This document shows, piece by piece, positions 1 through 64,000 of a stretch of DNA of 64,000 nucleotides. Where the stretch lies: NCBI GenBank assembly GCA_022482815.1, contig JAKVOM010000001.1, forward strand, positions 682,001-746,000, read 5' to 3'. The notes under the pieces were generated by a model, which was given only the letters and a program-made list of their open reading frames with translations, did no database searches and was not told where the DNA came from. Numbering within the stretch: the first letter of the stretch is position 1; the number at the start of each line of letters is the position of its first letter. A program made the translations under genes and the position numbers. This DNA comes from Acidaminococcus sp. (lineage in GTDB: Bacteria; Bacillota; Negativicutes; Acidaminococcales; Acidaminococcaceae).

Positions 1-2
1 AG

Positions 3-1583
3 GGCATGCGCATCGTCATTGAACTGCGCAGCGATATTGTGCCGGAAATCATGCTGAACCAGCTGTATAAGCACACGCAGATGCAGGAATCCTTCGGCGT
101 TATCATGCTGGCCCTTGTCAAGGGACATCCGCGTATCCTGAATCTGAAGGATATTCTGGTGTACTATCTGGAACACCAGAAGGAAGTCATTACCCGTAAA
201 ACGCGGTATGAGCTGAATAAAGCCAAGGAACGTGCCCATATCCTGGCAGGACTCAAAATTGCCCTGGATCATCTGGATGAAGTCATTTCGACCATTCGCA
301 GCAGTGCTACGGCAGATATTGCCCGTAATGCTTTAATGACCAAGTTTGGTCTCAGCGAAAAACAAGCCCAGGCTATTCTGGATATGCGTCTGCAGCGCCT
401 GACCGGACTGGAACGTAAGAAGATTGAGGACGAATATACCGAAGTAATGGCTAATATTGCCTATTTGGAAAGCGTCCTTGCCGATGAACATAAAATCATG
501 GGTATCTGTAAGGAAGACCTGCTTGATGTAAAGAAACGTTTTGGCGATCCTCGCCGTACCGCAATTGTACCGGATGCCGGTGACATTGATACGGAAGACC
601 TGATTGCTGAAGAAGATGTCGTGATTACGATCAGCCATCAGAGCTATATCAAGCGTCAGGCTTTGACGAACTTCCGTAACCAGAACCGCGGCGGCCGTGG
701 TATCAAGGCCGGCAGCGGCAAGATTGGCAAGGGAGATAAGGCTGTGAAGGGAGATTTCTCCGAACATCTGCTGATGGCCAGCACACATGATAACATCCTG
801 TTCTTTACGAATCAGGGCCGTGTATACCGTCAGAAAGGCTACGAAATTCCGGAAGCTTCCCGTCAGGCGAAGGGTACCTTTATCCGTAATCTCCTGCCGC
901 TTGTGGAAAACGAGAAGATTACTGCCGTCATCGGTGTCCACAATGGAATCAGTGCCGATGAGGCCAAATTCCTCTTCATGGCTACCAATAAAGGTTACGT
1001 CAAGCGTACGAGCGTAAGTGAATTCAAGAGCGCCCGCCGGGCCGGACTGATTGCTATCAACCTGGAAGAAGGGGAAGAACTGATCGATGTCAAACTGACT
1101 TCCGGTCATAACGATATTCTTATCGCTACGAAGAATGGATATGCTATCCGCTTTAACGAAGAGGACGTCCGTCCGATGGGACGTACGGCTCATGGTGTTC
1201 GTGGTATCAGCCTGCGTCCGCATGACGTGGTTGTTTCCATGGATTCCTGCGAAAGCGGACAGGGAGAAGTACTGACCGTTACCGAAGGCGGCCTGGGCAA
1301 ACGTACGGATATTTCTGAATATCGTACCCAGACCCGCGGCGGTAAGGGTGTCATCAACCTGAAAGTATCTGATAAGACCGGTGATATTGTAGGATCCAAG
1401 TTTATCAACGAGAACCACGATATCATGCTGATTTCGGCTGCCGGGATCATTATCCGTATGAAAGCGGCTGATATTTCCAGTTACGGCCGGAATGCCCAGG
1501 GTGTCAAGATGATGGATTTGGACACCGGAGATAAAGTGGCGGCCCTGGCTGTGGTAGATACAGTGGAAGAAGAAAAAAAGTAA
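3..1583 (+). CDS. gyrA: DNA gyrase subunit A, C-terminal part (partial, 5' end outside window)
   Basis: This is the C-terminal 526 codons of the gyrase A subunit, which cuts and rejoins DNA with GyrB to introduce negative supercoils in the cytoplasm. The reading frame is open through the left edge, so the catalytic tyrosine and the start lie outside the window. The fragment begins in the tower/coiled-coil part (GMRIVIELR, then a helical stretch to about residue 165). It then enters the six-bladed beta-pinwheel, where a GyrA-box (QNRGGRG, near fragment residue 224) is followed by repeated blade motifs such as RTSVSEF, GMGR-like PMGRTAHG and KRTDISEY. A GyrA-box argues for GyrA over ParC. A short acidic tail (DTVEEEKK) ends the protein. 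The gene is usually close to dnaA and oriC in Firmicutes, which fits the DnaA boxes just downstream. Confidence 0.96.
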   Translation, partial: GMRIVIELRSDIVPEIMLNQLYKHTQMQESFGVIMLALVKGHPRILNLKDILVYYLEHQKEVITRKTRYELNKAKERAHILAGLKIALDHLDEVISTIRSSATADIARNALMTKFGLSEKQAQAILDMRLQRLTGLERKKIEDEYTEVMANIAYLESVLADEHKIMGICKEDLLDVKKRFGDPRRTAIVPDAGDIDTEDLIAEEDVVITISHQSYIKRQALTNFRNQNRGGRGIKAGSGKIGKGDKAVKGDFSEHLLMASTHDNILFFTNQGRVYRQKGYEIPEASRQAKGTFIRNLLPLVENEKITAVIGVHNGISADEAKFLFMATNKGYVKRTSVSEFKSARRAGLIAINLEEGEELIDVKLTSGHNDILIATKNGYAIRFNEEDVRPMGRTAHGVRGISLRPHDVVVSMDSCESGQGEVLTVTEGGLGKRTDISEYRTQTRGGKGVINLKVSDKTGDIVGSKFINENHDIMLISAAGIIIRMKAADISSYGRNAQGVKMMDLDTGDKVAALAVVDTVEEEKK

Positions 1584-1589
1584 AAAAAG

Positions 1590-1751
1590 TTACCCACAAA
1601 AACTGTGGATAACCTGTGTGTAACTTTATAATTCTAGGGTTAAAAAAGAAAATGTACCACTAAATATGGTATATAATCGTGGAGTTATCCACAGAAATTG
1701 TGAATAACTCCATGATTTTTGTGGATAACCTTGTAGAAAACTTGTGGATAA
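1590..1751. promoter_or_regulatory. Cluster of seven DnaA-box-like 9-mers
   Basis: Four exact TTATCCACA boxes are present: 1685-1693 on plus, and 1604-1612, 1720-1728 and 1743-1751 on minus. Three variants are at 1590-1598 (TTACCCACA), 1615-1623 (TTACACACA on minus) and 1699-1707 (TTATTCACA on minus). The boxes at 1590/1604 and 1685/1699 form inverted pairs, and 1681-1710 is a near-perfect dyad. About 60 bp of AT-rich DNA (1621-1680) separates the two groups. The cluster fills the whole gap between gyrA and the next gene. It could be part of a bipartite origin, a DnaA-titration or DnaA-reactivation site, or a DnaA-controlled promoter. The sequence alone cannot choose among these. Confidence 0.8.
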
Positions 1752-1782
1752 TTTGGTGATAAAAACAAAGGAGGCAATCTCA

Positions 1783-2220
1783 ATGAATCAAAAGGCAGAA
1801 GCATTTAAAGCTTACACGGATAAGAATGATCCCCAGGCTTTTAATGCACAGGAACTGGAAAATGACGAATTTCATACAGTGCTGTTCCGGTCCCACATGA
1901 AAATAGATGATCAGAGTCTTCCTTTCGTAGTAACCGTCGATGACAGTCCTTATGTGACGATTCGCATTCTTCTTGTGCAGAACGGCATCAATGATGAAAA
2001 TCGTGCGGCTGTGATGGAACTGCTTAATGAGTACAACCGGACCTATAAGGCTTTTAAGCACTATATTGATGTAGTCAATGAGGTCGTATTGGACTGCTGC
2101 CTCGTCGTGAAAAATAATCAGATGGATGGTGACCTTATTTATTCGATGCTGCAGAGCATGGCTAACCATCTGCAAAAGGATTTGAAGGAAATTACTTCCA
2201 AGACAGCTAAAATGCAATAA
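1783..2220 (+). CDS. YbjN-domain protein (putative sensory/regulatory small protein)
   Basis: A 145-residue soluble protein with no signal peptide. The pattern (helix, then beta-strands FHTVLFRSHMKI, LPFVVTVDD and YVTIRILLVQ, then a helix with ELLNEYNRTYKAFKHYI and strands EVVLDCCLVV) matches the YbjN/type III chaperone-like fold. Its biochemical role is unclear in most species. The start is ATG 1783 because AAAGGAGG lies eight bases upstream; an in-frame GTG at 1744 lies inside a DnaA box and has no ribosome-binding site. The gene is monocistronic, with a strong terminator right after it. Its promoter must lie within or beside the DnaA-box cluster, so DnaA could influence its expression (inference). 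Confidence 0.75.
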   Translation: MNQKAEAFKAYTDKNDPQAFNAQELENDEFHTVLFRSHMKIDDQSLPFVVTVDDSPYVTIRILLVQNGINDENRAAVMELLNEYNRTYKAFKHYIDVVNEVVLDCCLVVKNNQMDGDLIYSMLQSMANHLQKDLKEITSKTAKMQ

Positions 2221-2236
2221 AATAGGAGATAAAAAG

Positions 2237-2282
2237 GGGACTGTAGGGAAATGAGCACTCATTTCTCAACAGTCCTTTTTTT
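2237..2282 (+). terminator. Intrinsic terminator (GGACTGT family)
   Basis: GGGACTGT (2237-2244) pairs with ACAGTCC (2269-2275), with an inner GAAATGAG/CTCATTTC arm, followed by seven T. It ends the YbjN-like gene and belongs to a hairpin family reused across the window. Confidence 0.9.
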
Positions 2283-2484
2283 ACGACTTGCAGGCTGTTG
2301 TTGTTCATTTCGATAGAAAAATGGCACTGTTTACGTTTTGCTTTCTTACTGCAGAAATTGAAAGAAAATTGGAGTATAAGCAGATTTTTGTGGGACGAGA
2401 GTTCACTATATTTACGAGACAGCCCATTTTAAAAAATTATTCCGGTTTTGTAGAAAAATACGCAAAAAAAATGAGATAAAACTT

Positions 2485-2521
2485 TCATTTTCATCAAAAT
2501 TTCATTTTTCTTTGCTACAAT
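2485..2521 (+). promoter_or_regulatory. Pho-box-like direct repeat and -10 element upstream of candidate sRNA
   Basis: TTTTCAT-CAAA-ATTTCAT (within 2485-2505) is a 7+4+7 direct repeat with 11-bp periodicity, the geometry bound by PhoB/OmpR-family regulators. A -10 hexamer TACAAT (2516-2521) follows after exactly 10 bp, and no good -35 hexamer is present. This is the usual layout of an activator-dependent promoter. An almost identical element, with identical spacing to its -10, occurs at 2697-2733. Confidence 0.6.
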
Positions 2522-2527
2522 AAACCA

Positions 2528-2672
2528 CAGAGAGGCGTATTCCGAAGTTACTCCAGACTTCGGAAAGGAAAGATATGGGTGACTCCTCTCCTATATTTTT
2601 AGTTCTGCGTTTCTCTATTTTTCCCCAGGCGATCCTGGCTGCAGTTGCGGCAGGATCGCCATCCCTGTTTTT
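2528..2672 (+). ncRNA. Candidate structured small RNA or orphan leader RNA
   Basis: The stretch lies between the promoter at 2485-2521 and a terminator-like hairpin (GGCGATCCTG 2628-2637 with CAGGATCGCC 2651-2660, then TTTTT at 2668-2672). It contains no convincing ORF. A hairpin TCCGAAG/CTTCGGA (2541-2564) sits inside a six-base-pair outer stem (2530-2535 with 2585-2590). The same 5' strand (2529-2537) can instead pair over nine positions with 2608-2616, so two exclusive folds are possible. I compared it by eye with common riboswitch classes and recognise none. A gene follows only about 140 bases later and has its own promoter, which favours a free-standing RNA. Confidence 0.45.
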
Positions 2673-2696
2673 AGAGAAAAATTTTAAAATGTCTTG

Positions 2697-2733
2697 TCAT
2701 TTTCATCAAATATTCATAGAAGTTACTTATAAT
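2697..2733 (+). promoter_or_regulatory. Pho-box-like direct repeat and -10 element upstream of the secreted protein gene
   Basis: A 21-bp element ending at 2717 matches the one at 2485-2505 in 19 of 21 positions (TTTTCAT-CAAA-TATTCAT). It is followed after 10 bp by TATAAT (2728-2733). The response regulator encoded at 3387-4061 is of the family that binds such repeats, so it is the obvious candidate activator (inference). Confidence 0.62.
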
Positions 2734-2810
2734 AAGTTCACAAATCAGCAATGAAGAGAAGTACTGAGACAAGGTATTCAATCAGTACTGATTAGGGAGG
2801 AAGAAGAAAA

Positions 2811-3275
2811 ATGATCAATCGGAAAATGATTGCTAAAGGAATGACGGCAGTTTCTTTATTTACTGCTTTTATGACTGTGGTACCAGGTGTTGTCAGTGCA
2901 CAGAGCACGATGGAAAAGCGTCCTAAGCAGATTTCTGCAGACCAGATGAAACAACAGCCCGGGATGAATCGTCAGCAGGGAAAGATTGAAAAAAATCGTG
3001 ATTCCCAGTCGAAACCGGAAATGCAGCAGGGAAAACAGAATCCGCAAGTAAAGAAAAATGACCAAAAGCAGGAAATGAGACAAAATGGTCAAAAGCCGGA
3101 AATGAAGCCAAATGATAAAAAGGATGGACGCAACACCATGCCTGACCGCAAGCCTTCTTCCGATAATAAGAATGGCAATGTGAAAATGAACCAAAATAAC
3201 CGTCCGATGCCGCAAGGTCAGAAGGACCAGGGGCAGGGACAAATGCCGGCTCCTGAATCCATGCCGCGTCGCTAA
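2811..3275 (+). CDS. Secreted low-complexity Gln/Lys/Met/Pro/Asn-rich protein
   Basis: A 154-residue protein with a Sec signal peptide (basic start MINRK, hydrophobic core, likely cleavage after VVSA near residue 30). The mature part is almost entirely hydrophilic and of low complexity, rich in Q, K, M, N, P and D, with loosely repeated KPEMxxNxQK units. No cysteine remains in the mature part and no known domain is visible. It may be a disordered periplasmic protein, for example a metal (Met) binder or a stress chaperone; this is speculation. GGGAGGAAG precedes the start. It has its own promoter with a Pho-box-like element and lies directly before a two-component system, which suggests it is a target of that system. 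Confidence 0.72.
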   Translation: MINRKMIAKGMTAVSLFTAFMTVVPGVVSAQSTMEKRPKQISADQMKQQPGMNRQQGKIEKNRDSQSKPEMQQGKQNPQVKKNDQKQEMRQNGQKPEMKPNDKKDGRNTMPDRKPSSDNKNGNVKMNQNNRPMPQGQKDQGQGQMPAPESMPRR

Positions 3276-3300
3276 GGATTTTATGCCTATATACGTAGTA

Positions 3301-3342
3301 AGCCCTCTGTTTTCCCTTTAAGTGGGGAACAGGGGCTTTTTT
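3301..3342 (+). terminator. Intrinsic terminator
   Basis: AGCCCTCTGTTTTCCC pairs with GGGGAACAGGGGCT around a short loop and is followed by six T. It separates the secreted protein gene from the regulator operon. Confidence 0.88.
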
Positions 3343-3386
3343 CTCATTCAATTCCCTTGTACAATAAAGTTGCGGAGGTGATTACA

Positions 3387-4061
3387 ATGAAATTGCTTGT
3401 TGCAGAAGATGAACCTTCTTTGAATCAAATTATTGTGAAGAGATTGAAAATTGAAGGATATTCGGTGGACAGCGCTCAAAATGGAGCCGAGGCACTTGAA
3501 TATACGGAAGCCGCTGAGTACGATTTACTGATTGTGGATATTATGATGCCGGAAATGGATGGTCTGACTCTTGTCAAGACAATCCGGGAACGGGGCAGCA
3601 AAGTTCCTGTGCTCTTTTTGACAGCACGCGACAGTACCGAAGATAAGGTTAAAGGCCTCGACAGCGGGGGAGATGATTACCTCGTCAAGCCTTTTGAATT
3701 TTCCGAACTGCTGGCCCGTATCCGTGCCTTACTTCGCCGCACTGCTTCATCAGGTGTCGTTTCTGATGAGATTACGTTTGCGGATCTGACCCTTTCCAGC
3801 AGTGCCCATACGGTGTTCCGTTCCGGAAAAGAGATTTCGCTGACACCAAAGGAATTTGCCATTCTCGAATATTTGCTGCGTAATCAGGGGATTGTTCTTT
3901 CGCGGGATAAAATTCTGGAGCATGCCTGGGATTTTTCCTATGAGGGAGCTTCCAATATGGTGGACGTCTATATGAAGACGCTGCGCCGCAAGATTGATAA
4001 AGACTTTGAACCCAAACTGCTTCACACCGTAAGAGGAGCTGGGTATGTACTTAAAGAATAA
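3387..4061 (+). CDS. OmpR/PhoB-family response regulator
   Basis: A 224-residue cytoplasmic transcription factor. The receiver domain (1-120) keeps the acidic pocket (E7/D8), the phosphoacceptor D51 (LLIVDIMMPEMDG), T79 (FLTARD) and K101 (LVKPFE). The C-terminal winged helix (about 125-224) has the family signature SLTPKEFAILEYL and the recognition region NMVDVYMKTLRRKID, ending GAGYVLKE. ATG 3387 is chosen because GGAGGTG lies upstream. The gene overlaps the kinase gene by 17 bp, so the two are translationally coupled. Likely targets are the two direct-repeat promoters at 2485 and 2697. The stimulus is unknown. Confidence 0.93.
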   Translation: MKLLVAEDEPSLNQIIVKRLKIEGYSVDSAQNGAEALEYTEAAEYDLLIVDIMMPEMDGLTLVKTIRERGSKVPVLFLTARDSTEDKVKGLDSGGDDYLVKPFEFSELLARIRALLRRTASSGVVSDEITFADLTLSSSAHTVFRSGKEISLTPKEFAILEYLLRNQGIVLSRDKILEHAWDFSYEGASNMVDVYMKTLRRKIDKDFEPKLLHTVRGAGYVLKE

Positions 4062-5529
4062 ATTGCGCAAATATGCAAAATGGCTGCTTGGGCGCTTTAC
4101 AGGCATGCCGGTGACCATTAAGGTCACGTTGTATTACACAATCTTTCTGACACTTTTATTGGTCATCCTTATGGCAGGAGCCTTTCGTGCCATCCACCTT
4201 TATGAACACCGTACAGCTGTTGCCACACTGACAAAAGTCGTTCATGAAGCTGCCCAGGAGCCCTGGGATTTTGATGTGTACAAAAAAAACGTGTATCTTT
4301 CTGTTCATAGCGATGATGAATCTATTGTAATGGGTGCTGAACCGGCCGCATTTCCGAAAGTGCCTAAAACTTTTGATAAGGGGCCCCAGGCACTCGATGC
4401 AGGAACCACTCAGTTTCACTATCTGGATATGCCGATTCGGCCTGAACTTCTGGAGCAGTGGAAAGACAGAGAGCGTAGAAGAGCTGCTAAAGGCAAAAAG
4501 ACAGATTTGCCGGAGAGTATTTTAGCAGAGAAATTCAGGCCCGGAGACAGGCCGGAAAAAAGAAGAAAAAGTATGCTCTGGATCCGGGGCGTTATGGAAA
4601 ATGGTGCCTATAGCGATCGATATAAAGTGATGATTATCGGATTCATCATTTTGCTGCCTCTTTTCGTGCTGCTCGTTGCTGCAGGCGGATACCGAATTAT
4701 TCGCCATGCATTTGCTCCCGTTGCTAGTATGAGTCAGACTGCCCGAGATATCGGAGAAACGGGGGATTTGTCCAAACGGATTTCTATCGGACCGGGACGA
4801 GATGAAATTCACCAGATGGTACATACTTTGAATAATATGCTTGACCAGATCAGTGAACTCGTCGACAAAGAACGCCGCTTTACCTCCGACGTTTCCCATG
4901 AGCTTCGCACGCCTATAGCTATTGTCATGGCTGAAAGCGAATATGGAAAAGACTATACGGAAAGTGTAGATGAGGCAAAAAAGGAACTTGGACGTATCTT
5001 TGACCAGTCCCGTCACATGAGCCGCATGATCAACCAGTTACTGGAACTTTCCCGGCTTGGCAATAAACGGACTGTATCGCTAGAGGATATGGATATCAGC
5101 AGTGTTGTCCAAAGTATCATGGACGATTACCAAATGCTTCCGGAAAGTAAGAATTTGACCTGGCAAGTGGATATACAGAAGGGACTTTCGGTAAAAGCCG
5201 ACAGGCATCTGTTCAGCCGCGTCTTTGTGAATTATCTTGACAATGCCATGAAATTCACACATTCCCGGATCCAGATTTCCCTGCAGCGGGTAAAAGACAA
5301 AGTAGTTTTGTCAGTGACCGATGATGGGGAAGGGATGGATGAAGAAACATTAAAAAAGATATGGGATCGTCTGTATCAGGCCGATTCTTCCCGCAGCCGC
5401 AAAAATAACAGCGGCATGGGATTGGGGCTTTCTTTTGTCGCTATCGCCGCAAAACTGATGAAAGCCAAGGCTTATGCAAAAAGTGAGGTACATAAGGGAA
5501 GTACCTTCTATCTGGAATTTAATGTGTAA
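4045..5529 (+). CDS. Membrane sensor histidine kinase
   Basis: A 494-residue partner of the upstream regulator. TM1 is at about 25-48, an extracytoplasmic sensor region at about 49-194 (very basic near RERRRAAKGKK), and TM2 at about 195-216. These are followed by HAMP (219-272), the dimerisation/phosphoacceptor domain with H285 in FTSDVSHELRTP, and an ATPase domain with the N-box NYLDNAMKF, G1 box DDGEGMD and G2 box GMGLGLSF. All catalytic boxes are intact. The sensor region matches no sensor fold I recognise. The start ATG lies inside the regulator gene. Confidence 0.92.
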   Translation: MYLKNKLRKYAKWLLGRFTGMPVTIKVTLYYTIFLTLLLVILMAGAFRAIHLYEHRTAVATLTKVVHEAAQEPWDFDVYKKNVYLSVHSDDESIVMGAEPAAFPKVPKTFDKGPQALDAGTTQFHYLDMPIRPELLEQWKDRERRRAAKGKKTDLPESILAEKFRPGDRPEKRRKSMLWIRGVMENGAYSDRYKVMIIGFIILLPLFVLLVAAGGYRIIRHAFAPVASMSQTARDIGETGDLSKRISIGPGRDEIHQMVHTLNNMLDQISELVDKERRFTSDVSHELRTPIAIVMAESEYGKDYTESVDEAKKELGRIFDQSRHMSRMINQLLELSRLGNKRTVSLEDMDISSVVQSIMDDYQMLPESKNLTWQVDIQKGLSVKADRHLFSRVFVNYLDNAMKFTHSRIQISLQRVKDKVVLSVTDDGEGMDEETLKKIWDRLYQADSSRSRKNNSGMGLGLSFVAIAAKLMKAKAYAKSEVHKGSTFYLEFNV

Positions 5530-5561
5530 AAAAAGCTGTCGCGTGAGCGGCAGCTTTTTTT
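5527..5561 (+). terminator. Intrinsic terminator
   Basis: AAAAAAGCTGTCGC pairs with GCGGCAGCTTTTTT immediately after the kinase stop codon. Confidence 0.9.
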
Positions 5562-5672
5562 ATGAAAAGAGAAAAGTATTTATTATATGGGTATTTATGG
5601 AATATTTCTCTCCTTTCCAATTTCTGATTCTCATATGTTACAATAAAGTCAGTTATGAAAGGAGAAATCACG

Positions 5673-5981
5673 ATGGCTTTTACCTTTGTTACACTCGTGC
5701 TGGGGATTCTTCTTGGTGCCTTTGTGTCTTTGTCACTGACTGCGAGAAAATGGTTTTCCCGCGTTTCCAATATTTGTCTTTTTATCATGATATTCTGTCT
5801 TGCCGCTAAAATTGGCTGTCAGGAAGAAGTCATTGCACAGCTTCCTGTCCTTGGTCTGCGGTCTGTCGCTATCTGTCTGGGTGCCATGGCGGGCAGTTTT
5901 ATTTTTATGAAAGTACTTGTGGTTCCTGTTTTTTCCTCTACGCTTCGGGAATTAGAAAAAGATGAGGAACAAAAATCATGA
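5673..5981 (+). CDS. LysO-type lysine exporter, N-terminal half protein
   Basis: A 102-residue membrane protein with three hydrophobic segments, resembling the N-terminal domain of LysO (YbjE, DUF340), the inner-membrane lysine exporter. It is encoded separately from the C-terminal half, whose start overlaps this stop by 4 bp. ATG 5673 is preferred over the in-frame ATG 5655 because AAAGGAG, the ribosome-binding site, lies between them. A TACAAT box at about 5639 suggests its own promoter after the kinase terminator. Both halves look intact, so this is a natural two-gene form and not a frameshift. Lysine as substrate is inferred from the family. Confidence 0.7.
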   Translation: MAFTFVTLVLGILLGAFVSLSLTARKWFSRVSNICLFIMIFCLAAKIGCQEEVIAQLPVLGLRSVAICLGAMAGSFIFMKVLVVPVFSSTLRELEKDEEQKS

Positions 5982-6577
5982 TCAAACTTATTTTTACTGC
6001 TTTATTTTTAGGATTTTTGTCGGGACGCCTGTTTTTTTCTCCGCAGAGTGTACCGATGCTGGATTCCGTCCTCACAGTCATGCTGGCTATCATGGTCTTT
6101 TGTTCCGGTGCTGATATCGGAAGCAGCCGCAGCCTGGTCAAACAATTCCTGAAACCGAAAATGCTGGGACTTGTGACGTCTGTACTTGTTGTAACGAACC
6201 TTGGAAGCCTCCTTGGCGGAGTACTCTGCGGTATGGCGGCAGGACTGGCTGCTTACGACAGTCTGCTCGTAAGTTCCGGACTTGGCTGGTACAGTCTTTC
6301 TTCCATCTTACTCAGCACGACTGCAGGTACGGAAATGGGTACAATGGCTTTTATCAGTAATTCCCTGCGGGAATTGCTGACACTTCTTTTAGTACCGCTC
6401 TTAGCGCACTGGGCCCGCTGGTCCTGTGTCGTGCTGGGAGGAGCAACGACCATGGATTCCACTATGCCTGTAATCTTGAAGTGCCTGGGCCGTCCGGCAG
6501 CTATTTTAGGCTTTTTGAACGGTTTTCTCCTCACTTGCGAAGTGCCCGTCCTGATTCCATTTTTGCTTTCTTTATGA
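5978..6577 (+). CDS. LysO-type lysine exporter, C-terminal half protein
   Basis: A 199-residue polytopic membrane protein similar to the C-terminal core of LysO/DUF340. It has the conserved segments SGADIGSS, SGLGWYSLSS, TAGTEMGTMAFISNSLRE and GGATTMDSTMPV. In the E. coli exporter this region carries the acidic residues thought to bind lysine. It overlaps the N-half gene (ATGA-type coupling), so the two products are probably made in equal amounts and assemble into one transporter. In an amino-acid fermenter this may relieve lysine excess from peptide uptake (inference). Confidence 0.8.
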   Translation: MIKLIFTALFLGFLSGRLFFSPQSVPMLDSVLTVMLAIMVFCSGADIGSSRSLVKQFLKPKMLGLVTSVLVVTNLGSLLGGVLCGMAAGLAAYDSLLVSSGLGWYSLSSILLSTTAGTEMGTMAFISNSLRELLTLLLVPLLAHWARWSCVVLGGATTMDSTMPVILKCLGRPAAILGFLNGFLLTCEVPVLIPFLLSL

Positions 6578-6610
6578 TGTCGGATCTGTTTTGTTATTGA
6601 AGGTTTTGCT

Positions 6611-7024
6611 ATGAAAATCTTTTTTATTCCTCTCTTTTTTATGGCAGCGGAAATTTTTTTCCTGCTCCATCACCGCTTTTTTTATTATTATCTGCAGGTG
6701 CTGCCAAAATTATTCAATCGTCTTGGCAGAAGGACGCGGATCATTATCCTTTCCAAGGATATTTTTATTTTTTTAGGGTTTTATCTGATTCGTCTGTTCT
6801 TTTTTGCATACTGTTTCTATATTGTGTTTTTTACCGAGACATGGGAACCGGGCTGCATGCTTCTCTTGATTTCAGCGCTGACACAGATGGCTGTTCTGTT
6901 TCGTATAGACGGTGTGTCCTGGGTAGAAAAAACAACGGGTTTGGTATTTCCCAGACGATTTTTTCAGACCGTCATGAGCAGTACGAGTATTTTTATTTTG
7001 GCACAGTTTGCAATTCAATTTTAG
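6611..7024 (+). CDS. Hypothetical membrane protein
   Basis: A 137-residue protein with four likely membrane segments (starting MKIFFIPLFFMAAEIFFLL), unusually rich in Phe and Ile, with a basic loop NRLGRRTRI. I do not recognise a family. It begins 33 bases after the LysO C-half stop, so it may be the last gene of that unit. The ribosome-binding site (GAAGG) is weak. The base composition is more AT-rich than its neighbours. Confidence 0.5.
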   Translation: MKIFFIPLFFMAAEIFFLLHHRFFYYYLQVLPKLFNRLGRRTRIIILSKDIFIFLGFYLIRLFFFAYCFYIVFFTETWEPGCMLLLISALTQMAVLFRIDGVSWVEKTTGLVFPRRFFQTVMSSTSIFILAQFAIQF

Positions 7025-7132
7025 AGTCCTTGTACAATAGACAAAAATCTATTAAATAAAAACAAAATATTAAAAGTGTAAATATTGAGAAATTGTTTTT
7101 TAAAAACGTATCTATTTTTGTATTAAAATGGT

Positions 7133-7160
7133 TGACATTTCTGTGACATTGTATATAATC
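7133..7160 (+). promoter_or_regulatory. Sigma-70-type promoter for the liv operon
   Basis: TTGACA (7133-7138), 16-bp spacer, TATAAT (7155-7160), then an 80-base leader to the first binding-protein gene. Near-consensus hexamers imply strong expression. Confidence 0.85.
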
Positions 7161-7240
7161 AGATTATAACTTGTTTGAGACAGATACATTTGTCATTGGA
7201 AGAACCAAACAAGATGCACAACTATTCGGAGGTGTTACAG

Positions 7241-8422
7241 ATGAAATCGTGGAAAAAAATGGTGGGAGTTCTTTGCGCTGCCACAGTCATGACAGCAGCT
7301 CTTACCGGATGCGGCAAGTCAGGCAGCAGCGGTAAATCTTCAGGTGGGGATACAATCAAGGTTGGTGCCCTGTTCGAACTCACCGGGAACGTCGCGAACT
7401 ATGGTACATCCACTCTGAACGGCTTTAAGATGGCCGTGGATGAAATTAATGCCAAGGGCGGCGTCAATGGGAAAAAGATTGAAGTCATTCAGGCAGATAA
7501 TAAGTCGGAGCCTTCTGAATCCGGCAACGCGGCCACAAAGTTGGTTACGCGCGACAAGGTTGTCGCTGTTGTCGGGCCGGCAACTTCCGGTTCCGTGGCA
7601 GCTGCTGAACCGATTCTGACGGCCAATAAGACGCCGCTCATCGCTCCGTGCGCAACGGCTCCCGAAATCACGGTCGGCAAGGATGGCAAAGTTAAACAAT
7701 ATGTTTTCCGTGCCTGCTTCATTGACCCGTATCAGGGCAAGATCATGGCAGAGTACGCAGCTAAGGATTTGGGACTGAAGAAGGTTGCCATTTTCAATGA
7801 TTCTTCCAGTGATTATTCAAAGGGACTGGCTTCTGTATTCAAAGAAACCTTTACTGCGGACGGCGGAGAAATCGTTGCTCAGGAAGCTTTCCTTTCCAAG
7901 GATGTTGATTTTAAGGCAGCTCTGACTAAACTGAAGGCTGCAAACCCTGATGCAATTTATATTCCTGGCTATTATGAAGAAGTTTCCAAGATCATTAAAC
8001 AAGCTCGTGAAGTAGGTATCACGGTACCGCTTCTGGGTTCTGACGGCTGGGATTCCCCGAAGCTGGTTGAAATCGCCGGCAAGGAATCTACGAACAAGTG
8101 CTACTTCACCAGTGCTTATACCGCACAGGATAAGGATCCTGGTGTCCAGAAGTTCATTGAATCTTATAAGAAGGCTTACAACAAGGTTCCTGATGTATTC
8201 GCACTGCAGGGCTATAACGCCGGTATAGTACTGTTTAACGCTATGACCCAGGCTAAGAGCACAGAAGGTCCTAAAGTAGCCGAAGCATTGGCTAAGACCA
8301 AGGATATTCAGGTTGCTAACGGCAAGTTCTCCTATGATGACAAGCATAACCCGATTACGACAGCTCTGATTCTGGAACTGAAAGATGGTGCCCAGACGCT
8401 GGTGAAGAAGATCGGTGGCTGA
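7241..8422 (+). CDS. livK: Branched-chain amino-acid ABC transporter, substrate-binding lipoprotein 1
   Basis: A 393-residue lipoprotein: signal peptide with lipobox LTGC, a Gly/Ser-rich linker, then a type I periplasmic binding fold starting IKVGALFELTGNVANYGTS. Family landmarks include the GGVNGKKIEV turn, AVVGPATSGSVAAAEPILT, and YIPGYYEEVSKIIKQAREVG. It captures leucine, isoleucine, valine or related amino acids at the outer face of the inner membrane. ATG 7241 follows CGGAGGTG; an upstream in-frame ATG would give an extension incompatible with a signal peptide. It is the first gene of the operon, behind a strong promoter. A stable hairpin after it probably keeps its transcript level above that of the permease genes. 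Confidence 0.93.
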   Translation: MKSWKKMVGVLCAATVMTAALTGCGKSGSSGKSSGGDTIKVGALFELTGNVANYGTSTLNGFKMAVDEINAKGGVNGKKIEVIQADNKSEPSESGNAATKLVTRDKVVAVVGPATSGSVAAAEPILTANKTPLIAPCATAPEITVGKDGKVKQYVFRACFIDPYQGKIMAEYAAKDLGLKKVAIFNDSSSDYSKGLASVFKETFTADGGEIVAQEAFLSKDVDFKAALTKLKAANPDAIYIPGYYEEVSKIIKQAREVGITVPLLGSDGWDSPKLVEIAGKESTNKCYFTSAYTAQDKDPGVQKFIESYKKAYNKVPDVFALQGYNAGIVLFNAMTQAKSTEGPKVAEALAKTKDIQVANGKFSYDDKHNPITTALILELKDGAQTLVKKIGG

Positions 8423-8498
8423 TGCTTCTTAAAAAGGCGCTTCACGACAGATATAGATAAAAGATAGAAAATGTGAAGACGTCGTGATTTTGGTTTGG

Positions 8499-8539
8499 AA
8501 TGCGGCTTTCCCGAAATAGTTATTTCGGGATGCCGCATT
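8499..8539 (+). terminator. Strong hairpin between the two binding-protein genes
   Basis: AATGCGGC and TCCCGAAATA arms pair with TATTTCGGGA and GCCGCATT. Only three T follow, so it is more likely a partial terminator or 3' stabilising structure than a full stop. Confidence 0.65.
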
Positions 8540-8598
8540 TACAAATAATAGATATCTTTAATGAGGTAATGCTTAAAAGTGAGGGGGAGTGATTTTCT

Positions 8599-9762
8599 AT
8601 GCGTAATGGAAAAGCTTTATCTGTGATGGCTTTGCTTTTTGCTTTCATGACAGCGGCCAGCGGCTGTGGCGGTAAGTCAGGAAGCAGCGATACCATTAAA
8701 CTCGGCGGCAACCTGGAAATGACAGGCGGCAGCGCCAGCTATGGGATTTCGTCGAAGAATGCCATTGAACTTGCCATGAAACAAATCAATGACAAGGGCG
8801 GCGTAAATGGAAAGAAACTTTCTCTGGTCGTCGCGGATAACAAGTCTGAAGCAACAGAAGCTACCAACGCGATGCAGAAGCTGATTTCTCAGGACCGGGT
8901 TGTCGGTGTCATCGGACCGAACCTTTCCAGTGCGGTTATCGCTTCTACCGCGGTCAGCGGAGCTGCCAAGACTGCCGATATCACTCCCATGGGGACCAAC
9001 CCGAAAGTAACTGTTGATGATCAGGGCAAAGTGAAGCCGTATAACTTCCGTGCCTGCTTCATTGACCCGTTCCAGGGAACAGTTATGGCCCGGTTCGCTT
9101 TTGATACTTTGAAAGTCAGAAAGGCAGCTATCATGATTGATAACTCTTCTGACTATGCAAAGGGGCTGGCCCAATTCTTTAAGCAGGAATTTGAAAAGGC
9201 TGGCGGTCAGGTGGTCGGTGAAGAAATGTATCTGCAGAAAGATACAGATTTTAAAGCTGCATTGACCAAATTGAAGGCCGAAAATCCCGATTTCCTTTAT
9301 ATCCCCGGTTATTACCAGGAAGTCGGCATGATTGTTAAGCAGGCGAAGGAACTTGGTTTTAATGTTCCGATGGCTGGCGGCGACGGCTGGGATTCGGCAA
9401 AGCTTGCGGAAATTGCACTGCCGGATAACCTCAATAACTGCTATTTCTCCAGTCTCTATTCACCTGATGATGATTCCAAACTGAATAAAGAATTTGTAGC
9501 AGCATACCAGAAAGAATACAATGCAAAACCGGATGTGTTTGCAGCACTCGCTTACGATTCCACTCTTCTTTTTGCCAAGGCAATGGAAGACGCAAAATCT
9601 ACGGATCCTGTCAAGATTGCGGAAGCATTGGCTAAGGTTGACGGGTTTACCGGTGTTTCCGGTCCTGTGAAGTTCGATGCCTCTCATAACCCGATTAAGT
9701 CGGCAGTTATCATCGAATTGAAGGATGGTAAGCAGACCTTCCGTACGAAGGTAGAACCTTGA
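8599..9762 (+). CDS. livJ: Branched-chain amino-acid ABC transporter, substrate-binding lipoprotein 2
   Basis: A 387-residue paralogue of the preceding protein, sharing its fold and many blocks (NDKGGVNGKKLSLVVADNKSEA, YNFRACFIDPFQGTVMARF, DGWDSAKLAEIA). The lipobox is SGCG. GAGGGGGAG lies upstream of ATG 8599. The sequences around the binding pocket differ (ITPMGTNPK here, IAPCATAPE in the first copy), so the two receptors may accept different amino acids while sharing one permease, as LivJ and LivK do in enteric bacteria. The symbol follows that analogy only. Confidence 0.92.
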   Translation: MRNGKALSVMALLFAFMTAASGCGGKSGSSDTIKLGGNLEMTGGSASYGISSKNAIELAMKQINDKGGVNGKKLSLVVADNKSEATEATNAMQKLISQDRVVGVIGPNLSSAVIASTAVSGAAKTADITPMGTNPKVTVDDQGKVKPYNFRACFIDPFQGTVMARFAFDTLKVRKAAIMIDNSSDYAKGLAQFFKQEFEKAGGQVVGEEMYLQKDTDFKAALTKLKAENPDFLYIPGYYQEVGMIVKQAKELGFNVPMAGGDGWDSAKLAEIALPDNLNNCYFSSLYSPDDDSKLNKEFVAAYQKEYNAKPDVFAALAYDSTLLFAKAMEDAKSTDPVKIAEALAKVDGFTGVSGPVKFDASHNPIKSAVIIELKDGKQTFRTKVEP

Positions 9763-9796
9763 AATAGCAGGAAATGACTAAGGCAAGATAAAGTGT

Positions 9797-9835
9797 CAGG
9801 CGGTGGGCCGGAGTCTTTCTGGTATTCACCGCCTG
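9797..9835 (+). terminator. Hairpin before livH (attenuator or processing site)
   Basis: CAGGCGGTG (9797-9805) pairs with CACCGCCTG (9827-9835), followed by only three T. It probably lowers read-through into the membrane and ATPase genes. Confidence 0.6.
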
Positions 9836-9855
9836 TTTAATTGGAGGGCATGATT

Positions 9856-10749
9856 ATGGATTCAGGTTTTATGCATCAATTTGCCCAGCAACTCATCAAT
9901 GGCCTTTCCCTCGGCAGTATTTATGCACTGATTGCCTTGGGCTACACGATGATTTACGGCATTTTGAAACTGATTAACTTCGCTCACGGCGATATTTACA
10001 TGGTGGGCGCTTACATTGGGTATTTTTGCACGACTGCGCTGAAGCTGCCGTTTCTGCCATCAATTGTCATTGCCATGGCAGGCGCTGCACTTGTCGGGAT
10101 GCTGGTGGAACGGATTGCCTATCGTCCCATGCGCAATGCACCCCGGATTGCTATTTTGATTACGGCAATCGGTGTTTCTTTCTTCCTTGAAAACGGGATG
10201 ATTCTTCTCGTATCTCCGCAGCCCCGTACTTTCCCGGCGGTTTTTTCCGCTACGGTCTATAATCTGGGTGGTCTTGTTATCAATAACCAGCAGATTATCA
10301 TTCTGGTCAGCACGGTGGTATTGATGCTGCTCCTGACCTATATCGTCAATAAAACAAAAATTGGCAAGGCAATGCGTGCCGTTTCCTATGATGCTGATGC
10401 AGCTCGTCTGATGGGTATCAACATCGACCGCGTCATCAGCATGACTTTCGCTCTTGGCTCCGCTCTGGCAGCAGCCGGCGGCGTGCTGGTCGGTATTTAT
10501 TACAACTCTATCGATCCCCTCATGGGCATGGCTCCTGGTATCAAAGCGTTCGTGGCAGCAGTACTGGGCGGTATCGGAATCATCCCCGGCGCTATGGTTG
10601 GCGGGATTATCCTTGGCATCGTGGAAGCACTTGTATCCGGTTTTATTTCTTCAACGTTCCGTGATGCAGCTGCTTTTGCAATCCTGATTTTGATTCTTCT
10701 CTACAAGCCTACAGGCCTGTTCGGCAAGAACGTACGCGAGAAGGTATAA
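9856..10749 (+). CDS. livH: Branched-chain amino-acid ABC transporter permease LivH
   Basis: A 297-residue inner-membrane permease with about eight hydrophobic segments. LivH landmarks are LINGLSLGSIYALIALGYTMIYGILKLINF, NFAHGD (the cytoplasmic coupling region), RAVSYDADAARLMGI (EAA-like loop) and GGIGIIPGAMVGGIILG. ATG 9856 is chosen because GGAGGG lies seven bases upstream; ATG 9850 and TTG 9841 are too close to or upstream of it. It pairs with LivM. Confidence 0.93.
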   Translation: MDSGFMHQFAQQLINGLSLGSIYALIALGYTMIYGILKLINFAHGDIYMVGAYIGYFCTTALKLPFLPSIVIAMAGAALVGMLVERIAYRPMRNAPRIAILITAIGVSFFLENGMILLVSPQPRTFPAVFSATVYNLGGLVINNQQIIILVSTVVLMLLLTYIVNKTKIGKAMRAVSYDADAARLMGINIDRVISMTFALGSALAAAGGVLVGIYYNSIDPLMGMAPGIKAFVAAVLGGIGIIPGAMVGGIILGIVEALVSGFISSTFRDAAAFAILILILLYKPTGLFGKNVREKV

Positions 10750-10761
10750 GGAGGGACAGAG

Positions 10762-11715
10762 ATGAATGAATTAAGAAAATACGATCTCAAAACCCTCGTG
10801 CTCTGTGCCATCCTGTTTGCCATCATTCAGGTTTTGCTCGACGTGGATATTATCGGGCCTTTCTGGGAATTGAATCTGGTACTGATCGGCATCAATATTA
10901 TCCTGGCAACGAGCCTCAATATGATTAACGGGTACACAGGTCAGTTTTCCATTGGGCATGCCGGCTTCTTTGCCATCGGCGCCTATATGGGAGCTATAAT
11001 GACTGTAAAACTCGGTTACGGCATTGTGGTTGCCTTGATTGTCGGAACGGTTTCTGCCGGTATCGTCGGGTTCCTTGTCGGTCTTCCGACGCTGCGGCTC
11101 AACGGGGACTATCTGGCTATTGCTACGCTGGGCCTTGGCGAAATCATCCGTATCTGCATCCTCAATATCGACTATGTCGGAGGTGCGGCAGGACTGATGG
11201 GGATTCCCCGTCTGACCACTTTTGCCATGACGTTCTGGATTATGGTTGCCATCCTGTTCTTTATCAAGAACTTCAAAAATTCGGCTCCCGGCCGTGCCTG
11301 CCTGGCCATCCGTGAAAATGAAATCGCTGCGGATACCATGGGCATTGACACTACCAAATATAAGGTAATGGCCTTTACGCTCGGTGCTTCTTTTGCCGGA
11401 ACGGCAGGAGTGCTGTTCTCCCATTATTTCTTTATTGCGCATCCTGCTTCCTTTACTTTCATGCGTTCTTTTGATATTTTGACCATGGTAGTACTCGGAG
11501 GACTGGGTTCCATGACAGGATCCATCACGGGGGCTGTTCTGCTGACGTTTATTTCGGCAGCACTGTCTGACTTCCCGGAATGGCGTATGCTGATTTATTC
11601 CATTGCCATGATCGTCCTCATGCTGCGTCGTCCGCAGGGACTGTTTGGCGACAAGGAATTGTCCCTCAGTATGTTCCGTCGTTTAAGAGTAGGAGGTAAG
11701 AAAAATGCCGAATGA
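10762..11715 (+). CDS. livM: Branched-chain amino-acid ABC transporter permease LivM
   Basis: A 317-residue permease with many membrane segments. It carries the family signatures NMINGYTGQFSIGHAGFF, ATLGLGEIIRI, AIRENEIAADTMGID (coupling loop) and VVLGGLGSMTGSITGAV. GGAGGGAC precedes ATG 10762, 12 bases after livH. The 3' end overlaps livG by 11 bp. Confidence 0.94.
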   Translation: MNELRKYDLKTLVLCAILFAIIQVLLDVDIIGPFWELNLVLIGINIILATSLNMINGYTGQFSIGHAGFFAIGAYMGAIMTVKLGYGIVVALIVGTVSAGIVGFLVGLPTLRLNGDYLAIATLGLGEIIRICILNIDYVGGAAGLMGIPRLTTFAMTFWIMVAILFFIKNFKNSAPGRACLAIRENEIAADTMGIDTTKYKVMAFTLGASFAGTAGVLFSHYFFIAHPASFTFMRSFDILTMVVLGGLGSMTGSITGAVLLTFISAALSDFPEWRMLIYSIAMIVLMLRRPQGLFGDKELSLSMFRRLRVGGKKNAE

Positions 11716-12487
11716 AGCTAAACATCTCCTGGACCTGCGGAACGTATCGATTGTATTCGGCGGCCTGCGGGCTGTATCCAACGTCAATATGTATATTGAC
11801 GAACATGAACTGGTCGGACTTATCGGACCGAACGGTGCCGGCAAGACGACGGCTTTCAATATGATTACCGGCGTGTACGTGCCGACTGAAGGCGAGATTG
11901 AATTTGACGGGAAACTGGTTAACGGGAAAAAGTCCTATCAGGTCACACAAATGGGCATGGCCCGTACCTTCCAGAATATCCGTCTGTTTTCTGAACTGTC
12001 CGTGCTGGACAATGTAAAAATTGCTTTTAACATGCACGTCCATTATAACCTCCTTGAAGCTGTCATCAGGGATCAGAGATACTTCAGGGAAGAAGCGGAA
12101 ATTACAGAAAAAGCCATGCAGCTTTTGAAGATTTTCCACTTGGAAGAGCATGCCGATGATATGGCCAAGAACCTGCCTTACGGGGCGCAGCGCCGCCTGG
12201 AAATTGCAAGAGCCCTGGCGACTGAGCCGAAACTTTTACTCCTTGATGAACCGGCAGCCGGCATGAACCCTCAGGAGACGCATGAACTGATGGAAATGAT
12301 TCGCTGGCTGCGGGATAATTTCCATTTGGCCATTCTGCTGATTGAGCATGATATGAGCCTTGTTATGGGCGTATGCGAACGGATTTATGTACTTGAATAC
12401 GGCATCTGCATTGCTAATGGGACTCCGGAAGAAATCCGCAGCAACAAGCGTGTTATTGAAGCTTATCTCGGCGGGGAGGTGTCATAA
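11705..12487 (+). CDS. livG: Branched-chain amino-acid ABC transporter ATPase LivG
   Basis: A 260-residue ABC ATPase. Walker A is GPNGAGKTT (about 41-49), the Q-loop MARTFQNIRLF, a LivG-type signature YGAQRRLEIARAL in place of the usual LSGGQ, Walker B LLLLDEPAAGM, and the switch His in LIEHDMSLVM. The long insert between Q-loop and signature is typical of LivG. The start overlaps livM and the stop overlaps the livF start by one base. Confidence 0.95.
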   Translation: MPNEAKHLLDLRNVSIVFGGLRAVSNVNMYIDEHELVGLIGPNGAGKTTAFNMITGVYVPTEGEIEFDGKLVNGKKSYQVTQMGMARTFQNIRLFSELSVLDNVKIAFNMHVHYNLLEAVIRDQRYFREEAEITEKAMQLLKIFHLEEHADDMAKNLPYGAQRRLEIARALATEPKLLLLDEPAAGMNPQETHELMEMIRWLRDNFHLAILLIEHDMSLVMGVCERIYVLEYGICIANGTPEEIRSNKRVIEAYLGGEVS

Positions 12488-13191
12488 TGCTGAAAGTAAA
12501 AGATCTTAACGTATATTATGGTGCCATCCACGCTGTAAAAGGCATCAGTCTGGAAGTCGGAGACGGAGAGATCGTAACTCTGATTGGCTCCAATGGTGCC
12601 GGCAAGACGACTACGCTGCAGACGATTTCCGGAATTTTGAAACCCAAAACCGGCTCCATTGAATTTAACGGAGAGGAACTCGTAGGCGTTCCGGCCCATA
12701 AAATTGTGGGTAAAGGCCTTGTGCATGTACCGGAAGGGCGTCACGTTTTTTCCAATATGACGGTCATGGAAAACCTGGATATGGGGGCTTATCTTCGGGC
12801 CGATAAAGACGGTATTGAAAAGGACCGCAAAAAAGTCTTTGAATTATTTCCCCGTCTTTATGAACGCCGTGAACAAATGGCAGGTACCTTATCCGGCGGC
12901 GAGCAGCAGATGCTGGCTATGGGACGGGCGCTGATGAGCAAGCCGAAAACACTGCTGCTGGACGAACCTTCCATGGGGCTTGCACCGCTTCTGGTAAAGG
13001 AAATCTTTTCGATTATCAAAAGTATTCACGAACAGGGCACGACTGTTCTTTTGGTAGAACAGAATGCAAATATGGCGCTTTCTATTGCCGACCGTGCTTA
13101 TGTGCTCGAAACGGGCCGCATTGTCCTGTCAGGAACGGCTGCAGAAATGGCAGCCAGCGAAGAAGTCCGTAAGGCTTATCTGGGTGGTTAA
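12487..13191 (+). CDS. livF: Branched-chain amino-acid ABC transporter ATPase LivF
   Basis: A 234-residue ABC ATPase. Walker A is GSNGAGKTT (about 37-45), the family motif LVHVPEGRHVF, signature LSGGEQQMLAMGRAL, Walker B LLLDEPSMGLAP, and switch residues LLVEQNANMAL, with Gln in place of His as is usual for LivF. TAATG coupling with livG is visible. It forms a heterodimer with LivG to energise LivHM. Confidence 0.95.
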   Translation: MLKVKDLNVYYGAIHAVKGISLEVGDGEIVTLIGSNGAGKTTTLQTISGILKPKTGSIEFNGEELVGVPAHKIVGKGLVHVPEGRHVFSNMTVMENLDMGAYLRADKDGIEKDRKKVFELFPRLYERREQMAGTLSGGEQQMLAMGRALMSKPKTLLLDEPSMGLAPLLVKEIFSIIKSIHEQGTTVLLVEQNANMALSIADRAYVLETGRIVLSGTAAEMAASEEVRKAYLGG

Positions 13192-13232
13192 GCTCATTGA
13201 TCAGCACTTTTCCAGGAGAAAGGGGTAGCACC

Positions 13233-13901
13233 ATGAAAGTCGAAGAATTGATGACCAAAGTTGTAAAAGTAGTAAAAGCTGATCAGTCCCTGCTTGAAAT
13301 CAGGGAACTGATGCTGAATAATAACTTGCGCCGGATTCCGGTCGTAGATAAGGAAGGCCATCTGAAGGGTATCGTGACCGACGGGGATGTATCCCGGGCT
13401 ACACCGTCCGATGCCAGTACACTGGACCGGTATGAAGCCAATTATATTTTGGGCAAACTGAAAGCCCAGGACTTAATGACAAAAGCGGTCATTACTGTGA
13501 AAGCGGAAGACGGGGTAGAAACCGCGGCCTATCTGATGTATAAGAATAAAATCGGGGCATTGCCGGTCGTCAATGAGAATAATGAGATTGTCGGGATTAT
13601 TTCCGATACGGATATTTTCAAAGCCTTCGTTGATCTGTTGGGATATGCGAAGACTTCGACCAAGATTACTATCGATACGCTCGACCGGGTGGGCGTTCTC
13701 GCCGATTTGACCCAGATTTTCAAGGATCGCGGCGTCAATATTATTTCTGTTATTACCCGCAAGCTTGGACCGAAACGGGCAGCCGTTACTGTGCGCGCCA
13801 ATCTGACCAATGCCATGGACATCATTCAGACAATCAGGGATGCCGGATTTGTGATTACCGAAATCTCGACACTGAAGGTGGATGACAGACATGAAAGCTG
13901 A
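13233..13901 (+). CDS. CBS-CBS-ACT domain protein (AcuB-like)
   Basis: A 222-residue cytoplasmic protein with two CBS motifs (VEELMTKVVKVVKADQSL to about 60, and AQDLMTKAVITVKAEDGV to about 135) and a C-terminal ACT domain (KITIDTLDRVGVLADLTQIFKDRGVNI, about 145-220). CBS pairs bind adenine nucleotides and ACT domains often bind amino acids. Its place directly after livF, with no terminator between, suggests a sensor of energy state and branched-chain amino acids for this operon (inference). AcuB in Bacillus was named from acetoin metabolism, but the orthology here is uncertain, so I give no symbol. ATG 13233 follows AGGAGAAAGGGG. Confidence 0.85.
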   Translation: MKVEELMTKVVKVVKADQSLLEIRELMLNNNLRRIPVVDKEGHLKGIVTDGDVSRATPSDASTLDRYEANYILGKLKAQDLMTKAVITVKAEDGVETAAYLMYKNKIGALPVVNENNEIVGIISDTDIFKAFVDLLGYAKTSTKITIDTLDRVGVLADLTQIFKDRGVNIISVITRKLGPKRAAVTVRANLTNAMDIIQTIRDAGFVITEISTLKVDDRHES

Positions 13902-14088
13902 CACAGATTACAAAGTAGGAGACATCGTGCGGATGAAAAAAGCCCATCCCTGCGGATCCTATGAATGGGAAATCCTGAGAACAGGTATGGACTTTGGCAT
14001 CAAATGCCGCGGCTGCGGACACTTTGTCATGCTTCCGAGACAAAAGTTCGAAAAAAACGTGCGCGATGTACTGCTGCACAAAGAGTAA
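13891..14088 (+). CDS. DUF951-family small protein
   Basis: A 65-residue protein with the DUF951 pattern YKVGDIVRMKKAHPCG, WEILRTGMDFGIKCRGCGHFVMLPR. The three cysteines, in HPCG and CRGCGH, suggest a small zinc-binding or nucleic-acid-binding fold. The function is not established. It overlaps the CBS-ACT gene by 11 bp. I prefer ATG 13891 over ATG 13882 because of the spacing from AAGGTGG. It is the last gene of the liv unit, before a strong terminator. Confidence 0.85.
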   Translation: MKADTDYKVGDIVRMKKAHPCGSYEWEILRTGMDFGIKCRGCGHFVMLPRQKFEKNVRDVLLHKE

Positions 14089-14090
14089 TA

Positions 14091-14139
14091 AAAGAGGCTG
14101 TGAAACAATGAGCAATTACTGTTTCACAGCCTCTTTTTT
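14091..14139 (+). terminator. Intrinsic terminator (GGCTGTGAAA family)
   Basis: AAAGAGGCTGTGAAAC pairs with GTTTCACAGCCTCTTT, with an ATGAGCAAT loop, followed by T residues. It ends the liv operon. Confidence 0.92.
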
Positions 14140-14182
14140 GCAGTCTGCAGCCTGACAGATCAGCGACCTGTTAGCGGCGGCT

Positions 14183-14899
14183 TTACTCCTTGTGTATTTT
14201 CTTATATTGCTTTTCCACAGCGGCACCGACATATTCGCCATATGTATCTTCCGAAGCCAGCCATCTATCTTTTTCCGCGTTATTTTCTGTCATGTATCCC
14301 TGGGGATTGATCACACAGAGATATTTTGTCAGTGCTTTTCCTTTTTCCACATCGTACTCCGTGAGGGAAATAAGCCATTTCGCCCGGCTTGTCGGGTGGT
14401 TTAGTTTTGTTTTTTCCCAAACCTCGTACTTGCGTGTGCCTGTCTTGCGGATCGTTTTGGGATTGATCCATTTCCGACCCACATTGGGCAGCGTCTTTAC
14501 AAAGGTCCAGGGACCCTTGACCCGATAATAATCACGGTAGTAACGCGCATGCGTCATCGTGTCTGTCATGGCCATTAGTGGCTGCCAGGGGCCGATTTTC
14601 TTAGTTCCTGAAATCTTGCGGCCGCGGCTGTTTACTACATAGGAACTCCGCGTACGCCATTGCTTTTTCTTTAAATCATATTCATTGTGATACAGGTGTC
14701 CCTGCTGTTTTTTATCGAAAGGAATGTAACGTTCCCAGACTTTGACGGTAGTGTCGTTGTTAATCAGTTTCAAGCTGCTGACTTCAAAAGACAGTGTACC
14801 CGAAGCATCTTGAGCAATCGTTGACCAGCGGGATGCAGAAACGGGCAGGCAAAGAAGGCAGCAAAGCATTGTAAGAACCAGTATTTTTCGCAGCTGCAT
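14183..14899 (-). CDS. Secreted hypothetical protein, possibly surface-adhesin E-like repeats
   Basis: A 238-residue protein with a Sec signal peptide (MQLRKILVLTMLCCLLCLPVSA). The mature part seems to hold two related modules, each with a strand such as TVKVWERYIPF or KYEVWEKTKL followed by a YDLKKKQWR- or YDVEKGKALT-type strand. This alternation resembles the surface-adhesin protein E fold seen in Negativicutes and Pasteurellaceae, but the match is weak. ATG 14899 is chosen because AAGGAGGA lies six bases upstream; the adjacent ATG 14905 is too close to it. It is transcribed alone, convergent with the liv operon. An extracytoplasmic location is the safe statement. Confidence 0.72.
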   Translation of the reverse strand: MQLRKILVLTMLCCLLCLPVSASRWSTIAQDASGTLSFEVSSLKLINNDTTVKVWERYIPFDKKQQGHLYHNEYDLKKKQWRTRSSYVVNSRGRKISGTKKIGPWQPLMAMTDTMTHARYYRDYYRVKGPWTFVKTLPNVGRKWINPKTIRKTGTRKYEVWEKTKLNHPTSRAKWLISLTEYDVEKGKALTKYLCVINPQGYMTENNAEKDRWLASEDTYGEYVGAAVEKQYKKIHKE

Positions 14900-15059
14900 A
14901 CCCATTCCTCCTTCACTGACTTTGGTAGTCACATTATAGCACGAAATGGGAAGCAAAAGGAGGCAGAAGTGTATACGGAAGCTTTATATCCGTCCGCCTG
15001 CCTTTCATCATTTTCGCACCGGTTCTTTTTCTAAAATTTGCAGGATTTTCAGAGACTTA

Positions 15060-15068
15060 TGCTATAAT
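15060..15068 (+). promoter_or_regulatory. Extended -10 promoter element
   Basis: TGCTATAAT is a full extended -10 (TGnTATAAT), with no good -35, placed 42 bases before the zinc-ribbon/DUF805 gene. Confidence 0.65.
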
Positions 15069-15110
15069 AAGGAAAATTCGTGATGATTACTGAAGTAAAG
15101 GAGAAATACA

Positions 15111-15761
15111 ATGAAGATTTGCCCTCAGTGTCATGCTTCCTGTGCGGATACGGATACTTTCTGTCCTAAATGTGGAGCGCCCCTGGCAGAAGAAAAAAAT
15201 TCAGCGCAGCAGGCGTCTCAGGAACAAGAGAATCCGGCGATGAAGGATGCCGCAAAAGAAAATGCAGGCCAAACTACTGAAAAAAGAGCCGAGGTCATTT
15301 CAGTGACTACCCAGGAACAAGAAAGGCAAGAATACGCAGAACAGGAAAGACAGGAACAAGGAAGACAAGAATGGGAAAGACAGGAGAGAACCGATTCTAA
15401 GGGATTTTTCCAGATGGTTAAGGAAAATCTTCCCAATTCCAAAAATTGGCAGCAGATGTATCTGTCCTTTGAAGGAAGAATTTCCCGCAGCCAGTTCTTT
15501 ATCCGGTGGCTGCTTGTCAACATTGTGGCTGCCGTGTTTGTTCCGCTGCTTGCCGGCGTTCTGCCTGTTTATGTGGTCTTTTTTGCAATCAGTCTGTTTA
15601 TGCAGGTGTCTCTTTGCATGCGTCGTTTTCACGATGCAGGACACGGCGGTATCTGGGTTTCGGTGATGCTGATTCCTTTTGTTAACATTATGGCGGTGAT
15701 CTATCTGCTCTTTGCCAAGAGTGAACCCAGGGAGAACGAATACGGTCCGCAGCCGCAGTGA
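15111..15761 (+). CDS. Zinc-ribbon plus DUF805 membrane protein
   Basis: A 216-residue protein in three parts. An N-terminal zinc ribbon (C4-x2-C7 and C18-x2-C21, ICPQC and FCPKCG) is followed by a charged, Gln/Glu/Arg-rich linker (about 25-100, with repeated RQE and QERQE units, probably coiled coil). A C-terminal DUF805 membrane domain (about 120-216) begins SFEGRISRSQFF and contains RRFHDAGHGG and the closing ENEYGPQPQ. DUF805 proteins are small inner-membrane proteins of unknown function. The zinc-ribbon fusion is common in Firmicutes. An extended -10 promoter and AAAGGAG lie upstream. The thioesterase gene follows closely and may be co-transcribed. Confidence 0.85.
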   Translation: MKICPQCHASCADTDTFCPKCGAPLAEEKNSAQQASQEQENPAMKDAAKENAGQTTEKRAEVISVTTQEQERQEYAEQERQEQGRQEWERQERTDSKGFFQMVKENLPNSKNWQQMYLSFEGRISRSQFFIRWLLVNIVAAVFVPLLAGVLPVYVVFFAISLFMQVSLCMRRFHDAGHGGIWVSVMLIPFVNIMAVIYLLFAKSEPRENEYGPQPQ

Positions 15762-15769
15762 GGTACTTC

Positions 15770-16207
15770 ATGGAACAGAAAACGACACTGAAAACCTATC
15801 ACATGGTAATGGGAGCCGATCTCAATCCCAGAGATAATTTGTATGCCGGAAGTTGCGCAAGGTATATGGTTGAAACAGGATTTCTGACCGTTCAGGCCTT
15901 TCTCGATTCACCACATATCGTTTGTTTCGGGCTGACGGGAATGAAATTTTTGAAACCTGTAAAAAAAGGAACTTCCGTCTGTTTCACGGGCTATATCGTA
16001 TATACAGGAAAAACCAGCGTCGGGGTCTATATGGAACTTACCGAAATGCTGGGCGGCAGCAAAGCTGCGGAAGCGTATCTGACGTTTGTCCATATAGAAG
16101 AAGCTACACAGCGGCCAACGGGCCATGGCAAGACTTTGGAGAATATAGATCCGGAGCTCCTGCCGTATCAAAAAAGATACGCGGCGCTGAAGAGTGTACG
16201 GGGTTGA
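15770..16207 (+). CDS. Hotdog-fold acyl-CoA thioesterase family protein
   Basis: A 145-residue single-domain hotdog protein. It contains the segments MVMGADLNPRDNLYAGSCARYMVETG (catalytic-loop region, with Asn/Asp in place of part of the usual motif), LKPVKKGTSVCFTGYIVYTGKTSVGV (central helix-strand) and AYLTFVHIEE. The family hydrolyses acyl-CoA thioesters in the cytoplasm; the acyl chain is unknown. ATG 15770 begins 8 bases after the DUF805 stop; a GTG at 15758 overlapping that stop is the alternative. A strong terminator follows. Confidence 0.78.
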   Translation: MEQKTTLKTYHMVMGADLNPRDNLYAGSCARYMVETGFLTVQAFLDSPHIVCFGLTGMKFLKPVKKGTSVCFTGYIVYTGKTSVGVYMELTEMLGGSKAAEAYLTFVHIEEATQRPTGHGKTLENIDPELLPYQKRYAALKSVRG

Positions 16208-16236
16208 AATATAGCCGTAAAAAAGCGATAGACTAT

Positions 16237-16285
16237 AGAGGGACTGTGAAAAATGAGTATCTTTTCACAGTCCCTCTGTTTTTTA
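16237..16285 (+). terminator. Intrinsic terminator (GGACTGTGAAA family)
   Basis: AGAGGGACTGTGAAAA pairs with TTTTCACAGTCCCTCT, followed by GTTTTTT. Confidence 0.92.
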
Positions 16286-16374
16286 TACTTGCAAGGAGAG
16301 AAAGCTTTTAGTGAGGGCCTGAAAGGACAAAAAATAAAATTGTAAATAACGTAACAAAAAAATTAAAAAAGTGC

Positions 16375-16403
16375 TTGCTTTTTTTCTGCAAAGAGAGTAT
16401 AGT
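16375..16403 (+). promoter_or_regulatory. rRNA operon promoter P1
   Basis: TTGCTT (16375-16380), 17-bp spacer, TATAGT (16398-16403), preceded by an A/T-rich stretch like an UP element (16320-16370). Confidence 0.7.
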
Positions 16404-16494
16404 ATCTACTTGCCGGCGGGAAACAAACCCGATGGCAAAGCCTGCGGAGGCTCCTGACAACGAAAAATTTCAAAAAGAAATTTTAAAAAAGATG

Positions 16495-16523
16495 TTGACA
16501 GGGAATCGCTTCCGTGGTAATAT
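16495..16523 (+). promoter_or_regulatory. rRNA operon promoter P2
   Basis: TTGACA (16495-16500), 17-bp spacer, TAATAT (16518-16523), preceded by A-rich tracts. A tandem P1/P2 arrangement is typical of rRNA operons. Confidence 0.8.
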
Positions 16524-16702
16524 ATAAAAGCTGTCACCGATGAGGTGCTCAGCAAGGAATGAACCTTGAGAACTGAATATTGATTGACAGATGTGCGGGT
16601 CAAGTCACTTTTAGTGACGCGACCGAGTCACTTCGAGAAAACGAAGTAAAAAAACAAGAAGCTAGTATTTCAAGAGCCAAGCGGCTCTTCAAAATAATCC
16701 TA
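16524..16702 (+). other. 16S rRNA leader with 5' arm of the processing stem
   Basis: The transcribed leader holds a boxA-like TGAACCTTGAGAACTGAA (about 16559-16576). Positions 16576-16597 are nearly complementary to 18307-18329 in the spacer; the two arms form the long stem, presumably an RNase III site, that brackets the 16S rRNA. No ORF is present. Confidence 0.7.
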
Positions 16703-18258
<1,556 letters not shown>

Positions 18259-18652
18259 CTATGGAGAACCAATCAGGACGGAGGTCCTGGTTCAATCTCT
18301 CGTCGACGCACATCTGTCCGGTCAATATTTGGTTCCCAGGGCTTGTCCCTGGAACATGAACCCTGAAAACTTCATAGAAGAGACAAAAAAAGTCTTGTAT
18401 GTTGTGATGAACATGCAAGCACCTCTGATCTAAATGCGAATTTAGAAATGAGTTTAACGAGAAAAGAACCAAGGAACAAACGTTCCTTAGTACTTGAACT
18501 CGCAAGAGAAATCTAGCGAGAATTTCACGAAGAGAAATCGGATGAATCCGAGGAATGCCGAGCATGGCGAGGGAGATAATACTGAGGTATATCGACCGAG
18601 GTACGCGGAGGTATGACGAAGGAGTCGCCGATTTATCGAAGTGAAAAGATAA
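18259..18652 (+). other. 16S-23S internal transcribed spacer without tRNA genes
   Basis: About 390 bases with no cloverleaf or TTCRANYC-type tRNA signal on either strand. Positions 18307-18329 pair with 16576-16597 (16S stem), and 18361-18384 pair with 21582-21604 (23S stem, two mismatches). A boxA-like TGAACCCTGAAAACTTCATA lies at 18357-18376. The rest is structured but unassigned. Confidence 0.75.
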
Positions 18653-21556
<2,904 letters not shown>

Positions 21557-21620
21557 AAGCTCGAGATAGAAGATGTAAGAAGTCTCTTCATGAAGTTTTG
21601 AGGGCTCATGCCTTCAGTAA

Positions 21621-21742
21621 ATCCGGTGATGATAGCCAAGGGGATCCACCTGTTCCCATGCCGAACACAGTAGTTAAGCCCTTGTACGCCGAAAGTACTC
21701 GACTGGAAACGGTCCGGGAGGATAGGGCGTTGCCGGTTGGAT
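21621..21742 (+). rRNA. rrf: 5S ribosomal RNA
   Basis: About 120 bases, containing the conserved CCATGCCGAACACAGTAGTTAAG. Terminal segments near ATCCGGTGAT and GCCGGTTGGAT form the closing helix. It follows the 23S gene by about 65 bases. The exact ends are approximate. Confidence 0.92.
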
Positions 21743-21744
21743 TG

Positions 21745-21785
21745 ACTCCTGAATGACGAATGTCGTTCAGGAGTTTTTCTTTTGC
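21745..21785 (+). terminator. rRNA operon terminator
   Basis: ACTCCTGAATGAC pairs with GTCGTTCAGGAGT, followed by TTTTTCTTTT. Confidence 0.93.
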
Positions 21786-21981
21786 CTGAAAAAGCTAGAA
21801 CACGAGTTTATCTTTGTGTAACTTATATTAAATTTCTTTTAATTCCTTTTTTCCTTTACTTGTGAATTTCCTTTTGGAATGCTATACTTTTCGTGATGTA
21901 AATAAATTATATTTATAAATAAAAAATATTTTTAGTATACAGAGATACATTTCTTGATGGGATTGGAAAGAAGGGGATTTT

Positions 21982-24900
21982 ATGGAGAAAAAAGTGAAAA
22001 TTAAGATACTTCTGGCTGTGCTTGGGCTTTCATGTCTGTACGTGCCACCTGTTTTTGCGGATCCGTTGAATTTGACTAACAATTCAAATGATGTTTCTTA
22101 TCCGATTATTCTTTCTGCTAGTAATGGAAATGCGGGAGATAATTCTATCGTAGCTACAACAGGGAAGAATACGATTACTGCTTCTTCGGGTTCTTATGCT
22201 GTCCATACGTTTACTGATTCCTCACAGAGAACAAATCCTGTCAATCTTACCATAGAGGGCAAAACGGGTAATGAAATTATTTCGGAGAGAGGCTCAGGTG
22301 TTGTGGCTGGTTACTATGATGTCGAGGGGAGTACGTCTAATTTTGGTTATGGCGGAACCCTTAAGGTGATTGCAGATACAGGAGATAACGTAATTCAGGG
22401 GAACGGTGATCAAGGATATGGTGTGGCTGCCATTAACTCTATCGATGCGAACTCCGGTGTTACCATTGAATCAGTGACGGGCAATAACAAAATTACGGGA
22501 TCTGCCGATGCGGCTGCAGCTGCAAATGGTATCCTCATTATAAAGGCGGACCAGAGCTCTAACTATTTAGAGGGAAACAGATCAGACAACCTGACTGTTG
22601 ACAGCGAAGGCCATGCACTTCATGTGTCTAACCCAAACAATACCTTTAATTCCACGGACCGCGGCGTGGGGTATAGTCTCATAGAGGTGGATGCCGGTAC
22701 ATCCAATACATTCATTGGTAATTATGATATGGCTATCGTCGCTAATGGCGAGAATGCGACGGCCAATATTTCCGCCGGGACGACCAATACGGTTAAACTT
22801 GAAGGCAATGCGCAGCGCACGGCTGGCGGCACAGGAATTTCTCTTGGCAGTGACAATGTTTGGGCCGATTATGCTACAGATACGGCTGAAACGGCCGCTA
22901 TCTTTGCAGCAAACGGTGGTACAGTCAATTTGAGTGGACAAGAGGGAAATACCATTACCGGCGGGGATATGGGTATTTGGGCATTGACGCAAAACCAGAA
23001 AGATGTTGATGAAGATGTTGCCGCAACGGTGACCGTGACTTCAGAAGAGGGAACCAACACGGTGTCCGGTTCCATCTATGGGATTTTGTCTGATCGTTCT
23101 TTCGACGGCGAGATAGATTCTTCCCATGTACAGATGATTACGGGGCTTTTTGAAAGTGAAGAAGTAATATATAATGGCGAAACGCATACGGAATACCATT
23201 TAGGAAATGCCGTCAAGCCGGCTCCTTCTGTGACTCTTGAAGGGATTAATAATAAAATAACAGGGACGAATGGCGCCGGCGTGCGGGCTGATGATGGAGC
23301 TAATGTCTCAATTATAGCTGGACAAGATAATACTATTTCCGGGCCTATAGGAATTCAGTCAGAAGATAGAAGCAGCGTGTCAGTCACAGGACAAAGAAAC
23401 AACACTATCAGCGGCAGTAATGTTGGGCTCTATGCGAAAAGTCAGATAACATATTGCAATTTTTCAAGTGGAGGGGCCTCTAGCCATGGGTACTGGACAC
23501 ATTATATTGACCCTTCTTCTATCTCGATAACTTCTAACGGCGGTACGAATTTAGTCGAAGGAACGAATATTGGAATCCATGTGACTCGGACTCTTAATAG
23601 TACGGGAAGATACTCTAGAAATAGCGACTATGATTACAATAATAAACAGTATAATTATTATCTTGTTTTCAGAGAGGGGAATTCTCCAGGCTCGACGGTG
23701 CTGCTGGATGGGGTAAATAATGAAGTTTCCGGGAAGATAGGAATCAAGGCGGAAAACGATGCCACGGTGACTCTGAAGGCCACAAGAGAAAATAAAGTAT
23801 CCGGCAGCGATGCAGCTATTGTGGCACTGACAGGCAGCAAGACGACGGTGTCTGGCGGTAGTGCGGATATTGTCGGTGATTTGCTTGCGGCTCATGGTTA
23901 TACTTATATTCAGCACGGTTTGGGTTCATTGCCGGAGGAGACGCGGCAGTATCTTTCTACTATTGATATAGGATATGGCGCCGACAGCACTGTCAATGGC
24001 GATATGAGAGCTTATAAAGCAGGTAGCATCACAGTGGCTCCGGCAGAAGGGGAAATGGGTTCTATCGCGATTACAGGGAATGCCTATGCCTATGGATCCG
24101 ATAGTGACCTTCCAGCATCAATAGATACCAGTGACATCGGTCTTGTTATACCTGATGAAATCTATTATGGCAATGAAATTAATACGGATACTCCGGCAAC
24201 CGGTACCGTCGACATTACGCTCTCTAACGGTTCCACTTGGAGCGGTACGGCCGATACGGGACTTATGGCATACCAGGATGGAGATATAACGGAAGACAAG
24301 ATTGGCACAGTCAACTTGGAGCTCAATGACACTTCCATCTGGACCATGACCGATTCCAGCGCTATTACGGATCTTTCCGGAAATGGAGGGACAGTCTACT
24401 ATCATGACGGCGGCGATGCGCTTCAAGTCGATACTGTCACCGGCTCTCACACCTGGGCTTTGGACCTCAACTATGATGATCATTCACAGAGTGACATGAT
24501 TTACGTGGTAAACGGCACGTCCGATACCCAGACACTCGTCGTAAAGAACCTGAGTGAACTAAACAGCCAGATGGATGACGGCGACGCCGTGCGCTTTGCC
24601 ACGGTGAAAAATTCCGGGGGCGGATTCAAGGAAGGGACATCGTATTATCTGACAGACGGTCTTTATAATGATACGCTGACCATCGATAACCGTACGATTT
24701 CTGAAGATCCTGATGCGGATGAAAATTACAACGGCGGTAATAAGCCGTCACAGGAAACAGTCGCCAGCCTCTATGGCGGTGACGATGCTACGAACATTTA
24801 TCTCGTTAAGACGGTCGATGCAGAGGAGAATGCCGGTGCTGTTACTCCGGATAAATCCCGCGACATCGTATGGCGCTACGTAACGGATCTGGATACCTTT

Positions 24901-25788
24901 ACGAATCGTACCGGTCAGAGCCAGTACTTCACGCCCGGCGCGGACCAGGGCGGCTGGGTTCGCCTGAGATACCGCAATCTCGGCGTTGATGGTGTCGGCG
25001 AAGTGGACGGCAATACGTATGAACTGGGATATACGGCCGTAACCCGCCAGAATGACGAACGGAAGGACCGCTTCAGTGCTTCTGTGTCCTATGGCAAAGA
25101 AACGGGCAGCTGGGAAGGCTATGGCGGCGACCTCGAAATCCGCGATTTTACGGTCAGCCTGTTTGATACGCATGAATATTATCCGAGCGCCGAAGAGATG
25201 GCAAAGAAACCGGCCTGGAAGCAGGGCACTCACAGCTACTGGGATAACTACTTCAAGTATCATCATGTGAAGACCGAATACGGTGCTGTCGATCATCATA
25301 CGGGCCTCAAATATGACGGCGACTACAGCCAGAACGTGTACAGTCTCTCTACCGAATACGGGCGGATCAATAAGCTCGACGAAAAGTGGAGCATTGTACC
25401 GCAGGCGCAGCTGCAGCTGTCGTATCTCGGCGGCTATGATTATGTGGACAGCCAGGATATCCACGTGGACGGCGACCACGACTGGAGCCTTATCGGCCGT
25501 CTTGGCTTTGACCTGGTGGATTATCTCGACAAGAAACAGGATAACAAGATCTATTTCAAGGCCAGCCTGCTGCATGAATTCTTCGACGGCAACGACGTGA
25601 CCGTGAGTGCGCTCGGTGACAGTCTCCGCCATGAAGGCGACCTGAGCGGAACCTGGGGCGTCATCGGTCTGGGCTACAGCTCCAGGATCGGTGAAAAGCA
25701 ATACTTCTATCTGGATGCGGAACGCTACATCGGCAACGACTTTGACAGGACGTACAACATCCGTGCCGGCGTGAACTGGAAGTTCTAA
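21982..25788 (+). CDS. Type V autotransporter (beta-helix-like passenger plus outer-membrane barrel)
   Basis: A 1268-residue protein. The signal peptide (about 1-26, ending VFA) leads to a passenger of about 950 residues with irregular repeats of 'xNTIxGxxxGIxA' type (KITGSADAAAA, NTITGGDMGIWA, NTISGSNVGLYA, NEVSGKIGIKAEN), typical of a right-handed beta-helix in adhesins. From about residue 960 follow a linker and a C-terminal autotransporter barrel (GWVRLRYRNLGVD, then alternating strands) ending AGVNWKF with a terminal Phe, the signal for the outer-membrane insertion machinery. No protease triad is evident, so an adhesin role is inferred. The passenger half is clearly more AT-rich than the barrel half. 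AAAGAAGGGG precedes the start. Confidence 0.93.
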   Translation: MEKKVKIKILLAVLGLSCLYVPPVFADPLNLTNNSNDVSYPIILSASNGNAGDNSIVATTGKNTITASSGSYAVHTFTDSSQRTNPVNLTIEGKTGNEIISERGSGVVAGYYDVEGSTSNFGYGGTLKVIADTGDNVIQGNGDQGYGVAAINSIDANSGVTIESVTGNNKITGSADAAAAANGILIIKADQSSNYLEGNRSDNLTVDSEGHALHVSNPNNTFNSTDRGVGYSLIEVDAGTSNTFIGNYDMAIVANGENATANISAGTTNTVKLEGNAQRTAGGTGISLGSDNVWADYATDTAETAAIFAANGGTVNLSGQEGNTITGGDMGIWALTQNQKDVDEDVAATVTVTSEEGTNTVSGSIYGILSDRSFDGEIDSSHVQMITGLFESEEVIYNGETHTEYHLGNAVKPAPSVTLEGINNKITGTNGAGVRADDGANVSIIAGQDNTISGPIGIQSEDRSSVSVTGQRNNTISGSNVGLYAKSQITYCNFSSGGASSHGYWTHYIDPSSISITSNGGTNLVEGTNIGIHVTRTLNSTGRYSRNSDYDYNNKQYNYYLVFREGNSPGSTVLLDGVNNEVSGKIGIKAENDATVTLKATRENKVSGSDAAIVALTGSKTTVSGGSADIVGDLLAAHGYTYIQHGLGSLPEETRQYLSTIDIGYGADSTVNGDMRAYKAGSITVAPAEGEMGSIAITGNAYAYGSDSDLPASIDTSDIGLVIPDEIYYGNEINTDTPATGTVDITLSNGSTWSGTADTGLMAYQDGDITEDKIGTVNLELNDTSIWTMTDSSAITDLSGNGGTVYYHDGGDALQVDTVTGSHTWALDLNYDDHSQSDMIYVVNGTSDTQTLVVKNLSELNSQMDDGDAVRFATVKNSGGGFKEGTSYYLTDGLYNDTLTIDNRTISEDPDADENYNGGNKPSQETVASLYGGDDATNIYLVKTVDAEENAGAVTPDKSRDIVWRYVTDLDTFTNRTGQSQYFTPGADQGGWVRLRYRNLGVDGVGEVDGNTYELGYTAVTRQNDERKDRFSASVSYGKETGSWEGYGGDLEIRDFTVSLFDTHEYYPSAEEMAKKPAWKQGTHSYWDNYFKYHHVKTEYGAVDHHTGLKYDGDYSQNVYSLSTEYGRINKLDEKWSIVPQAQLQLSYLGGYDYVDSQDIHVDGDHDWSLIGRLGFDLVDYLDKKQDNKIYFKASLLHEFFDGNDVTVSALGDSLRHEGDLSGTWGVIGLGYSSRIGEKQYFYLDAERYIGNDFDRTYNIRAGVNWKF

Positions 25789-25850
25789 AGAACTGCTGGT
25801 TGTGTGTCGCGGGTCGTAATGCAGGCTGAAAATCAAAAAACTAACATCTT

Positions 25851-25890
25851 AAAAAAAGGAATGTCGCAAAAAATGCGGCATTCTTTTTTA
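25851..25890 (+). terminator. Intrinsic terminator
   Basis: AAAAAAAGGAATGTCGCA pairs with TGCGGCATTCTTTTTT, with a run of T. Confidence 0.9.
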
Positions 25891-25967
25891 TGCTTCAAAA
25901 CATTTACAAACTTCCCGTCACTCACTGCATTCAGACAGTAACAAATCATTGATATATTTTGATTAAA

Positions 25968-25998
25968 TAGAGATATCTCATAGAGATGTCTCTATAAT
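25968..25998 (+). promoter_or_regulatory. Tandem palindromic operator overlapping a -10 element
   Basis: Two similar palindromes lie in tandem: GAGATATCTC (25970-25979) and AGAGATGTCTCT (25982-25993). Their centres are about 13 bp apart, and the second abuts TATAAT (25993-25998). This layout suggests a repressor or LysR-type site controlling the tricarboxylate gene cluster about 100 bases downstream. The cognate regulator is not proven; the LysR gene at 29544-30470 is the local candidate. Confidence 0.6.
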
Positions 25999-26101
25999 TT
26001 ATATGCGACATTAAGTATTAGAAATTGTTAGAATATTCATTTAAACTAAAAATCAATAAAGATGCATCGGTGCTTGTTTTGTTTATAGAAGGGAGTACGC
26101 A

Positions 26102-26974
26102 ATGGAAGAAAAAAGAGATCAAGTTCCTTATTGCAGCGGCAGAAATTTTCCTAAGGTCACAGTTCCTCAAAACGCCTGCGACTGTCATCATCATATTTAT
26201 GATCCGGTTCATTTCGCATATCAGCCGACGGACGTCCGCAATCAGCCTCCTGCGACGGTTGACGTCTACCGGATGCTGCAGCGGAAACTGGGGCTTACGC
26301 GAAATGTCATTGTGCAGCCTTCTGCTTATGGAACGGATAATCGCTGTACTTTGGCAGCGCTCAAAGAAATGGGAAAGCAAAAGACGCGGGCCATTGTGGT
26401 AGTGGATGCCACGATTACGGAACGGGAGTTAAAGGATTATGACGACCTCGGGGTCAGAGGAGTCCGGTTCAACATTAATTGTGGTTACGATGGCAATTGG
26501 ACCAAAATCCAGGAAATCTGTGAAAAGATTGCTGCTTTTCATTGGTGTGCCTGTTTCTGGATGCCTGCAGATCTCTTGTGGGACGCACGGGATGTGATTG
26601 AGAATCTTCCCTGCACGGTAGTTCTCGATCACCGGGGCCATCTGCCAAGCAATATGGGCATGCGGCACTCGGCTTTTTCTCTTATCTGCGACTGGCTGAA
26701 AAGTGGAAAGGTTTATGTAAAATTGTCCGGTTTGTATATTGATACGGTGACCCCGGATTACAGCGATACCATGAAAATCGGAAAAGCATTTACAAAGATG
26801 AATAGTAATCAAATTCTTTGGGGAACTGATTGGCCGCATCCTTCGTGTTATTCCAAACTCAGACCAATGCCGGATGATGCGTATATGCTGGATTGCTTGA
26901 TGGATCAGGCCGGTACGGAAGAGAATTTCCGAAAAATCCTGGTGGATAACCCGGCAAAACTTTTTGGATTTTAA
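26102..26974 (+). CDS. LigI-like metal-dependent lactonase/amidohydrolase (COG3618 family)
   Basis: A 290-residue TIM-barrel hydrolase of the amidohydrolase_2 family that includes 2-pyrone-4,6-dicarboxylate lactonase (LigI) and sugar-acid lactonases. The catalytic set is visible: H29-x-H31 (CDCHHHIYD), H177 (VVLDHRGH) and D243 (LWGTDWPHP), matching the LigI pattern. The substrate is unknown. The partners (a 2-hydroxycarboxylate carrier and a PrpF isomerase) point to a lactone or unsaturated form of a di- or tricarboxylate. It is the first gene of the cluster; AGAAGGGAG precedes the ATG. The downstream transporter starts 18 bases after its stop. Confidence 0.85.
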   Translation: MEEKRDQVPYCSGRNFPKVTVPQNACDCHHHIYDPVHFAYQPTDVRNQPPATVDVYRMLQRKLGLTRNVIVQPSAYGTDNRCTLAALKEMGKQKTRAIVVVDATITERELKDYDDLGVRGVRFNINCGYDGNWTKIQEICEKIAAFHWCACFWMPADLLWDARDVIENLPCTVVLDHRGHLPSNMGMRHSAFSLICDWLKSGKVYVKLSGLYIDTVTPDYSDTMKIGKAFTKMNSNQILWGTDWPHPSCYSKLRPMPDDAYMLDCLMDQAGTEENFRKILVDNPAKLFGF

Positions 26975-26992
26975 AGAGAAAGGATTGTAATC

Positions 26993-28300
26993 ATGGATGA
27001 AAATAAAGGTCTGACTATTTACGGAATGGACTGGAAACTCTTTGCTTTTTTTGCCATCATTGTCATAGTTTCCGGCTGCTTGGGCATTATTCCCAACCAG
27101 ATGATTGGTGGGATTGCTGTGATGTTTACTCTCGGCATTATTTTTGGGGAACTGGGAGAACGACTTCCTATATGGAATAAATACTGCGGCGGCGGTGCTA
27201 TTCTTGCGTTCCTTGGCTGCGGACTTTTGACTTACTTTAATATTATGCCGAAAAATATCATAGCCATTTCCAAGGGATGGATGAGTACCTATAGCTTTTT
27301 GAACGTGTTTATCTCCATGCTGGTTGTAGGCAGTCTTTTAGGGCTGGACCGCAAATTGTTAATCAAATCCGGCTTGCTGTATCTGCCGGCACTCCTTGCT
27401 TCATTAGGTGTAGCTGCCCTTTTTGGAGTCCTTGGAGGGTATATTTTCGGAATTTCTCCTGCGGAAACGATTACTGCCTATGTACTGCCTATTATGGGCG
27501 GAGGTGCCGGAGCGGGCGCAATCCCCATGGCTCAGGTATATCAGGATGTTACCGGTAAAGACTCTTCTTCTTATTTGAGCTTTGCTATTGCTATTCTGGC
27601 AATCGGGAATATTCTGGCTATCGCTTTTGCCGTCGTTCTGGATAACCTTGGCCGCGTTTTTCCCAAATTAACAGGACACGGCAAACTGGTCAAAGCTGAT
27701 TCTTCAAAGATAGAAACGGAAGAGAGTGCCGAACGGGCAAAAATTAATCTGACTATGGACGATATTGGCTCGGCCATATTCCTTGTCGGAGGATTCTTTG
27801 TGCTGGCTCAACTGATGGCTAAAAAGATTCTTCCTTCAGTATTTGGAGTTGCAATTCCTAATTTTGCCTATTTGATTATTTTTGCAGCGCTGGCTAACAT
27901 TTTGAATCTGATACCGGAACGAAACAAACTGGCTTGTCAAAAGCTGCAGGTTTTTTGCGGCAATAAACTGGTGTGGATTCAGATGGCTGGCTGCGGGATT
28001 ACTTTAATCAACTTCAAGCAAATGATTAGTGTAATGAGTCCTGCCAACTTGACGATGGCGCTGCTGATCGTCGTAGGATGTATTATTGGGTCAGGTGTAT
28101 TCGGGTATCTGGTCGGTTTCTATCCTATTGAATCGGCTATTACTGCCGGTCTTTGCATGGCTAATATGGGCGGTGCCGGTGACCTTGCCGTATTGGGGGC
28201 TGCAAAACGTATGGAACTCATGAGCTATGCTCAAATTTCTTCTCGTATCGGCGGAGCCATTGTACTTTTGGTCGGTAGTTTTATTTTCCAATTCTTATAA
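26993..28300 (+). CDS. 2-hydroxycarboxylate transporter family carrier (CitS/MaeN-like)
   Basis: A 435-residue inner-membrane carrier with about eleven hydrophobic segments. Both re-entrant-loop signatures of the 2-HCT family are present: GGGAGAGAIPMAQVY (about residue 170) and NMGGAGDLAVLGAAKRMELM, followed by QISSRIGG, whose Arg binds the substrate carboxylate in CitS. Family members move citrate, malate or similar acids with sodium or protons. Here the substrate is likely a tricarboxylate (inference from PrpF next door). AGAAAGG precedes ATG 26993. Genes on both sides are within 25 bases, so one operon is likely. Confidence 0.9.
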   Translation: MDENKGLTIYGMDWKLFAFFAIIVIVSGCLGIIPNQMIGGIAVMFTLGIIFGELGERLPIWNKYCGGGAILAFLGCGLLTYFNIMPKNIIAISKGWMSTYSFLNVFISMLVVGSLLGLDRKLLIKSGLLYLPALLASLGVAALFGVLGGYIFGISPAETITAYVLPIMGGGAGAGAIPMAQVYQDVTGKDSSSYLSFAIAILAIGNILAIAFAVVLDNLGRVFPKLTGHGKLVKADSSKIETEESAERAKINLTMDDIGSAIFLVGGFFVLAQLMAKKILPSVFGVAIPNFAYLIIFAALANILNLIPERNKLACQKLQVFCGNKLVWIQMAGCGITLINFKQMISVMSPANLTMALLIVVGCIIGSGVFGYLVGFYPIESAITAGLCMANMGGAGDLAVLGAAKRMELMSYAQISSRIGGAIVLLVGSFIFQFL

Positions 28301-28322
28301 GCGGTAAAAAGAGGTTATAACC

Positions 28323-29462
28323 ATGAGAAAATTCAGAACGGTTTATATGCGCGGCGGTACAAGTAAAGGCTGTTTGTTTCATCGGGAAGACTTACCGACA
28401 GATCCTAAGGAATGGGATTCTATTTTTCTGCAGGTAATGGGAAATCCTGATCCGAAGCAAATGGATGGTATGGGAGGGACAGTCTCTTCCAACAATAAAA
28501 TCGTTGTGATTTGGAAGAGCCAGGAACCAGATGTAGATATTGAATATCTTGTCGGACAGGTTATCGTTGGGAAGAGCCAGGTGGATTATAAATCAAACTG
28601 CGGCAACATGACGGCCGCGGTGCCGGCTTATGCTGTTGAAGAAGGTATGGTTCCGATTGTAGAGCCGGTTACGATGGTTCGTATGCTGAACAAAAATACA
28701 GATAAAAAAATCAATGTTACGGTTCCTATCGATCCAGAAACGCATACCTTTGCCCAGAACGGAGATTGTCATATTGCCGGTATCGATGGTAACGCCGCAG
28801 AACTAAGGGTTAATTTCCTGGACCCTGCCGGTTCCAAAACCGGGAAACTGCTGCCGACCGGCCGCGTACTGGAGGGCCTGGATATTGATGGTAAACGCAT
28901 TGAGGCCACCCTCGTAGATGTTTCGAATCCTTTGATTTTGGTTCGGGCAGAAGATGTAGGGCTCATGGGAACGGAGCTGCCTGCTGAGGTTGATGCCAAT
29001 AAAAGAGCTGCCACATTGCTTGAAAAAATTCGCGGTACCGCTGCTGTCATGATGGGTTTTGCCAGAAATTTGGAGGATGCCAAAGCGAATTCTCCAGCGG
29101 TACCTAAAGTAGGCGTTTTTACCGGCCCGAAGACGTATAAAGGGATTGGCGGCGATACGATAGAGGCAGCTTCGATGGATGTATGTGTCCGCGTGATTTC
29201 CGTTTTTAAATGCCATAAAGCATGTCCGCTTACAGCTGCTAATTCAGTGGCAGTAATGTCCAAGCTGAAAGAATCCATCATCGATAAGACGCTGCATACC
29301 GCTGATGCACTTGCTGAGGGTGTCCGCATTGGCCATCCAAGCGGTGTCATGACGCAGTATGTGGATATGGAAGAAAGTAACGGAACGGTAAAGGTGAATG
29401 GGGTCGCCGGGCAGCGTACGGCGCGCCGCATTATGGATGGCTTTGTTTACGTTAGAAATTGA
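28323..29462 (+). CDS. PrpF/4-oxalomesaconate tautomerase-family isomerase
   Basis: A 379-residue enzyme of the PrpF family (double diaminopimelate-epimerase fold). It has the N-terminal signature YMRGGTSKGCLFHREDLP, the loop MDGMGGTVSSNNK, and the active-site segment VDYKSNCGNMTAAV (K90 and C93). Relatives interconvert trans- and cis-aconitate or methylaconitate, or tautomerise 4-oxalomesaconate, by moving a proton at a C=C bond without cofactor. Beside a 2-HCT carrier, aconitate isomerisation feeding citrate/glutamate metabolism is the simplest reading. It is the last gene of the cluster, with AAAGAGG before the ATG. Confidence 0.88.
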   Translation: MRKFRTVYMRGGTSKGCLFHREDLPTDPKEWDSIFLQVMGNPDPKQMDGMGGTVSSNNKIVVIWKSQEPDVDIEYLVGQVIVGKSQVDYKSNCGNMTAAVPAYAVEEGMVPIVEPVTMVRMLNKNTDKKINVTVPIDPETHTFAQNGDCHIAGIDGNAAELRVNFLDPAGSKTGKLLPTGRVLEGLDIDGKRIEATLVDVSNPLILVRAEDVGLMGTELPAEVDANKRAATLLEKIRGTAAVMMGFARNLEDAKANSPAVPKVGVFTGPKTYKGIGGDTIEAASMDVCVRVISVFKCHKACPLTAANSVAVMSKLKESIIDKTLHTADALAEGVRIGHPSGVMTQYVDMEESNGTVKVNGVAGQRTARRIMDGFVYVRN

Positions 29463-29495
29463 GGGACAGGAGTCTCGACCTGATAGATGACTTTT

Positions 29496-29538
29496 AAAAT
29501 AAAGGGCTGCCGCAAAAACGCGGCAGCCCTTTATTTCT
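29496..29538. terminator. Bidirectional intrinsic terminator (GGGCTGCCGC family)
   Basis: AAATAAAGGGCTGCCGC pairs with GCGGCAGCCCTTTATTT, with A and T runs on both sides. It serves the PrpF gene on plus and the LysR gene on minus. Confidence 0.92.
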
Positions 29539-29543
29539 GCTGG

Positions 29544-30470
29544 TTATATGTTCTCTAAGGACGTATCTTTGAATTCATTTCTTAATAGCTGAATTAAGTA
29601 TAATTCAGCCTTATTAAGATATGTTTCTTCTTTGTATAAGATAGAAATTTCTAGTTTTAAGGGATTTTCAGCATATTTATAACAGTACTTCTGATATTCC
29701 GGCCCCAAGATTTTAACGCAGCGGCCCGGTACGATTGTATACCCCAGGCCTCCGGCCGCCAGCTGGGCAGCAGCAATGCTGCTTTCTACTTCCAAAATCG
29801 TGTGAGGAATGATTTGCGCTTTTTCGAAAACATAGGTTACTTCTTTTGTGATGGAATGCCGCTTTTTGATTCCTATATAAGGTAAAGCAGCAATTTTTTT
29901 CAAATCCAAGATACGTTTATTTTTGTTCAGATACATTGCGTCCATAAAAGCATTTTCGGCAGCAATGAGCTGAACCGGCTCATCATAGAGCTTTTCTTTG
30001 GCGATTTTAATGGGGGCATCACTGTTCCATGGGCACACGATAAAGGAAACTTTGTCGGTCTTCAGCATTTCAATCAAATCGTCAGTGCCGGCTTCCTTCA
30101 TTATGATTTCTGAGTCCGGATATTTACGGCGAAACTCAGGAAGGATATAAGGGAGCATATAGCCTCCTCTTTCTGCCGGTATTCCCATATGAATCCGGCC
30201 TGACCCGCTGTTTTTTAAATCGGCAAGGCGGTTGTATAATTCTGTATTTTCCCGCAAAATAGAACGAGCTGTGTTGACGTAGAGGCGCCCCGCTTCCGTA
30301 AGGGTAATCGGCTGGTGTGATCTTTCAAAAAGTTTCAGGCCGACTTCTTTTTCTATCTGGGAAATGGCATAACTCAGGGATGGTTGGGCAATATATAGCT
30401 TGCGGGCTGCTTTTGTTACGCTTTTACATTCAGCTACGGTAATGACGTACTGAAGCTGGTGCAGATCCAT
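29544..30470 (-). CDS. LysR-family transcriptional regulator
   Basis: A 308-residue regulator. The N-terminal winged helix-turn-helix (1-60) contains QLQYVITVAECKSVTKAARKLYIAQPSLSYAISQIEKEVG. The effector domain (about 90-300) is of the periplasmic-binding type, with FIVCPWNSDAPIK and the usual LAAGGLGYTIVP. The gene is convergent with the LigI-2HCT-PrpF cluster and shares its terminator, so control of that cluster is plausible but not by the usual divergent arrangement. AAGGAGG is upstream of ATG 30470. Confidence 0.88.
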   Translation of the reverse strand: MDLHQLQYVITVAECKSVTKAARKLYIAQPSLSYAISQIEKEVGLKLFERSHQPITLTEAGRLYVNTARSILRENTELYNRLADLKNSGSGRIHMGIPAERGGYMLPYILPEFRRKYPDSEIIMKEAGTDDLIEMLKTDKVSFIVCPWNSDAPIKIAKEKLYDEPVQLIAAENAFMDAMYLNKNKRILDLKKIAALPYIGIKKRHSITKEVTYVFEKAQIIPHTILEVESSIAAAQLAAGGLGYTIVPGRCVKILGPEYQKYCYKYAENPLKLEISILYKEETYLNKAELYLIQLLRNEFKDTSLENI

Positions 30471-30526
30471 AAGTTATAAGCCTCCTTCTATTATATCTGC
30501 AGCGGTTCGCAATCATAATCTATGGT

Positions 30527-31465
30527 TTACTGTTTAGTCCCATCGGTCATCGCTTCCGCTTCTTCCACACTCTCCCAGTTCATGCGCAGTTCCGGAGGAC
30601 GTTTGACGTTATGGTCCGTCTTCTGGGTAAAACCGCGGCCGAAGACTTCGTTGGCATCCTGGATGGTCATAAAGGCGAATGGATCGTAGTCACGGACAAT
30701 TTTTTTGACGCGTGCGACCTGCGTCAGCTTCACGACGCAGAAAAGAATCTGACGTTTATGATGGGTATAGGCGCCTTCTGCGTTGATGTAGGTAACGCCG
30801 CGGTCGATGGTCTTCATGATGGCTTCGGCGATTTGTTCATTTTTTTCGCTGATGATGAAGACGTTTTTCTTATAGTTAAAGCCATCGGCAAAGGCATTGC
30901 TGACTTTGGCTACGAAGAAATAGGCTATTAGTGTATACAGGGCAGGTTCAATGCCAAAGAGAAAAGCTTCCGAACAGAGCAGGATCACATTGATGGCAAA
31001 GCCGGTCGTACCGATTTCAATGGAATAAAATTTCTGTACAATCGCTCCGATGATATCCGTTCCGCCCGTACTGCCTCCGACCCGGTACAGGATTCCAAGC
31101 CCCATGCCGTGCAGTGTACCTGCTGCGATGCAGGCGAGCATCGGATTCTGGACGACTTTGGCCGTGCTGAGGAAGGAAAAGATATGCAGGAAGAAGGAAA
31201 GGCTGAGCGTGCCGTAAATGCCGCTGATGAAGTAACTGCGGCTCATGAGTTTATAAGCCATGAAAAACAGCGGAATGTTGATGACAATATTGGTCACGCT
31301 GACGGGCCAGCCGAATAAGTAGTAGAGAATCATACCAAGCCCTGTAATGCCGCCGCTGAGGAGTTCATAGGGCATGAAGAAGGCATTCATGGCAATTCCG
31401 GAAAGGCACGTGCCAAGGGTGATTGTGAGATAGCGTTTGCATTGCTGCTTTATTTTTGTGTCCAC
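30527..31465 (-). CDS. YitT-family membrane protein (DUF161 plus DUF2179)
   Basis: A 312-residue protein. The membrane part (about 10-190) carries the YitT signature FFMPYELLSGGITGLGMILYY and GGSTGGTDIIG. The cytoplasmic C-terminal domain (DUF2179, about 205-290) includes NVFIISEKNEQIAEAIM, DRGVTYINAEGAYTHHKRQILFCVV and DPFAFMTIQDANEVFGRGF. Transport of an unknown solute is usually assumed, and members are common in Firmicutes. AGGAGG precedes the start. It lies 21 bases after the EamA permease gene on the same strand, so the two are probably co-transcribed. Confidence 0.9.
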   Translation of the reverse strand: MDTKIKQQCKRYLTITLGTCLSGIAMNAFFMPYELLSGGITGLGMILYYLFGWPVSVTNIVINIPLFFMAYKLMSRSYFISGIYGTLSLSFFLHIFSFLSTAKVVQNPMLACIAAGTLHGMGLGILYRVGGSTGGTDIIGAIVQKFYSIEIGTTGFAINVILLCSEAFLFGIEPALYTLIAYFFVAKVSNAFADGFNYKKNVFIISEKNEQIAEAIMKTIDRGVTYINAEGAYTHHKRQILFCVVKLTQVARVKKIVRDYDPFAFMTIQDANEVFGRGFTQKTDHNVKRPPELRMNWESVEEAEAMTDGTKQ

Positions 31466-31486
31466 GTAAACCTCCTATGACAGTTC

Positions 31487-32377
31487 CTAGGCTTTGCGAA
31501 GTGACAGCAGGACAATCGACAGCAGCACCAGGATGATGCCGGCCAGATTGATCATACCGGGCCACTCCCCGTAGACGATGACACCCAAAAGGGCGGCTAC
31601 GACAGTTTCTACGGAAGCGATGACGGGAACAATACTATTTTCCTGAATTTTCTGGACGCCTAAATAATACCATAAATAGGCAAGACAGGTGGGAATCAAG
31701 GCATAGAAAAATCCGATTGTGAGCAGGATCGGTTTACCTGCCGGGAGCCATTCGTCAGGGCGTACAAAAAACAGCAGGAAAAGAGCCGCAAACAAGTAAC
31801 TGTAGGTACTCATGACAAATGCATTTGTCCGGCTGCCTGCAATTTTTCCGATAACGGAAGTCAGGGAATAGCAGAACCCGGCTCCGATTCCGTAGAGAAT
31901 CCCGGCTGCCGAAAGTGTCTGCGGATCAAAGGACCCGCCGGTAACAGCAAGAATGCAGCCGACAACGTCGAGTACAAGCGGCAGAATCTTGTGCCGGCCG
32001 ATTTCTTCGTGAAACAGCACATGCGCCTCGATGGCAGCAAATACCGGAGCTACGTTCAGCAGGACAGCGCTTGAAGTAACGCCGGCTTTCACGATGGCCT
32101 GGCAATAGAAAATATTATAGATGCCCTGGCAGATAAGCCCCAACAGGGCACAGACTGCCAATGTCTTTTTATCTATACGTAAGCTTTGGATACCACAGCG
32201 TACTGCGGTCATCACAAACATAATCCCCGCGGCAAAGAGACTGCGGAGAAAGCTCGTGAGGGTCGCCGAGGCTCCTTCCTGCGCCATGGCCATCACGAAG
32301 AAGCCGATGGAGCCCCAGACGGCAGCACCAATGAAGACCTGAAGATACCCTTTTTGCTCTGTCTCTAATGATTTCAT
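31487..32377 (-). CDS. EamA-family (DMT superfamily) permease
   Basis: A 296-residue inner-membrane protein with ten hydrophobic segments in two EamA repeats. The first has GAAVWGSIGFFV and FLRSLFAAGIMF; the second starts near GILYGIGAGFCYSLTSVIGK and contains PTCLAYLWYYLGVQKI and ASVETVVAALLGVIVYGE. Such proteins usually export amino acids or other metabolites; the substrate is unknown. AAAGGAGT precedes ATG 32377. It is the first gene of a two-gene minus-strand unit with the YitT protein. Confidence 0.9.
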   Translation of the reverse strand: MKSLETEQKGYLQVFIGAAVWGSIGFFVMAMAQEGASATLTSFLRSLFAAGIMFVMTAVRCGIQSLRIDKKTLAVCALLGLICQGIYNIFYCQAIVKAGVTSSAVLLNVAPVFAAIEAHVLFHEEIGRHKILPLVLDVVGCILAVTGGSFDPQTLSAAGILYGIGAGFCYSLTSVIGKIAGSRTNAFVMSTYSYLFAALFLLFFVRPDEWLPAGKPILLTIGFFYALIPTCLAYLWYYLGVQKIQENSIVPVIASVETVVAALLGVIVYGEWPGMINLAGIILVLLSIVLLSLRKA

Positions 32378-32594
32378 AATGACTCCTTTTGTGCATAAGA
32401 TTCACTATACCACGAAAACGAGAAAGTTGAAACAGGGCAAAATGGATTCAACGCTTTTCTTTTGGCACCGGGCTTGAAACCTTGTTCGACTGCCGCATGC
32501 CAGCAGCAGAAAACAGGTGATTGACTTCATTGCAGCATCTCTCGTAACAAATGTAACGGTCATATTTGTGGTAAAATTAATCTGTAAATTTGCA

Positions 32595-32623
32595 TTGACA
32601 GCGAATTTGATAAATTTTACACT
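32595..32623 (+). promoter_or_regulatory. Promoter for the ECF transporter operon
   Basis: TTGACA (32595-32600), 17-bp spacer, TACACT (32618-32623), about 50 bases before the S-component gene. The rest of the 300-base gap back to the EamA gene shows no gene and no riboswitch or T-box that I recognise. Confidence 0.7.
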
Positions 32624-32679
32624 AATAGAATACTATAAAAATTTATGTAGAACTTACGATAAGAAAGGAAGTCTATGGG

Positions 32680-33249
32680 ATGGAAAAAGAGATGCCCGAA
32701 TTGATTACGGTGGAATCCGCACGGGACAGTCACCGGTGGGTGGCCATTACGGCTCTGCTGCTCGCTATCGGTGTTATTCTGCATACCATCAGCCCGAACG
32801 TGGGCGGTGTTACACCAAACTGGACAATTGCCATGTATTCGATTACGACGAATCTGACGCATCCGGGAATCTTGCGCGCTCTTGGCACTGGTTTTGTGGC
32901 TGGTCTGACTATTATACCTTCGTCCAAGTCCGCTTTCCCGATGGGCAATATTGCCAGTGAGCTTGCCGGCTCATTGACGGCCTGCCTGATTGTGAAGGCT
33001 TTTGTAGCGGTTCATTTGGGCAAGTTCAAACTGCTGCCGATTATTATCGGTTTTTTTGCAACGCTCGTCAGCGGTTCCGTATTTACCAATATTCTCTGCG
33101 TGGTTCTGGGACTGCCCTTCTCCACCTGGCTCAAGGTTATGCTGCCTGTCGTTACGGTAGTCGCGGTGCTGAACGCAGTGATTACGCAGGTGCTTTACAA
33201 GCCGGTTGAGAAAGTATTCTACACGACGGGAGGCAGCCAGGATGAGTGA
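32680..33249 (+). CDS. ECF transporter S component, TrpP-like
   Basis: A 189-residue membrane protein with about five or six segments, the membrane receptor of an energy-coupling-factor transporter. The early motif AIGVILHTISPNVGGVTPNW and the later AGLTIIPSSKSAFPMGNIASELAGS resemble the tryptophan-specific S component TrpP, so tryptophan or a related compound is the likely substrate. The call is by eye. ATG 32680 follows AAAGGAAG at good spacing. The ATPase gene overlaps it by 8 bp, so unlike typical TrpP this S component has its own dedicated energising module. Confidence 0.72.
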   Translation: MEKEMPELITVESARDSHRWVAITALLLAIGVILHTISPNVGGVTPNWTIAMYSITTNLTHPGILRALGTGFVAGLTIIPSSKSAFPMGNIASELAGSLTACLIVKAFVAVHLGKFKLLPIIIGFFATLVSGSVFTNILCVVLGLPFSTWLKVMLPVVTVVAVLNAVITQVLYKPVEKVFYTTGGSQDE

Positions 33250-34105
33250 GACAGCAATTCAAGTCACCGGGTTTTACTACGCCTACCCGAAAAGTGACCT
33301 TATGCTGAAAGATATTAACCTTACTATCGAAAAGGGCAGTTTTACCGCGATCGCCGGACCCAGCGGCGCAGGCAAGACAACGCTCTGCCGGGTGATGACG
33401 GGAATCGTGCCATACTATTATGGCGGCCGTTATGCAGGTAAGGTCGAAGTATTGGGCGAAGATATCAAAGGAAAGAAAATTTCCGATGTGGCTATGCGTG
33501 TCGGCATCATGCTGGATGACTATGAAAGCCAGATGGTTTCTCTGACAGCAGGGGAAGAAATCAGTTTCGGCCTGCTGAACCATGGCTTCAGCCCCGATGA
33601 AGTGGATGCCCGCGTCAGTGAGGCGTTAAACGAAGTGGGACTGCCGGGCCGTGAGAATTACCAGCTGGATGAACTTTCCGGCGGGCAGCGGCAGCGTCTT
33701 CTTCTGGCCTCCGTACTGGCAACGCGTCCGGAAGTCCTGATTCTGGATGAACCGGTATCCGCTATGGATCCGGACGGGGCCCGTTCTCTCTACGAATTGG
33801 TTTACCGCCTTCATCAGCAGTTTGAGATGACGGTCATTGTAGTAGAACATGACCTTAATTATCTGCTTCCGTATATGACCCATCTGGTACCCCTGGAAGA
33901 CGGCAAAATAGCAGTGTCCGGGCCTTATGAGGAAGCGGCCCGTGAGGCCTTTGAGCATCCGACGCTCTACAGCAATCTGCCGGAGTTATGGCAGGTCAAG
34001 CTGGGCCTTGAAAAGAAGTATCATGTGAAGCTGGGCGAGTGGCGCGGTGAAGAGGAAGCCATGGCCGAACTTCAGAATAAATTTAAAGGGGGTGCCCAGG
34101 CATGA
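33242..34105 (+). CDS. ECF transporter ATPase A (EcfA1-like)
   Basis: A 287-residue ABC ATPase. Walker A is GPSGAGKTT, the Q-loop region IMLDDYESQMVSLTAGEEI, signature LSGGQRQRLLLASVLA, Walker B VLILDEPVSAMDPDG, and switch VVEHDLNYLLP. An ECF-type coupling element (ETVEDEI-like TAGEEISFGLLNHG) is visible. The start is ATG 33242 behind GGGAGG, inside the S-component gene. It pairs with the next ATPase. Confidence 0.92.
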   Translation: MSETAIQVTGFYYAYPKSDLMLKDINLTIEKGSFTAIAGPSGAGKTTLCRVMTGIVPYYYGGRYAGKVEVLGEDIKGKKISDVAMRVGIMLDDYESQMVSLTAGEEISFGLLNHGFSPDEVDARVSEALNEVGLPGRENYQLDELSGGQRQRLLLASVLATRPEVLILDEPVSAMDPDGARSLYELVYRLHQQFEMTVIVVEHDLNYLLPYMTHLVPLEDGKIAVSGPYEEAAREAFEHPTLYSNLPELWQVKLGLEKKYHVKLGEWRGEEEAMAELQNKFKGGAQA

Positions 34106-34911
34106 TTGAAGCAAAAGCAGTCAACTTTGCTTACCGCCGCGGTATCCCGGTGTTGAAGGATATCACGTGCACCATTGCCGACGGGGAAGCTGTGGCCCTT
34201 TTGGGGCATAACGGCAGCGGCAAGACGACGCTGAGCCGTCTTTTTATGGCGCTGAACCATCCCCGGAGCGGGCAGGTACTGGTCGACGGCAATGATATCA
34301 TCAATTTTGAACCGGCCGATCTGGCGGATAAAATCGGCTATGTATTCCAGAACCCGGATTTGCAGATTTTAGGGGATACGGTGTATGAAGAAGTGGCCTA
34401 TGGCCTTAAAAATAAAAAACTCCCCAAATCGGCGATCGATCGCCAGGTTCGGGATGCGGTCGACGTCATGGGGCTCACGCCTTTCCTTGACCGGTACCCG
34501 CGTTCCCTGTCGTTTGGACAAAAACGCCGTCTTGGCGTTGCTACCGCTCTGGCCCTGCAGCCTAAGACACTGATTCTGGACGAAATTACGAACGGCCAGG
34601 ATGAACAGGAAAAGCAGCATATGATGGCTTATCTGGGAAAGCTGCAGGAAGAACGCCATATGACGCTGATTCTGATCACCCATGACATGGATATTGCGAG
34701 AACTTACACCACACATAGTCTGGTGCTCAAAGACGGGGACCTCGTGTATGACGGGTCCACGCAGGAACTTTTTGACGGAAAGCGTCCTGTGGAGGAATGG
34801 GGCTTGAAACAGCCCGCGCTGTCAAAGATCTGTGCACTGCTTAAAGTGAAGGGTGTCCGTACACCGGAGGAACTCTGCAGCCGTCTTGTACCAAAGGAAG
34901 GGGTGAAGTAA
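34102..34911 (+). CDS. ECF transporter ATPase A' (EcfA2-like)
   Basis: A 269-residue ABC ATPase. Walker A is GHNGSGKTT, the ECF hallmark is KIGYVFQNPDLQILGDTVYEEVAYG, and the signature is degenerate (LSFGQKRRLGVATALA, with SFGQ in place of SGGQ). Walker B is LILDEITNGQDEQEKQHM, with Ile-Thr where EPT is usual, and the switch is LITHDMDIA. It overlaps the first ATPase gene by 4 bp. The two ATPases are clearly non-identical, as in a heterodimeric ECF module. Confidence 0.92.
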   Translation: MIEAKAVNFAYRRGIPVLKDITCTIADGEAVALLGHNGSGKTTLSRLFMALNHPRSGQVLVDGNDIINFEPADLADKIGYVFQNPDLQILGDTVYEEVAYGLKNKKLPKSAIDRQVRDAVDVMGLTPFLDRYPRSLSFGQKRRLGVATALALQPKTLILDEITNGQDEQEKQHMMAYLGKLQEERHMTLILITHDMDIARTYTTHSLVLKDGDLVYDGSTQELFDGKRPVEEWGLKQPALSKICALLKVKGVRTPEELCSRLVPKEGVK

Positions 34912-34912
34912 G

Positions 34913-35587
34913 ATGAAATTAACTGCCTTTACCCGTCTGATTCTGGTGCTTGCCGTGACCGCCTGGGTATTTCTGCTTCCGATTCCGGCTGTGGCGACGA
35001 TCCTCGCCCTGGAACTTGTAATCCTGCTGTACATCAAACGTGATCGTATGACTATGGCTGCTATCGGGACCCTGACTGTGTTTACAGCTATGATGGTGGT
35101 GCTGCAGCTGCTTTTTGGTTCCAAGCTTTATGTAGCTCTTACGGGCGGTCTCCGGATGTTCGTCATGACGACGGCCTTTCTCTGCCTTCTCGCCTCGACA
35201 AAAATTCAGGATATTGCCCAGGCTCTCGTCGAAAAGTTCCATATGCCCTATGAATACGCCTTTATGCTGACTACGGCTCTGCGTTTTGTGCCAGACTTCT
35301 TGTCTGACAGCGCTGTTACGCTGGATGCCCAGTCCTGCCGCGGTTATTCCAACCGGGGCAATGCACTGAAACGGCTCTTTGCGTACCTTGCCGTAGTGAA
35401 GCCGCTCGTGATGAGGGCTGTAGCTAAGTCTGACACGCTGGCGCTTTCGATGGAACTTAAGGGATTTGGCCCGAATACCTACAAGAATCGCCGCCCAATG
35501 AAACTGGGTCTGTTTGATTATGTAGTACTGTTCATTACGATTGTGCTTTGCGCTTATCCGTTCTGGGCCAAGAAAATAGGATTGTAA
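34913..35587 (+). CDS. ECF transporter transmembrane component T
   Basis: A 224-residue protein with four to five membrane segments and the EcfT cytoplasmic coupling helices, including AQSCRGYSNRGNALKRL (an A-R-G-like motif) and ALSMELKGFGPN. These helices link the S component to the ATPases. GGGGTGAAG lies just before ATG 34913. It is the last gene of the S-A-A'-T operon, followed by a terminator. Confidence 0.9.
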   Translation: MKLTAFTRLILVLAVTAWVFLLPIPAVATILALELVILLYIKRDRMTMAAIGTLTVFTAMMVVLQLLFGSKLYVALTGGLRMFVMTTAFLCLLASTKIQDIAQALVEKFHMPYEYAFMLTTALRFVPDFLSDSAVTLDAQSCRGYSNRGNALKRLFAYLAVVKPLVMRAVAKSDTLALSMELKGFGPNTYKNRRPMKLGLFDYVVLFITIVLCAYPFWAKKIGL

Positions 35588-35591
35588 ATTT

Positions 35592-35640
35592 AAAAGGGAT
35601 TGTGAAATAGTGAACGTTCATTATTTTACAATCCTTTTTT
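35592..35640 (+). terminator. Intrinsic terminator (GGATTGTGAAA family)
   Basis: AAAAGGGATTGTGAAATA pairs with TATTTTACAATCCTTTTTT. It ends the ECF operon. Confidence 0.92.
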
Positions 35641-35971
35641 CGCCGCCCGCAGTTCGTTTAAAACAGCTTCTTGAACCCAATATGCCGTCTGCCGTCCCTT
35701 TCAAGATTTTACTGCGGCAGTTTGTCCCTATGATTGTACTCATTATGATTCCCCGTCTGCTTGTCACTGGTCAATAAGGTAAATTTTTGAAACTACAAAT
35801 TGGACGAAAGTATACGAAGTTTTCGTAAAGATACATAAAATTTTCATATTTTTCTCCGAAAATATTGTATAATAGAATAAACTGTTACTCTGAGCCATTT
35901 TTGTACACTGAAAATGAGCTGGAATGGCCAGTCCAGTTTTTTGAATTATTTGTCGCGAAGGTGGTGAGACC
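35641..35971 (+). promoter_or_regulatory. Promoter region of the V-ATPase operon
   Basis: A 330-base gap without an ORF I would support. It holds a -10 TATAAT (35868-35873) with a weak -35, and just upstream short dyads (ACGAAGTTTTCGT at about 35816-35828) that could be an operator. The predicted leader of about 90 bases precedes GAAGGTGGTGAG and the first ATG. Confidence 0.6.
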
Positions 35972-36283
35972 ATGTCCATGCTGGAAGATATCAAAGCGGC
36001 GGAAAAAGCTGCCGATGAAGCTAAAAAGGAAGCGCAGACCGAAGCCCGTGCTGTAATGCGTGATGCCCAGGCAAAAGCCAATGCCGAAGCAGAAGCAATG
36101 ATTGCTGACGCCCGTAAACAGGCGAAGGAAACCGTAGCCAAGGCGGAAGCAGAGGCAAAAGAAAAAGCACAGGCCCTGATTGCCGACAGTCAGGCCAAAG
36201 ATGCCGAGGCGGCAGAAAAGGCTCGCACGAAGGTCGATGAAGCGGTGAAGTACATTATGGAAAAGGTCGTGATTGAATGTTAG
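35972..36283 (+). CDS. V-type ATPase peripheral-stalk subunit (G/H type)
   Basis: A 103-residue, almost wholly helical protein of Ala, Glu, Lys and Gln (AEKAADEAKKEAQTEARA). It is a continuous coiled coil like the G/H subunit (NtpF in the Enterococcus naming, AtpH elsewhere) that pairs with subunit E to form the stator stalk. It is the first gene of the operon and overlaps the subunit I gene by 7 bp. The low-complexity sequence makes orthology uncertain, but the position is the canonical one. Confidence 0.82.
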   Translation: MSMLEDIKAAEKAADEAKKEAQTEARAVMRDAQAKANAEAEAMIADARKQAKETVAKAEAEAKEKAQALIADSQAKDAEAAEKARTKVDEAVKYIMEKVVIEC

Positions 36284-38133
36284 TTCCTATGCAAAGACTA
36301 ACGCTCTACGCCTTGAAATCCGACCGTGATGCACTTCTCCTGGCTCTTCAGAAGGATGGCAGCGTGATGCTGGATCCCGATGGGGAGAAAAGCGGAGGAA
36401 CGGGAGCGGAGGCAGTGAGCTCCCAGCTTGAAAAAGCAAGCCTCGTCCTGCGCTTCATGGAGAAAAACGGAGGTAAAAAACCTCTCATTACACCGCGTCA
36501 GGAAGTTTCCTATGGTGATTTCCTGAAAACCAGTGAGGAAGGCCGCTCGGTGACAGAAAAGGTGGATACCCTTTCCAACCGAATTGCGGCAATGGACAGT
36601 GAGGCCGCAGCCTTGAGAACGCAGGCTGAAAGTCTGGAGCCCTGGAAGGATCTGGAGATTCCCCTGGAACAGCTGGGACTTACAGAAACAACCCGTATTT
36701 ATGCAGGATTCCTTCCTGATAAAGAGGTTCCTGTCGTCCAGGATGCCATTAAGGACCTTTTGGCCGAGATGAAGCTCTATGGAATCGGACCTGACGGACA
36801 GGCTGTGGTGGTTGTTGCTCACGTGGATGCTGACAGCGACGTAAAGCGCATTTTGAAAGAAAACGATTTTTCCGAGGCCGTCCTGCCTAAGCGCAGCGGC
36901 AAGGCCGCGGAAATCATGAAGGAACTGAACGCGGAAGCAGACGAACGCCTCGCCAAGGCGGAAGCCTGGCGCAAAGAAGCGGTATCGGCAGCTTCCGGAA
37001 AGCAGCAGGTGGAATTGTATTACGATCAGCTTGCCGCAGAGGGCGACCGCCTCGCGCATAACGGGACGGAGACAGATAGTGCCTTCATGATGACCGGCTG
37101 GGTGCGTAAGGACCGGAAAAAACGTCTGGAAGAAGTGGTTTCCGGAGTTACCGATGCTTACCAGCTGGAATTCAGGGATCCTACCCCTGATGAAGTTCCT
37201 CCGACGGTACTGCAGAACAACAAACTGGTCAGACCGTACGAATCAGTAGTCCAGCTGTATTCCCTGCCGGCGGCCGGAACCATCGACCCGGACTGGATGG
37301 TGGCTCCGTTCCACTTCATCTTCTTCGGAATGATGATGTCTGATGCCGGATATGGTATCGTCATGACGATTGCTTTCTATATCGCCATGAAGAAATTCAA
37401 ACCAAAAGGATTCAGCGGCAACCTTACAATGGTTGCGTTCCTGGGCAGTATTTCTACAATCCTCTGGGGCGCACTGTTTGGCGGCTGGTTCGGTGCCGAG
37501 TGGCATCCGCTGCTCTTTGTGCCGATGAATGAACCGACGAAAATGCTGGCTCTCTGCTTCCTGCTGGGTGCCCTTCATCTGGTTGCCGGGATGTTGACCA
37601 AGGCTTACATGATGATTCGTGACGGCGACGTCGCGGGCGCGTTCTTTGACGAATTCAGCTGGCTCATTATGTTTGCCGGATTCCTTCTCATGGCGTTGCT
37701 GCCGGGCCCTGTAGGCAAGTACATGGCCATTTTCGGTGCTGCCGTGATTGTATTGTTCGGCGGGCGTGACCGCAAAGGAATTTTCGGCCGTCTGATCGGC
37801 GGACTCCTGAGCTTGTACAATATCAGCGGATATCTGAGTGACCTGCTCAGTTATTCCCGTATCTTTGCTCTGGGTCTTTCGACCGGCGTTGTCGGTATGG
37901 TCATTAATACTCTTGCAAGAATGCTCAGTTCGGCCGGTTCTCTCGGTACGGTGGGGGCAGTAATTATCCTCATCGGCGGGCATTTCTTCAACATCTTAAT
38001 CAATATTCTGAGTGCCTTTGTGCACAGCAGTCGTCTGCAGTACATTGAGTTCTTCGGAAAATTCTTCGAACCTGGCGGCCGTGCTTTCCAGCCCCTGGCA
38101 TTCCGGACCAAGTATACGGACATTGTGAAATAA
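36277..38133 (+). CDS. ntpI: V-type ATPase subunit I (membrane stator)
   Basis: A 618-residue protein. The cytoplasmic N-terminal half (about 1-330) has coiled coils (VTEKVDTLSNRIAAMDSEAAALRTQAESL). The membrane half (about 350-618) has about seven to eight segments, with VAPFHFIFFGMMMSDAGYGI, a SRIFALGLSTG segment (essential Arg in YLSDLLSYSRIFALGLS) and the closing VHSSRLQYIEFFGKFFEPGGR. The conserved Arg provides the ion path against the rotor. ATG 36277 overlaps the upstream gene; ATG 36289 is an alternative. Confidence 0.94.
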   Translation: MLVPMQRLTLYALKSDRDALLLALQKDGSVMLDPDGEKSGGTGAEAVSSQLEKASLVLRFMEKNGGKKPLITPRQEVSYGDFLKTSEEGRSVTEKVDTLSNRIAAMDSEAAALRTQAESLEPWKDLEIPLEQLGLTETTRIYAGFLPDKEVPVVQDAIKDLLAEMKLYGIGPDGQAVVVVAHVDADSDVKRILKENDFSEAVLPKRSGKAAEIMKELNAEADERLAKAEAWRKEAVSAASGKQQVELYYDQLAAEGDRLAHNGTETDSAFMMTGWVRKDRKKRLEEVVSGVTDAYQLEFRDPTPDEVPPTVLQNNKLVRPYESVVQLYSLPAAGTIDPDWMVAPFHFIFFGMMMSDAGYGIVMTIAFYIAMKKFKPKGFSGNLTMVAFLGSISTILWGALFGGWFGAEWHPLLFVPMNEPTKMLALCFLLGALHLVAGMLTKAYMMIRDGDVAGAFFDEFSWLIMFAGFLLMALLPGPVGKYMAIFGAAVIVLFGGRDRKGIFGRLIGGLLSLYNISGYLSDLLSYSRIFALGLSTGVVGMVINTLARMLSSAGSLGTVGAVIILIGGHFFNILINILSAFVHSSRLQYIEFFGKFFEPGGRAFQPLAFRTKYTDIVK

Positions 38134-38154
38134 CTCATTACAAGGAGGAAATAA

Positions 38155-38634
<480 letters not shown>

Positions 38635-38650
38635 GTGAGGGGGATGCGTT

Positions 38651-39259
38651 GTGGCAGGCAATAAGATTATCGAAAAGATAGAAGAGGAAGCGAGACAGAA
38701 CGCAGCTGCCATCAAGGCTTCGGCCCAGAAGAAGGCAGAGGCGGAAAGTGCCCGCATCCTGGCAAAAGCCAAAGCTTCCGTAGAAGAAATTACCAAGAAA
38801 GCTCAGACGGATGCAGCGGAAGCGGCAGGCCGCCTGACGCTGGTTGCTGAGCTGCAGAACCGCAAGGCTTCGCTGGCAAGCCGCCGCGAGGTTTTGAAGG
38901 AAGCGTTTGACAAGGCAGCCGATGCGCTGGCTCATTTGCCGAAGGAACAATGGGAGAAACTGATTCTCCAGATCATTACTACGTCCGATGTGACAGGGCA
39001 TGAAGTGCTGTATGTTCCTGCCAAGGATCGTGACGCCTATGAAAAGGGATTCCTGGATACGATCAACAAGGCCCTCAAGGACCAGGGCAAAGCAGGTAAA
39101 CTGACCCTGGCCAAGGAAGCGGCCCCTATTGACGGCGGCGTTTTCCTCCAGGGTGAGGACTGCGATTTTGATGGCTCTTTTGCCACGCTGCTGGAAGATG
39201 TTCGCACCGAGGAGGAGTATCGCGTAGCAGAGATCCTGTATGGTGCGGAGGTGAAGTAA
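38651..39259 (+). CDS. ntpE: V-type ATPase subunit E
   Basis: A 202-residue peripheral-stalk subunit. The long N-terminal coiled coil (NKIIEKIEEEARQNAAAIKA to about residue 85) leads to a globular C-terminal domain (about 95-202) with the family feature APIDGGVFLQGEDCDFDGSFATLLEDVR. It starts with GTG 38651 behind GTGAGGGGG. The subunit C gene begins one base after its stop. Confidence 0.92.
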   Translation: MAGNKIIEKIEEEARQNAAAIKASAQKKAEAESARILAKAKASVEEITKKAQTDAAEAAGRLTLVAELQNRKASLASRREVLKEAFDKAADALAHLPKEQWEKLILQIITTSDVTGHEVLYVPAKDRDAYEKGFLDTINKALKDQGKAGKLTLAKEAAPIDGGVFLQGEDCDFDGSFATLLEDVRTEEEYRVAEILYGAEVK

Positions 39260-39260
39260 T

Positions 39261-40259
39261 ATGCCCCAGCCCAGTTATGAATTTGCCCTGGGCCGTATCG
39301 GGGTTCTGTCCACGCATTTGCTGAGTACCGCTCAGGTCCGCCGGATAGCCGAGGCTGGCAGTGCCAAAGAGGCACTGAAGCTTCTGCTGGAGACCGGGTA
39401 CGGTGAAAACGTGGCAACGGAGCAGGAAATCGCGCAGGGCGATGTTGATTTGATTATCCGTGACCAGCTGCAGCTGACGCGGAAGAGAATCAAGGAACTG
39501 ACCCCGGATCCGGAACTGACGGGACTTTTCCTCCTGCCGGTCGATACTCATAATATCAAGGCACTGCTGAAAGCCCGCCTTTTGGGCACGAATGCCGATG
39601 CTATCCTGCGGGACGGAGGAAACTTTCCTCTGGATACACTGAAGGATATGATTCAGACAAAATATTATGAGGATCTGCCGCCGGTTTACCGGGATGTGAT
39701 GAACAAAATTGAAAGCGGTTTTACCCGCGGCGAAGCGGATCCGCTGGTTTTCAGTGCGATGGTGGACGGTGCTATGTTTACGCATGCGCAGCGCGTACTG
39801 GATGCTCGTAAGGAGAAAGGCTTCATTCGTGATTTCTTCTCCCTTTGGGCGGATTTCCAGAATACGCTCAGCGTAATCCGGGCCCAGAACATGCATTGGA
39901 GCCTGAATCAGCTTAAGACGGTGCTGCTTGACTGTGGTTCCATTGAGAAATCTGTTTTTGAAGACAGTCTGTCTACACCGCCGGAACAGCTCGGTGCACG
40001 TCTCAGTCAGGGTGCACATGGCATGCAGCTGAATCAGGCCATCAACGAATTTGCCCAGACCAACGACATCGGGGTAATTACCAAGCAGATGCAGGAAGGT
40101 CTGATGCATATTATCCGCAATGCCAAGTGGCAGGCTCATTCCCTTGGACCTATCGTAGGGTACCTCATGGCCCGGGAAGCAGAAGCCGAAGCACTCCGCC
40201 TGATCTTCGGGGCACTGCAGGGTGGTTTCGAACCGCAGCTGCCCGAAATGTACGCGTAA
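39261..40259 (+). CDS. ntpC: V-type ATPase subunit C
   Basis: A 332-residue helical subunit (V-ATPase C/AC39 family) that caps the rotor ring and seats the central stalk. It begins YEFALGRIGVLSTHLLS, contains LLPVDTHNIKALLKARLLG (family motif DxxNIKxLLKAK), and ends with GPIVGYLMAREAEAEALRLIFGAL, the conserved 'YxxxKExExxxLR' block with Arg in place of Lys. GAGGTGAAGT precedes the ATG. Confidence 0.93.
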   Translation: MPQPSYEFALGRIGVLSTHLLSTAQVRRIAEAGSAKEALKLLLETGYGENVATEQEIAQGDVDLIIRDQLQLTRKRIKELTPDPELTGLFLLPVDTHNIKALLKARLLGTNADAILRDGGNFPLDTLKDMIQTKYYEDLPPVYRDVMNKIESGFTRGEADPLVFSAMVDGAMFTHAQRVLDARKEKGFIRDFFSLWADFQNTLSVIRAQNMHWSLNQLKTVLLDCGSIEKSVFEDSLSTPPEQLGARLSQGAHGMQLNQAINEFAQTNDIGVITKQMQEGLMHIIRNAKWQAHSLGPIVGYLMAREAEAEALRLIFGALQGGFEPQLPEMYA

Positions 40260-40286
40260 GATGATGAGAGGCTTGGGAGGCGTAAG

Positions 40287-40613
40287 ATGAAGAAAAATAA
40301 AATAGCAGTCGTCGGTGATCCCAGCTCCGTCATGATCTTCAAGGCGGTCGGCTTTGATGTGTTCTATGAAGAAGAGCCGGACAAGATTAAACGGCGGCTC
40401 CACAAATTGGCCGATGAAGGCTACGTGGTCATCTATATTACGGAAACCGCAGCCCAGGAGGCCGGTGACGTAATTGAAGAATATGCTACGGCAACCTATC
40501 CCGCCATCATTCCGATTCCTGCAGGGAACCGTTCCCTCGGACTTGGGATGAAGCGTGTGAAGGAAAATGTGGAAAAAGCCGTAGGTGCCGACATTCTATT
40601 CAAAGAAGGGTAG
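40287..40613 (+). CDS. V-type ATPase subunit F (central stalk)
   Basis: A 108-residue Rossmann-like protein: KIAVVGDPSSVMIFKAVGFDVF, a central VVIYITETAAQEA, then YPAIIPIPAGN and a C-terminal helix. It binds subunit D in the central stalk and regulates catalysis. It is named NtpG in the Enterococcus scheme and AtpF elsewhere, so I leave the symbol empty. GGGAGGCG precedes the ATG, and 11 bases separate it from subunit A. Confidence 0.9.
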   Translation: MKKNKIAVVGDPSSVMIFKAVGFDVFYEEEPDKIKRRLHKLADEGYVVIYITETAAQEAGDVIEEYATATYPAIIPIPAGNRSLGLGMKRVKENVEKAVGADILFKEG

Positions 40614-40624
40614 GGATATAACCG

Positions 40625-42397
40625 ATGAGCGGAAGGATCGTAAAAGTATCCGGCCCGTTGATCGTTGCTGAAGGCATGAAAGACGTCCAGGTCAACGACG
40701 TGGTTCGTGTCAGCGACAAGAAACTGATTGGCGAGGTCATTGAATTAAGAGACGATAAGGCTTCTATCGAAGTCTATGAAGAAACGGCCGGCCTCGGGCC
40801 GGGCGAACCGGTAGAATCTACTGGTTCCCCGCTGTCTGTCGAACTGGCTCCTGGTCTGATTGAAAGTATCTTTGACGGGATTCAGCGTCCGCTGGAAGAA
40901 ATCTACAAAAAAGCCGGCGACCGCATTACCCCGGGTATTGATGTGCCGAAGCTGGACCGCGAGAAAAAGTGGACCTTCGTTCCTGTTGCCAATGTGGGCG
41001 ACGAGGTCAGCGGTGGCGATGTCATCGGTACGGTTCAGGAAACACCGGCCGTACTGCATAAAATCATGGTACCGCCCGGAAAGAGCGGTACAGTAGAGTG
41101 GGTCTACAGCGGTGACGCAACCATTCTGGATCCGGTCTACAAATTGAAAGAAAAGGACGGCACGGTCAAAGAGTATCCGATGCTCCAGACCTGGCCTGTT
41201 CGTAAGGCAAGACCTTACAAAGATAAATTAGCGCCTGATGAACCGATGGTTACCGGTCAGCGTGTTATCGATACGCTGTTCCCGATTGCCAAAGGCGGTG
41301 TGGCTGCTATTCCTGGGCCTTTCGGTTCCGGTAAGACAGTTACGCAGCATCAGCTGGCAAAATGGGCCGATGCCGATATCATCATTTATGTAGGCTGCGG
41401 CGAACGCGGCAACGAAATGACGGACGTACTGAACGAATTCCCGGGATTGAACGACCCGCGTACGGGACTTCCTCTGATGAAGCGTACCGTACTGATTGCT
41501 AATACGTCCGATATGCCGGTAGCAGCACGTGAAGCTTCTATTTACACGGGCATTACCATTGCGGAGTATTTCCGTGACATGGGCTACAAAGTCGCTATCA
41601 TGGCAGACTCGACGTCCCGCTGGGCAGAGGCCCTGCGTGAAATGTCGTCCCGTCTGGAAGAAATGCCAGGTGAAGAAGGCTATCCTGCTTACCTGTCTTC
41701 CCGTCTGGCCGAATTCTATGAAAGAGCCGGCGTAGTAGACTGCATCGGTAAGGAAAAACGCGTAGGCGCTGTTTCCGCTATCGGTGCTGTATCGCCTCCT
41801 GGCGGCGATATTTCCGAACCGGTATCCCAGGCAACCCTGCGTATCGTCAAGGTCTTCTGGTGTCTGTCTTCGGAACTGGCTTATGCCCGTCACTTCCCGG
41901 CTATTGATTGGCTGCAGAGTTACTCCCTCTATTCCGATCGTCTGCGGAAATACTATGACGCGCACGTAGCGCCTGACTGGTCGAAACTGGTGGGCGAGAC
42001 GATGAATATCCTTCAGGAAGAAGCTAACCTGAACGAAATTGTTCGTTTGGTTGGTATTGATGCACTGGGCTTCAAGGATCGTATCACGATGGAATGTGCA
42101 CGTTCCATCCGTGAAGACTTCCTGCATCAGAACTCTTTCGATGAAATTGATACGTACACGTCTCTGGAAAAACAGTATGATATGCTCAAACTGATTATTT
42201 CCTGGTATGAAAAGGCGCTGTCCATGGAGGACAAGCACGTGCCGCTCGATAAGCTGATTGAAATGCCGATTCGTGAACAGATTGGCCGTGCCAAGTACAT
42301 TCCGGAAAAGGAACGGAAAGAGAAATTTGCCCAGCTGAACAAAGATCTGGATGAAGCATTTGCTCAACTGACGGAAGAGGGTGACGACAATGCGTAA
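40625..42397 (+). CDS. ntpA: V-type ATPase catalytic subunit A
   Basis: A 590-residue catalytic subunit. The N-terminal beta-barrel starts [16 protein letters not shown], followed by the 'non-homologous' insert specific to V-type A subunits (about 115-195). Walker A is GPFGSGKT (231-238), the catalytic Glu lies in GCGERGNEM, Walker B in [15 protein letters not shown], and then [20 protein letters not shown]. All catalytic motifs are intact. It overlaps ntpB by 8 bp. Confidence 0.97.
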
Positions 42398-43781
42398 GGA
42401 TTATAAGACAATCCGGGAAGTTGTTGGCCCTCTGATGCTGGTCGATCACGTTTCCGGTGCCAAATATGATGAACTGGTCGAAATCAGGGAAAGTGACGGC
42501 TCAAAGCGTGACGGTCGTGTCCTGGTGGTTGATGGTGATAAAGCGCTGGTGCAGCTCTTTGAAAGTGCTTCCGGACTGCAGCTGAGCAGTTCCAAGGCAC
42601 GTTTCCTGGGGCATGGGATTCAGCTTGGTGTGTCCCCGGACATGCTGGGCCGTATCTTCGACGGAATGGGCCGCCCGATTGACGGCGGTGCCCCGATTAT
42701 TCCGAAAGAATACCTCGATATCAACGGTGTACCTATGAACCCGGCTGCCCGTGACTATCCGTCCGAATTCATTCAGACGGGTGTCAGTGCTATCGATGGC
42801 CTGAATACGCTGGTCCGCGGGCAGAAGCTGCCTGTGTTCTCCGGTTCCGGCCTGCCGCACGCCCAGCTGGCTGCTCAGATTGCCCGTCAGGCTAAGGTAC
42901 TCGGCACGGATGAAAAATTCGCCGTTGTCTTTGCCGCAGTAGGTATTACTTTCGAAGAAGCAAACTTCTTCATGGAAGACTTTAACCGTACCGGCTCCCT
43001 GAGCCGTGCCGTCATGTTTATCAACCTGGCTAACGACCCGGCTGTAGAACGTATTTCTACGCCGCGTATGGCTATTACGGCTGCTGAATATCTGGCTTTT
43101 GAGATGGACATGCACGTTCTTGTTATCATTACGGATATTACGAACTACGCCGATGCACTGCGTGAAGTCTCCGCAGCTCGTAAAGAAGTTCCGGGACGCC
43201 GTGGTTATCCAGGTTACCTGTATACGGACCTTGCCACGATGTACGAACGTGCCGGCCGTATCCGCGGCAAGAAGGGGTCTATCACGATGATTCCTATCCT
43301 GTCCATGCCGGAAGATGATAAGACGCACCCGATTCCTGACCTTACCGGATATATTACGGAAGGACAGATCATCCTGTCCCGTGAACTTTACCGCAAGGGC
43401 CTGAAACCTCCGATTGATGTACTGCCGTCCCTGTCCCGTCTGAAGGATAAGGGCGTCGGCAAGGGCAAGACGAGAGAGGACCATGCAGATACGATGAACC
43501 AGCTGTTTGCCGCTTATTCCCGCGGGAAATCGGCTAAGGAACTGGCTACCATCCTGGGCGACTCGGCCTTGAGTAAGGTAGATAAACTCTACGCCAAGTT
43601 TGCCGATGCCTTCGAAAAGGAATATGTATCCCAGGGCTACGAAACGAACCGCTCCATTGAAGAAACGCTGGATATCGGCTGGAAACTTCTCGGTATCCTG
43701 CCGCGTTCCGAGCTGAAGAGAATTCGTGACGAATACCTGGATAAGTACTACAAACCGGCAGAAGGCAGCGAGGGGGAATAA
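42390..43781 (+). CDS. ntpB: V-type ATPase regulatory subunit B
   Basis: A 463-residue non-catalytic nucleotide-binding subunit. The beta-barrel starts [19 protein letters not shown]. The region equivalent to the P-loop is degenerate ([21 protein letters not shown]), as expected for B. Family landmarks are [34 protein letters not shown] (read in parts) and [24 protein letters not shown] 42390 lies behind GAGGGTG inside the end of ntpA; an upstream in-frame GTG at 42381 is unlikely. Confidence 0.96.
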
Positions 43782-43784
43782 CCC

Positions 43785-44417
43785 ATGGCTACGACTGTGA
43801 ACCCGACCCGAATGGAGCTGACGCGGCTGAAACGCCGGCTCGCAACCGCTATCCGGGGACATAAACTGTTAAAAGATAAACGCGATGAAATGGTGCGGCA
43901 GTTTATGATTTACATTCGCCGCAACCATGAACTGCGCATCAAAATGGAAAAGTCACTGAAGAATGTGTCTCAGCACTTTGTCCATGCCAAGGCGGAAATG
44001 GGTTCCCTTTATATGAGTGAAGCCTTGATGTATCCGGCCCGCAGTGCGCAGTTTGAAGTCGGTGAGAAAAACGTCATGAGCGTGGATGTGCCGACTTTGA
44101 CCTACACGGGCGCGACTGCCGACGACACGACGAACGTGCCGTATGCTTTCACGTTTACTTCTCCGGAACTTGATACAGCCGTTATGGATCTTACCACGTC
44201 CCTGCCGGAACTGCTGGAACTTGCCGAAGTGGAAAAGACCTGCAATATGCTGGCGGACGAAATCGAAAAGACGAGACGGCGTGTCAATGCTCTCGAATAT
44301 GTTATGATTCCTGAAATGCAGAAGAATATCAAATACATCACGATGAAACTGGCAGAAAACGAACGTGCCAGCACGGTTCGTTTGATGAAGGCCAAGGAAA
44401 TGATGGCAAAACAGTGA
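43785..44417 (+). CDS. ntpD: V-type ATPase central-stalk subunit D
   Basis: A 210-residue rotor-shaft subunit. The N-terminal helix has NPTRMELTRLKRRLATAIRGHKLLKDKRDEM, the family signature, and a long C-terminal helix has RRRVNALEYVMIPEMQKNIKYI. The two form the antiparallel coiled coil inserted in the A3B3 head. A strong AGGGGG lies before ATG 43785. It is the last gene of the operon. Confidence 0.95.
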   Translation: MATTVNPTRMELTRLKRRLATAIRGHKLLKDKRDEMVRQFMIYIRRNHELRIKMEKSLKNVSQHFVHAKAEMGSLYMSEALMYPARSAQFEVGEKNVMSVDVPTLTYTGATADDTTNVPYAFTFTSPELDTAVMDLTTSLPELLELAEVEKTCNMLADEIEKTRRRVNALEYVMIPEMQKNIKYITMKLAENERASTVRLMKAKEMMAKQ

Positions 44418-44442
44418 TTGTATAATGCAGATCTGCCTTTCA

Positions 44443-44475
44443 AGGGGCTGTCGCTTGCTGCGGCAGCCCTTTTTG
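44443..44475 (+). terminator. V-ATPase operon terminator (GGGCTGTCGC family)
   Basis: AAGGGGCTGTCGC pairs with GCGGCAGCCCTTTTT, with G-U pairs. Confidence 0.9.
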
Positions 44476-44656
44476 CAGATGTAGGGAAATAAACAAATGC
44501 GAGTCATGAAACGCAGGCTTGGTTTTTGAGAGCTTGCGGTACTGATTATCAATATACTTCCTGTGTATAGTCTACGATTTAAAGTAAGCATTAGCTATTT
44601 CATCCCTAATCTCGTATAATACAGCCAACAAGGAATAGATGAGGAGGGTGATTGCT

Positions 44657-46165
44657 GTGAATCGCCGTCAATTTACGATCTCTACGCTGGTTATTTCGCT
44701 GCTTTTTGTAATCGGTGTATATCGTTATATGCCTTGCCTGCATGAAATTCTTTCTTATTTTAAGGTACCTGTCTGTCTGCAGGTACAGGCTGCCAGGAAA
44801 GGTCAGAAAGTAATCAGAAATACGGTCGTACCGCAGCTTGATAAAGGTAAAAATGCCTTGGCGGCCATCCGCGTACTGCCGAAGACTTCCAGCCAGCCAA
44901 CGGCTCAGATAATCCAGGCATCCGGAACGCAGAGCCTTTCTATTTCCAATCAGCTGACGACGCCGGCAGGCGAGCCGCCGGTTATTTTGAGCCATTTCAC
45001 CAAGGAGAGCCCGGCGTCTCTGAAACCGGTGCTGCGCTGGGAAAAAGTCAAGGGTGCCGTAGTTTATGAAGTCCAGATGGCCCGTGGGGAAGAGATCTTT
45101 GAGGATAACGCCTATATTTATATCAATGGCTATAATGCTTCTCTTCCGGAAGGGTATGATGCCCCTTCCTTCCGGTGGCGCGTACGAGCCCTCAATTTGG
45201 ACCGTACAGCGATTTCGCCTTATTCAGCCTGGGAAACGGCCTACGTAGATTCCAAGATTCCTGTCTTTCAGCGGCCCGTGCCCCTGAATGTCTATAATCA
45301 GGAAAAAGGAACTACTCTTTTGTATCCGGTCTATGACTGGATACCGGTCAAAGGTGCGGTTTCTTATGAGATTGAAATCTTAAATAGTCTTCCGGCCCGC
45401 AGTGATGTGAGGGCTCCTATTTCACAGCTGATGGGGCGTGGTACTACGGAATCGGGAGAGTGGTACGATAATGATAAACGCGTTTCCACTTCTCCGATGT
45501 ACTGGCGCGTCCGCGGCCTTGATGCGCAGGGACGCCCGGTTGGATTCTTTTCCGTTCCGCAAAAAATGGTGACCAATCCGGATGATAATTGGGAAGTTGC
45601 CACGCTGGGAGACAGTATCTACCATGGCGGCGGCAGCCTTACCTATAGTCCCAACGACTGGGAATACAGCTTTCAGTATTTCTTAAAATTTGATTCCATC
45701 AATCTTGCTCAAAGCGGGGATACAAGTGAAGATACGGCTAATCGTTTTGAGGCGGATGTCGTACCGTTTCACCCGCGCTACCTTATCATTATGACGGGTT
45801 CCAACAGTCTGCGTGCCGGTGTCGACCCGGACGACGTGATCAATGATCTGGAAACCATTAAAAATAAGGCTGAGGAGAATGGAATTCATCCGATTTTTAT
45901 GACCCTGCCTCCTATCAATCCTGCTAATATCCAAAAAGCTTTTAAGGAACCGACCGCAGAAGATTGGCAGGAACGGTTTGCGAAGGTTAACGCCTGGATT
46001 CGTCAGCAAGTTCATATTGATTTAGCCGGTAAAATTGACGAAAATAAAGAATTGCCGACAGAACTTGCGACTGACGGACTGCACTTGGATACGGACGGGA
46101 AAAAATTGATGGCTGAGGCTGTAAATGAGCAGTGGGACCGGGTGATTGCCTCATTTGGTAATTAA
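44657..46165 (+). CDS. Secreted or anchored SGNH/GDSL hydrolase with FnIII-like repeats (copy 1)
   Basis: A 502-residue protein. The N-terminal signal/anchor (FTISTLVISLLFVIGVYRY) and a linker rich in hydrophobic and basic residues precede two fibronectin-III-like units, each centred on 'VLRWEKVKGAVVYEVQMA' and 'VYDWIPVKGAVSYEIEIL' strands. A C-terminal SGNH hydrolase domain follows: block I ATLGDSIYHGGG, block II (SGDTS), block III MTGSNSLRAG, and block V DGLHLD with the catalytic Asp/His. It presumably removes acetyl or acyl groups from an envelope polymer; the substrate is unknown. The start is GTG 44657 behind GAGGAGGGTG. A TATAAT at 44615-44620 is a possible -10. A close paralogue follows. 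Confidence 0.85.
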   Translation: MNRRQFTISTLVISLLFVIGVYRYMPCLHEILSYFKVPVCLQVQAARKGQKVIRNTVVPQLDKGKNALAAIRVLPKTSSQPTAQIIQASGTQSLSISNQLTTPAGEPPVILSHFTKESPASLKPVLRWEKVKGAVVYEVQMARGEEIFEDNAYIYINGYNASLPEGYDAPSFRWRVRALNLDRTAISPYSAWETAYVDSKIPVFQRPVPLNVYNQEKGTTLLYPVYDWIPVKGAVSYEIEILNSLPARSDVRAPISQLMGRGTTESGEWYDNDKRVSTSPMYWRVRGLDAQGRPVGFFSVPQKMVTNPDDNWEVATLGDSIYHGGGSLTYSPNDWEYSFQYFLKFDSINLAQSGDTSEDTANRFEADVVPFHPRYLIIMTGSNSLRAGVDPDDVINDLETIKNKAEENGIHPIFMTLPPINPANIQKAFKEPTAEDWQERFAKVNAWIRQQVHIDLAGKIDENKELPTELATDGLHLDTDGKKLMAEAVNEQWDRVIASFGN

Positions 46166-46227
46166 TAATAGTGCAAGTTTATTCAAAACTTTTCTGCTTT
46201 GACGGCAGGAATAAGGAGAATTAATTT

Positions 46228-47640
46228 ATGCAGCGAATTCACACCTTGTTTTCGGTAGGTTTATCTTTGTTTATGATATCCGGATTAGGCTTTCTGCCCG
46301 AATTTGGTCCTTTCTGCAGTGCGAAAAAAAGCGCGGTGGCGGAGGCAAAGGCGTACAGGGTGCCTACATCTCTTACGGATCCGTCCGTAATTAGTGCTTC
46401 CGGAACGCAGCCCATGAATGTATCCAATCAAATCACCACGCCGGCTGCTCAGCCGCCGGTTGTGCTTTCTCGCTTTACAAAAGAAAAACCGGCTTCGCGG
46501 AAACCGGTGCTGCGCTGGGAAAAAGTGCAGGGTGCCGTGGTTTATGAAGTCCAGTTGGCACAAAACCAAAGAATTTTCCTGACGGACGATGAAATTTTCA
46601 TCAATGGATATAATGCAGTGCTGCCATCCTCTTTTACTGGAAATCAGTTTAAATGGCGTGTGCGGGCCCTGAATCTGGAGCGGCAGCCTCTGACTCCTTT
46701 TTCTGATTGGCAGACGGCTTACGTGGATTTGCGGATTCCTGTTTTGCAGCGCCCTGTACCGATGAATGAATTTAATAAGGGCAATGGTACCACGCTGCTT
46801 TATCCGGTATATAACTGGATCCCTGTAAATGGAGCCAGAACTTATGAAGTTGAAATCTTAAATAGTCTGCCGCAGCGGGCAGACACAGCAGCTCCTGCAT
46901 CCCAGATTATTGGAAGAGGGAAATCCACGGGATTTGACTGGTATGATGATCATAAGCGCGTTTCCACTTCTCCGATGTACTGGCGCGTCCGCGGTCTGGA
47001 CGGGCAGGGAAAGCCGGTAGGCCTTTTTTCCGATCCGCAGCAGATGGTCACAAACCCTTATGATAACTGGGAAGTAGGTACGCTGGGAGACAGTATTTAT
47101 CACGGCGGCGGCAGTCTTTCTTATTCTCCGTCTGACTGGGAATACAGCTTTCAGCACTTTCTGAAATTTAATTCCATCAATTTGGCGGAGAGCGGGGACA
47201 CAAGCGCGGCTACCGCGGAACGGTTCGACCGCGATGTCCTGCCATTTCATCCTAAGTACCTTATCATTATGACGGGAACGAACAGCCTGCGTGCCGGGAC
47301 TGATCCGAACGATGTCATCGCCGATTTGCAGACAATCAAGGACAAATGCGAGGCAAACGGTATTCATCCTGTATTTATGACCCTTCCTCCGATCAACCCT
47401 GCCAATATTAAGCGGGCTTTTGGGGAACCGACAACGTGGGACTGGATGAAGCGTTTTGCCGCGGTCAATGCATGGATTCGTCAGCAAGTCCATATTGATC
47501 TCGGCGGTAAAATCAATGAATATCAAGAGCTGCCGACGGAGCTGGCCCTTGATGGAATTCATCTGGATACCTCCGGAAAGAAACTGATGGCTGAAGCTGT
47601 CAATGAACAGTGGGACAGTGTCATAAAGGTATTTGAGTGA
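46228..47640 (+). CDS. Secreted SGNH/GDSL hydrolase with FnIII-like repeats (copy 2)
   Basis: A 470-residue tandem paralogue of the preceding gene, with a signal peptide (ends near FCSA), the same Ser/Pro-rich linker (ISASGTQPMNVSNQITTPA), two FnIII-like units, and a hydrolase domain with GTLGDSIYHGGG, MTGTNSLRAG and DGIHLD. The domains are strongly conserved between copies while the first 60 residues are unrelated. This suggests the same chemistry with a different anchoring or location: copy 1 looks membrane-anchored and copy 2 looks cleaved. AAGGAG precedes the ATG; the gap to copy 1 is 62 bases, so one transcript is likely. Confidence 0.86.
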   Translation: MQRIHTLFSVGLSLFMISGLGFLPEFGPFCSAKKSAVAEAKAYRVPTSLTDPSVISASGTQPMNVSNQITTPAAQPPVVLSRFTKEKPASRKPVLRWEKVQGAVVYEVQLAQNQRIFLTDDEIFINGYNAVLPSSFTGNQFKWRVRALNLERQPLTPFSDWQTAYVDLRIPVLQRPVPMNEFNKGNGTTLLYPVYNWIPVNGARTYEVEILNSLPQRADTAAPASQIIGRGKSTGFDWYDDHKRVSTSPMYWRVRGLDGQGKPVGLFSDPQQMVTNPYDNWEVGTLGDSIYHGGGSLSYSPSDWEYSFQHFLKFNSINLAESGDTSAATAERFDRDVLPFHPKYLIIMTGTNSLRAGTDPNDVIADLQTIKDKCEANGIHPVFMTLPPINPANIKRAFGEPTTWDWMKRFAAVNAWIRQQVHIDLGGKINEYQELPTELALDGIHLDTSGKKLMAEAVNEQWDSVIKVFE

Positions 47641-47688
47641 GGAGCCGCGCAGAAAAGGGCAAATCGTAAACTGGTTAAAAGACTAAAG

Positions 47689-47729
47689 AACAGAGTGAAG
47701 CGACGAAAAACCGTTTCACTCTGTTTTTT
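47689..47729 (+). terminator. Intrinsic terminator
   Basis: AACAGAGTGAAGCG pairs with CGTTTCACTCTGTTTTTT. Confidence 0.88.
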
Positions 47730-47866
47730 ATTGAGGCTGTCTGCCAAATGCAATTTACTGTCCATCGCAGGCTTTCGCCTAACAATCCGTCTCTTCATTT
47801 TTCTTTTCTTTTTTTCATTTCCGTGCTACAATTTTTCTATATTATTTATAAAAAAAGAGGCACAGT

Positions 47867-49222
47867 ATGGCTACTGTTTTTAATTTTTTTCCACTGCCGG
47901 AAAAGGGCCCGCTTTATCGTCAGCTGGCAGGCTATTTCCGGAATGAAATTACAGATGGTCATTTTGCGGCAGGTGATTTGCTGCCGTCGATTCGCACTTT
48001 AATGCGTGACCTCAAAATGAGCCGGACTACAGTGGAAAATGCCTATGAGCTTTTGATTGACGAAGGGTATGTTCAAAACCTCCCAAGCAGGGGATATCAG
48101 GTAGCTGAGTACCATCCTGTTAATAAGGATGAGAAGCAGCAGGTATCTGACACTGCGATTCCGCTATCGCGGTCCATTCGTTATAATTTTTCTAACCGCT
48201 ACGTTGACGCAGCTGCCTTTGATGCAGCCATTTGGCATCGCTGTCTGAATAAGGTACTCAGGGAGCCGGAAGCGATTGCCGGATATGGTGATCCTCAGGG
48301 GGAAGAAAGACTTCGGGAAGTCCTGGCTCGTTACAGTTATGAAGCCCGCGGCGTCGTCTGCCACAAGGACCAAATTCTCGTGGGAGCCGGTCTGCAGGCT
48401 CTTTTGATGCCTGTCCTGCCGCTTCTGCCCGTCCGGGAAAAGCGCATCGGTTTTGAGGCACCGGGCTTTCCCCAGGCTGAAGAAGTGGCCCGCCTTATGG
48501 GCTGGGAACCCGTCACGTTTGACCCCGGAGAACCGCAGGGACACTGGCCGGAAGTCCTGATGATCAGTCCGACAAACCCTTACAAAGGACGTTCCCTGTC
48601 CAAGCTGGAACGCAACAACCTGATTGTGGCCACACAGCTCGAACGAGTATATCTGCTGGAGGATGACTACAACGGAGAGTTTCGGTACCTGCATCGCCCC
48701 GTGCCGGCCCTGCATAGTTTCGGCAACCGGGAGCAGATTTTATATGTAGGATCTTTTTCCCGGATTTTGCTGCCTTCCCTGCGTATCAGTTATCTGGTAC
48801 TCCCGGAAAAATTGCTGCCTGCATATCGCCGTGTTTCTTATCTTTTCAACCAGACCTCGTCGACGATGGAACAGCTGGCTCTCGCTCATTATATTGAAGA
48901 AGGGCATTTAGCGCGGCACGTAAAAAAATTACGGAAGCGGTATCTGGAAAAAAGTGCTTTGCTGCAGGCAGCTTTGGAAGCTGTTTTTGGGGATAAGGCA
49001 CGGATTGTCCGGCTGGAATCAGGTCTCCATCTCCATATTGCCCTGCACTGTCAGGGAGATGCCGAGACACTGGCCCGCAAGGCACTTGACGGAGGCGTCA
49101 TGGTGATGCCGGTAAGAAACGGCAAGAAAGAAAATCCTGAATTTTTACTGTCGTTTGCCGGCATTGCCCAGGAAGATATCCGTCTCGGCGTCGAAGCACT
49201 GAAAAAAGCATTGGAGGAGTAA
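47867..49222 (+). CDS. MocR-type GntR regulator with aminotransferase-like domain
   Basis: A 451-residue protein. The GntR winged helix (about 10-80) has LYRQLAGYFRNEITDGHFAAGDLLPSIRTL and SRTTVENAYELLIDEGY. The class I aminotransferase-like domain (about 105-451) has EDDYNGEFRY. The usual PLP-lysine block reads YVGSFSRILLPSLRISY, so Arg (R299, codon CGG) stands where Lys is normal; the protein may bind PLP weakly or not at all. The TNPYKGRSL loop is also unusual. MocR proteins often control genes for vitamin B6 or amino-compound metabolism. No clear target is adjacent. A TACAAT box at about 47826 is a likely -10. Confidence 0.88.
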   Translation: MATVFNFFPLPEKGPLYRQLAGYFRNEITDGHFAAGDLLPSIRTLMRDLKMSRTTVENAYELLIDEGYVQNLPSRGYQVAEYHPVNKDEKQQVSDTAIPLSRSIRYNFSNRYVDAAAFDAAIWHRCLNKVLREPEAIAGYGDPQGEERLREVLARYSYEARGVVCHKDQILVGAGLQALLMPVLPLLPVREKRIGFEAPGFPQAEEVARLMGWEPVTFDPGEPQGHWPEVLMISPTNPYKGRSLSKLERNNLIVATQLERVYLLEDDYNGEFRYLHRPVPALHSFGNREQILYVGSFSRILLPSLRISYLVLPEKLLPAYRRVSYLFNQTSSTMEQLALAHYIEEGHLARHVKKLRKRYLEKSALLQAALEAVFGDKARIVRLESGLHLHIALHCQGDAETLARKALDGGVMVMPVRNGKKENPEFLLSFAGIAQEDIRLGVEALKKALEE

Positions 49223-49430
49223 CACGGCAAGCGAATAATCAGAAAGGGAAAGAATAGCCGTTTTCTCTTGTTGCCCTTTTGCGGGAAGTTTTTTATAATG
49301 AAAAGAACAATTGACATCCTCCCACGAATAAATTCGTAGGATTCCTGAGTGACTAACGCCCTCTGCTACCCTGCGATAGTCTTACGAGGACTCCTGCAGC
49401 TGGACGATGCCCCGCCCAGTATTGTTTACT

Positions 49431-50546
49431 TCAGGCCGATTCAAGTATTCGCAGGCCTTCCTGATGGATATTACGGGCAGCATTCCTGTCCCTGTCATGA
49501 TGTGAACCACAAGCAGGGCAAACCCATTCGCGAATACGGAGATCTTTCATCTCAGGATTCTTATAGCTGCATTCCGAGCAGAGTTGGCTAGACGGGAAGT
49601 ATGGATCTACTTTAACGATTCTTGTACCAACCTGTCTGCCTACATAAGCGAGGATATTCTCGAACTCAGAAAACCCGTAGTCCATAACCTTTTTCCCGTG
49701 GCCTTTCTGCATGAACTTCATATTCAAGTCCTCAAGACAGATGACTGCGTAGCGGGAGCATAATTCTCTTGCCAACTGCCAGTGAAAAGCATTACGCTGA
49801 TTCGCAATCCTACGATGCAGACGACCCAATTCCTGGCGAGCCCTGCACCGATTGTTTGACTGCATACGTTTCCTGGACAGCTTGCGATTGGCACGGGCAA
49901 TTTCGTTCCTGGCTTTGCGGAAAAATCCTGGTTCCCGGATATCTTCCTCCGGATTTTCAGCTATGAGCATTTTGCCATTGAAACCGAAATCGAAGCCGAC
50001 GCTTTTACCTGTTCGTGCTCCTACTTCGATATCCGGCAATTCGCAGGTGAAATAGAGATAGATATCACCAAGGCTGTCCCGTTTGATAGTCAATATCTTA
50101 ATTTTGCCTTCGATGTTGCGGCTTTTCGCATAGCGGTATTTCTGTTTTGCGATATAGACAATACCATGCTCCTGATCCAGTTTCCAGCCAGCCTGTTTGA
50201 GCGTATAGGATTTATACTTTCGTACCTTGCGGAATCCTGGTGGTGCCGTCTTCCGCTCCCGCTTCAGGTTTTCCCAGAAAAGCTTATAGCCCCTGTCAAT
50301 GCGTTGAGTAACATCTTGCAAGGCTTGCGAGCCAATCTCTTTCAGATAAGCAAAACGCGGTATTTTCTTAAGCTTCGTGAGATGCTTCTGGAGCGCATAG
50401 AGGTTCAATGACTTATGGTACAGTTTCCAATATCTCTTATGCAGGGCGATGCAATGGTTATAGGCTATTCCGGCAGCATCAATCTGCCGATGCAGTTTTT
50501 TGTTCCGCTTAGCACGGAACAGCTTGAACCCGAATGTCCTGACCAT
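49431..50546 (-). CDS. tnpB: TnpB RNA-guided endonuclease of the IS605 element
   Basis: A 371-residue TnpB, the family ancestral to Cas12, which cuts DNA guided by an RNA (omega-RNA) from the element's end. The RuvC residues are all present: D186 (SVGFDFGFN), E272 (VICLEDLNM) and D353 (HDRDRNAARNI). So are the zinc-ribbon cysteines (CSECSYK, CPACGSH). The length is about normal. GGGGGTG precedes the ATG; it begins six bases after the tnpA stop. The guide RNA would be expected to cover the 3' end of the gene and the adjacent end region (about 49311-49500). Confidence 0.93.
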   Translation of the reverse strand: MVRTFGFKLFRAKRNKKLHRQIDAAGIAYNHCIALHKRYWKLYHKSLNLYALQKHLTKLKKIPRFAYLKEIGSQALQDVTQRIDRGYKLFWENLKRERKTAPPGFRKVRKYKSYTLKQAGWKLDQEHGIVYIAKQKYRYAKSRNIEGKIKILTIKRDSLGDIYLYFTCELPDIEVGARTGKSVGFDFGFNGKMLIAENPEEDIREPGFFRKARNEIARANRKLSRKRMQSNNRCRARQELGRLHRRIANQRNAFHWQLARELCSRYAVICLEDLNMKFMQKGHGKKVMDYGFSEFENILAYVGRQVGTRIVKVDPYFPSSQLCSECSYKNPEMKDLRIREWVCPACGSHHDRDRNAARNIHQEGLRILESA

Positions 50547-50552
50547 TGCTTT

Positions 50553-50954
50553 TCACCCCCTGGTTTTTTGAGTATCCATATAGCGTTTAATCGTTTCGCT
50601 GCTAACATTGCCGGCCGTCGAAACAAAATAGCTCCTGGTCCATAATGACGACATACCACTCAGTTGAGGAAATTCATTTCGAAGTCGATGGGAGGAAGCT
50701 CCTTTCACCTTCCTCATAATTTCGGCAGGGGACTGCTTCGGCCAGCACCTTAAAAACAAATACACATGGTCGATATGGCATTCCATGGCAAGGATTTCAA
50801 TTTTAAGTTCCTCGCATATCTGCCGTGTCAGCTCCTTGAATCTCTCCTCGACATGAGGAATCAAGAATATCTTGCGACGGTATTTGGGACAGAATACAAA
50901 ATGATAGTTGATGAAAGATACTGTTGTTTTTGTCCTGAAATATTTATTTTCCAT
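50553..50954 (-). CDS. tnpA: TnpA Y1 (HUH) transposase, IS200/IS605 family, altered HUH motif
   Basis: A 133-residue Y1 transposase. The catalytic Tyr lies in IKRYMDTQK near the C-terminus, and the family text SYFVSTAGNVSSETIKRY is conserved. The metal-binding motif, normally Asp-His-Val/Ile-His, reads Asp-His-Val-Tyr (IDHVYLFL, codons CAT GTG TAT), so the second His is replaced by Tyr, one transition away from His. The preceding CHID also has a His, which might or might not compensate. ATG 50954 (MENKYFR) is chosen; an upstream in-frame ATG lacks a ribosome-binding site. Confidence 0.88.
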   Translation of the reverse strand: MENKYFRTKTTVSFINYHFVFCPKYRRKIFLIPHVEERFKELTRQICEELKIEILAMECHIDHVYLFLRCWPKQSPAEIMRKVKGASSHRLRNEFPQLSGMSSLWTRSYFVSTAGNVSSETIKRYMDTQKTRG

Positions 50955-51102
50955 GATATTAATATAACACGTTAGTAGATAAAAGCAATTAAACATCTAC
51001 AAGCATGCAAAATATCATTTTGTTTTTAGTGGACGAGTTTCATCCCATGGTTAAAACCAAGGGATTTCACTCGCTGGAGATTTGTAAAGGAGGGCTTTGC
51101 CC

Positions 51103-51657
51103 ATGAAAAAGCAAATGGCCGCTGCGGCACTTCTGGCACTTTGTCTTGCCGGATACTCCGCAGGTGGGGAGGCGGCTCAGTTTTTTGCCCAAAAGTATGG
51201 CTTTAGTGCGGCCGGCACGCTGCAGCCGGCACTTGCCGTTAAATTTGATAAAGATACAGCTCGTCCGATTACGGGTTCTCTGGTTGCGCAGGACGGCGGC
51301 CGCCGCGTGATGACGCTCGCTTATCTGGACGGTGGAAATATCAAGCTCTGTACGTTTCAGCGGGGCGTGAATTATCTAATGTATAAACTCCATTTCCGGG
51401 AAGGCAAGGAGGACTTGCTGGTTCTTTCCTACGGATCCAAGGGAGCAGGGCGCACTATGTTGGAAGATGTTTCCGTCATTGGCAGCGATGCCATGGGGTA
51501 CGTTCGTCTTCTGCCGATAGCCGGGTTTAATCCGGTTGAAGTCTTCAACAGTCCGCTGCAGATTCGCGGCAATGAAGCTGTTCTGTTCCTGGATTCAGCC
51601 GCTAAGGTCATGCGTATTGCCTGGGATGAACAAGGCGGTCAGTACGTAGTAAAGTAA
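51103..51657 (+). CDS. Secreted hypothetical protein
   Basis: A 184-residue protein with a signal peptide (MKKQMAAAALLALCLAGYSA, Ala-rich, then GGEAAQ). The mature part is a mostly beta-strand domain (VKFDKDTARPITGSLVAQ, RVMTLAYLDGGNIKLCTF, MYKLHFREGKEDLLVLSYG, AKVMRIAWDEQGGQYVV) with no family I recognise. TTG 51097 is rejected in favour of ATG 51103 behind AAAGGAGGGC. The IS605 end lies just 30 bases upstream, so the natural promoter may have been displaced, and the gene may now depend on the element or be silent. Confidence 0.65.
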   Translation: MKKQMAAAALLALCLAGYSAGGEAAQFFAQKYGFSAAGTLQPALAVKFDKDTARPITGSLVAQDGGRRVMTLAYLDGGNIKLCTFQRGVNYLMYKLHFREGKEDLLVLSYGSKGAGRTMLEDVSVIGSDAMGYVRLLPIAGFNPVEVFNSPLQIRGNEAVLFLDSAAKVMRIAWDEQGGQYVVK

Positions 51658-51698
51658 TTAATATCGTCCGAGAGACAAATCGTAAAAAATTTAAAATA

Positions 51699-51990
51699 CG
51701 CTTTTGGTCTATGGCATATAGCCTAGTAAAGTGGATTGTGGCTAGTGGAGAGAGTGGTTAGCACCGGAGTGCTGGCAGCTGCTTTGGCGGATTCTTGAGA
51801 TAAAATGCAGCGGGCAGCTAGTAAAAAATAAAGGCGCTTTTGGCTTATGGCATTTAGCCTCGCCTGCAGCAGTGTGTTGAAGGTTTTGATTCAAATAAAT
51901 ATGATGTAAAACCTGAAATTTAGCAGATAACCTAAATTTCAGGTTTTATTTTAAAAAGGTGCTTTTAGCCTTTTGCTTATGGCATTTAGC
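51699..51990. repeat. Three copies of a short repeat (GCTTTTGG...TATGGCATTTAGCC type)
   Basis: Copies lie at 51699-51724, 51835-51860 and 51961-51990. Each has a CTTTTGG or CTTTTAG start and an ATGGCATWTAGC core; copies 2 and 3 share TTATGGCATTTAGC. The rest of the 600-base gap (51658-52257) holds no gene that I can support. Confidence 0.6.
51908..51952 (+). terminator. Perfect 16-bp hairpin, probable terminator
   Basis: AAAACCTGAAATTTAG pairs perfectly with CTAAATTTCAGGTTTT and is followed by ATTTT. It lies 250 bases after the secreted-protein gene, between copies 2 and 3 of the short repeat. Confidence 0.6.
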
Positions 51991-52135
51991 ATTGAATTGG
52001 TACTATCTTCCGCCACTTTCGTGGCCTCCTCCTTCCGACTGCGTGGAAGGAGATTCCAAAGGGATACCCAACCTGACGGTTTGGTTTAATGAAAGGCCAT
52101 TTTTCTTCCACGGGCGGGCTGCGGAAAGCGTGAAT

Positions 52136-52168
52136 AAGGGGCTGTCGCATTTTGCGACGGCCCCTTTT
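52136..52168 (+). terminator. Hairpin of the GGGCTGTCGC family
   Basis: AAGGGGCTGTCGCA pairs with TGCGACGGCCCCTTTT. It could be a terminator or an insertion-sequence end, since the same bases reappear at 55441-55455. Confidence 0.7.
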
Positions 52169-52189
52169 GTATCAAAAACAAGGTAAAAG

Positions 52190-52224
52190 CAAGGCGCGGC
52201 CTCATTGAATGAGACCGCGCCTTG
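52190..52224. terminator. Near-perfect hairpin downstream of the ISL3 gene
   Basis: CAAGGCGCGG(C)CTCATT pairs with AATGAG(A)CCGCGCCTTG. On the minus strand it lies just after the broken transposase. Confidence 0.55.
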
Positions 52225-52257
52225 GTGTAGAATTTAAATATGCAAAAAAACGGTTCT

Positions 52258-53566
52258 TCACGTTTTTTTCGGGAGTATACCTCTTACGGTTGGAATTGAG
52301 AGGTAGCGAATTAACGTGAAAAAGTACTCATCATCTCTGTATCCGTAAGCTCTTCTTTTGGCCACTTTTATCTTGTTGTTGAAGCCTTCAAGCTTCCCTG
52401 TGTTTATCGGGTACAGGGCATGGTTCACCAGTCCGTCTATCCTTGGCAGCTTAATCCTAGCAAACCTAACCAGGGCCGGAATCCCGCTGCCCAGTGCTGC
52501 TTCAAACCAGCGCTTCCATCCTGCAAGAGCCTTGTCATAGTCCCTTAATTCATAGAGGGCTATCATCTCTTCCTTCATGGAATAACATATTGCCAGCTCC
52601 TCGTGCTCTGCAAAGATGGCCTGCAACGCTTCTTTGCTCTTAGGATTCAACTTATCTTCATTGGTGAGTAACGGCCAGCGGACTTTCTTCAATGTGCGGT
52701 AGTTCTTCTTTTCTTCGGATATCCGCTCTTTTAAAACCGGCTTGTCTTCAGCACTTGCGTCTTTTAATGCTTCTTGCATGTTTCTGGCTTTATCCCTATG
52801 CATTCTGGCCTCATCAAGTCTTACTACACCTAATACTTCCTTCCCGAATTGAGCCTGCATGTGGTAACGATAATACACGACCTTAGCTTGCGGCAGATGT
52901 TCTTGTACCAGCTTGTTGTAGGAAGCGTTCATATCCATGGCGACTGCCTTGACCTCTGTCAGCTATCGCCCAACCTCTGCCGACCCAGAGAATATAACCT
53001 GTCGCTAAATCCATGACGCAAGTGGCATAAGTGTGTCCCTTATGGATAGCAAACTCATCGATGGCCAGAAAACGGGGCTTGTAAGAGGTCAGCTCCAATT
53101 CCATTTCATATTTATCGAGAGATTCGTCCATGAGCTGTTTGTGGACATAACGAATCGTGCTCCAGTGAATTCCTGACATCTTGGCAATTGCATTGGCAGG
53201 GATTCCATTACGAAGCAGCGTCTCAATCCAAAGGGAAGCCCTCATGGTAATGCGAGTCCCGGGATATTTAAAGGGAATAGGCTCAGTGATGGTTGCATGG
53301 CAGCAGGAGCAACGGAAGCGATGCCCTTCAAAGCGGATCATCCTGGTATGCTCAGGATACGCAGGGAAGCTTTTCAAGTAGATGGAAAATGGCTCGTAAG
53401 AATACATTTTCTGACCACATTTAGGACAACAGAAGTCGGTATATTTCTTTTCACTGCAAATAACAATCTCCTGGCTGTCATCAAAAGGGTCTTCCGACAT
53501 GAAGACATTGTAAAAGACATCTTGACATTCTGCATTATTTTGAATAGTGTAATTAGTAAAGGACAT
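52258..53566 (-). pseudogene. ISL3-family transposase, broken by internal deletion and frameshift
   Basis: The N-terminal part (53566 down to about 52965) has the ISL3 zinc-finger region (CCPKCGQKMYSY, FRCSCCHATITE), a helix-turn-helix, and the first catalytic block FLAIDEFAIHKGHTYATCV. After WVGRG the frame shifts. The C-terminal part, in another frame (readable from about 52965 to 52258), resumes LTEVKAVAMDMNASYN and holds the conserved tail INTGKLEGFNNKIKVAKRRAYGYRD. Full-length members have roughly 15 more residues at the junction, so a short deletion not divisible by three is likely. The transposase should be inactive. Its upstream end runs straight into the IS1182-type gene. Confidence 0.85.
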
Positions 53567-53614
53567 TTTCTTCTCCCAAGGTATGGTTTCGTCGCTTATA
53601 TTTTGGAGGAGTTA

Positions 53615-55294
53615 ATGTCCTTTTTCAATAGTCAAATGTCTTCTAGTCCACAAATTTCCGTGAAGAACCAAAAAAACAAACCTACACAAAAGGATTATAC
53701 AAAAATTGGCAGTTCTTATCAACTTTTTCTTCCTCTAAATTTTGAAGTACAAATCCCTAATGACGATCCTGTTCGCTTGGTGCGTGCCATGGTAGAAGGG
53801 ATGGATGTAAAGGCATTGTATGACACGTATTCTCATGTCGAGAATAAATTAACGTCACCAATTCAGCTGCTGGAAATCGTCATTTATGCATGTATGGAAG
53901 GAATTCGTGGTTCGCGTAAGATAGAGCAATCCTGTAAAAGAGACACTCATTTCATGTTCCTCTTAGATGGGAAAAAAGCTCCGGATAATGCAACCATTGC
54001 AAGATTTTGTTCCCTCCATCTAAAACCATGTATCAAGGAGCTCATGATTCAGATGGATAAATGGCTGCTGGCTCGCGGGTTCATCACGCTGGATAGCCTG
54101 TTCATCGATGGGACAAAAATTGAATCTGTGGCAAACAAATACAAATTTGTTTGGAAAAACAGAATCTTAGGCAGCCAGAACAAACTCATAGAGAAACTGG
54201 AGCAACTGGTTCCCGAAATCGAGGAACGTTTCGGGATCAAGGTCTGTTACGGAAACACTTTCCACATCCGTCATTTAAAGAAGCTCCTAAAAAAACTGCT
54301 TGTCATAAAGCGGGCTGAGGGAATCGAGTTTGTTCACGGATGTGGGAAAAGAAAGACCATCCTACAGAAGTACTATGAGATTTTAGCTAACTATCTCAAA
54401 CGCCTTAAGGTGTATACGAAGCAGCTTCATATCTGTGGGGAACGGAACAGCTTTGCCAAAACAGACCCGGATGCTACCTTTATGAGGATGAAAGAAGACG
54501 CCATGCTTAATGGCACCTTAAAGCCGGGATACAATGTCCAATATGCAAACAATTCCGGTTTTACCTTGTTTGCAGATGTGAGTGCGCATCCCACAGATAT
54601 GCGGACACTCATTCCTTTTCTTGAAGGATTTGAAGCCCACTTCGGTCAGAAATTTGCAAACATTGTAGCCGATGCAGGCTATGAAAGCGAAGAGAACTTG
54701 GTCTGGCTGAAGAAGAATCAGTATACTTCATATATCAAGCCTAACAATTATGAAAGAAGCAAGAGGAAAAAGTATAAGAACGACATCGGCAAAGCAGAAA
54801 ACATGACATATTTGCCTGATCAAGACATGTATATCTGTAAAGGTAGGAGACTGCTGAAAGTCAGCAAAGTAACCCAGGTAAAGAACCGGTCAGGATATGT
54901 GTCAGAGAAAACATATTACGAATGTAAGGACTGCAGCGGTTGTCCCTACAAGGAACAGTGCATCCATGGGAACAATTGCAGGACACCCATGGAGAAAAGA
55001 AACAAGAAATTAGTGGTCTCGAAGAATTTTGCTGCATTGAGGGCAGAATCCCTGAAGAACATTACTTCCGAATATGGTAAGGAACTGAGGATGAACCGCA
55101 GTATACAGGCAGAAGGAGCCTTTGCGGATCTCAAGGATTCATTAAACGTCAGAAGACTAGAAACCCGAGGCAAAGGAAATGCCCTGGTAACAGTGGGAAT
55201 ATGTGCCATGGCACGGAATGTCCTGAAGGTTCATCACAAAGTTCAAGACGGCAAAGAGGATTTGCACTTATATCCGCTGAAAAAAGAGGCCTAA
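53615..55294 (+). CDS. IS1182-family DDE transposase
   Basis: A 559-residue transposase that looks intact. The N-terminal domain (about 45-140) has PNDDPVRLVRAMVEGMD and APDNATIARFCSLHL. The first catalytic Asp lies in SLFIDGTKIES, the second in ANIVADAGYESEENL, and the Glu in SIQAEGAFADLKDS. A zinc-type cysteine cluster (CKDCSGCPYKEQCIHG) is present. ATG 53615 follows GGAGGA. The frame continues open far upstream over the antisense ISL3 gene, but that part is not coding. It is transcribed divergently from the ISL3 remnant, 48 bases away. Confidence 0.9.
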   Translation: MSFFNSQMSSSPQISVKNQKNKPTQKDYTKIGSSYQLFLPLNFEVQIPNDDPVRLVRAMVEGMDVKALYDTYSHVENKLTSPIQLLEIVIYACMEGIRGSRKIEQSCKRDTHFMFLLDGKKAPDNATIARFCSLHLKPCIKELMIQMDKWLLARGFITLDSLFIDGTKIESVANKYKFVWKNRILGSQNKLIEKLEQLVPEIEERFGIKVCYGNTFHIRHLKKLLKKLLVIKRAEGIEFVHGCGKRKTILQKYYEILANYLKRLKVYTKQLHICGERNSFAKTDPDATFMRMKEDAMLNGTLKPGYNVQYANNSGFTLFADVSAHPTDMRTLIPFLEGFEAHFGQKFANIVADAGYESEENLVWLKKNQYTSYIKPNNYERSKRKKYKNDIGKAENMTYLPDQDMYICKGRRLLKVSKVTQVKNRSGYVSEKTYYECKDCSGCPYKEQCIHGNNCRTPMEKRNKKLVVSKNFAALRAESLKNITSEYGKELRMNRSIQAEGAFADLKDSLNVRRLETRGKGNALVTVGICAMARNVLKVHHKVQDGKEDLHLYPLKKEA

Positions 55295-55305
55295 AAGAAC
55301 CTACA

Positions 55306-55362
55306 AAAAGAGCGCTCGAAAAAAGCAACTTAGGGTTGCTTAATTTCGTGCGCCCTTTTTTC
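55306..55362 (+). terminator. Terminator-like hairpin after the IS1182-type transposase
   Basis: AAGAGCGCTCGAAA and AAGCAAC arms pair imperfectly with GGTTGCTT and TTTCGTGCGCCCTTTTTT. Confidence 0.7.
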
Positions 55363-55436
55363 ATCTCAAAACATATTCAACTAAAAAGTAAGGCAAATTG
55401 GGGCCTTTAGCAAGTTATTTCAGGGATTAAAAATCG

Positions 55437-55456
55437 GTCACTTGCGACAGCCCCTT
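55437..55456. repeat. Possible right end of the IS1182-type element
   Basis: GGTCACTTGCGACAGCCCC ends about 160 bases after the transposase and matches in reverse the GGGGCTGTCGCA at 52138. If both are element ends, the broken ISL3 copy sits inside the IS1182-type element. No target duplication is evident, so this is tentative. Confidence 0.4.
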
Positions 55457-55475
55457 TGTTCTTCAAGAATTAATC

Positions 55476-56060
55476 TTATCTATATTCCATTACATCTTTC
55501 AATGCTTTTTTCGGCACATAATAGTCACGGTTGGCGTCTACGTAATAATCGAGATTTCCGTCTGCCTTGACCGGTACCATAGTGCTCTTGTGAGCCGGAT
55601 AACCTAACCCGATGGTTAGAATGACTTCCTGATCTTCGGGTACTTGCAGCAGTTTTTGGATTTTTGCGCGGTCTATAGCTCCCAGAAGTACGGTACCTAC
55701 CCCTTGGGAAATGGCAAGGAGGGCTATGGTATCAAAAGCAATGCCGGCATCGGCAAGGCTGAATGGGTTTGCATTTTTTTCACGGGTCATGACAATGAAG
55801 GCAACGGGCTGCTCACCGGGTTTCGGCGTACCGATTTCCTTAGGCAGGGCTGCTGCATAGTGGAGCAGCGGCTGCATGGCGCTGACATTCTCCTTGCTTT
55901 CTACGATATAGTAATGCCAGGGCTGGCCGTTGCGGGCGTTTGTTCTCTTGCGTGCCGTATCGACAAGGGTCGTCAGAAAATCCTTACTCAGCGGTTCCTG
56001 TTTGAAACGACGGTAGGTCCGGCAGATTTCATAAAGATCAATCAGTTCTTTTAGTTCCAT
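55476..56060 (-). CDS. Nitroreductase-family FMN oxidoreductase
   Basis: A 194-residue flavoprotein of the nitroreductase family: the start IDLYEICRTYRRFKQEPLSKDFL (FMN-phosphate Arg residues), NGQPWHYYIVES, the Gly-rich SQGVGTVLLGAI, and LTIGLGYPAH. These dimers use NAD(P)H to reduce nitro compounds, quinones or flavins; the substrate is not predictable. Six bases separate its start from the stop of the Fur-family gene, so it is the last gene of the znu-side operon. It may be under the same zinc control. Confidence 0.88.
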   Translation of the reverse strand: MELKELIDLYEICRTYRRFKQEPLSKDFLTTLVDTARKRTNARNGQPWHYYIVESKENVSAMQPLLHYAAALPKEIGTPKPGEQPVAFIVMTREKNANPFSLADAGIAFDTIALLAISQGVGTVLLGAIDRAKIQKLLQVPEDQEVILTIGLGYPAHKSTMVPVKADGNLDYYVDANRDYYVPKKALKDVMEYR

Positions 56061-56066
56061 GAAAAA

Positions 56067-56510
56067 TCACTCCTTTGTTTTTTTCTTGGCTTTGCATTGT
56101 TCGCAGTAGCCGAAGACGGTCAAATCGTGGCCGACAATTTCGAAATGGGTCTTTTTCGCAAGTTCCTCATTGAATGTTTTGAGCGGGCAGCCGTGAATCG
56201 GGATAACTTTGTGACAGCCCAGACAAATGAGGTTATGGGTATGACTCATGGTAAAAAGCAGAAATCCGGATTTACGGGTTCCGGGAATCCGGACTTTTTC
56301 CGTAATCTTACGGTCGGTAAAAGTTTCCAGGGTACGATAGACTGTGGAAAAATTAAGCGTCGAACCTTTTGAAACAAGCGATTCATAGATTTCATCTGCC
56401 GTCAGAATTTCCTGGCGGGAAAGCAGCAGATTCAGGACTTGTTTACGGGGCGTTGTAAGTTTCAGGTTATACTGGCGAATAATGGCATCGGCTGTAAGCG
56501 TTTCTGTCAT
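56067..56510 (-). CDS. zur: Fur-family metalloregulator, probably Zur
   Basis: A 147-residue repressor: a winged helix (about 10-85) with KLTTPRKQVLNLLLSRQEILTADEIYE and NFSTVYRTLETF, then the dimerisation domain with HTHNLICLGCHKVIPI and FGYCEQCKAK, the two Cys pairs of a structural zinc site. Its 4-bp overlap with znuB and the zinc-transporter operon strongly suggest it is the zinc sensor Zur. The two TGCAA-N5-TTGCA palindromes upstream of znuC and znuA are the expected operators. PerR or Fur cannot be excluded by sequence alone. Confidence 0.85.
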   Translation of the reverse strand: MTETLTADAIIRQYNLKLTTPRKQVLNLLLSRQEILTADEIYESLVSKGSTLNFSTVYRTLETFTDRKITEKVRIPGTRKSGFLLFTMSHTHNLICLGCHKVIPIHGCPLKTFNEELAKKTHFEIVGHDLTVFGYCEQCKAKKKTKE

Positions 56511-57322
56511 GAACGAACACCTCCCTGACGGCTTTGCCGGATCTCCTCACCGGCGATGACGAGGAGGAGAACGAGTACGGAAGCAATAGCCGTGATGCCG
56601 CCCGGTGCCGCTCCTACTTCGTAGGAGATGACGAGGCCGGCCATGATATCAATGAAGCTGAATACTACGGAAAGCAGCAGCGTGCGGTTGAAACCCTGGT
56701 GGAACTGGAGCGCCGTAGCTACAGGCAGTGCAATGAGCGAACTCATTACGAGAATGCCCACGATACGGATGGATACGGAAATCGTGGCGGCGACCAGGAG
56801 AGCGAAAATATAGTTAATTGCACGGCGGTGGACACCTGAAATGCGGGCACCGTCTTCGTCAAACGCGAGCATGACAAGCTGCGGGTACAGCGCACGAATT
56901 GTAATTACGGACACGGCCGTTAAAATGGCTACCGTGACGACTTCACCATGGCTGACAGTCAGGATACTCCCAAAGAGGAAAGAATCGATATTGGCTTTTA
57001 CGAGGCCGGAACTGACGAGGGTAATGGCGATGCCGACAGAGAGCGACATAACGATGACCAGGGTCAGCTCAGCATAGCGGCGAAACTTTTCTCTCAGGAT
57101 TTCAATCAGGAGACCAAAACAGGAAGTCAGGCAGAAGGCACTGACAATGGGACTGGTCTGGAACAGGAATCCGGCAGCTACACCGGCCAGGGAAGCGTGA
57201 CTCAGGGCGTCGCCGATCATTGAATAGCGGCGCAGGACCAAAAAGGTGCCGATGAGCGGGCAAAGCAGGGAAATGAGCAGGGAAATGACGAAGGCATTCC
57301 GCATGAAAGCATATTCAAACAT
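56507..57322 (-). CDS. znuB: Zinc ABC transporter permease ZnuB-like
   Basis: A 271-residue permease of the ABC-3 metal family with about eight membrane segments: FMRNAFVISLLISLLCPLIGTFLVLRRYSMIGDALSHASLAGVA (read in parts, the family signature) and VGILVMSSLIALPVATA. ATG 57322 (MFEYAF) is chosen with GGAGG upstream; longer frames run into znuC. It overlaps znuC by 8 bp and the regulator by 4 bp. Zinc is inferred from the regulator and operators; manganese is the alternative. Confidence 0.9.
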   Translation of the reverse strand: MFEYAFMRNAFVISLLISLLCPLIGTFLVLRRYSMIGDALSHASLAGVAAGFLFQTSPIVSAFCLTSCFGLLIEILREKFRRYAELTLVIVMSLSVGIAITLVSSGLVKANIDSFLFGSILTVSHGEVVTVAILTAVSVITIRALYPQLVMLAFDEDGARISGVHRRAINYIFALLVAATISVSIRIVGILVMSSLIALPVATALQFHQGFNRTLLLSVVFSFIDIMAGLVISYEVGAAPGGITAIASVLVLLLVIAGEEIRQSRQGGVRS

Positions 57323-57986
57323 GGTGACGGCCTCCGTTCTCCTGCAGATATTCTTCAATATATTCTTCCGGCGTACAGAAGTGCCCGCGGCCATTTACCA
57401 TATGAAAAAAGGTGGAAGCATTATGGGCGGCATAACGAAGATTATGCTCGACCGTGACAATGGTGACACCTTGCTTTTCGTGCAGGTCATGAATCAGCGG
57501 GTAGAGCTGATCCTGGGATTTCAGGTCCATCCCCGTCGAAGGTTCATCCAGAATGATGAAATCCGGCTCCCCGATAAGCGCCTTGGCAACCAGCACGCGC
57601 TGGAACTGTCCACCCGATAGAGCACCAACAAGATGACGGCGGAATGGCACCATATTGACCTTTTCCAGAGCGGCCGTGACAGCATCTTTGTCCTTGACCT
57701 TAAGGACGCGGCGCTGAAAATCGAGAAGTTCGTCCACCGTAATCGGAAACTGGCGGTTAATCAGGTCAGTCGGCTGGGGGACATAAGCTGTCCGGCGGAA
57801 GGTGCATTTGATGGAACCGTGCTTTGGTTTCAGGAGGCCGAGCATGACTTTGATGAGCGTGCTTTTGCCGCTGCCGTTTTCACCGACAACGGCGACATAA
57901 TCACCGTCATGAATGGTCATGGTCAGATCCTCGAGCAGGTAAGGCCCGTTTTCATAAGCAAAATCTATGTGATTCAGAGAAATCAT
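57315..57986 (-). CDS. znuC: Zinc ABC transporter ATPase ZnuC-like
   Basis: A 223-residue ABC ATPase. Walker A is GENGSGKST, the Q-loop TAYVPQPTDL, signature LSGGQFQRVLVAKAL, Walker B FIILDEPSTGMD, and switch TVEHNLRYA. It ends in a His-containing tail (GGRHHV). ATG 57986 follows GAAAGGAGC. It is the first gene of the minus-strand znuC-znuB-zur-nitroreductase unit. Its promoter reads TTGCAT-17-TATAAT on the minus strand, with the -35 inside an operator. Confidence 0.9.
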   Translation of the reverse strand: MISLNHIDFAYENGPYLLEDLTMTIHDGDYVAVVGENGSGKSTLIKVMLGLLKPKHGSIKCTFRRTAYVPQPTDLINRQFPITVDELLDFQRRVLKVKDKDAVTAALEKVNMVPFRRHLVGALSGGQFQRVLVAKALIGEPDFIILDEPSTGMDLKSQDQLYPLIHDLHEKQGVTIVTVEHNLRYAAHNASTFFHMVNGRGHFCTPEEYIEEYLQENGGRHHV

Positions 57987-58034
57987 GAAAAGCTCCTTTC
58001 GTGTTGCTTTCCTATTATAGACAAAGCTAAACGG

Positions 58035-58055
58035 AAATGCAAGGCACTTGCATTT
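58035..58055. promoter_or_regulatory. Operator 1 (perfect palindrome) of the znu divergent region
   Basis: A perfect 21-bp palindrome with core TGCAA-GGCAC-TTGCA. It covers the -35 (TTGCAT) of the znuC promoter on minus and abuts the -35 (TTGACG, 58057-58062) of the znuA promoter on plus, so one bound repressor could block both. Confidence 0.85.
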
Positions 58056-58056
58056 G

Positions 58057-58085
58057 TTGACGAGTAAAAGACTTCGTGTTAGAAT
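58057..58085 (+). promoter_or_regulatory. znuA promoter
   Basis: TTGACG (58057-58062), 17-bp spacer, TAGAAT (58080-58085), bracketed by operators 1 and 2. Confidence 0.75.
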
Positions 58086-58095
58086 AGCCTTGCTC

Positions 58096-58112
58096 TTGCA
58101 AATAATTTGCAA
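58096..58112. promoter_or_regulatory. Operator 2 (perfect palindrome) near the znuA transcription start
   Basis: TTGCAAATAATTTGCAA is a perfect palindrome with the same TGCAA-N5-TTGCA core as operator 1, placed just downstream of the znuA -10, where a repressor would block initiation. Confidence 0.85.
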
Positions 58113-58150
58113 TAAAACAATACGGAAAGTTTCACGGTGAGGCTTTAGAT

Positions 58151-59053
58151 ATGAAGAAATTGGCTGCTTTTTTATGTATTTTGTTTGTGCTGCTGGCAGC
58201 AGGGTGTACATCAGAAAAAGAAAAGAAAGTGAATGATGACGGCCGGATGGTCGTTGTTACGAGTTTTAATGCCATGAAAGAGTTGACACAGGCCGTAGGC
58301 GGAGAATATATCCGGGTCGAGACACTCGTGCCGGACGGGACGGGGCCGCATGGATTCCAGCCCACTTCGGATCAGATGAAAATGGTCCACCGGGCGAAGG
58401 TGCTGGTCGTCCATGGCCTCGGCATGGAACCATGGACGCAGGATGTGGTAAAGGCTGCAGACAATCCAGGACTTGTAGTTGTAGAAGCATCTCAGGGAGT
58501 GCACACGATTCCGCTTGTGGATGCGGAAGAAATTAAGGAGCATGGGGCCTATGACCCCCATGCCTGGCTGAGTCTCAAGGCGGCACAGGTTGAGGTAAGT
58601 AACATTGCTTCTGCGCTCATCAAGGCTGATCCCGTCCATAAAGAAATCTACCGGCAGCAGGCGGAAGCCTATAGCCGCAAATTGGAAGCTCTTTATCAGG
58701 AATATAAAAAACGGATGGCGCAGCTGCCCGGCAGGGAATTTGTGACGGGACATGCGGCATTCGGATACCTCTGCAGGGATTTTGATCTTAAGATGAACAG
58801 CATAGAATCTGTTTTTGCTGAGGGAGAACCGAGTGCTAAACAACTGGTCCGGCTGCTGGATTACTGTAAAGCGCATCATATCCGGACAATTTTTACGGAA
58901 AGTGGAGTCAATCCGAAGACATCCCTGACGCTGGCCAGAGAAATCGGTGCTGAAACCGTACCTATCTATACGCTTGAAACAGCGGAAAATGGCAAAGATT
59001 ATCTGACGCGGATGCGGGAAAATCTGGAACAGATTTACGAGCACTTGAAGTAA
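58151..59053 (+). CDS. znuA: Zinc ABC transporter substrate-binding lipoprotein ZnuA-like
   Basis: A 300-residue lipoprotein (lipobox LAAGC) of the cluster A-I metal-binding family. Metal-ligand regions are visible as GPHGFQPT, YDPHAWLS and VTGHAAFGYL, with a later acidic ligand region near ESGVNPKTS. The short His loop seen in some zinc proteins is nearly absent, so manganese remains possible. It is transcribed divergently from znuCB with two shared operators. The terminator just after it is shared with the convergent LysR gene. Confidence 0.9.
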   Translation: MKKLAAFLCILFVLLAAGCTSEKEKKVNDDGRMVVVTSFNAMKELTQAVGGEYIRVETLVPDGTGPHGFQPTSDQMKMVHRAKVLVVHGLGMEPWTQDVVKAADNPGLVVVEASQGVHTIPLVDAEEIKEHGAYDPHAWLSLKAAQVEVSNIASALIKADPVHKEIYRQQAEAYSRKLEALYQEYKKRMAQLPGREFVTGHAAFGYLCRDFDLKMNSIESVFAEGEPSAKQLVRLLDYCKAHHIRTIFTESGVNPKTSLTLAREIGAETVPIYTLETAENGKDYLTRMRENLEQIYEHLK

Positions 59054-59087
59054 GTAAGGAACGTGGCCAGCAACCTGTGACCTGCGT

Positions 59088-59132
59088 AAAAGGACCTGTG
59101 AAAAAATAAATTCATTTTTTCACAGGTCTTTT
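59088..59132. terminator. Bidirectional terminator (GACCTGTGAAA family)
   Basis: AAAAGGACCTGTGAAAAAA pairs with TTTTTTCACAGGTCTTTT and ends znuA and the minus-strand LysR gene. Confidence 0.9.
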
Positions 59133-59134
59133 AA

Positions 59135-59998
59135 TTATTTCTTTAAATATTCATCTACGTACTCAATAAACAGCTGCATTCCTTTGTTGAGCTGATATTG
59201 ACTGCGGTAATACATCCATGCGTCGTACGGTACGGGCTCACCTTTCACTGATTGAATAGGTGTCACACAGAGGTCAGGTACTTCCCTGGCACATATTTCC
59301 GGCAGCAGGGAGAATCCAAGGCCCTGCTGCACCATTTTAATTGCTGAATCCATGGAAGCCGTCTCTATGCGGGTTCTCGGTTTTTCCCGGAATTTTGAAT
59401 ACCCCCAGTTATCCGTAAGGCTCCTGAGTGCCGTATTGCTGATACAGTGGATACACGGAGTCTGCGGCAGTTTGTCCAGGGAAATCGGATCCTTGCTGAA
59501 CAGACACAGATTCGAGGACCATATTTTTCGTTTTTCCTCAGCCCAATTGAAATCGGAGTGAATGATGCAGACATCAAATTTTCCCTTTAGAAAATCTCCA
59601 TAGCAGGTGGATCCGATACCAGATCTTACCGAGACTTCGACACCGGGATTTTCTTTGGTAAAACCACTCAGCAGCTGCGGCAGTTCGTATCTTGTTACAA
59701 ATTCGGAGCAGGCAATTGTAAGGGAACCAAAGGTTTCTCCGACCGGGGAAGAAATCATATTCTTCACTCTGCGGTATCCATCATTGGTTTGATCTATGAA
59801 TCGCATCAGCACTTCTCCCTGTGGGGTAAATACAATCCCTCTGGGCTGCCGGATAAAGAGCTGACAGCCGAATTCGGCCTCCAGACGCTTCAGCCGGTCA
59901 CTGATGGCGGGCTGAGAGATAAACAGGCGTTTTGCAGTATGGGTAATGTTTTTCTCTTTATACAGAGTTTTTAATAGTACAAAATCTTTATCATCCAT
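59135..59998 (-). CDS. LysR-family transcriptional regulator
   Basis: A 287-residue regulator: N-terminal helix-turn-helix with LYKEKNITHTAKRLFISQPAISDRLKRLE, and an effector domain with SLTIACSEFVTRYELPQLL and MVQQGLGFSLLPEIC. The effector domain has five or more cysteines (for example STCYGDF, NLCLF, CIHCISNTA), which may allow redox sensing (inference). No divergent target gene is adjacent: the neighbour upstream on the plus strand is 340 bases away. Confidence 0.86.
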   Translation of the reverse strand: MDDKDFVLLKTLYKEKNITHTAKRLFISQPAISDRLKRLEAEFGCQLFIRQPRGIVFTPQGEVLMRFIDQTNDGYRRVKNMISSPVGETFGSLTIACSEFVTRYELPQLLSGFTKENPGVEVSVRSGIGSTCYGDFLKGKFDVCIIHSDFNWAEEKRKIWSSNLCLFSKDPISLDKLPQTPCIHCISNTALRSLTDNWGYSKFREKPRTRIETASMDSAIKMVQQGLGFSLLPEICAREVPDLCVTPIQSVKGEPVPYDAWMYYRSQYQLNKGMQLFIEYVDEYLKK

Positions 59999-60342
59999 CT
60001 GTTTTATCCCTCTTTCTTATTTAAAGCTGATTTTTCATTATTATATACTAAAAATTATCATTTGAGACGCGTAGATATGTGAAAAAACTGAGACATCAAA
60101 TTTTAAAATGATAAAAGATAAAATTTAATAAAATATTTTAATAATGAGTTCATCCGCTTTTCAATGCGAAGAATAATAGATTAAATTAACAGTTAACTTA
60201 GAACTTAATAAATTTCAGTAATATCTTCAGACTTGTTTAAATATAACTCTTTTCGTTTACAATTTATTCCAAGTTTTTTCATCCAGTCTTCATCTGTGTG
60301 ACTTATGATGTCCCCAACAAAGCAAATAAGGGGGTCATCAAT
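59999..60342. other. AT-rich intergenic region, no gene supported
   Basis: The 340 bases between the LysR gene and the PepSY-like gene are very AT-rich and presumably hold both divergent promoters. I see no clear hexamer pair and no ORF with a ribosome-binding site. Confidence 0.6.
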
Positions 60343-61284
60343 ATGACTGAGATGAACAAATGGGAAACAATTAAAGGAGCAGCTGGAAAAACAGTTCAAT
60401 GGACGCGAAGCGTCATTACTCCTAAAAGAATTAAAAAATGTGTAACTATTTTAGTACTTCTTGCTGTAGTTGGCGGCGTTGGCAGCCTGGGCGCCATGAA
60501 AGTAAAAGCACAGCGCCGCGTCGCTGAAGACACAGCTCGTACGGAAATGCTGCAAAAGGTTGCCGCTCAGCAGAACCGCAGCGTGCTTTCAACGGACGAA
60601 GTAAAAAGACAGGTCGCTGATCTTCTGGGAGCCGATCCGGATACTTTGAATTTTGAACGGATCAGCCTCAGTGATAAGCAAAAGGATTTCGGCAAGGATA
60701 GAAAAAGATTTGAGAAACGTGACAGGGATAAGGAGGACAAGAGAGAAGATAAGAAAGATGATAAGAGAGAGAATCGCAAAGAGCGCCGCTCCGGCGATAA
60801 TGACAGACCCGGGAAAGACAACAGACCGGGTGCACAGCAGCGTGACTTCAACCGCGGTCCTGGAAAGGCAGGTCAAGGGAACCAGTCCGGCCGCGGTCCT
60901 GGGATGGCGGGCCTGGGTATGATGCCTGGCCAGCCTGTACCGAATGCCGCAGCTCCGAATGCCGCAGCTCCGAATGCAGTGGCTCCGAACGCAGCGGCAC
61001 CGCAGCAGCAAGCGCCTGCGGCAGACGGAAGTACAGCACAAAATGCTGAAGTACCGAATGCTGCACTGCAGGCACCAGCTGCACCGCTTCCTCTTATGGG
61101 AAATGTCCCTCAGGGACCTTTTGGAGTGCCGGGACTGCGCAGGAATGGGCAGCAGCCTCTTGTGTACAACGTGTCGGCTGTCAAGGACGGAATGACGTAT
61201 CGTCTTGCTCTTGACGCGGAAACGGGGAAGGTTCTTGGCAGCAAAGTACATCAGACTTCCCTGCTGGAAAGATTCCTCTTTTGA
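60343..61284 (+). CDS. Membrane-anchored protein with charged and PNAAA repeats and a PepSY-like C-terminus
   Basis: A 313-residue protein. A cytoplasmic N-terminus of about 30 residues precedes one membrane segment (CVTILVLLAVVGGVGSLGAM, about 33-52). Next come a helical module (DEVKRQVADLLGADPDTLNFERISL, like a PepSY half), a highly charged segment (about 115-180, rich in KDxREDKK), Gly/Pro-rich sequence, and four tandem Pro-Asn-Ala-(Ala/Val)-Ala units (about 205-224). The C-terminal strand pair LVYNVSAVKDGMTYRLALDAETGKVLG is PepSY-like, so the PepSY domain may be split by the low-complexity insert. ATG 60343 follows AAGGGGGTC. The function is unknown; PepSY domains often inhibit proteases or bind envelope ligands. 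Confidence 0.75.
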   Translation: MTEMNKWETIKGAAGKTVQWTRSVITPKRIKKCVTILVLLAVVGGVGSLGAMKVKAQRRVAEDTARTEMLQKVAAQQNRSVLSTDEVKRQVADLLGADPDTLNFERISLSDKQKDFGKDRKRFEKRDRDKEDKREDKKDDKRENRKERRSGDNDRPGKDNRPGAQQRDFNRGPGKAGQGNQSGRGPGMAGLGMMPGQPVPNAAAPNAAAPNAVAPNAAAPQQQAPAADGSTAQNAEVPNAALQAPAAPLPLMGNVPQGPFGVPGLRRNGQQPLVYNVSAVKDGMTYRLALDAETGKVLGSKVHQTSLLERFLF

Positions 61285-61291
61285 ATAATTG

Positions 61292-61329
61292 AACAAGGGG
61301 TTGCCGCACAGCGCGGCAACCCCTTGTTT
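61292..61329 (+). terminator. Intrinsic terminator (GGGTTGCCGC family)
   Basis: AACAAGGGGTTGCCGC pairs with GCGGCAACCCCTTGTTT. Confidence 0.92.
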
Positions 61330-61622
61330 CGCAGCCGGCAGCCAACGGTTTTTAGAAAGGCTGCGGGTTTTAACAAAACGGAGCGCGAAACACTTTCCAT
61401 CGCTTTGCTTTTATTCTTTCAAGCCGTTTACGGTTTGTTTCCGACGGTGCGACCAGCGGCCTGCGGCCAGCAATCAGCGTCTTTTTACCTGAGCATGCTT
61501 TTGAGGCATACTACAGCATGATAAACAAGTATTGGAATGAAACCGGCTTCTCCTTTATACTTTAATTGTAAGGAAATTACGAATGATAGTACTGCAAGTT
61601 AAGATAAGGAGAGGATTCAGAT

Positions 61623-62393
61623 ATGAAGAAAATCGTTCAAACCGCCGGCCGTGACGCACTGGGTCAATTTGCTCCGCTTTTTGCGGAAGCAAACGATGAT
61701 TTCTTGTTTGGTAAAGTATGGAATGATCCGTCTGTAGATGTAAAGACGCGTTGTCTTCTGACGGTGACGGCTCTTGTAGCTTCTGGAATGACAGACAATT
61801 CTTTGAAGTACCATTTGCAGAATGCTAAAAATCACGGAGTGTCCCGTGAGGAAATTGCAGGTGCATTGACGCATGTAGGTTTCTATGCCGGGTGGCCAAA
61901 GGCCTGGGCAGCTTTTAATATGGCCAAAGAAGTGTGGAAGGACGCAGCACCGCTATCCGCCAAGGATCGCTTCCAGCAGGAAATCATGTTCCCCATCGGG
62001 GCTCCGAACGACGGCTTTGCTCAATATTTTGTCGGCCAAAGTTATCTGGCTCCGGTATCCACGGAACAGGTCAAAATCTTTAATGTGACGTTTGAACCGG
62101 GCTGCCGCAACAACTGGCATGTGCATCATGCCGATAAAGGCGGCGGACAACTGCTGATTTGTGTAGGCGGCAAGGGCATTTACCAGGCCTGGGGTGAAGA
62201 ACCTGTGGTCATGACGCCTGGCACAGTTGTCAATATTCCGGCGAATGTGAAGCATTGGCATGGTGCTGTAAACGATTCCTGGTTTGCACATCTGGCAATG
62301 GATCCTGCCGGTGAAAATACATCCAACGAATGGTTGGAGGCCGTATCCGATGCAGATTATGCTAAAAGCTGTGAGAAGGCTTCCGAAATTTAA
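61623..62393 (+). CDS. Carboxymuconolactone decarboxylase-like domain fused to a cupin
   Basis: A 256-residue cytoplasmic protein. The N-terminal CMD/AhpD-like domain (about 1-110) has DPSVDVKTRCLLTVTALVASGM and the helix AKNHGVSREEIAGALTHVGFYAGWPKAWAAF. It lacks the CxxC of AhpD but keeps the His region. The C-terminal cupin (about 135-235) has metal-binding motifs WHVHHADKGGGQLL and GTVVNIPANVKHWHGA. Such fusions are annotated as gamma-carboxymuconolactone decarboxylase-like; the true reaction is unknown, and a redox or quinone/carbonyl role is often assumed. The 290 bases upstream hold no gene. AAGGAGAGG precedes the ATG. Confidence 0.88.
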   Translation: MKKIVQTAGRDALGQFAPLFAEANDDFLFGKVWNDPSVDVKTRCLLTVTALVASGMTDNSLKYHLQNAKNHGVSREEIAGALTHVGFYAGWPKAWAAFNMAKEVWKDAAPLSAKDRFQQEIMFPIGAPNDGFAQYFVGQSYLAPVSTEQVKIFNVTFEPGCRNNWHVHHADKGGGQLLICVGGKGIYQAWGEEPVVMTPGTVVNIPANVKHWHGAVNDSWFAHLAMDPAGENTSNEWLEAVSDADYAKSCEKASEI

Positions 62394-62442
62394 ATGACTC
62401 TCCTCTGGCATCCCCGGCGGAGAGCGAAAGAAGGTCATCATA

Positions 62443-62505
62443 ATGAAAAAAATTATTCTGTTTCTGTTAGGATTCGGAACAACAGGTGATGATTGGCTCC
62501 GCTAA
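62443..62505 (+). pseudogene. Short ORF, possibly a decayed signal-peptide gene
   Basis: ATG 62443 begins MKKIILFLLGFGTTGDDWLR and stops after 20 codons. A ribosome-binding-like AGAAGGTC precedes it. The start resembles that of the flavodoxin lipoprotein at 62993 (MKKIIGLLAVLF), so it may be a leftover of a duplication. It could also be a leader peptide or chance. Confidence 0.3.
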
Positions 62506-62542
62506 GGGGCAGGGGAAGTCATGCGGCTGGAAAGGAGACTGC

Positions 62543-62980
62543 ATGATGAAGAAAGCGGTAATGGTTCTATTGACTTGTATGCTGATGGTTTCCGGGGGTA
62601 CTGTAAAGGCAGCGGCCGCAGAAGCGGTACCGCAGCAGCGCGAAAAAATTGTACAGACAGCCGGGCGGAAGCAGCTTGGTTCTTTCGCCCCGATTTTTGC
62701 CGAAGCCAATGATGATGTGCTCTTTGGTAAGGTATGGAATGATCCTTCTGTTGATTTGAAGACCAGATGTATCATTACGGTTACATCCCTCGTTTCTATG
62801 GGAGTTACGGACAGTTCTCTGAAATACCATTTGCAAAATGCCAAGAATCACGGCGTAACCCGTGAGGAAATTGCCGGTGTGCTGACACAAGTCGGTTTCT
62901 ATGCCGGCTGGCCGAAAGCATGGGCAGCATTTAACATGGCAAAGGAAGTATGGCCGGAAGAGACTTCCGCAAAAAAATAA
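62543..62980 (+). CDS. Exported CMD/AhpD-like protein
   Basis: A 145-residue protein with a signal peptide (MMKKAVMVLLTCMLMVSGGTVKAAAA) on a CMD domain that is a close paralogue of the N-terminal half of the upstream fusion protein (shared LFGKVWNDPSVD, SLKYHLQNAKNHGV and VGFYAGWPKAWAAFNMAKEVW). The cupin is absent. It therefore places the same fold outside the cytoplasm. ATG 62543 or 62546 follows AAAGGAG; the former is listed. The flavodoxin lipoprotein gene begins 12 bases later. Confidence 0.88.
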   Translation: MMKKAVMVLLTCMLMVSGGTVKAAAAEAVPQQREKIVQTAGRKQLGSFAPIFAEANDDVLFGKVWNDPSVDLKTRCIITVTSLVSMGVTDSSLKYHLQNAKNHGVTREEIAGVLTQVGFYAGWPKAWAAFNMAKEVWPEETSAKK

Positions 62981-62992
62981 AGGAGAAAGATC

Positions 62993-63592
62993 ATGAAAAA
63001 AATAATCGGGTTATTGGCAGTGCTGTTTACAGTGTTTGCTGTGGGCTGCTCCAGTGCCGGCAGCCAGTCAGCTTCCAAGAGCGAACCGGCAAAGGCAGCT
63101 CCGGCTGCTTCTGCTGCTAAGCAGGGTGAAGTGGCCGTTGTCTATTATTCCGCTACAGGTAATACGCGGAAATTAGCGACGACTGCGGCTAAGGCACTTA
63201 AGGCAGATCTTATCGAAATTAAACCGGCCCAGCCATATACGGACGCGGATTTGGATTATAATAATCCTGAGAGCCGTGTATCCAAGGAACATAAAGATGG
63301 CAAAGTCCGTCCGGCCGTAGCTAATCAGGCGGATTTGTCCAAGTATAAGGCCGTTGTGGTAGCTTATCCGATTTGGTGGGGTGAGGCACCGTCCGTAGTT
63401 TATACATTTGTTGAAAATGCAAAGCTGTCCGGGAAGAATGTGGGTGCTATTTGCACTGCATACTCCAGCCAGATTGGCGACAGCGGTGAAAACGTGGCTA
63501 AAGCAGCCGGCGCTAAGTATGTAGGCGGCCAGCGCTTCAGCCCGAATGCTTCTGAGGCAGAAATTCAGAAATTCTTCTCCGGAAAGCTGTAA
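62993..63592 (+). CDS. Flavodoxin-family lipoprotein
   Basis: A 199-residue lipoprotein: lipobox FAVGC, an Ala/Ser/Lys/Pro linker, then a flavodoxin fold (about 45-199) with the FMN phosphate loop YYSATGNTRKLA, AYPIWWGEAPSVVYTFVE (aromatic FMN contact) and AICTAYSSQIGDSGENVA. An exported flavodoxin anchored to a membrane implies electron transfer or quinone reduction outside the cytoplasm (inference); FMN would have to be loaded there. AGGAGAAAG precedes the ATG. It ends the CMD-cupin, CMD, flavodoxin unit. Confidence 0.9.
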   Translation: MKKIIGLLAVLFTVFAVGCSSAGSQSASKSEPAKAAPAASAAKQGEVAVVYYSATGNTRKLATTAAKALKADLIEIKPAQPYTDADLDYNNPESRVSKEHKDGKVRPAVANQADLSKYKAVVVAYPIWWGEAPSVVYTFVENAKLSGKNVGAICTAYSSQIGDSGENVAKAAGAKYVGGQRFSPNASEAEIQKFFSGKL

Positions 63593-63632
63593 GAGAAGTT
63601 TTCGTCGGTTGGCTTCCTATCAGAATGGAGGA

Positions 63633-63677
63633 AGGGACTGTGAACAATGAGCAATCATTATTTCACAGCCCCTTTTT
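63633..63677 (+). terminator. Intrinsic terminator (GGACTGTGAA family)
   Basis: AGGGACTGTGAA pairs with TTCACAGCCCCTTTTT around an ATGAGCAATCAT-type loop. Confidence 0.9.
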
Positions 63678-63711
63678 GTATTGTCACCCGGCAGGCTGAG
63701 GTTCATAAATC

Positions 63712-63805
63712 AAAAGACACTGCGCAGGCAGGTGCTGTACGGGGTACTAGTACAGGCTGCTTTTGCAGTGTCTTTTGTTGTGAATGAAGATAAGACTTCA
63801 TTCAC
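63712..63805. repeat. Two perfect hairpins of unknown role
   Basis: AAAAGACACTGC (63712-63723) pairs with GCAGTGTCTTTT (63765-63776), enclosing CTGTAC/GTACAG. Directly after it, GTGAATGAAG (63780-63789) pairs with CTTCATTCAC (63796-63805). They lie between convergent genes and could be terminators for the minus-strand gene, a small repeat element or a structured RNA. Confidence 0.6.
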
Positions 63806-63935
63806 GCAGAGTAGAGATCCTTCGTGGAAGATGGCTCTTCCACATAGAGGGCGGAATCAATTTTTATGAAGCTCCACTGGACTGCCTGTTGACTTTGAAC
63901 AAGCAGCAGGAAAATCAGGCAATGGGTGGTTCTTC

Positions 63936-64000
63936 TTACTCATTCTTGTCATTATCATGCAGCCAAGGCATCATATCGCGCAGCTTGGCACCGACTTTCT
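63936..64000 (-). CDS. ilvC: Probable ketol-acid reductoisomerase, C-terminal end (partial)
   Basis: Only the last 21 codons are in the window. They read KVGAKLRDMMPWLHDNDKNE and stop. The pattern VGAxLRxMMPWL is the usual C-terminus of class I ketol-acid reductoisomerase, the second enzyme of isoleucine/valine synthesis. The call rests on this short tail alone. Confidence 0.6.
   Translation of the reverse strand, partial: KVGAKLRDMMPWLHDNDKNE

Follow-up and report, generated by a model that had tools for sequence, protein, structure and literature searches.

The E. coli ybhD-ybhH-ybhI-ybhJ cluster, whose products are annotated as putative, combines a PrpF-family isomerase, a carrier of the DASS family, the aconitase YbhJ and a LysR-type regulator; YbhD has been linked to growth with L-malate (PMC9068703, available text). 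In the tarRAB system of Bacillus velezensis, a PrpF-superfamily aconitate isomerase (TarA) is accompanied by an MFS importer (TarB) and a divergent LysR gene upstream, and the available part of the source describes a two-gene operon with neither a lactonase nor an aconitase (PMC11495376). In the 2-methylcitric acid cycle of Shewanella, the acnD-prpF pair joins an aconitase-family dehydratase to a PrpF isomerase (PMC5690661, available text).

Organization of the Locus

The window analyzed, a stretch of 64,000 nucleotides from the 3.06-Mb genome of a gut Acidaminococcus, contained three closely spaced ORFs, all on the plus strand, encoding a LigI-like amidohydrolase, a 2-hydroxycarboxylate (2-HCT) carrier and a PrpF-family isomerase. 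The features of the locus and the basis of their assignment were as follows:

25840..26101, plus strand: intergenic stretch 5' of the trio (hairpin and T-run by eye; promoter and terminator scans)
26102..26974, plus strand: LigI-like Amidohydro_2 lactonase, 290 aa (Pfam, nearest structures, alignment, structure model)
26993..28300, plus strand: 2-hydroxycarboxylate transporter, 435 aa, CitS-like overall (Pfam, NCBIfam, residue alignment)
28323..29462, plus strand: PrpF-family isomerase, 379 aa, with a predicted allylic (aconitate-type) reaction (Pfam, NCBIfam, alignment)
29544..30470, minus strand: LysR-type regulator, tail-to-tail with the trio (annotation and identity to a LysR beside a YbhJ aconitase)

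The trio was located where the first-pass annotation, which also named the genus correctly, had placed it, and its family assignments were upheld by Pfam scores far above the cut-offs (129 bits for Amidohydro_2, 444.8 bits for 2HCT, PF03390, and 368.1 bits for PrpF, PF04303). The genes were separated by 18 bp (lactonase/carrier) and 22 bp (carrier/PrpF), and a purine-rich GAAGGGAG preceded the lactonase ATG. A hairpin followed by a T-run, spotted by eye, was found 3' of the upstream gene (approximately 25855–25895), while promoter- and terminator-like matches in 25840..26101 were no more numerous than in shuffled sequence. The annotated genes downstream of the trio in the window were LysR, YitT and EamA. 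The LysR protein, which is likely the regulator of the trio, was 52% identical to the LysR adjoining a YbhJ-type aconitase at 2.375 Mb of the same genome.

The locus thus resembles the E. coli cluster in its isomerase family, possession of a carrier and LysR gene; however, its carrier is of the 2-HCT family, its isomerase is 33% identical to YbhH, no aconitase adjoins the trio in the window, and no LigI-like gene was present in the E. coli stretch examined. It shares with tarRAB the isomerase superfamily, an importer and a LysR regulator, and with acnD-prpF the PrpF isomerase, but differs from the latter in having a YbhJ-type aconitase encoded away from the trio and, in addition, a lactonase and a carrier. 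The trio had initially been regarded as an undescribed route, which holds in part: a core of PrpF-family protein, importer and LysR has been known since 2024 from tarRAB (PMC11495376, available text), and here a lactonase is added at the front.

Isomerase, Lactonase and Carrier

The nearest solved structure of the isomerase was methylitaconate isomerase 3g7k (37% identity, E-value = 7.7e-70), and K73 and C107, the catalytic residues in PrpF of S. oneidensis (PMC5690661, available text), were conserved as K59 and C93. In NCBIfam, the models of 2-methylaconitate isomerase (TIGR02334, 270.9 bits) and OMA tautomerase (NF033377, 302.1 bits) did not reach their curated equivalog scores of 440.55 and 440, respectively; the OMA tautomerase model scored above PrpF, and no subfamily was assignable.

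By sequence, the lactonase was closest among solved structures to LigI (4d8l), a 2-pyrone-4,6-dicarboxylate hydrolase (E-value = 2e-34), which occupied a long, distant branch of unsure placement in the tree. Its structure model (pLDDT 94.5) gave LigI 4di9/4d8l as the best PDB matches (TM 0.85, 31% identity). The catalytic H31, H33, H180 and D248 of LigI corresponded to H29, H31, H177 and D243 of the window protein and were invariant in all 19 members of clade A, i.e., close homologues with at least 47% identity over the full length, picked after identities and context had been seen. Among the LigI positions that we take to line the substrate pocket (Y49, R124, R130, Y156, R183 and R217), R124 alone was retained in the MAFFT alignment; positions 49, 130, 156, 183 and 217 were occupied by R, G, W, H and I, and the LigI residue was found at none of these five positions in any of the 19 clade members aligned. 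The score against the 4-sulfomuconolactone hydrolase model NF042924 (153.1 bits) was below the curated score of 500.

LigI and LigU-type proteins catalyze adjacent steps of the 4,5-cleavage route, and the trio might accordingly be a fragment of protocatechuate or gallate degradation, in which the LigI-like enzyme would open 2-pyrone-4,6-dicarboxylate to 4-oxalomesaconate and the PrpF protein would act like LigU/GalD. The modelled fold, closest to LigI, and the rank of the OMA tautomerase model, although under its cut-off, are consistent with this, whereas the altered presumed pocket around an invariant catalytic quartet argues against it.

The nearest solved structure of the carrier by sequence was CitS 5a1s (E-value = 5e-108), and its score against the CitS citrate/sodium symporter model NF047943 (491.6 bits) was under the curated value of 600. 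CitS R428 was retained, whereas R402, N186, S405 and Y348 were replaced by M, A, A and L, with the loss of four citrate contacts; at positions 402 and 348 the carrier agreed with CitP and a malolactic-locus carrier. The 2HCT carrier of Paenibacillus camerounensis, encoded beside LigI and aconitase genes, keeps R402, N186 and S405. Isocitrate inhibits CitS, whereas tricarballylate, a compound without the hydroxyl, does not (PMC4718727, available text). Since the studied 2-HCT carrier needs the 2-hydroxyl, the import of trans-aconitate itself is doubtful.

These data bear on the possibility that the locus is a plain tarRAB-like unit for trans-aconitate or citrate, with a carrier and a PrpF aconitate isomerase under LysR control and the LigI-like enzyme as a side activity or passenger. 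The activity of TarA and its association with an importer and LysR, the listing of an Acidaminococcus among predicted trans-aconitate assimilators (both in the available text of PMC11495376) and the retained K73/C107 equivalents speak for it, as does A. fermentans, a known citrate fermenter that ferments trans-aconitate via citrate (PMC3035267, available text). However, TarB is an MFS and not a 2-HCT carrier, trans-aconitate has no 2-hydroxyl, and the lactonase gene comes first in the trio and is again accompanied by carrier and aconitase genes in other bacteria, so that we regard this explanation as unlikely.

Gene Neighbourhoods in Acidaminococcus

In A. fermentans VR4, LigI, 2HCT pieces, PrpF and an aconitase formed one run (56%, 70 and 77%, and 77% identity to the window for LigI, the carrier pieces and PrpF, respectively), the aconitase being 69% identical to E. 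coli YbhJ. The carrier gene is broken in this strain and, therefore, is not needed there. The window's genome encoded at least three YbhJ-type aconitases away from the trio, including that at 2.375 Mb (81% identical to the aconitase of the A. fermentans run), and L102 and L103, two further loci in the genome, had adjacent genes for PrpF, a carrier and a YbhJ-type aconitase. Consequently, the three-gene unit proposed earlier is real but incomplete. In A. provencensis, PrpF (76%), an isocitrate-dehydrogenase-like gene and a YbhJ aconitase were found together with a LysR 57% identical to that of the window, while the lactonase genes of A. massiliensis and A. provencensis had GltS and a gene of the MmgE/PrpD family as neighbours, and the available sequence contained no PrpF or aconitase.

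A LigI-like match was absent from 5 of 9 Acidaminococcus genomes, and a lactonase of either type from 11 of the 16 YbhJ stretches examined in the genus, which cover 18 of the 23 above-cut-off YbhJ places listed for it; the lactonase is optional, since most of these stretches are without one. In the window's genome, a second LigI-like gene preceded citD-citE-citF in the same orientation.

Gene Neighbourhoods in Other Bacteria

Three contigs of Clostridia/Lachnospiraceae carried LigI – MatC – YbhJ aconitase, followed in one by citD-citE-citF, and two more contigs of this group ended at MatC; in contig L012, the aconitase comprised the first 166 residues, up to the contig end. In Megamonas, the order was LigI – DASS – PrpF – YbhJ aconitase – MmgE/PrpD-family gene. 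Carrier genes were found near 16/19 clade A loci vs. 4/64 other loci, aconitase near 9/19 vs. 2/64 and PrpF near 6/19 vs. 0/64, a contrast that is inflated by reference proteins taken mostly from clade A neighbourhoods and in which several contigs stop near the genes, L020 and L024 share one contig but are counted separately, and the 64 others include L026, which sits inside the clade A branch, and L033, which is 59% identical over a truncated stretch and was absent from the tree. Of 30 LigI-like places, 6 had a YbhJ place at a distance of 10 kb or less, vs. 0.31 expected. Four of these six pairs are distant homologues, belong to two related genera and are therefore not independent; moreover, the expectation is a slight underestimate, since the YbhJ counts behind it are lower bounds (at most three candidates scored per genome).

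RraA-like (LigK-like aldolase) genes were found near 2/19 clade A loci and at three places in the window's genome, as the 4,5-cleavage explanation might predict, but near 23/64 other loci, and citrate lyase genes lay downstream in one relative; together with the pocket residues, this makes that explanation highly improbable. RraA/LigK-like genes were also considered genome-wide as a pointer to a lignin route and rejected: they occurred in 10/13 genomes, including G003 and G006, and are uninformative because both of these have no LigI-like match. Thus, of the lactonase substrates suggested at first, a hydroxy-tricarboxylate lactone fits best, whereas lignin-type 2-pyrones are disfavoured.

CitE was under its cut-off in all four loci tested, while citF and citD were above theirs where tested; therefore, a related acid could be the substrate of the lyase. 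A methylated or dicarboxylic substrate of the citramalate, methylitaconate/dimethylmalate or malate type, with a methylitaconate-type isomerase and a citramalate-type lyase, would be compatible with this, with 3g7k as the best solved relative of PrpF and with the carrier residues at CitS 402 and 348. Such a substrate is quite improbable, given that the YbhJ-type aconitases and isocitrate-dehydrogenase-like enzymes point to tricarboxylates and that citF and citD exceed their cut-offs.

Carrier families varied among loci (2HCT, DASS, MatC, CitMHS and GltS), which, like the broken carrier of A. fermentans VR4, could mean that the trio is not one pathway, the carrier moving malate, lactate or citrate alone and the enzymes serving something else. 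The short gaps within the trio and the LigI-2HCT-PrpF order kept in two species render this very unlikely. PrpF, aconitase and isocitrate dehydrogenase were all absent at 5/19 clade A loci.

Discussion

The tricarboxylate context proposed at the outset was strengthened by the neighbourhoods and by A. fermentans physiology (PMC3035267, available text). We consider it somewhat probable, judging the substrate from neighbouring genes, that the trio is an operon whose products take up and degrade a hydroxy-tricarboxylate that occurs in lactone form, with the isocitrate type as the likeliest candidate; the best reading is a modified YbhHIJ/TarAB-type pathway of tricarboxylate catabolism, with a lactonase placed in front. 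The absence of an adjoining aconitase in the window, the four replaced citrate contacts of the carrier, the broken carrier of A. fermentans VR4, the low CitE scores, and the loci and genomes in which lactonase, PrpF or aconitase are missing weigh against it. The 2-HCT carrier would bring in a 2-hydroxycarboxylate or its lactone. The LigI-like enzyme, in which the His-X-His motif, His177 and Asp243 are present, probably opens the lactone of a citrate-like plant acid, with isocitrate-type lactones as probable substrates, as its neighbouring genes suggest. The acid would be dehydrated or rehydrated by a YbhJ-type aconitase, whose gene belongs to the run in A. fermentans but lies apart from the trio in the window's genome, and PrpF, paired with this enzyme by gene order, may move the double bond from a trans or other isomer to give cis-aconitate, much as the AcnD/PrpF pair handles methylaconitates. 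The product could then enter central metabolism via citrate to citrate lyase, or via isocitrate and the isocitrate-dehydrogenase-like enzyme to 2-oxoglutarate. Isocitric lactone has been listed for sugarcane leaf and human plasma and in a metabolite table of steers (PMC6129145, PMC11860350 and PMC10673339, available text).

A more specific version, rather unlikely and based on a stereochemical argument, is a complete anaerobic route for the lactone of a non-standard diastereomer: the LigI-like enzyme would open the lactone of alloisocitrate or a related hydroxy-tricarboxylate, the YbhJ-type aconitase would remove water from this diastereomer to yield trans-aconitate, and PrpF would convert it to cis-aconitate. 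A literature search, with most subscription journals outside its scope, found no papers joining isocitrate lactone with a lactonase or alloisocitrate with trans-aconitate.

The operon reading would give a lactonase clade, for which no assigned function was found, a role in the tricarboxylate metabolism of gut and rumen anaerobes, and it implies that isocitric lactone and other lactones of tricarboxylates would serve as bacterial nutrients. It also offers a testable way to the function of the conserved E. coli ybhHIJ genes. The diastereomer route, if true, would place the lactonase, the odd aconitase and the isomerase in one line and suggest a substrate class for E. coli YbhH and YbhJ.

Organization of the Operon and Its Genome

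The genes lie on one strand with intergenic gaps of 18 and 22 bp, and all three products far exceeded the Pfam cut-offs for the families assigned in the first-pass annotation, which was borne out in this respect:

26102–26974, + strand, LigI-like lactonase (Amidohydro_2)
26993–28300, + strand, 2HCT carrier
28323–29462, + strand, PrpF-family isomerase
29544–30470, − strand, LysR gene, 81 bp downstream of the trio and tail-to-tail with it

A hairpin with a T-run, read by eye, follows the gene preceding the trio, so transcription of the trio likely starts separately from the upstream gene; promoter and terminator consensus scans upstream of the trio gave no signal above shuffled sequences. Directly upstream of the operon is a 1268-aa protein (21982–25788), autotransporter-like by appearance, and positions 34102–38133 encode an ECF-type ATPase and a CbiQ-like protein, then V-type ATPase subunit I. 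The genome (3.06 Mb, genus Acidaminococcus) contained three PrpF genes, at least three aconitases of the E. coli YbhJ type, two LigI-like genes, and three places over the citF cut-off.

Related Operons in Acidaminococcus

The gene order in A. fermentans VR4 was LigI, 2HCT (two pieces), PrpF, and aconitase, with identities to the window proteins of 56% for LigI, 70 and 77% for the 2HCT pieces, and 77% for PrpF; the aconitase was 69% identical to E. coli YbhJ. The operon is thus larger in relatives than in the window, with an aconitase added. The VR4 carrier (L101, 8759–9623, − strand) looks broken, since its inner part is missing and the frame changes; the neighboring genes are stop-free. Past LysR, this stretch contained another aconitase gene along with genes for a beta-propeller lactonase and a MatC-like carrier. 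Judging from order and position, its genes would be Acfer_1968–1973, which include an isocitrate/isopropylmalate dehydrogenase, a MatC carrier, and two aconitate hydratases and appear under a trans-aconitate fermentation heading (PMC3035267).

In the window genome, the aconitase at 2.375 Mb, which shares 81% identity with that of the A. fermentans operon, was accompanied by a LysR gene 52% identical to the window LysR and by an isocitrate-dehydrogenase-like gene, and in A. provencensis (G002) a PrpF sharing 76% identity with the window protein occurred with an isocitrate-dehydrogenase-like gene, an aconitase, and a LysR gene (57%). Given these arrangements and that of A. fermentans, the trio looks like the partner of a YbhJ/isocitrate dehydrogenase set, split in two in the window genome. 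The lactonase gene of A. massiliensis and A. provencensis adjoined GltS and an MmgE/PrpD-family gene, with neither PrpF nor aconitase beside it in the available sequence, and a LigI-like match was absent from five of nine genomes of the genus.

Neighborhoods of the Lactonase Clade

The comparison included 80 loci retrieved with the window lactonase and three others, of which 19 formed a close group (clade A); together with one additional row, this group was a supported branch (100/99), whereas LigI itself was on a long branch of unsure placement. A carrier from one of the tricarboxylate-, dicarboxylate- or glutamate-type families was nearby in 16 of the 19 clade loci versus 4 of the 64 others, an aconitase in 9 versus 2, PrpF in 6 versus 0, and LigK-like RraA proteins in 2 versus 23, these counts being limited to the sequence available per locus and the contrast being inflated to some degree by reference proteins taken mostly from clade A loci. 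The neighborhood search proposed in the first-pass annotation recovered the LigI–2HCT–PrpF order in A. fermentans VR4, with its broken carrier. Of the 19 clade loci, 5, some on short contigs, had no PrpF, aconitase, or isocitrate dehydrogenase.

Three Clostridia/Lachnospiraceae contigs (L012, L013, and L016) carried LysR beside a run of LigI, MatC, and YbhJ aconitase, the last interrupted by the contig end in L012 and continued by citD, citE, and citF in L013; in two further members the sequence ended at MatC. The Megamonas order was LigI, DASS, PrpF, YbhJ, and MmgE/PrpD, and a soil Bacillota and G345 had DASS, LigI, and PrpF with an aconitase of another type. In the class (341 genomes), 6 of the 30 LigI-like places had a YbhJ-type aconitase no more than 10 kb away, against 0.31 expected, a value resting on YbhJ counts that are lower bounds; four of the six pairs were distant homologues (24–26%) from two related genera. 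These four Negativicutes loci (L178, L179, L180, and L181) also had MatC-like carriers. The LigI relatives at L020, L082, and L052 were near an Asp/Glu-racemase-like protein and proteins that we take, from sequence, to be four-carbon-acid-kinase-like and class II aldolase-like, which suggests a different hydroxy-acid route.

Other Lactonases beside Putative Tricarboxylate Genes

The second LigI-like gene of the window genome belonged to a separate branch and preceded citD-citE-citF, which share its strand:

L105, 8312–9145 (window genome C1:990.3 kb), − strand, second LigI-like gene, 33% identical

It was accompanied by a divergent LysR gene and a MatC carrier. Genes of this second type were found within a few kb of citD-citE-citF in A. 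provencensis (L140) and adjoining citE-citF in G048. A PF10282 beta-propeller lactonase, unrelated to the LigI type, adjoined PrpF/YbhJ aconitase clusters (L102, L187, L190, L191, and L101). In E. coli (L143), pgl, whose product is 29% identical to the L102 lactonase, adjoins ybhDHIJ; ybhHIJ is a previously known cluster of putative function. That three lineages of lactonase adjoin the same kind of pathway suggests that lactones of its acids are genuine substrates. Among the 16 YbhJ stretches that were examined for the genus, 5 had a lactonase of one type or the other and 11 had neither, so the lactonase is clearly optional there.

Conserved Residues and Predicted Substrates

The window lactonase retained the catalytic LigI residues (H29, H31, H177, and D243) and R122, and its AlphaFold model (pLDDT 94.5) best matched LigI (TM 0.85). 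LigI Y49, R130, Y156, R183, and R217 were replaced; position 49 is taken by Arg46, which does not vary within the clade. The pocket-region alignment is gapped, and phmmer instead pairs R217 with Tyr and R130 with Asn; the exact replacements are therefore less sure than the loss of the LigI residues.

Equivalents of K73 and C107 were retained in the window PrpF-family protein; PrpF of S. oneidensis is an isomerase whose substrate is produced by an aconitase-family dehydratase (PMC5690661). The window carrier retained R428, whereas R402, N186, S405, and Y348 of the citrate/sodium symporter CitS were replaced by M, A, A, and L; at positions 402 and 348 it matched the Lactococcus plasmid CitP and a carrier adjoining a malolactic enzyme. 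R402, N186, and S405 were retained in the Paenibacillus camerounensis carrier, located by LigI and aconitase, and were Q, T, and I at 402, 405, and 186 in the Sporomusa carrier. Isocitrate and malate inhibit CitS, whereas tricarballylate does not (PMC4718727); acids without the hydroxyl, trans-aconitate among them, are therefore unlikely 2HCT cargo unless the altered pocket allows them. The tricarboxylate pathway originally proposed agrees with the aconitase, carrier, and PrpF neighbors in relatives, but import of trans-aconitate itself is doubtful.

The route had also been considered undescribed. Its core of PrpF aconitate isomerase, importer, and LysR is already known as tarRAB (PMC11495376), in a paper that mentions neither lactonase nor amidohydrolase in its main text. 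In the literature searched, on the topic in general rather than on this exact combination, no description of these clusters with a LigI-like lactonase was found.

Gene identity, order, conserved partners, and catalytic residues are established. In the predicted route, the lactonase would open an isocitrate-type lactone, YbhJ and PrpF would convert the opened acid to cis-aconitate, and citrate lyase or an isocitrate-dehydrogenase-like enzyme would perform the final step. Since the citrate lyase beta subunits were under the cut-off in all four cases tested, the acid may instead be a related one, such as citramalate. As for the isocitrate-type lactone, published mentions of isocitric lactone in sugarcane leaves, a Holstein steer metabolite table, and human plasma after wine make it a plausible nutrient.
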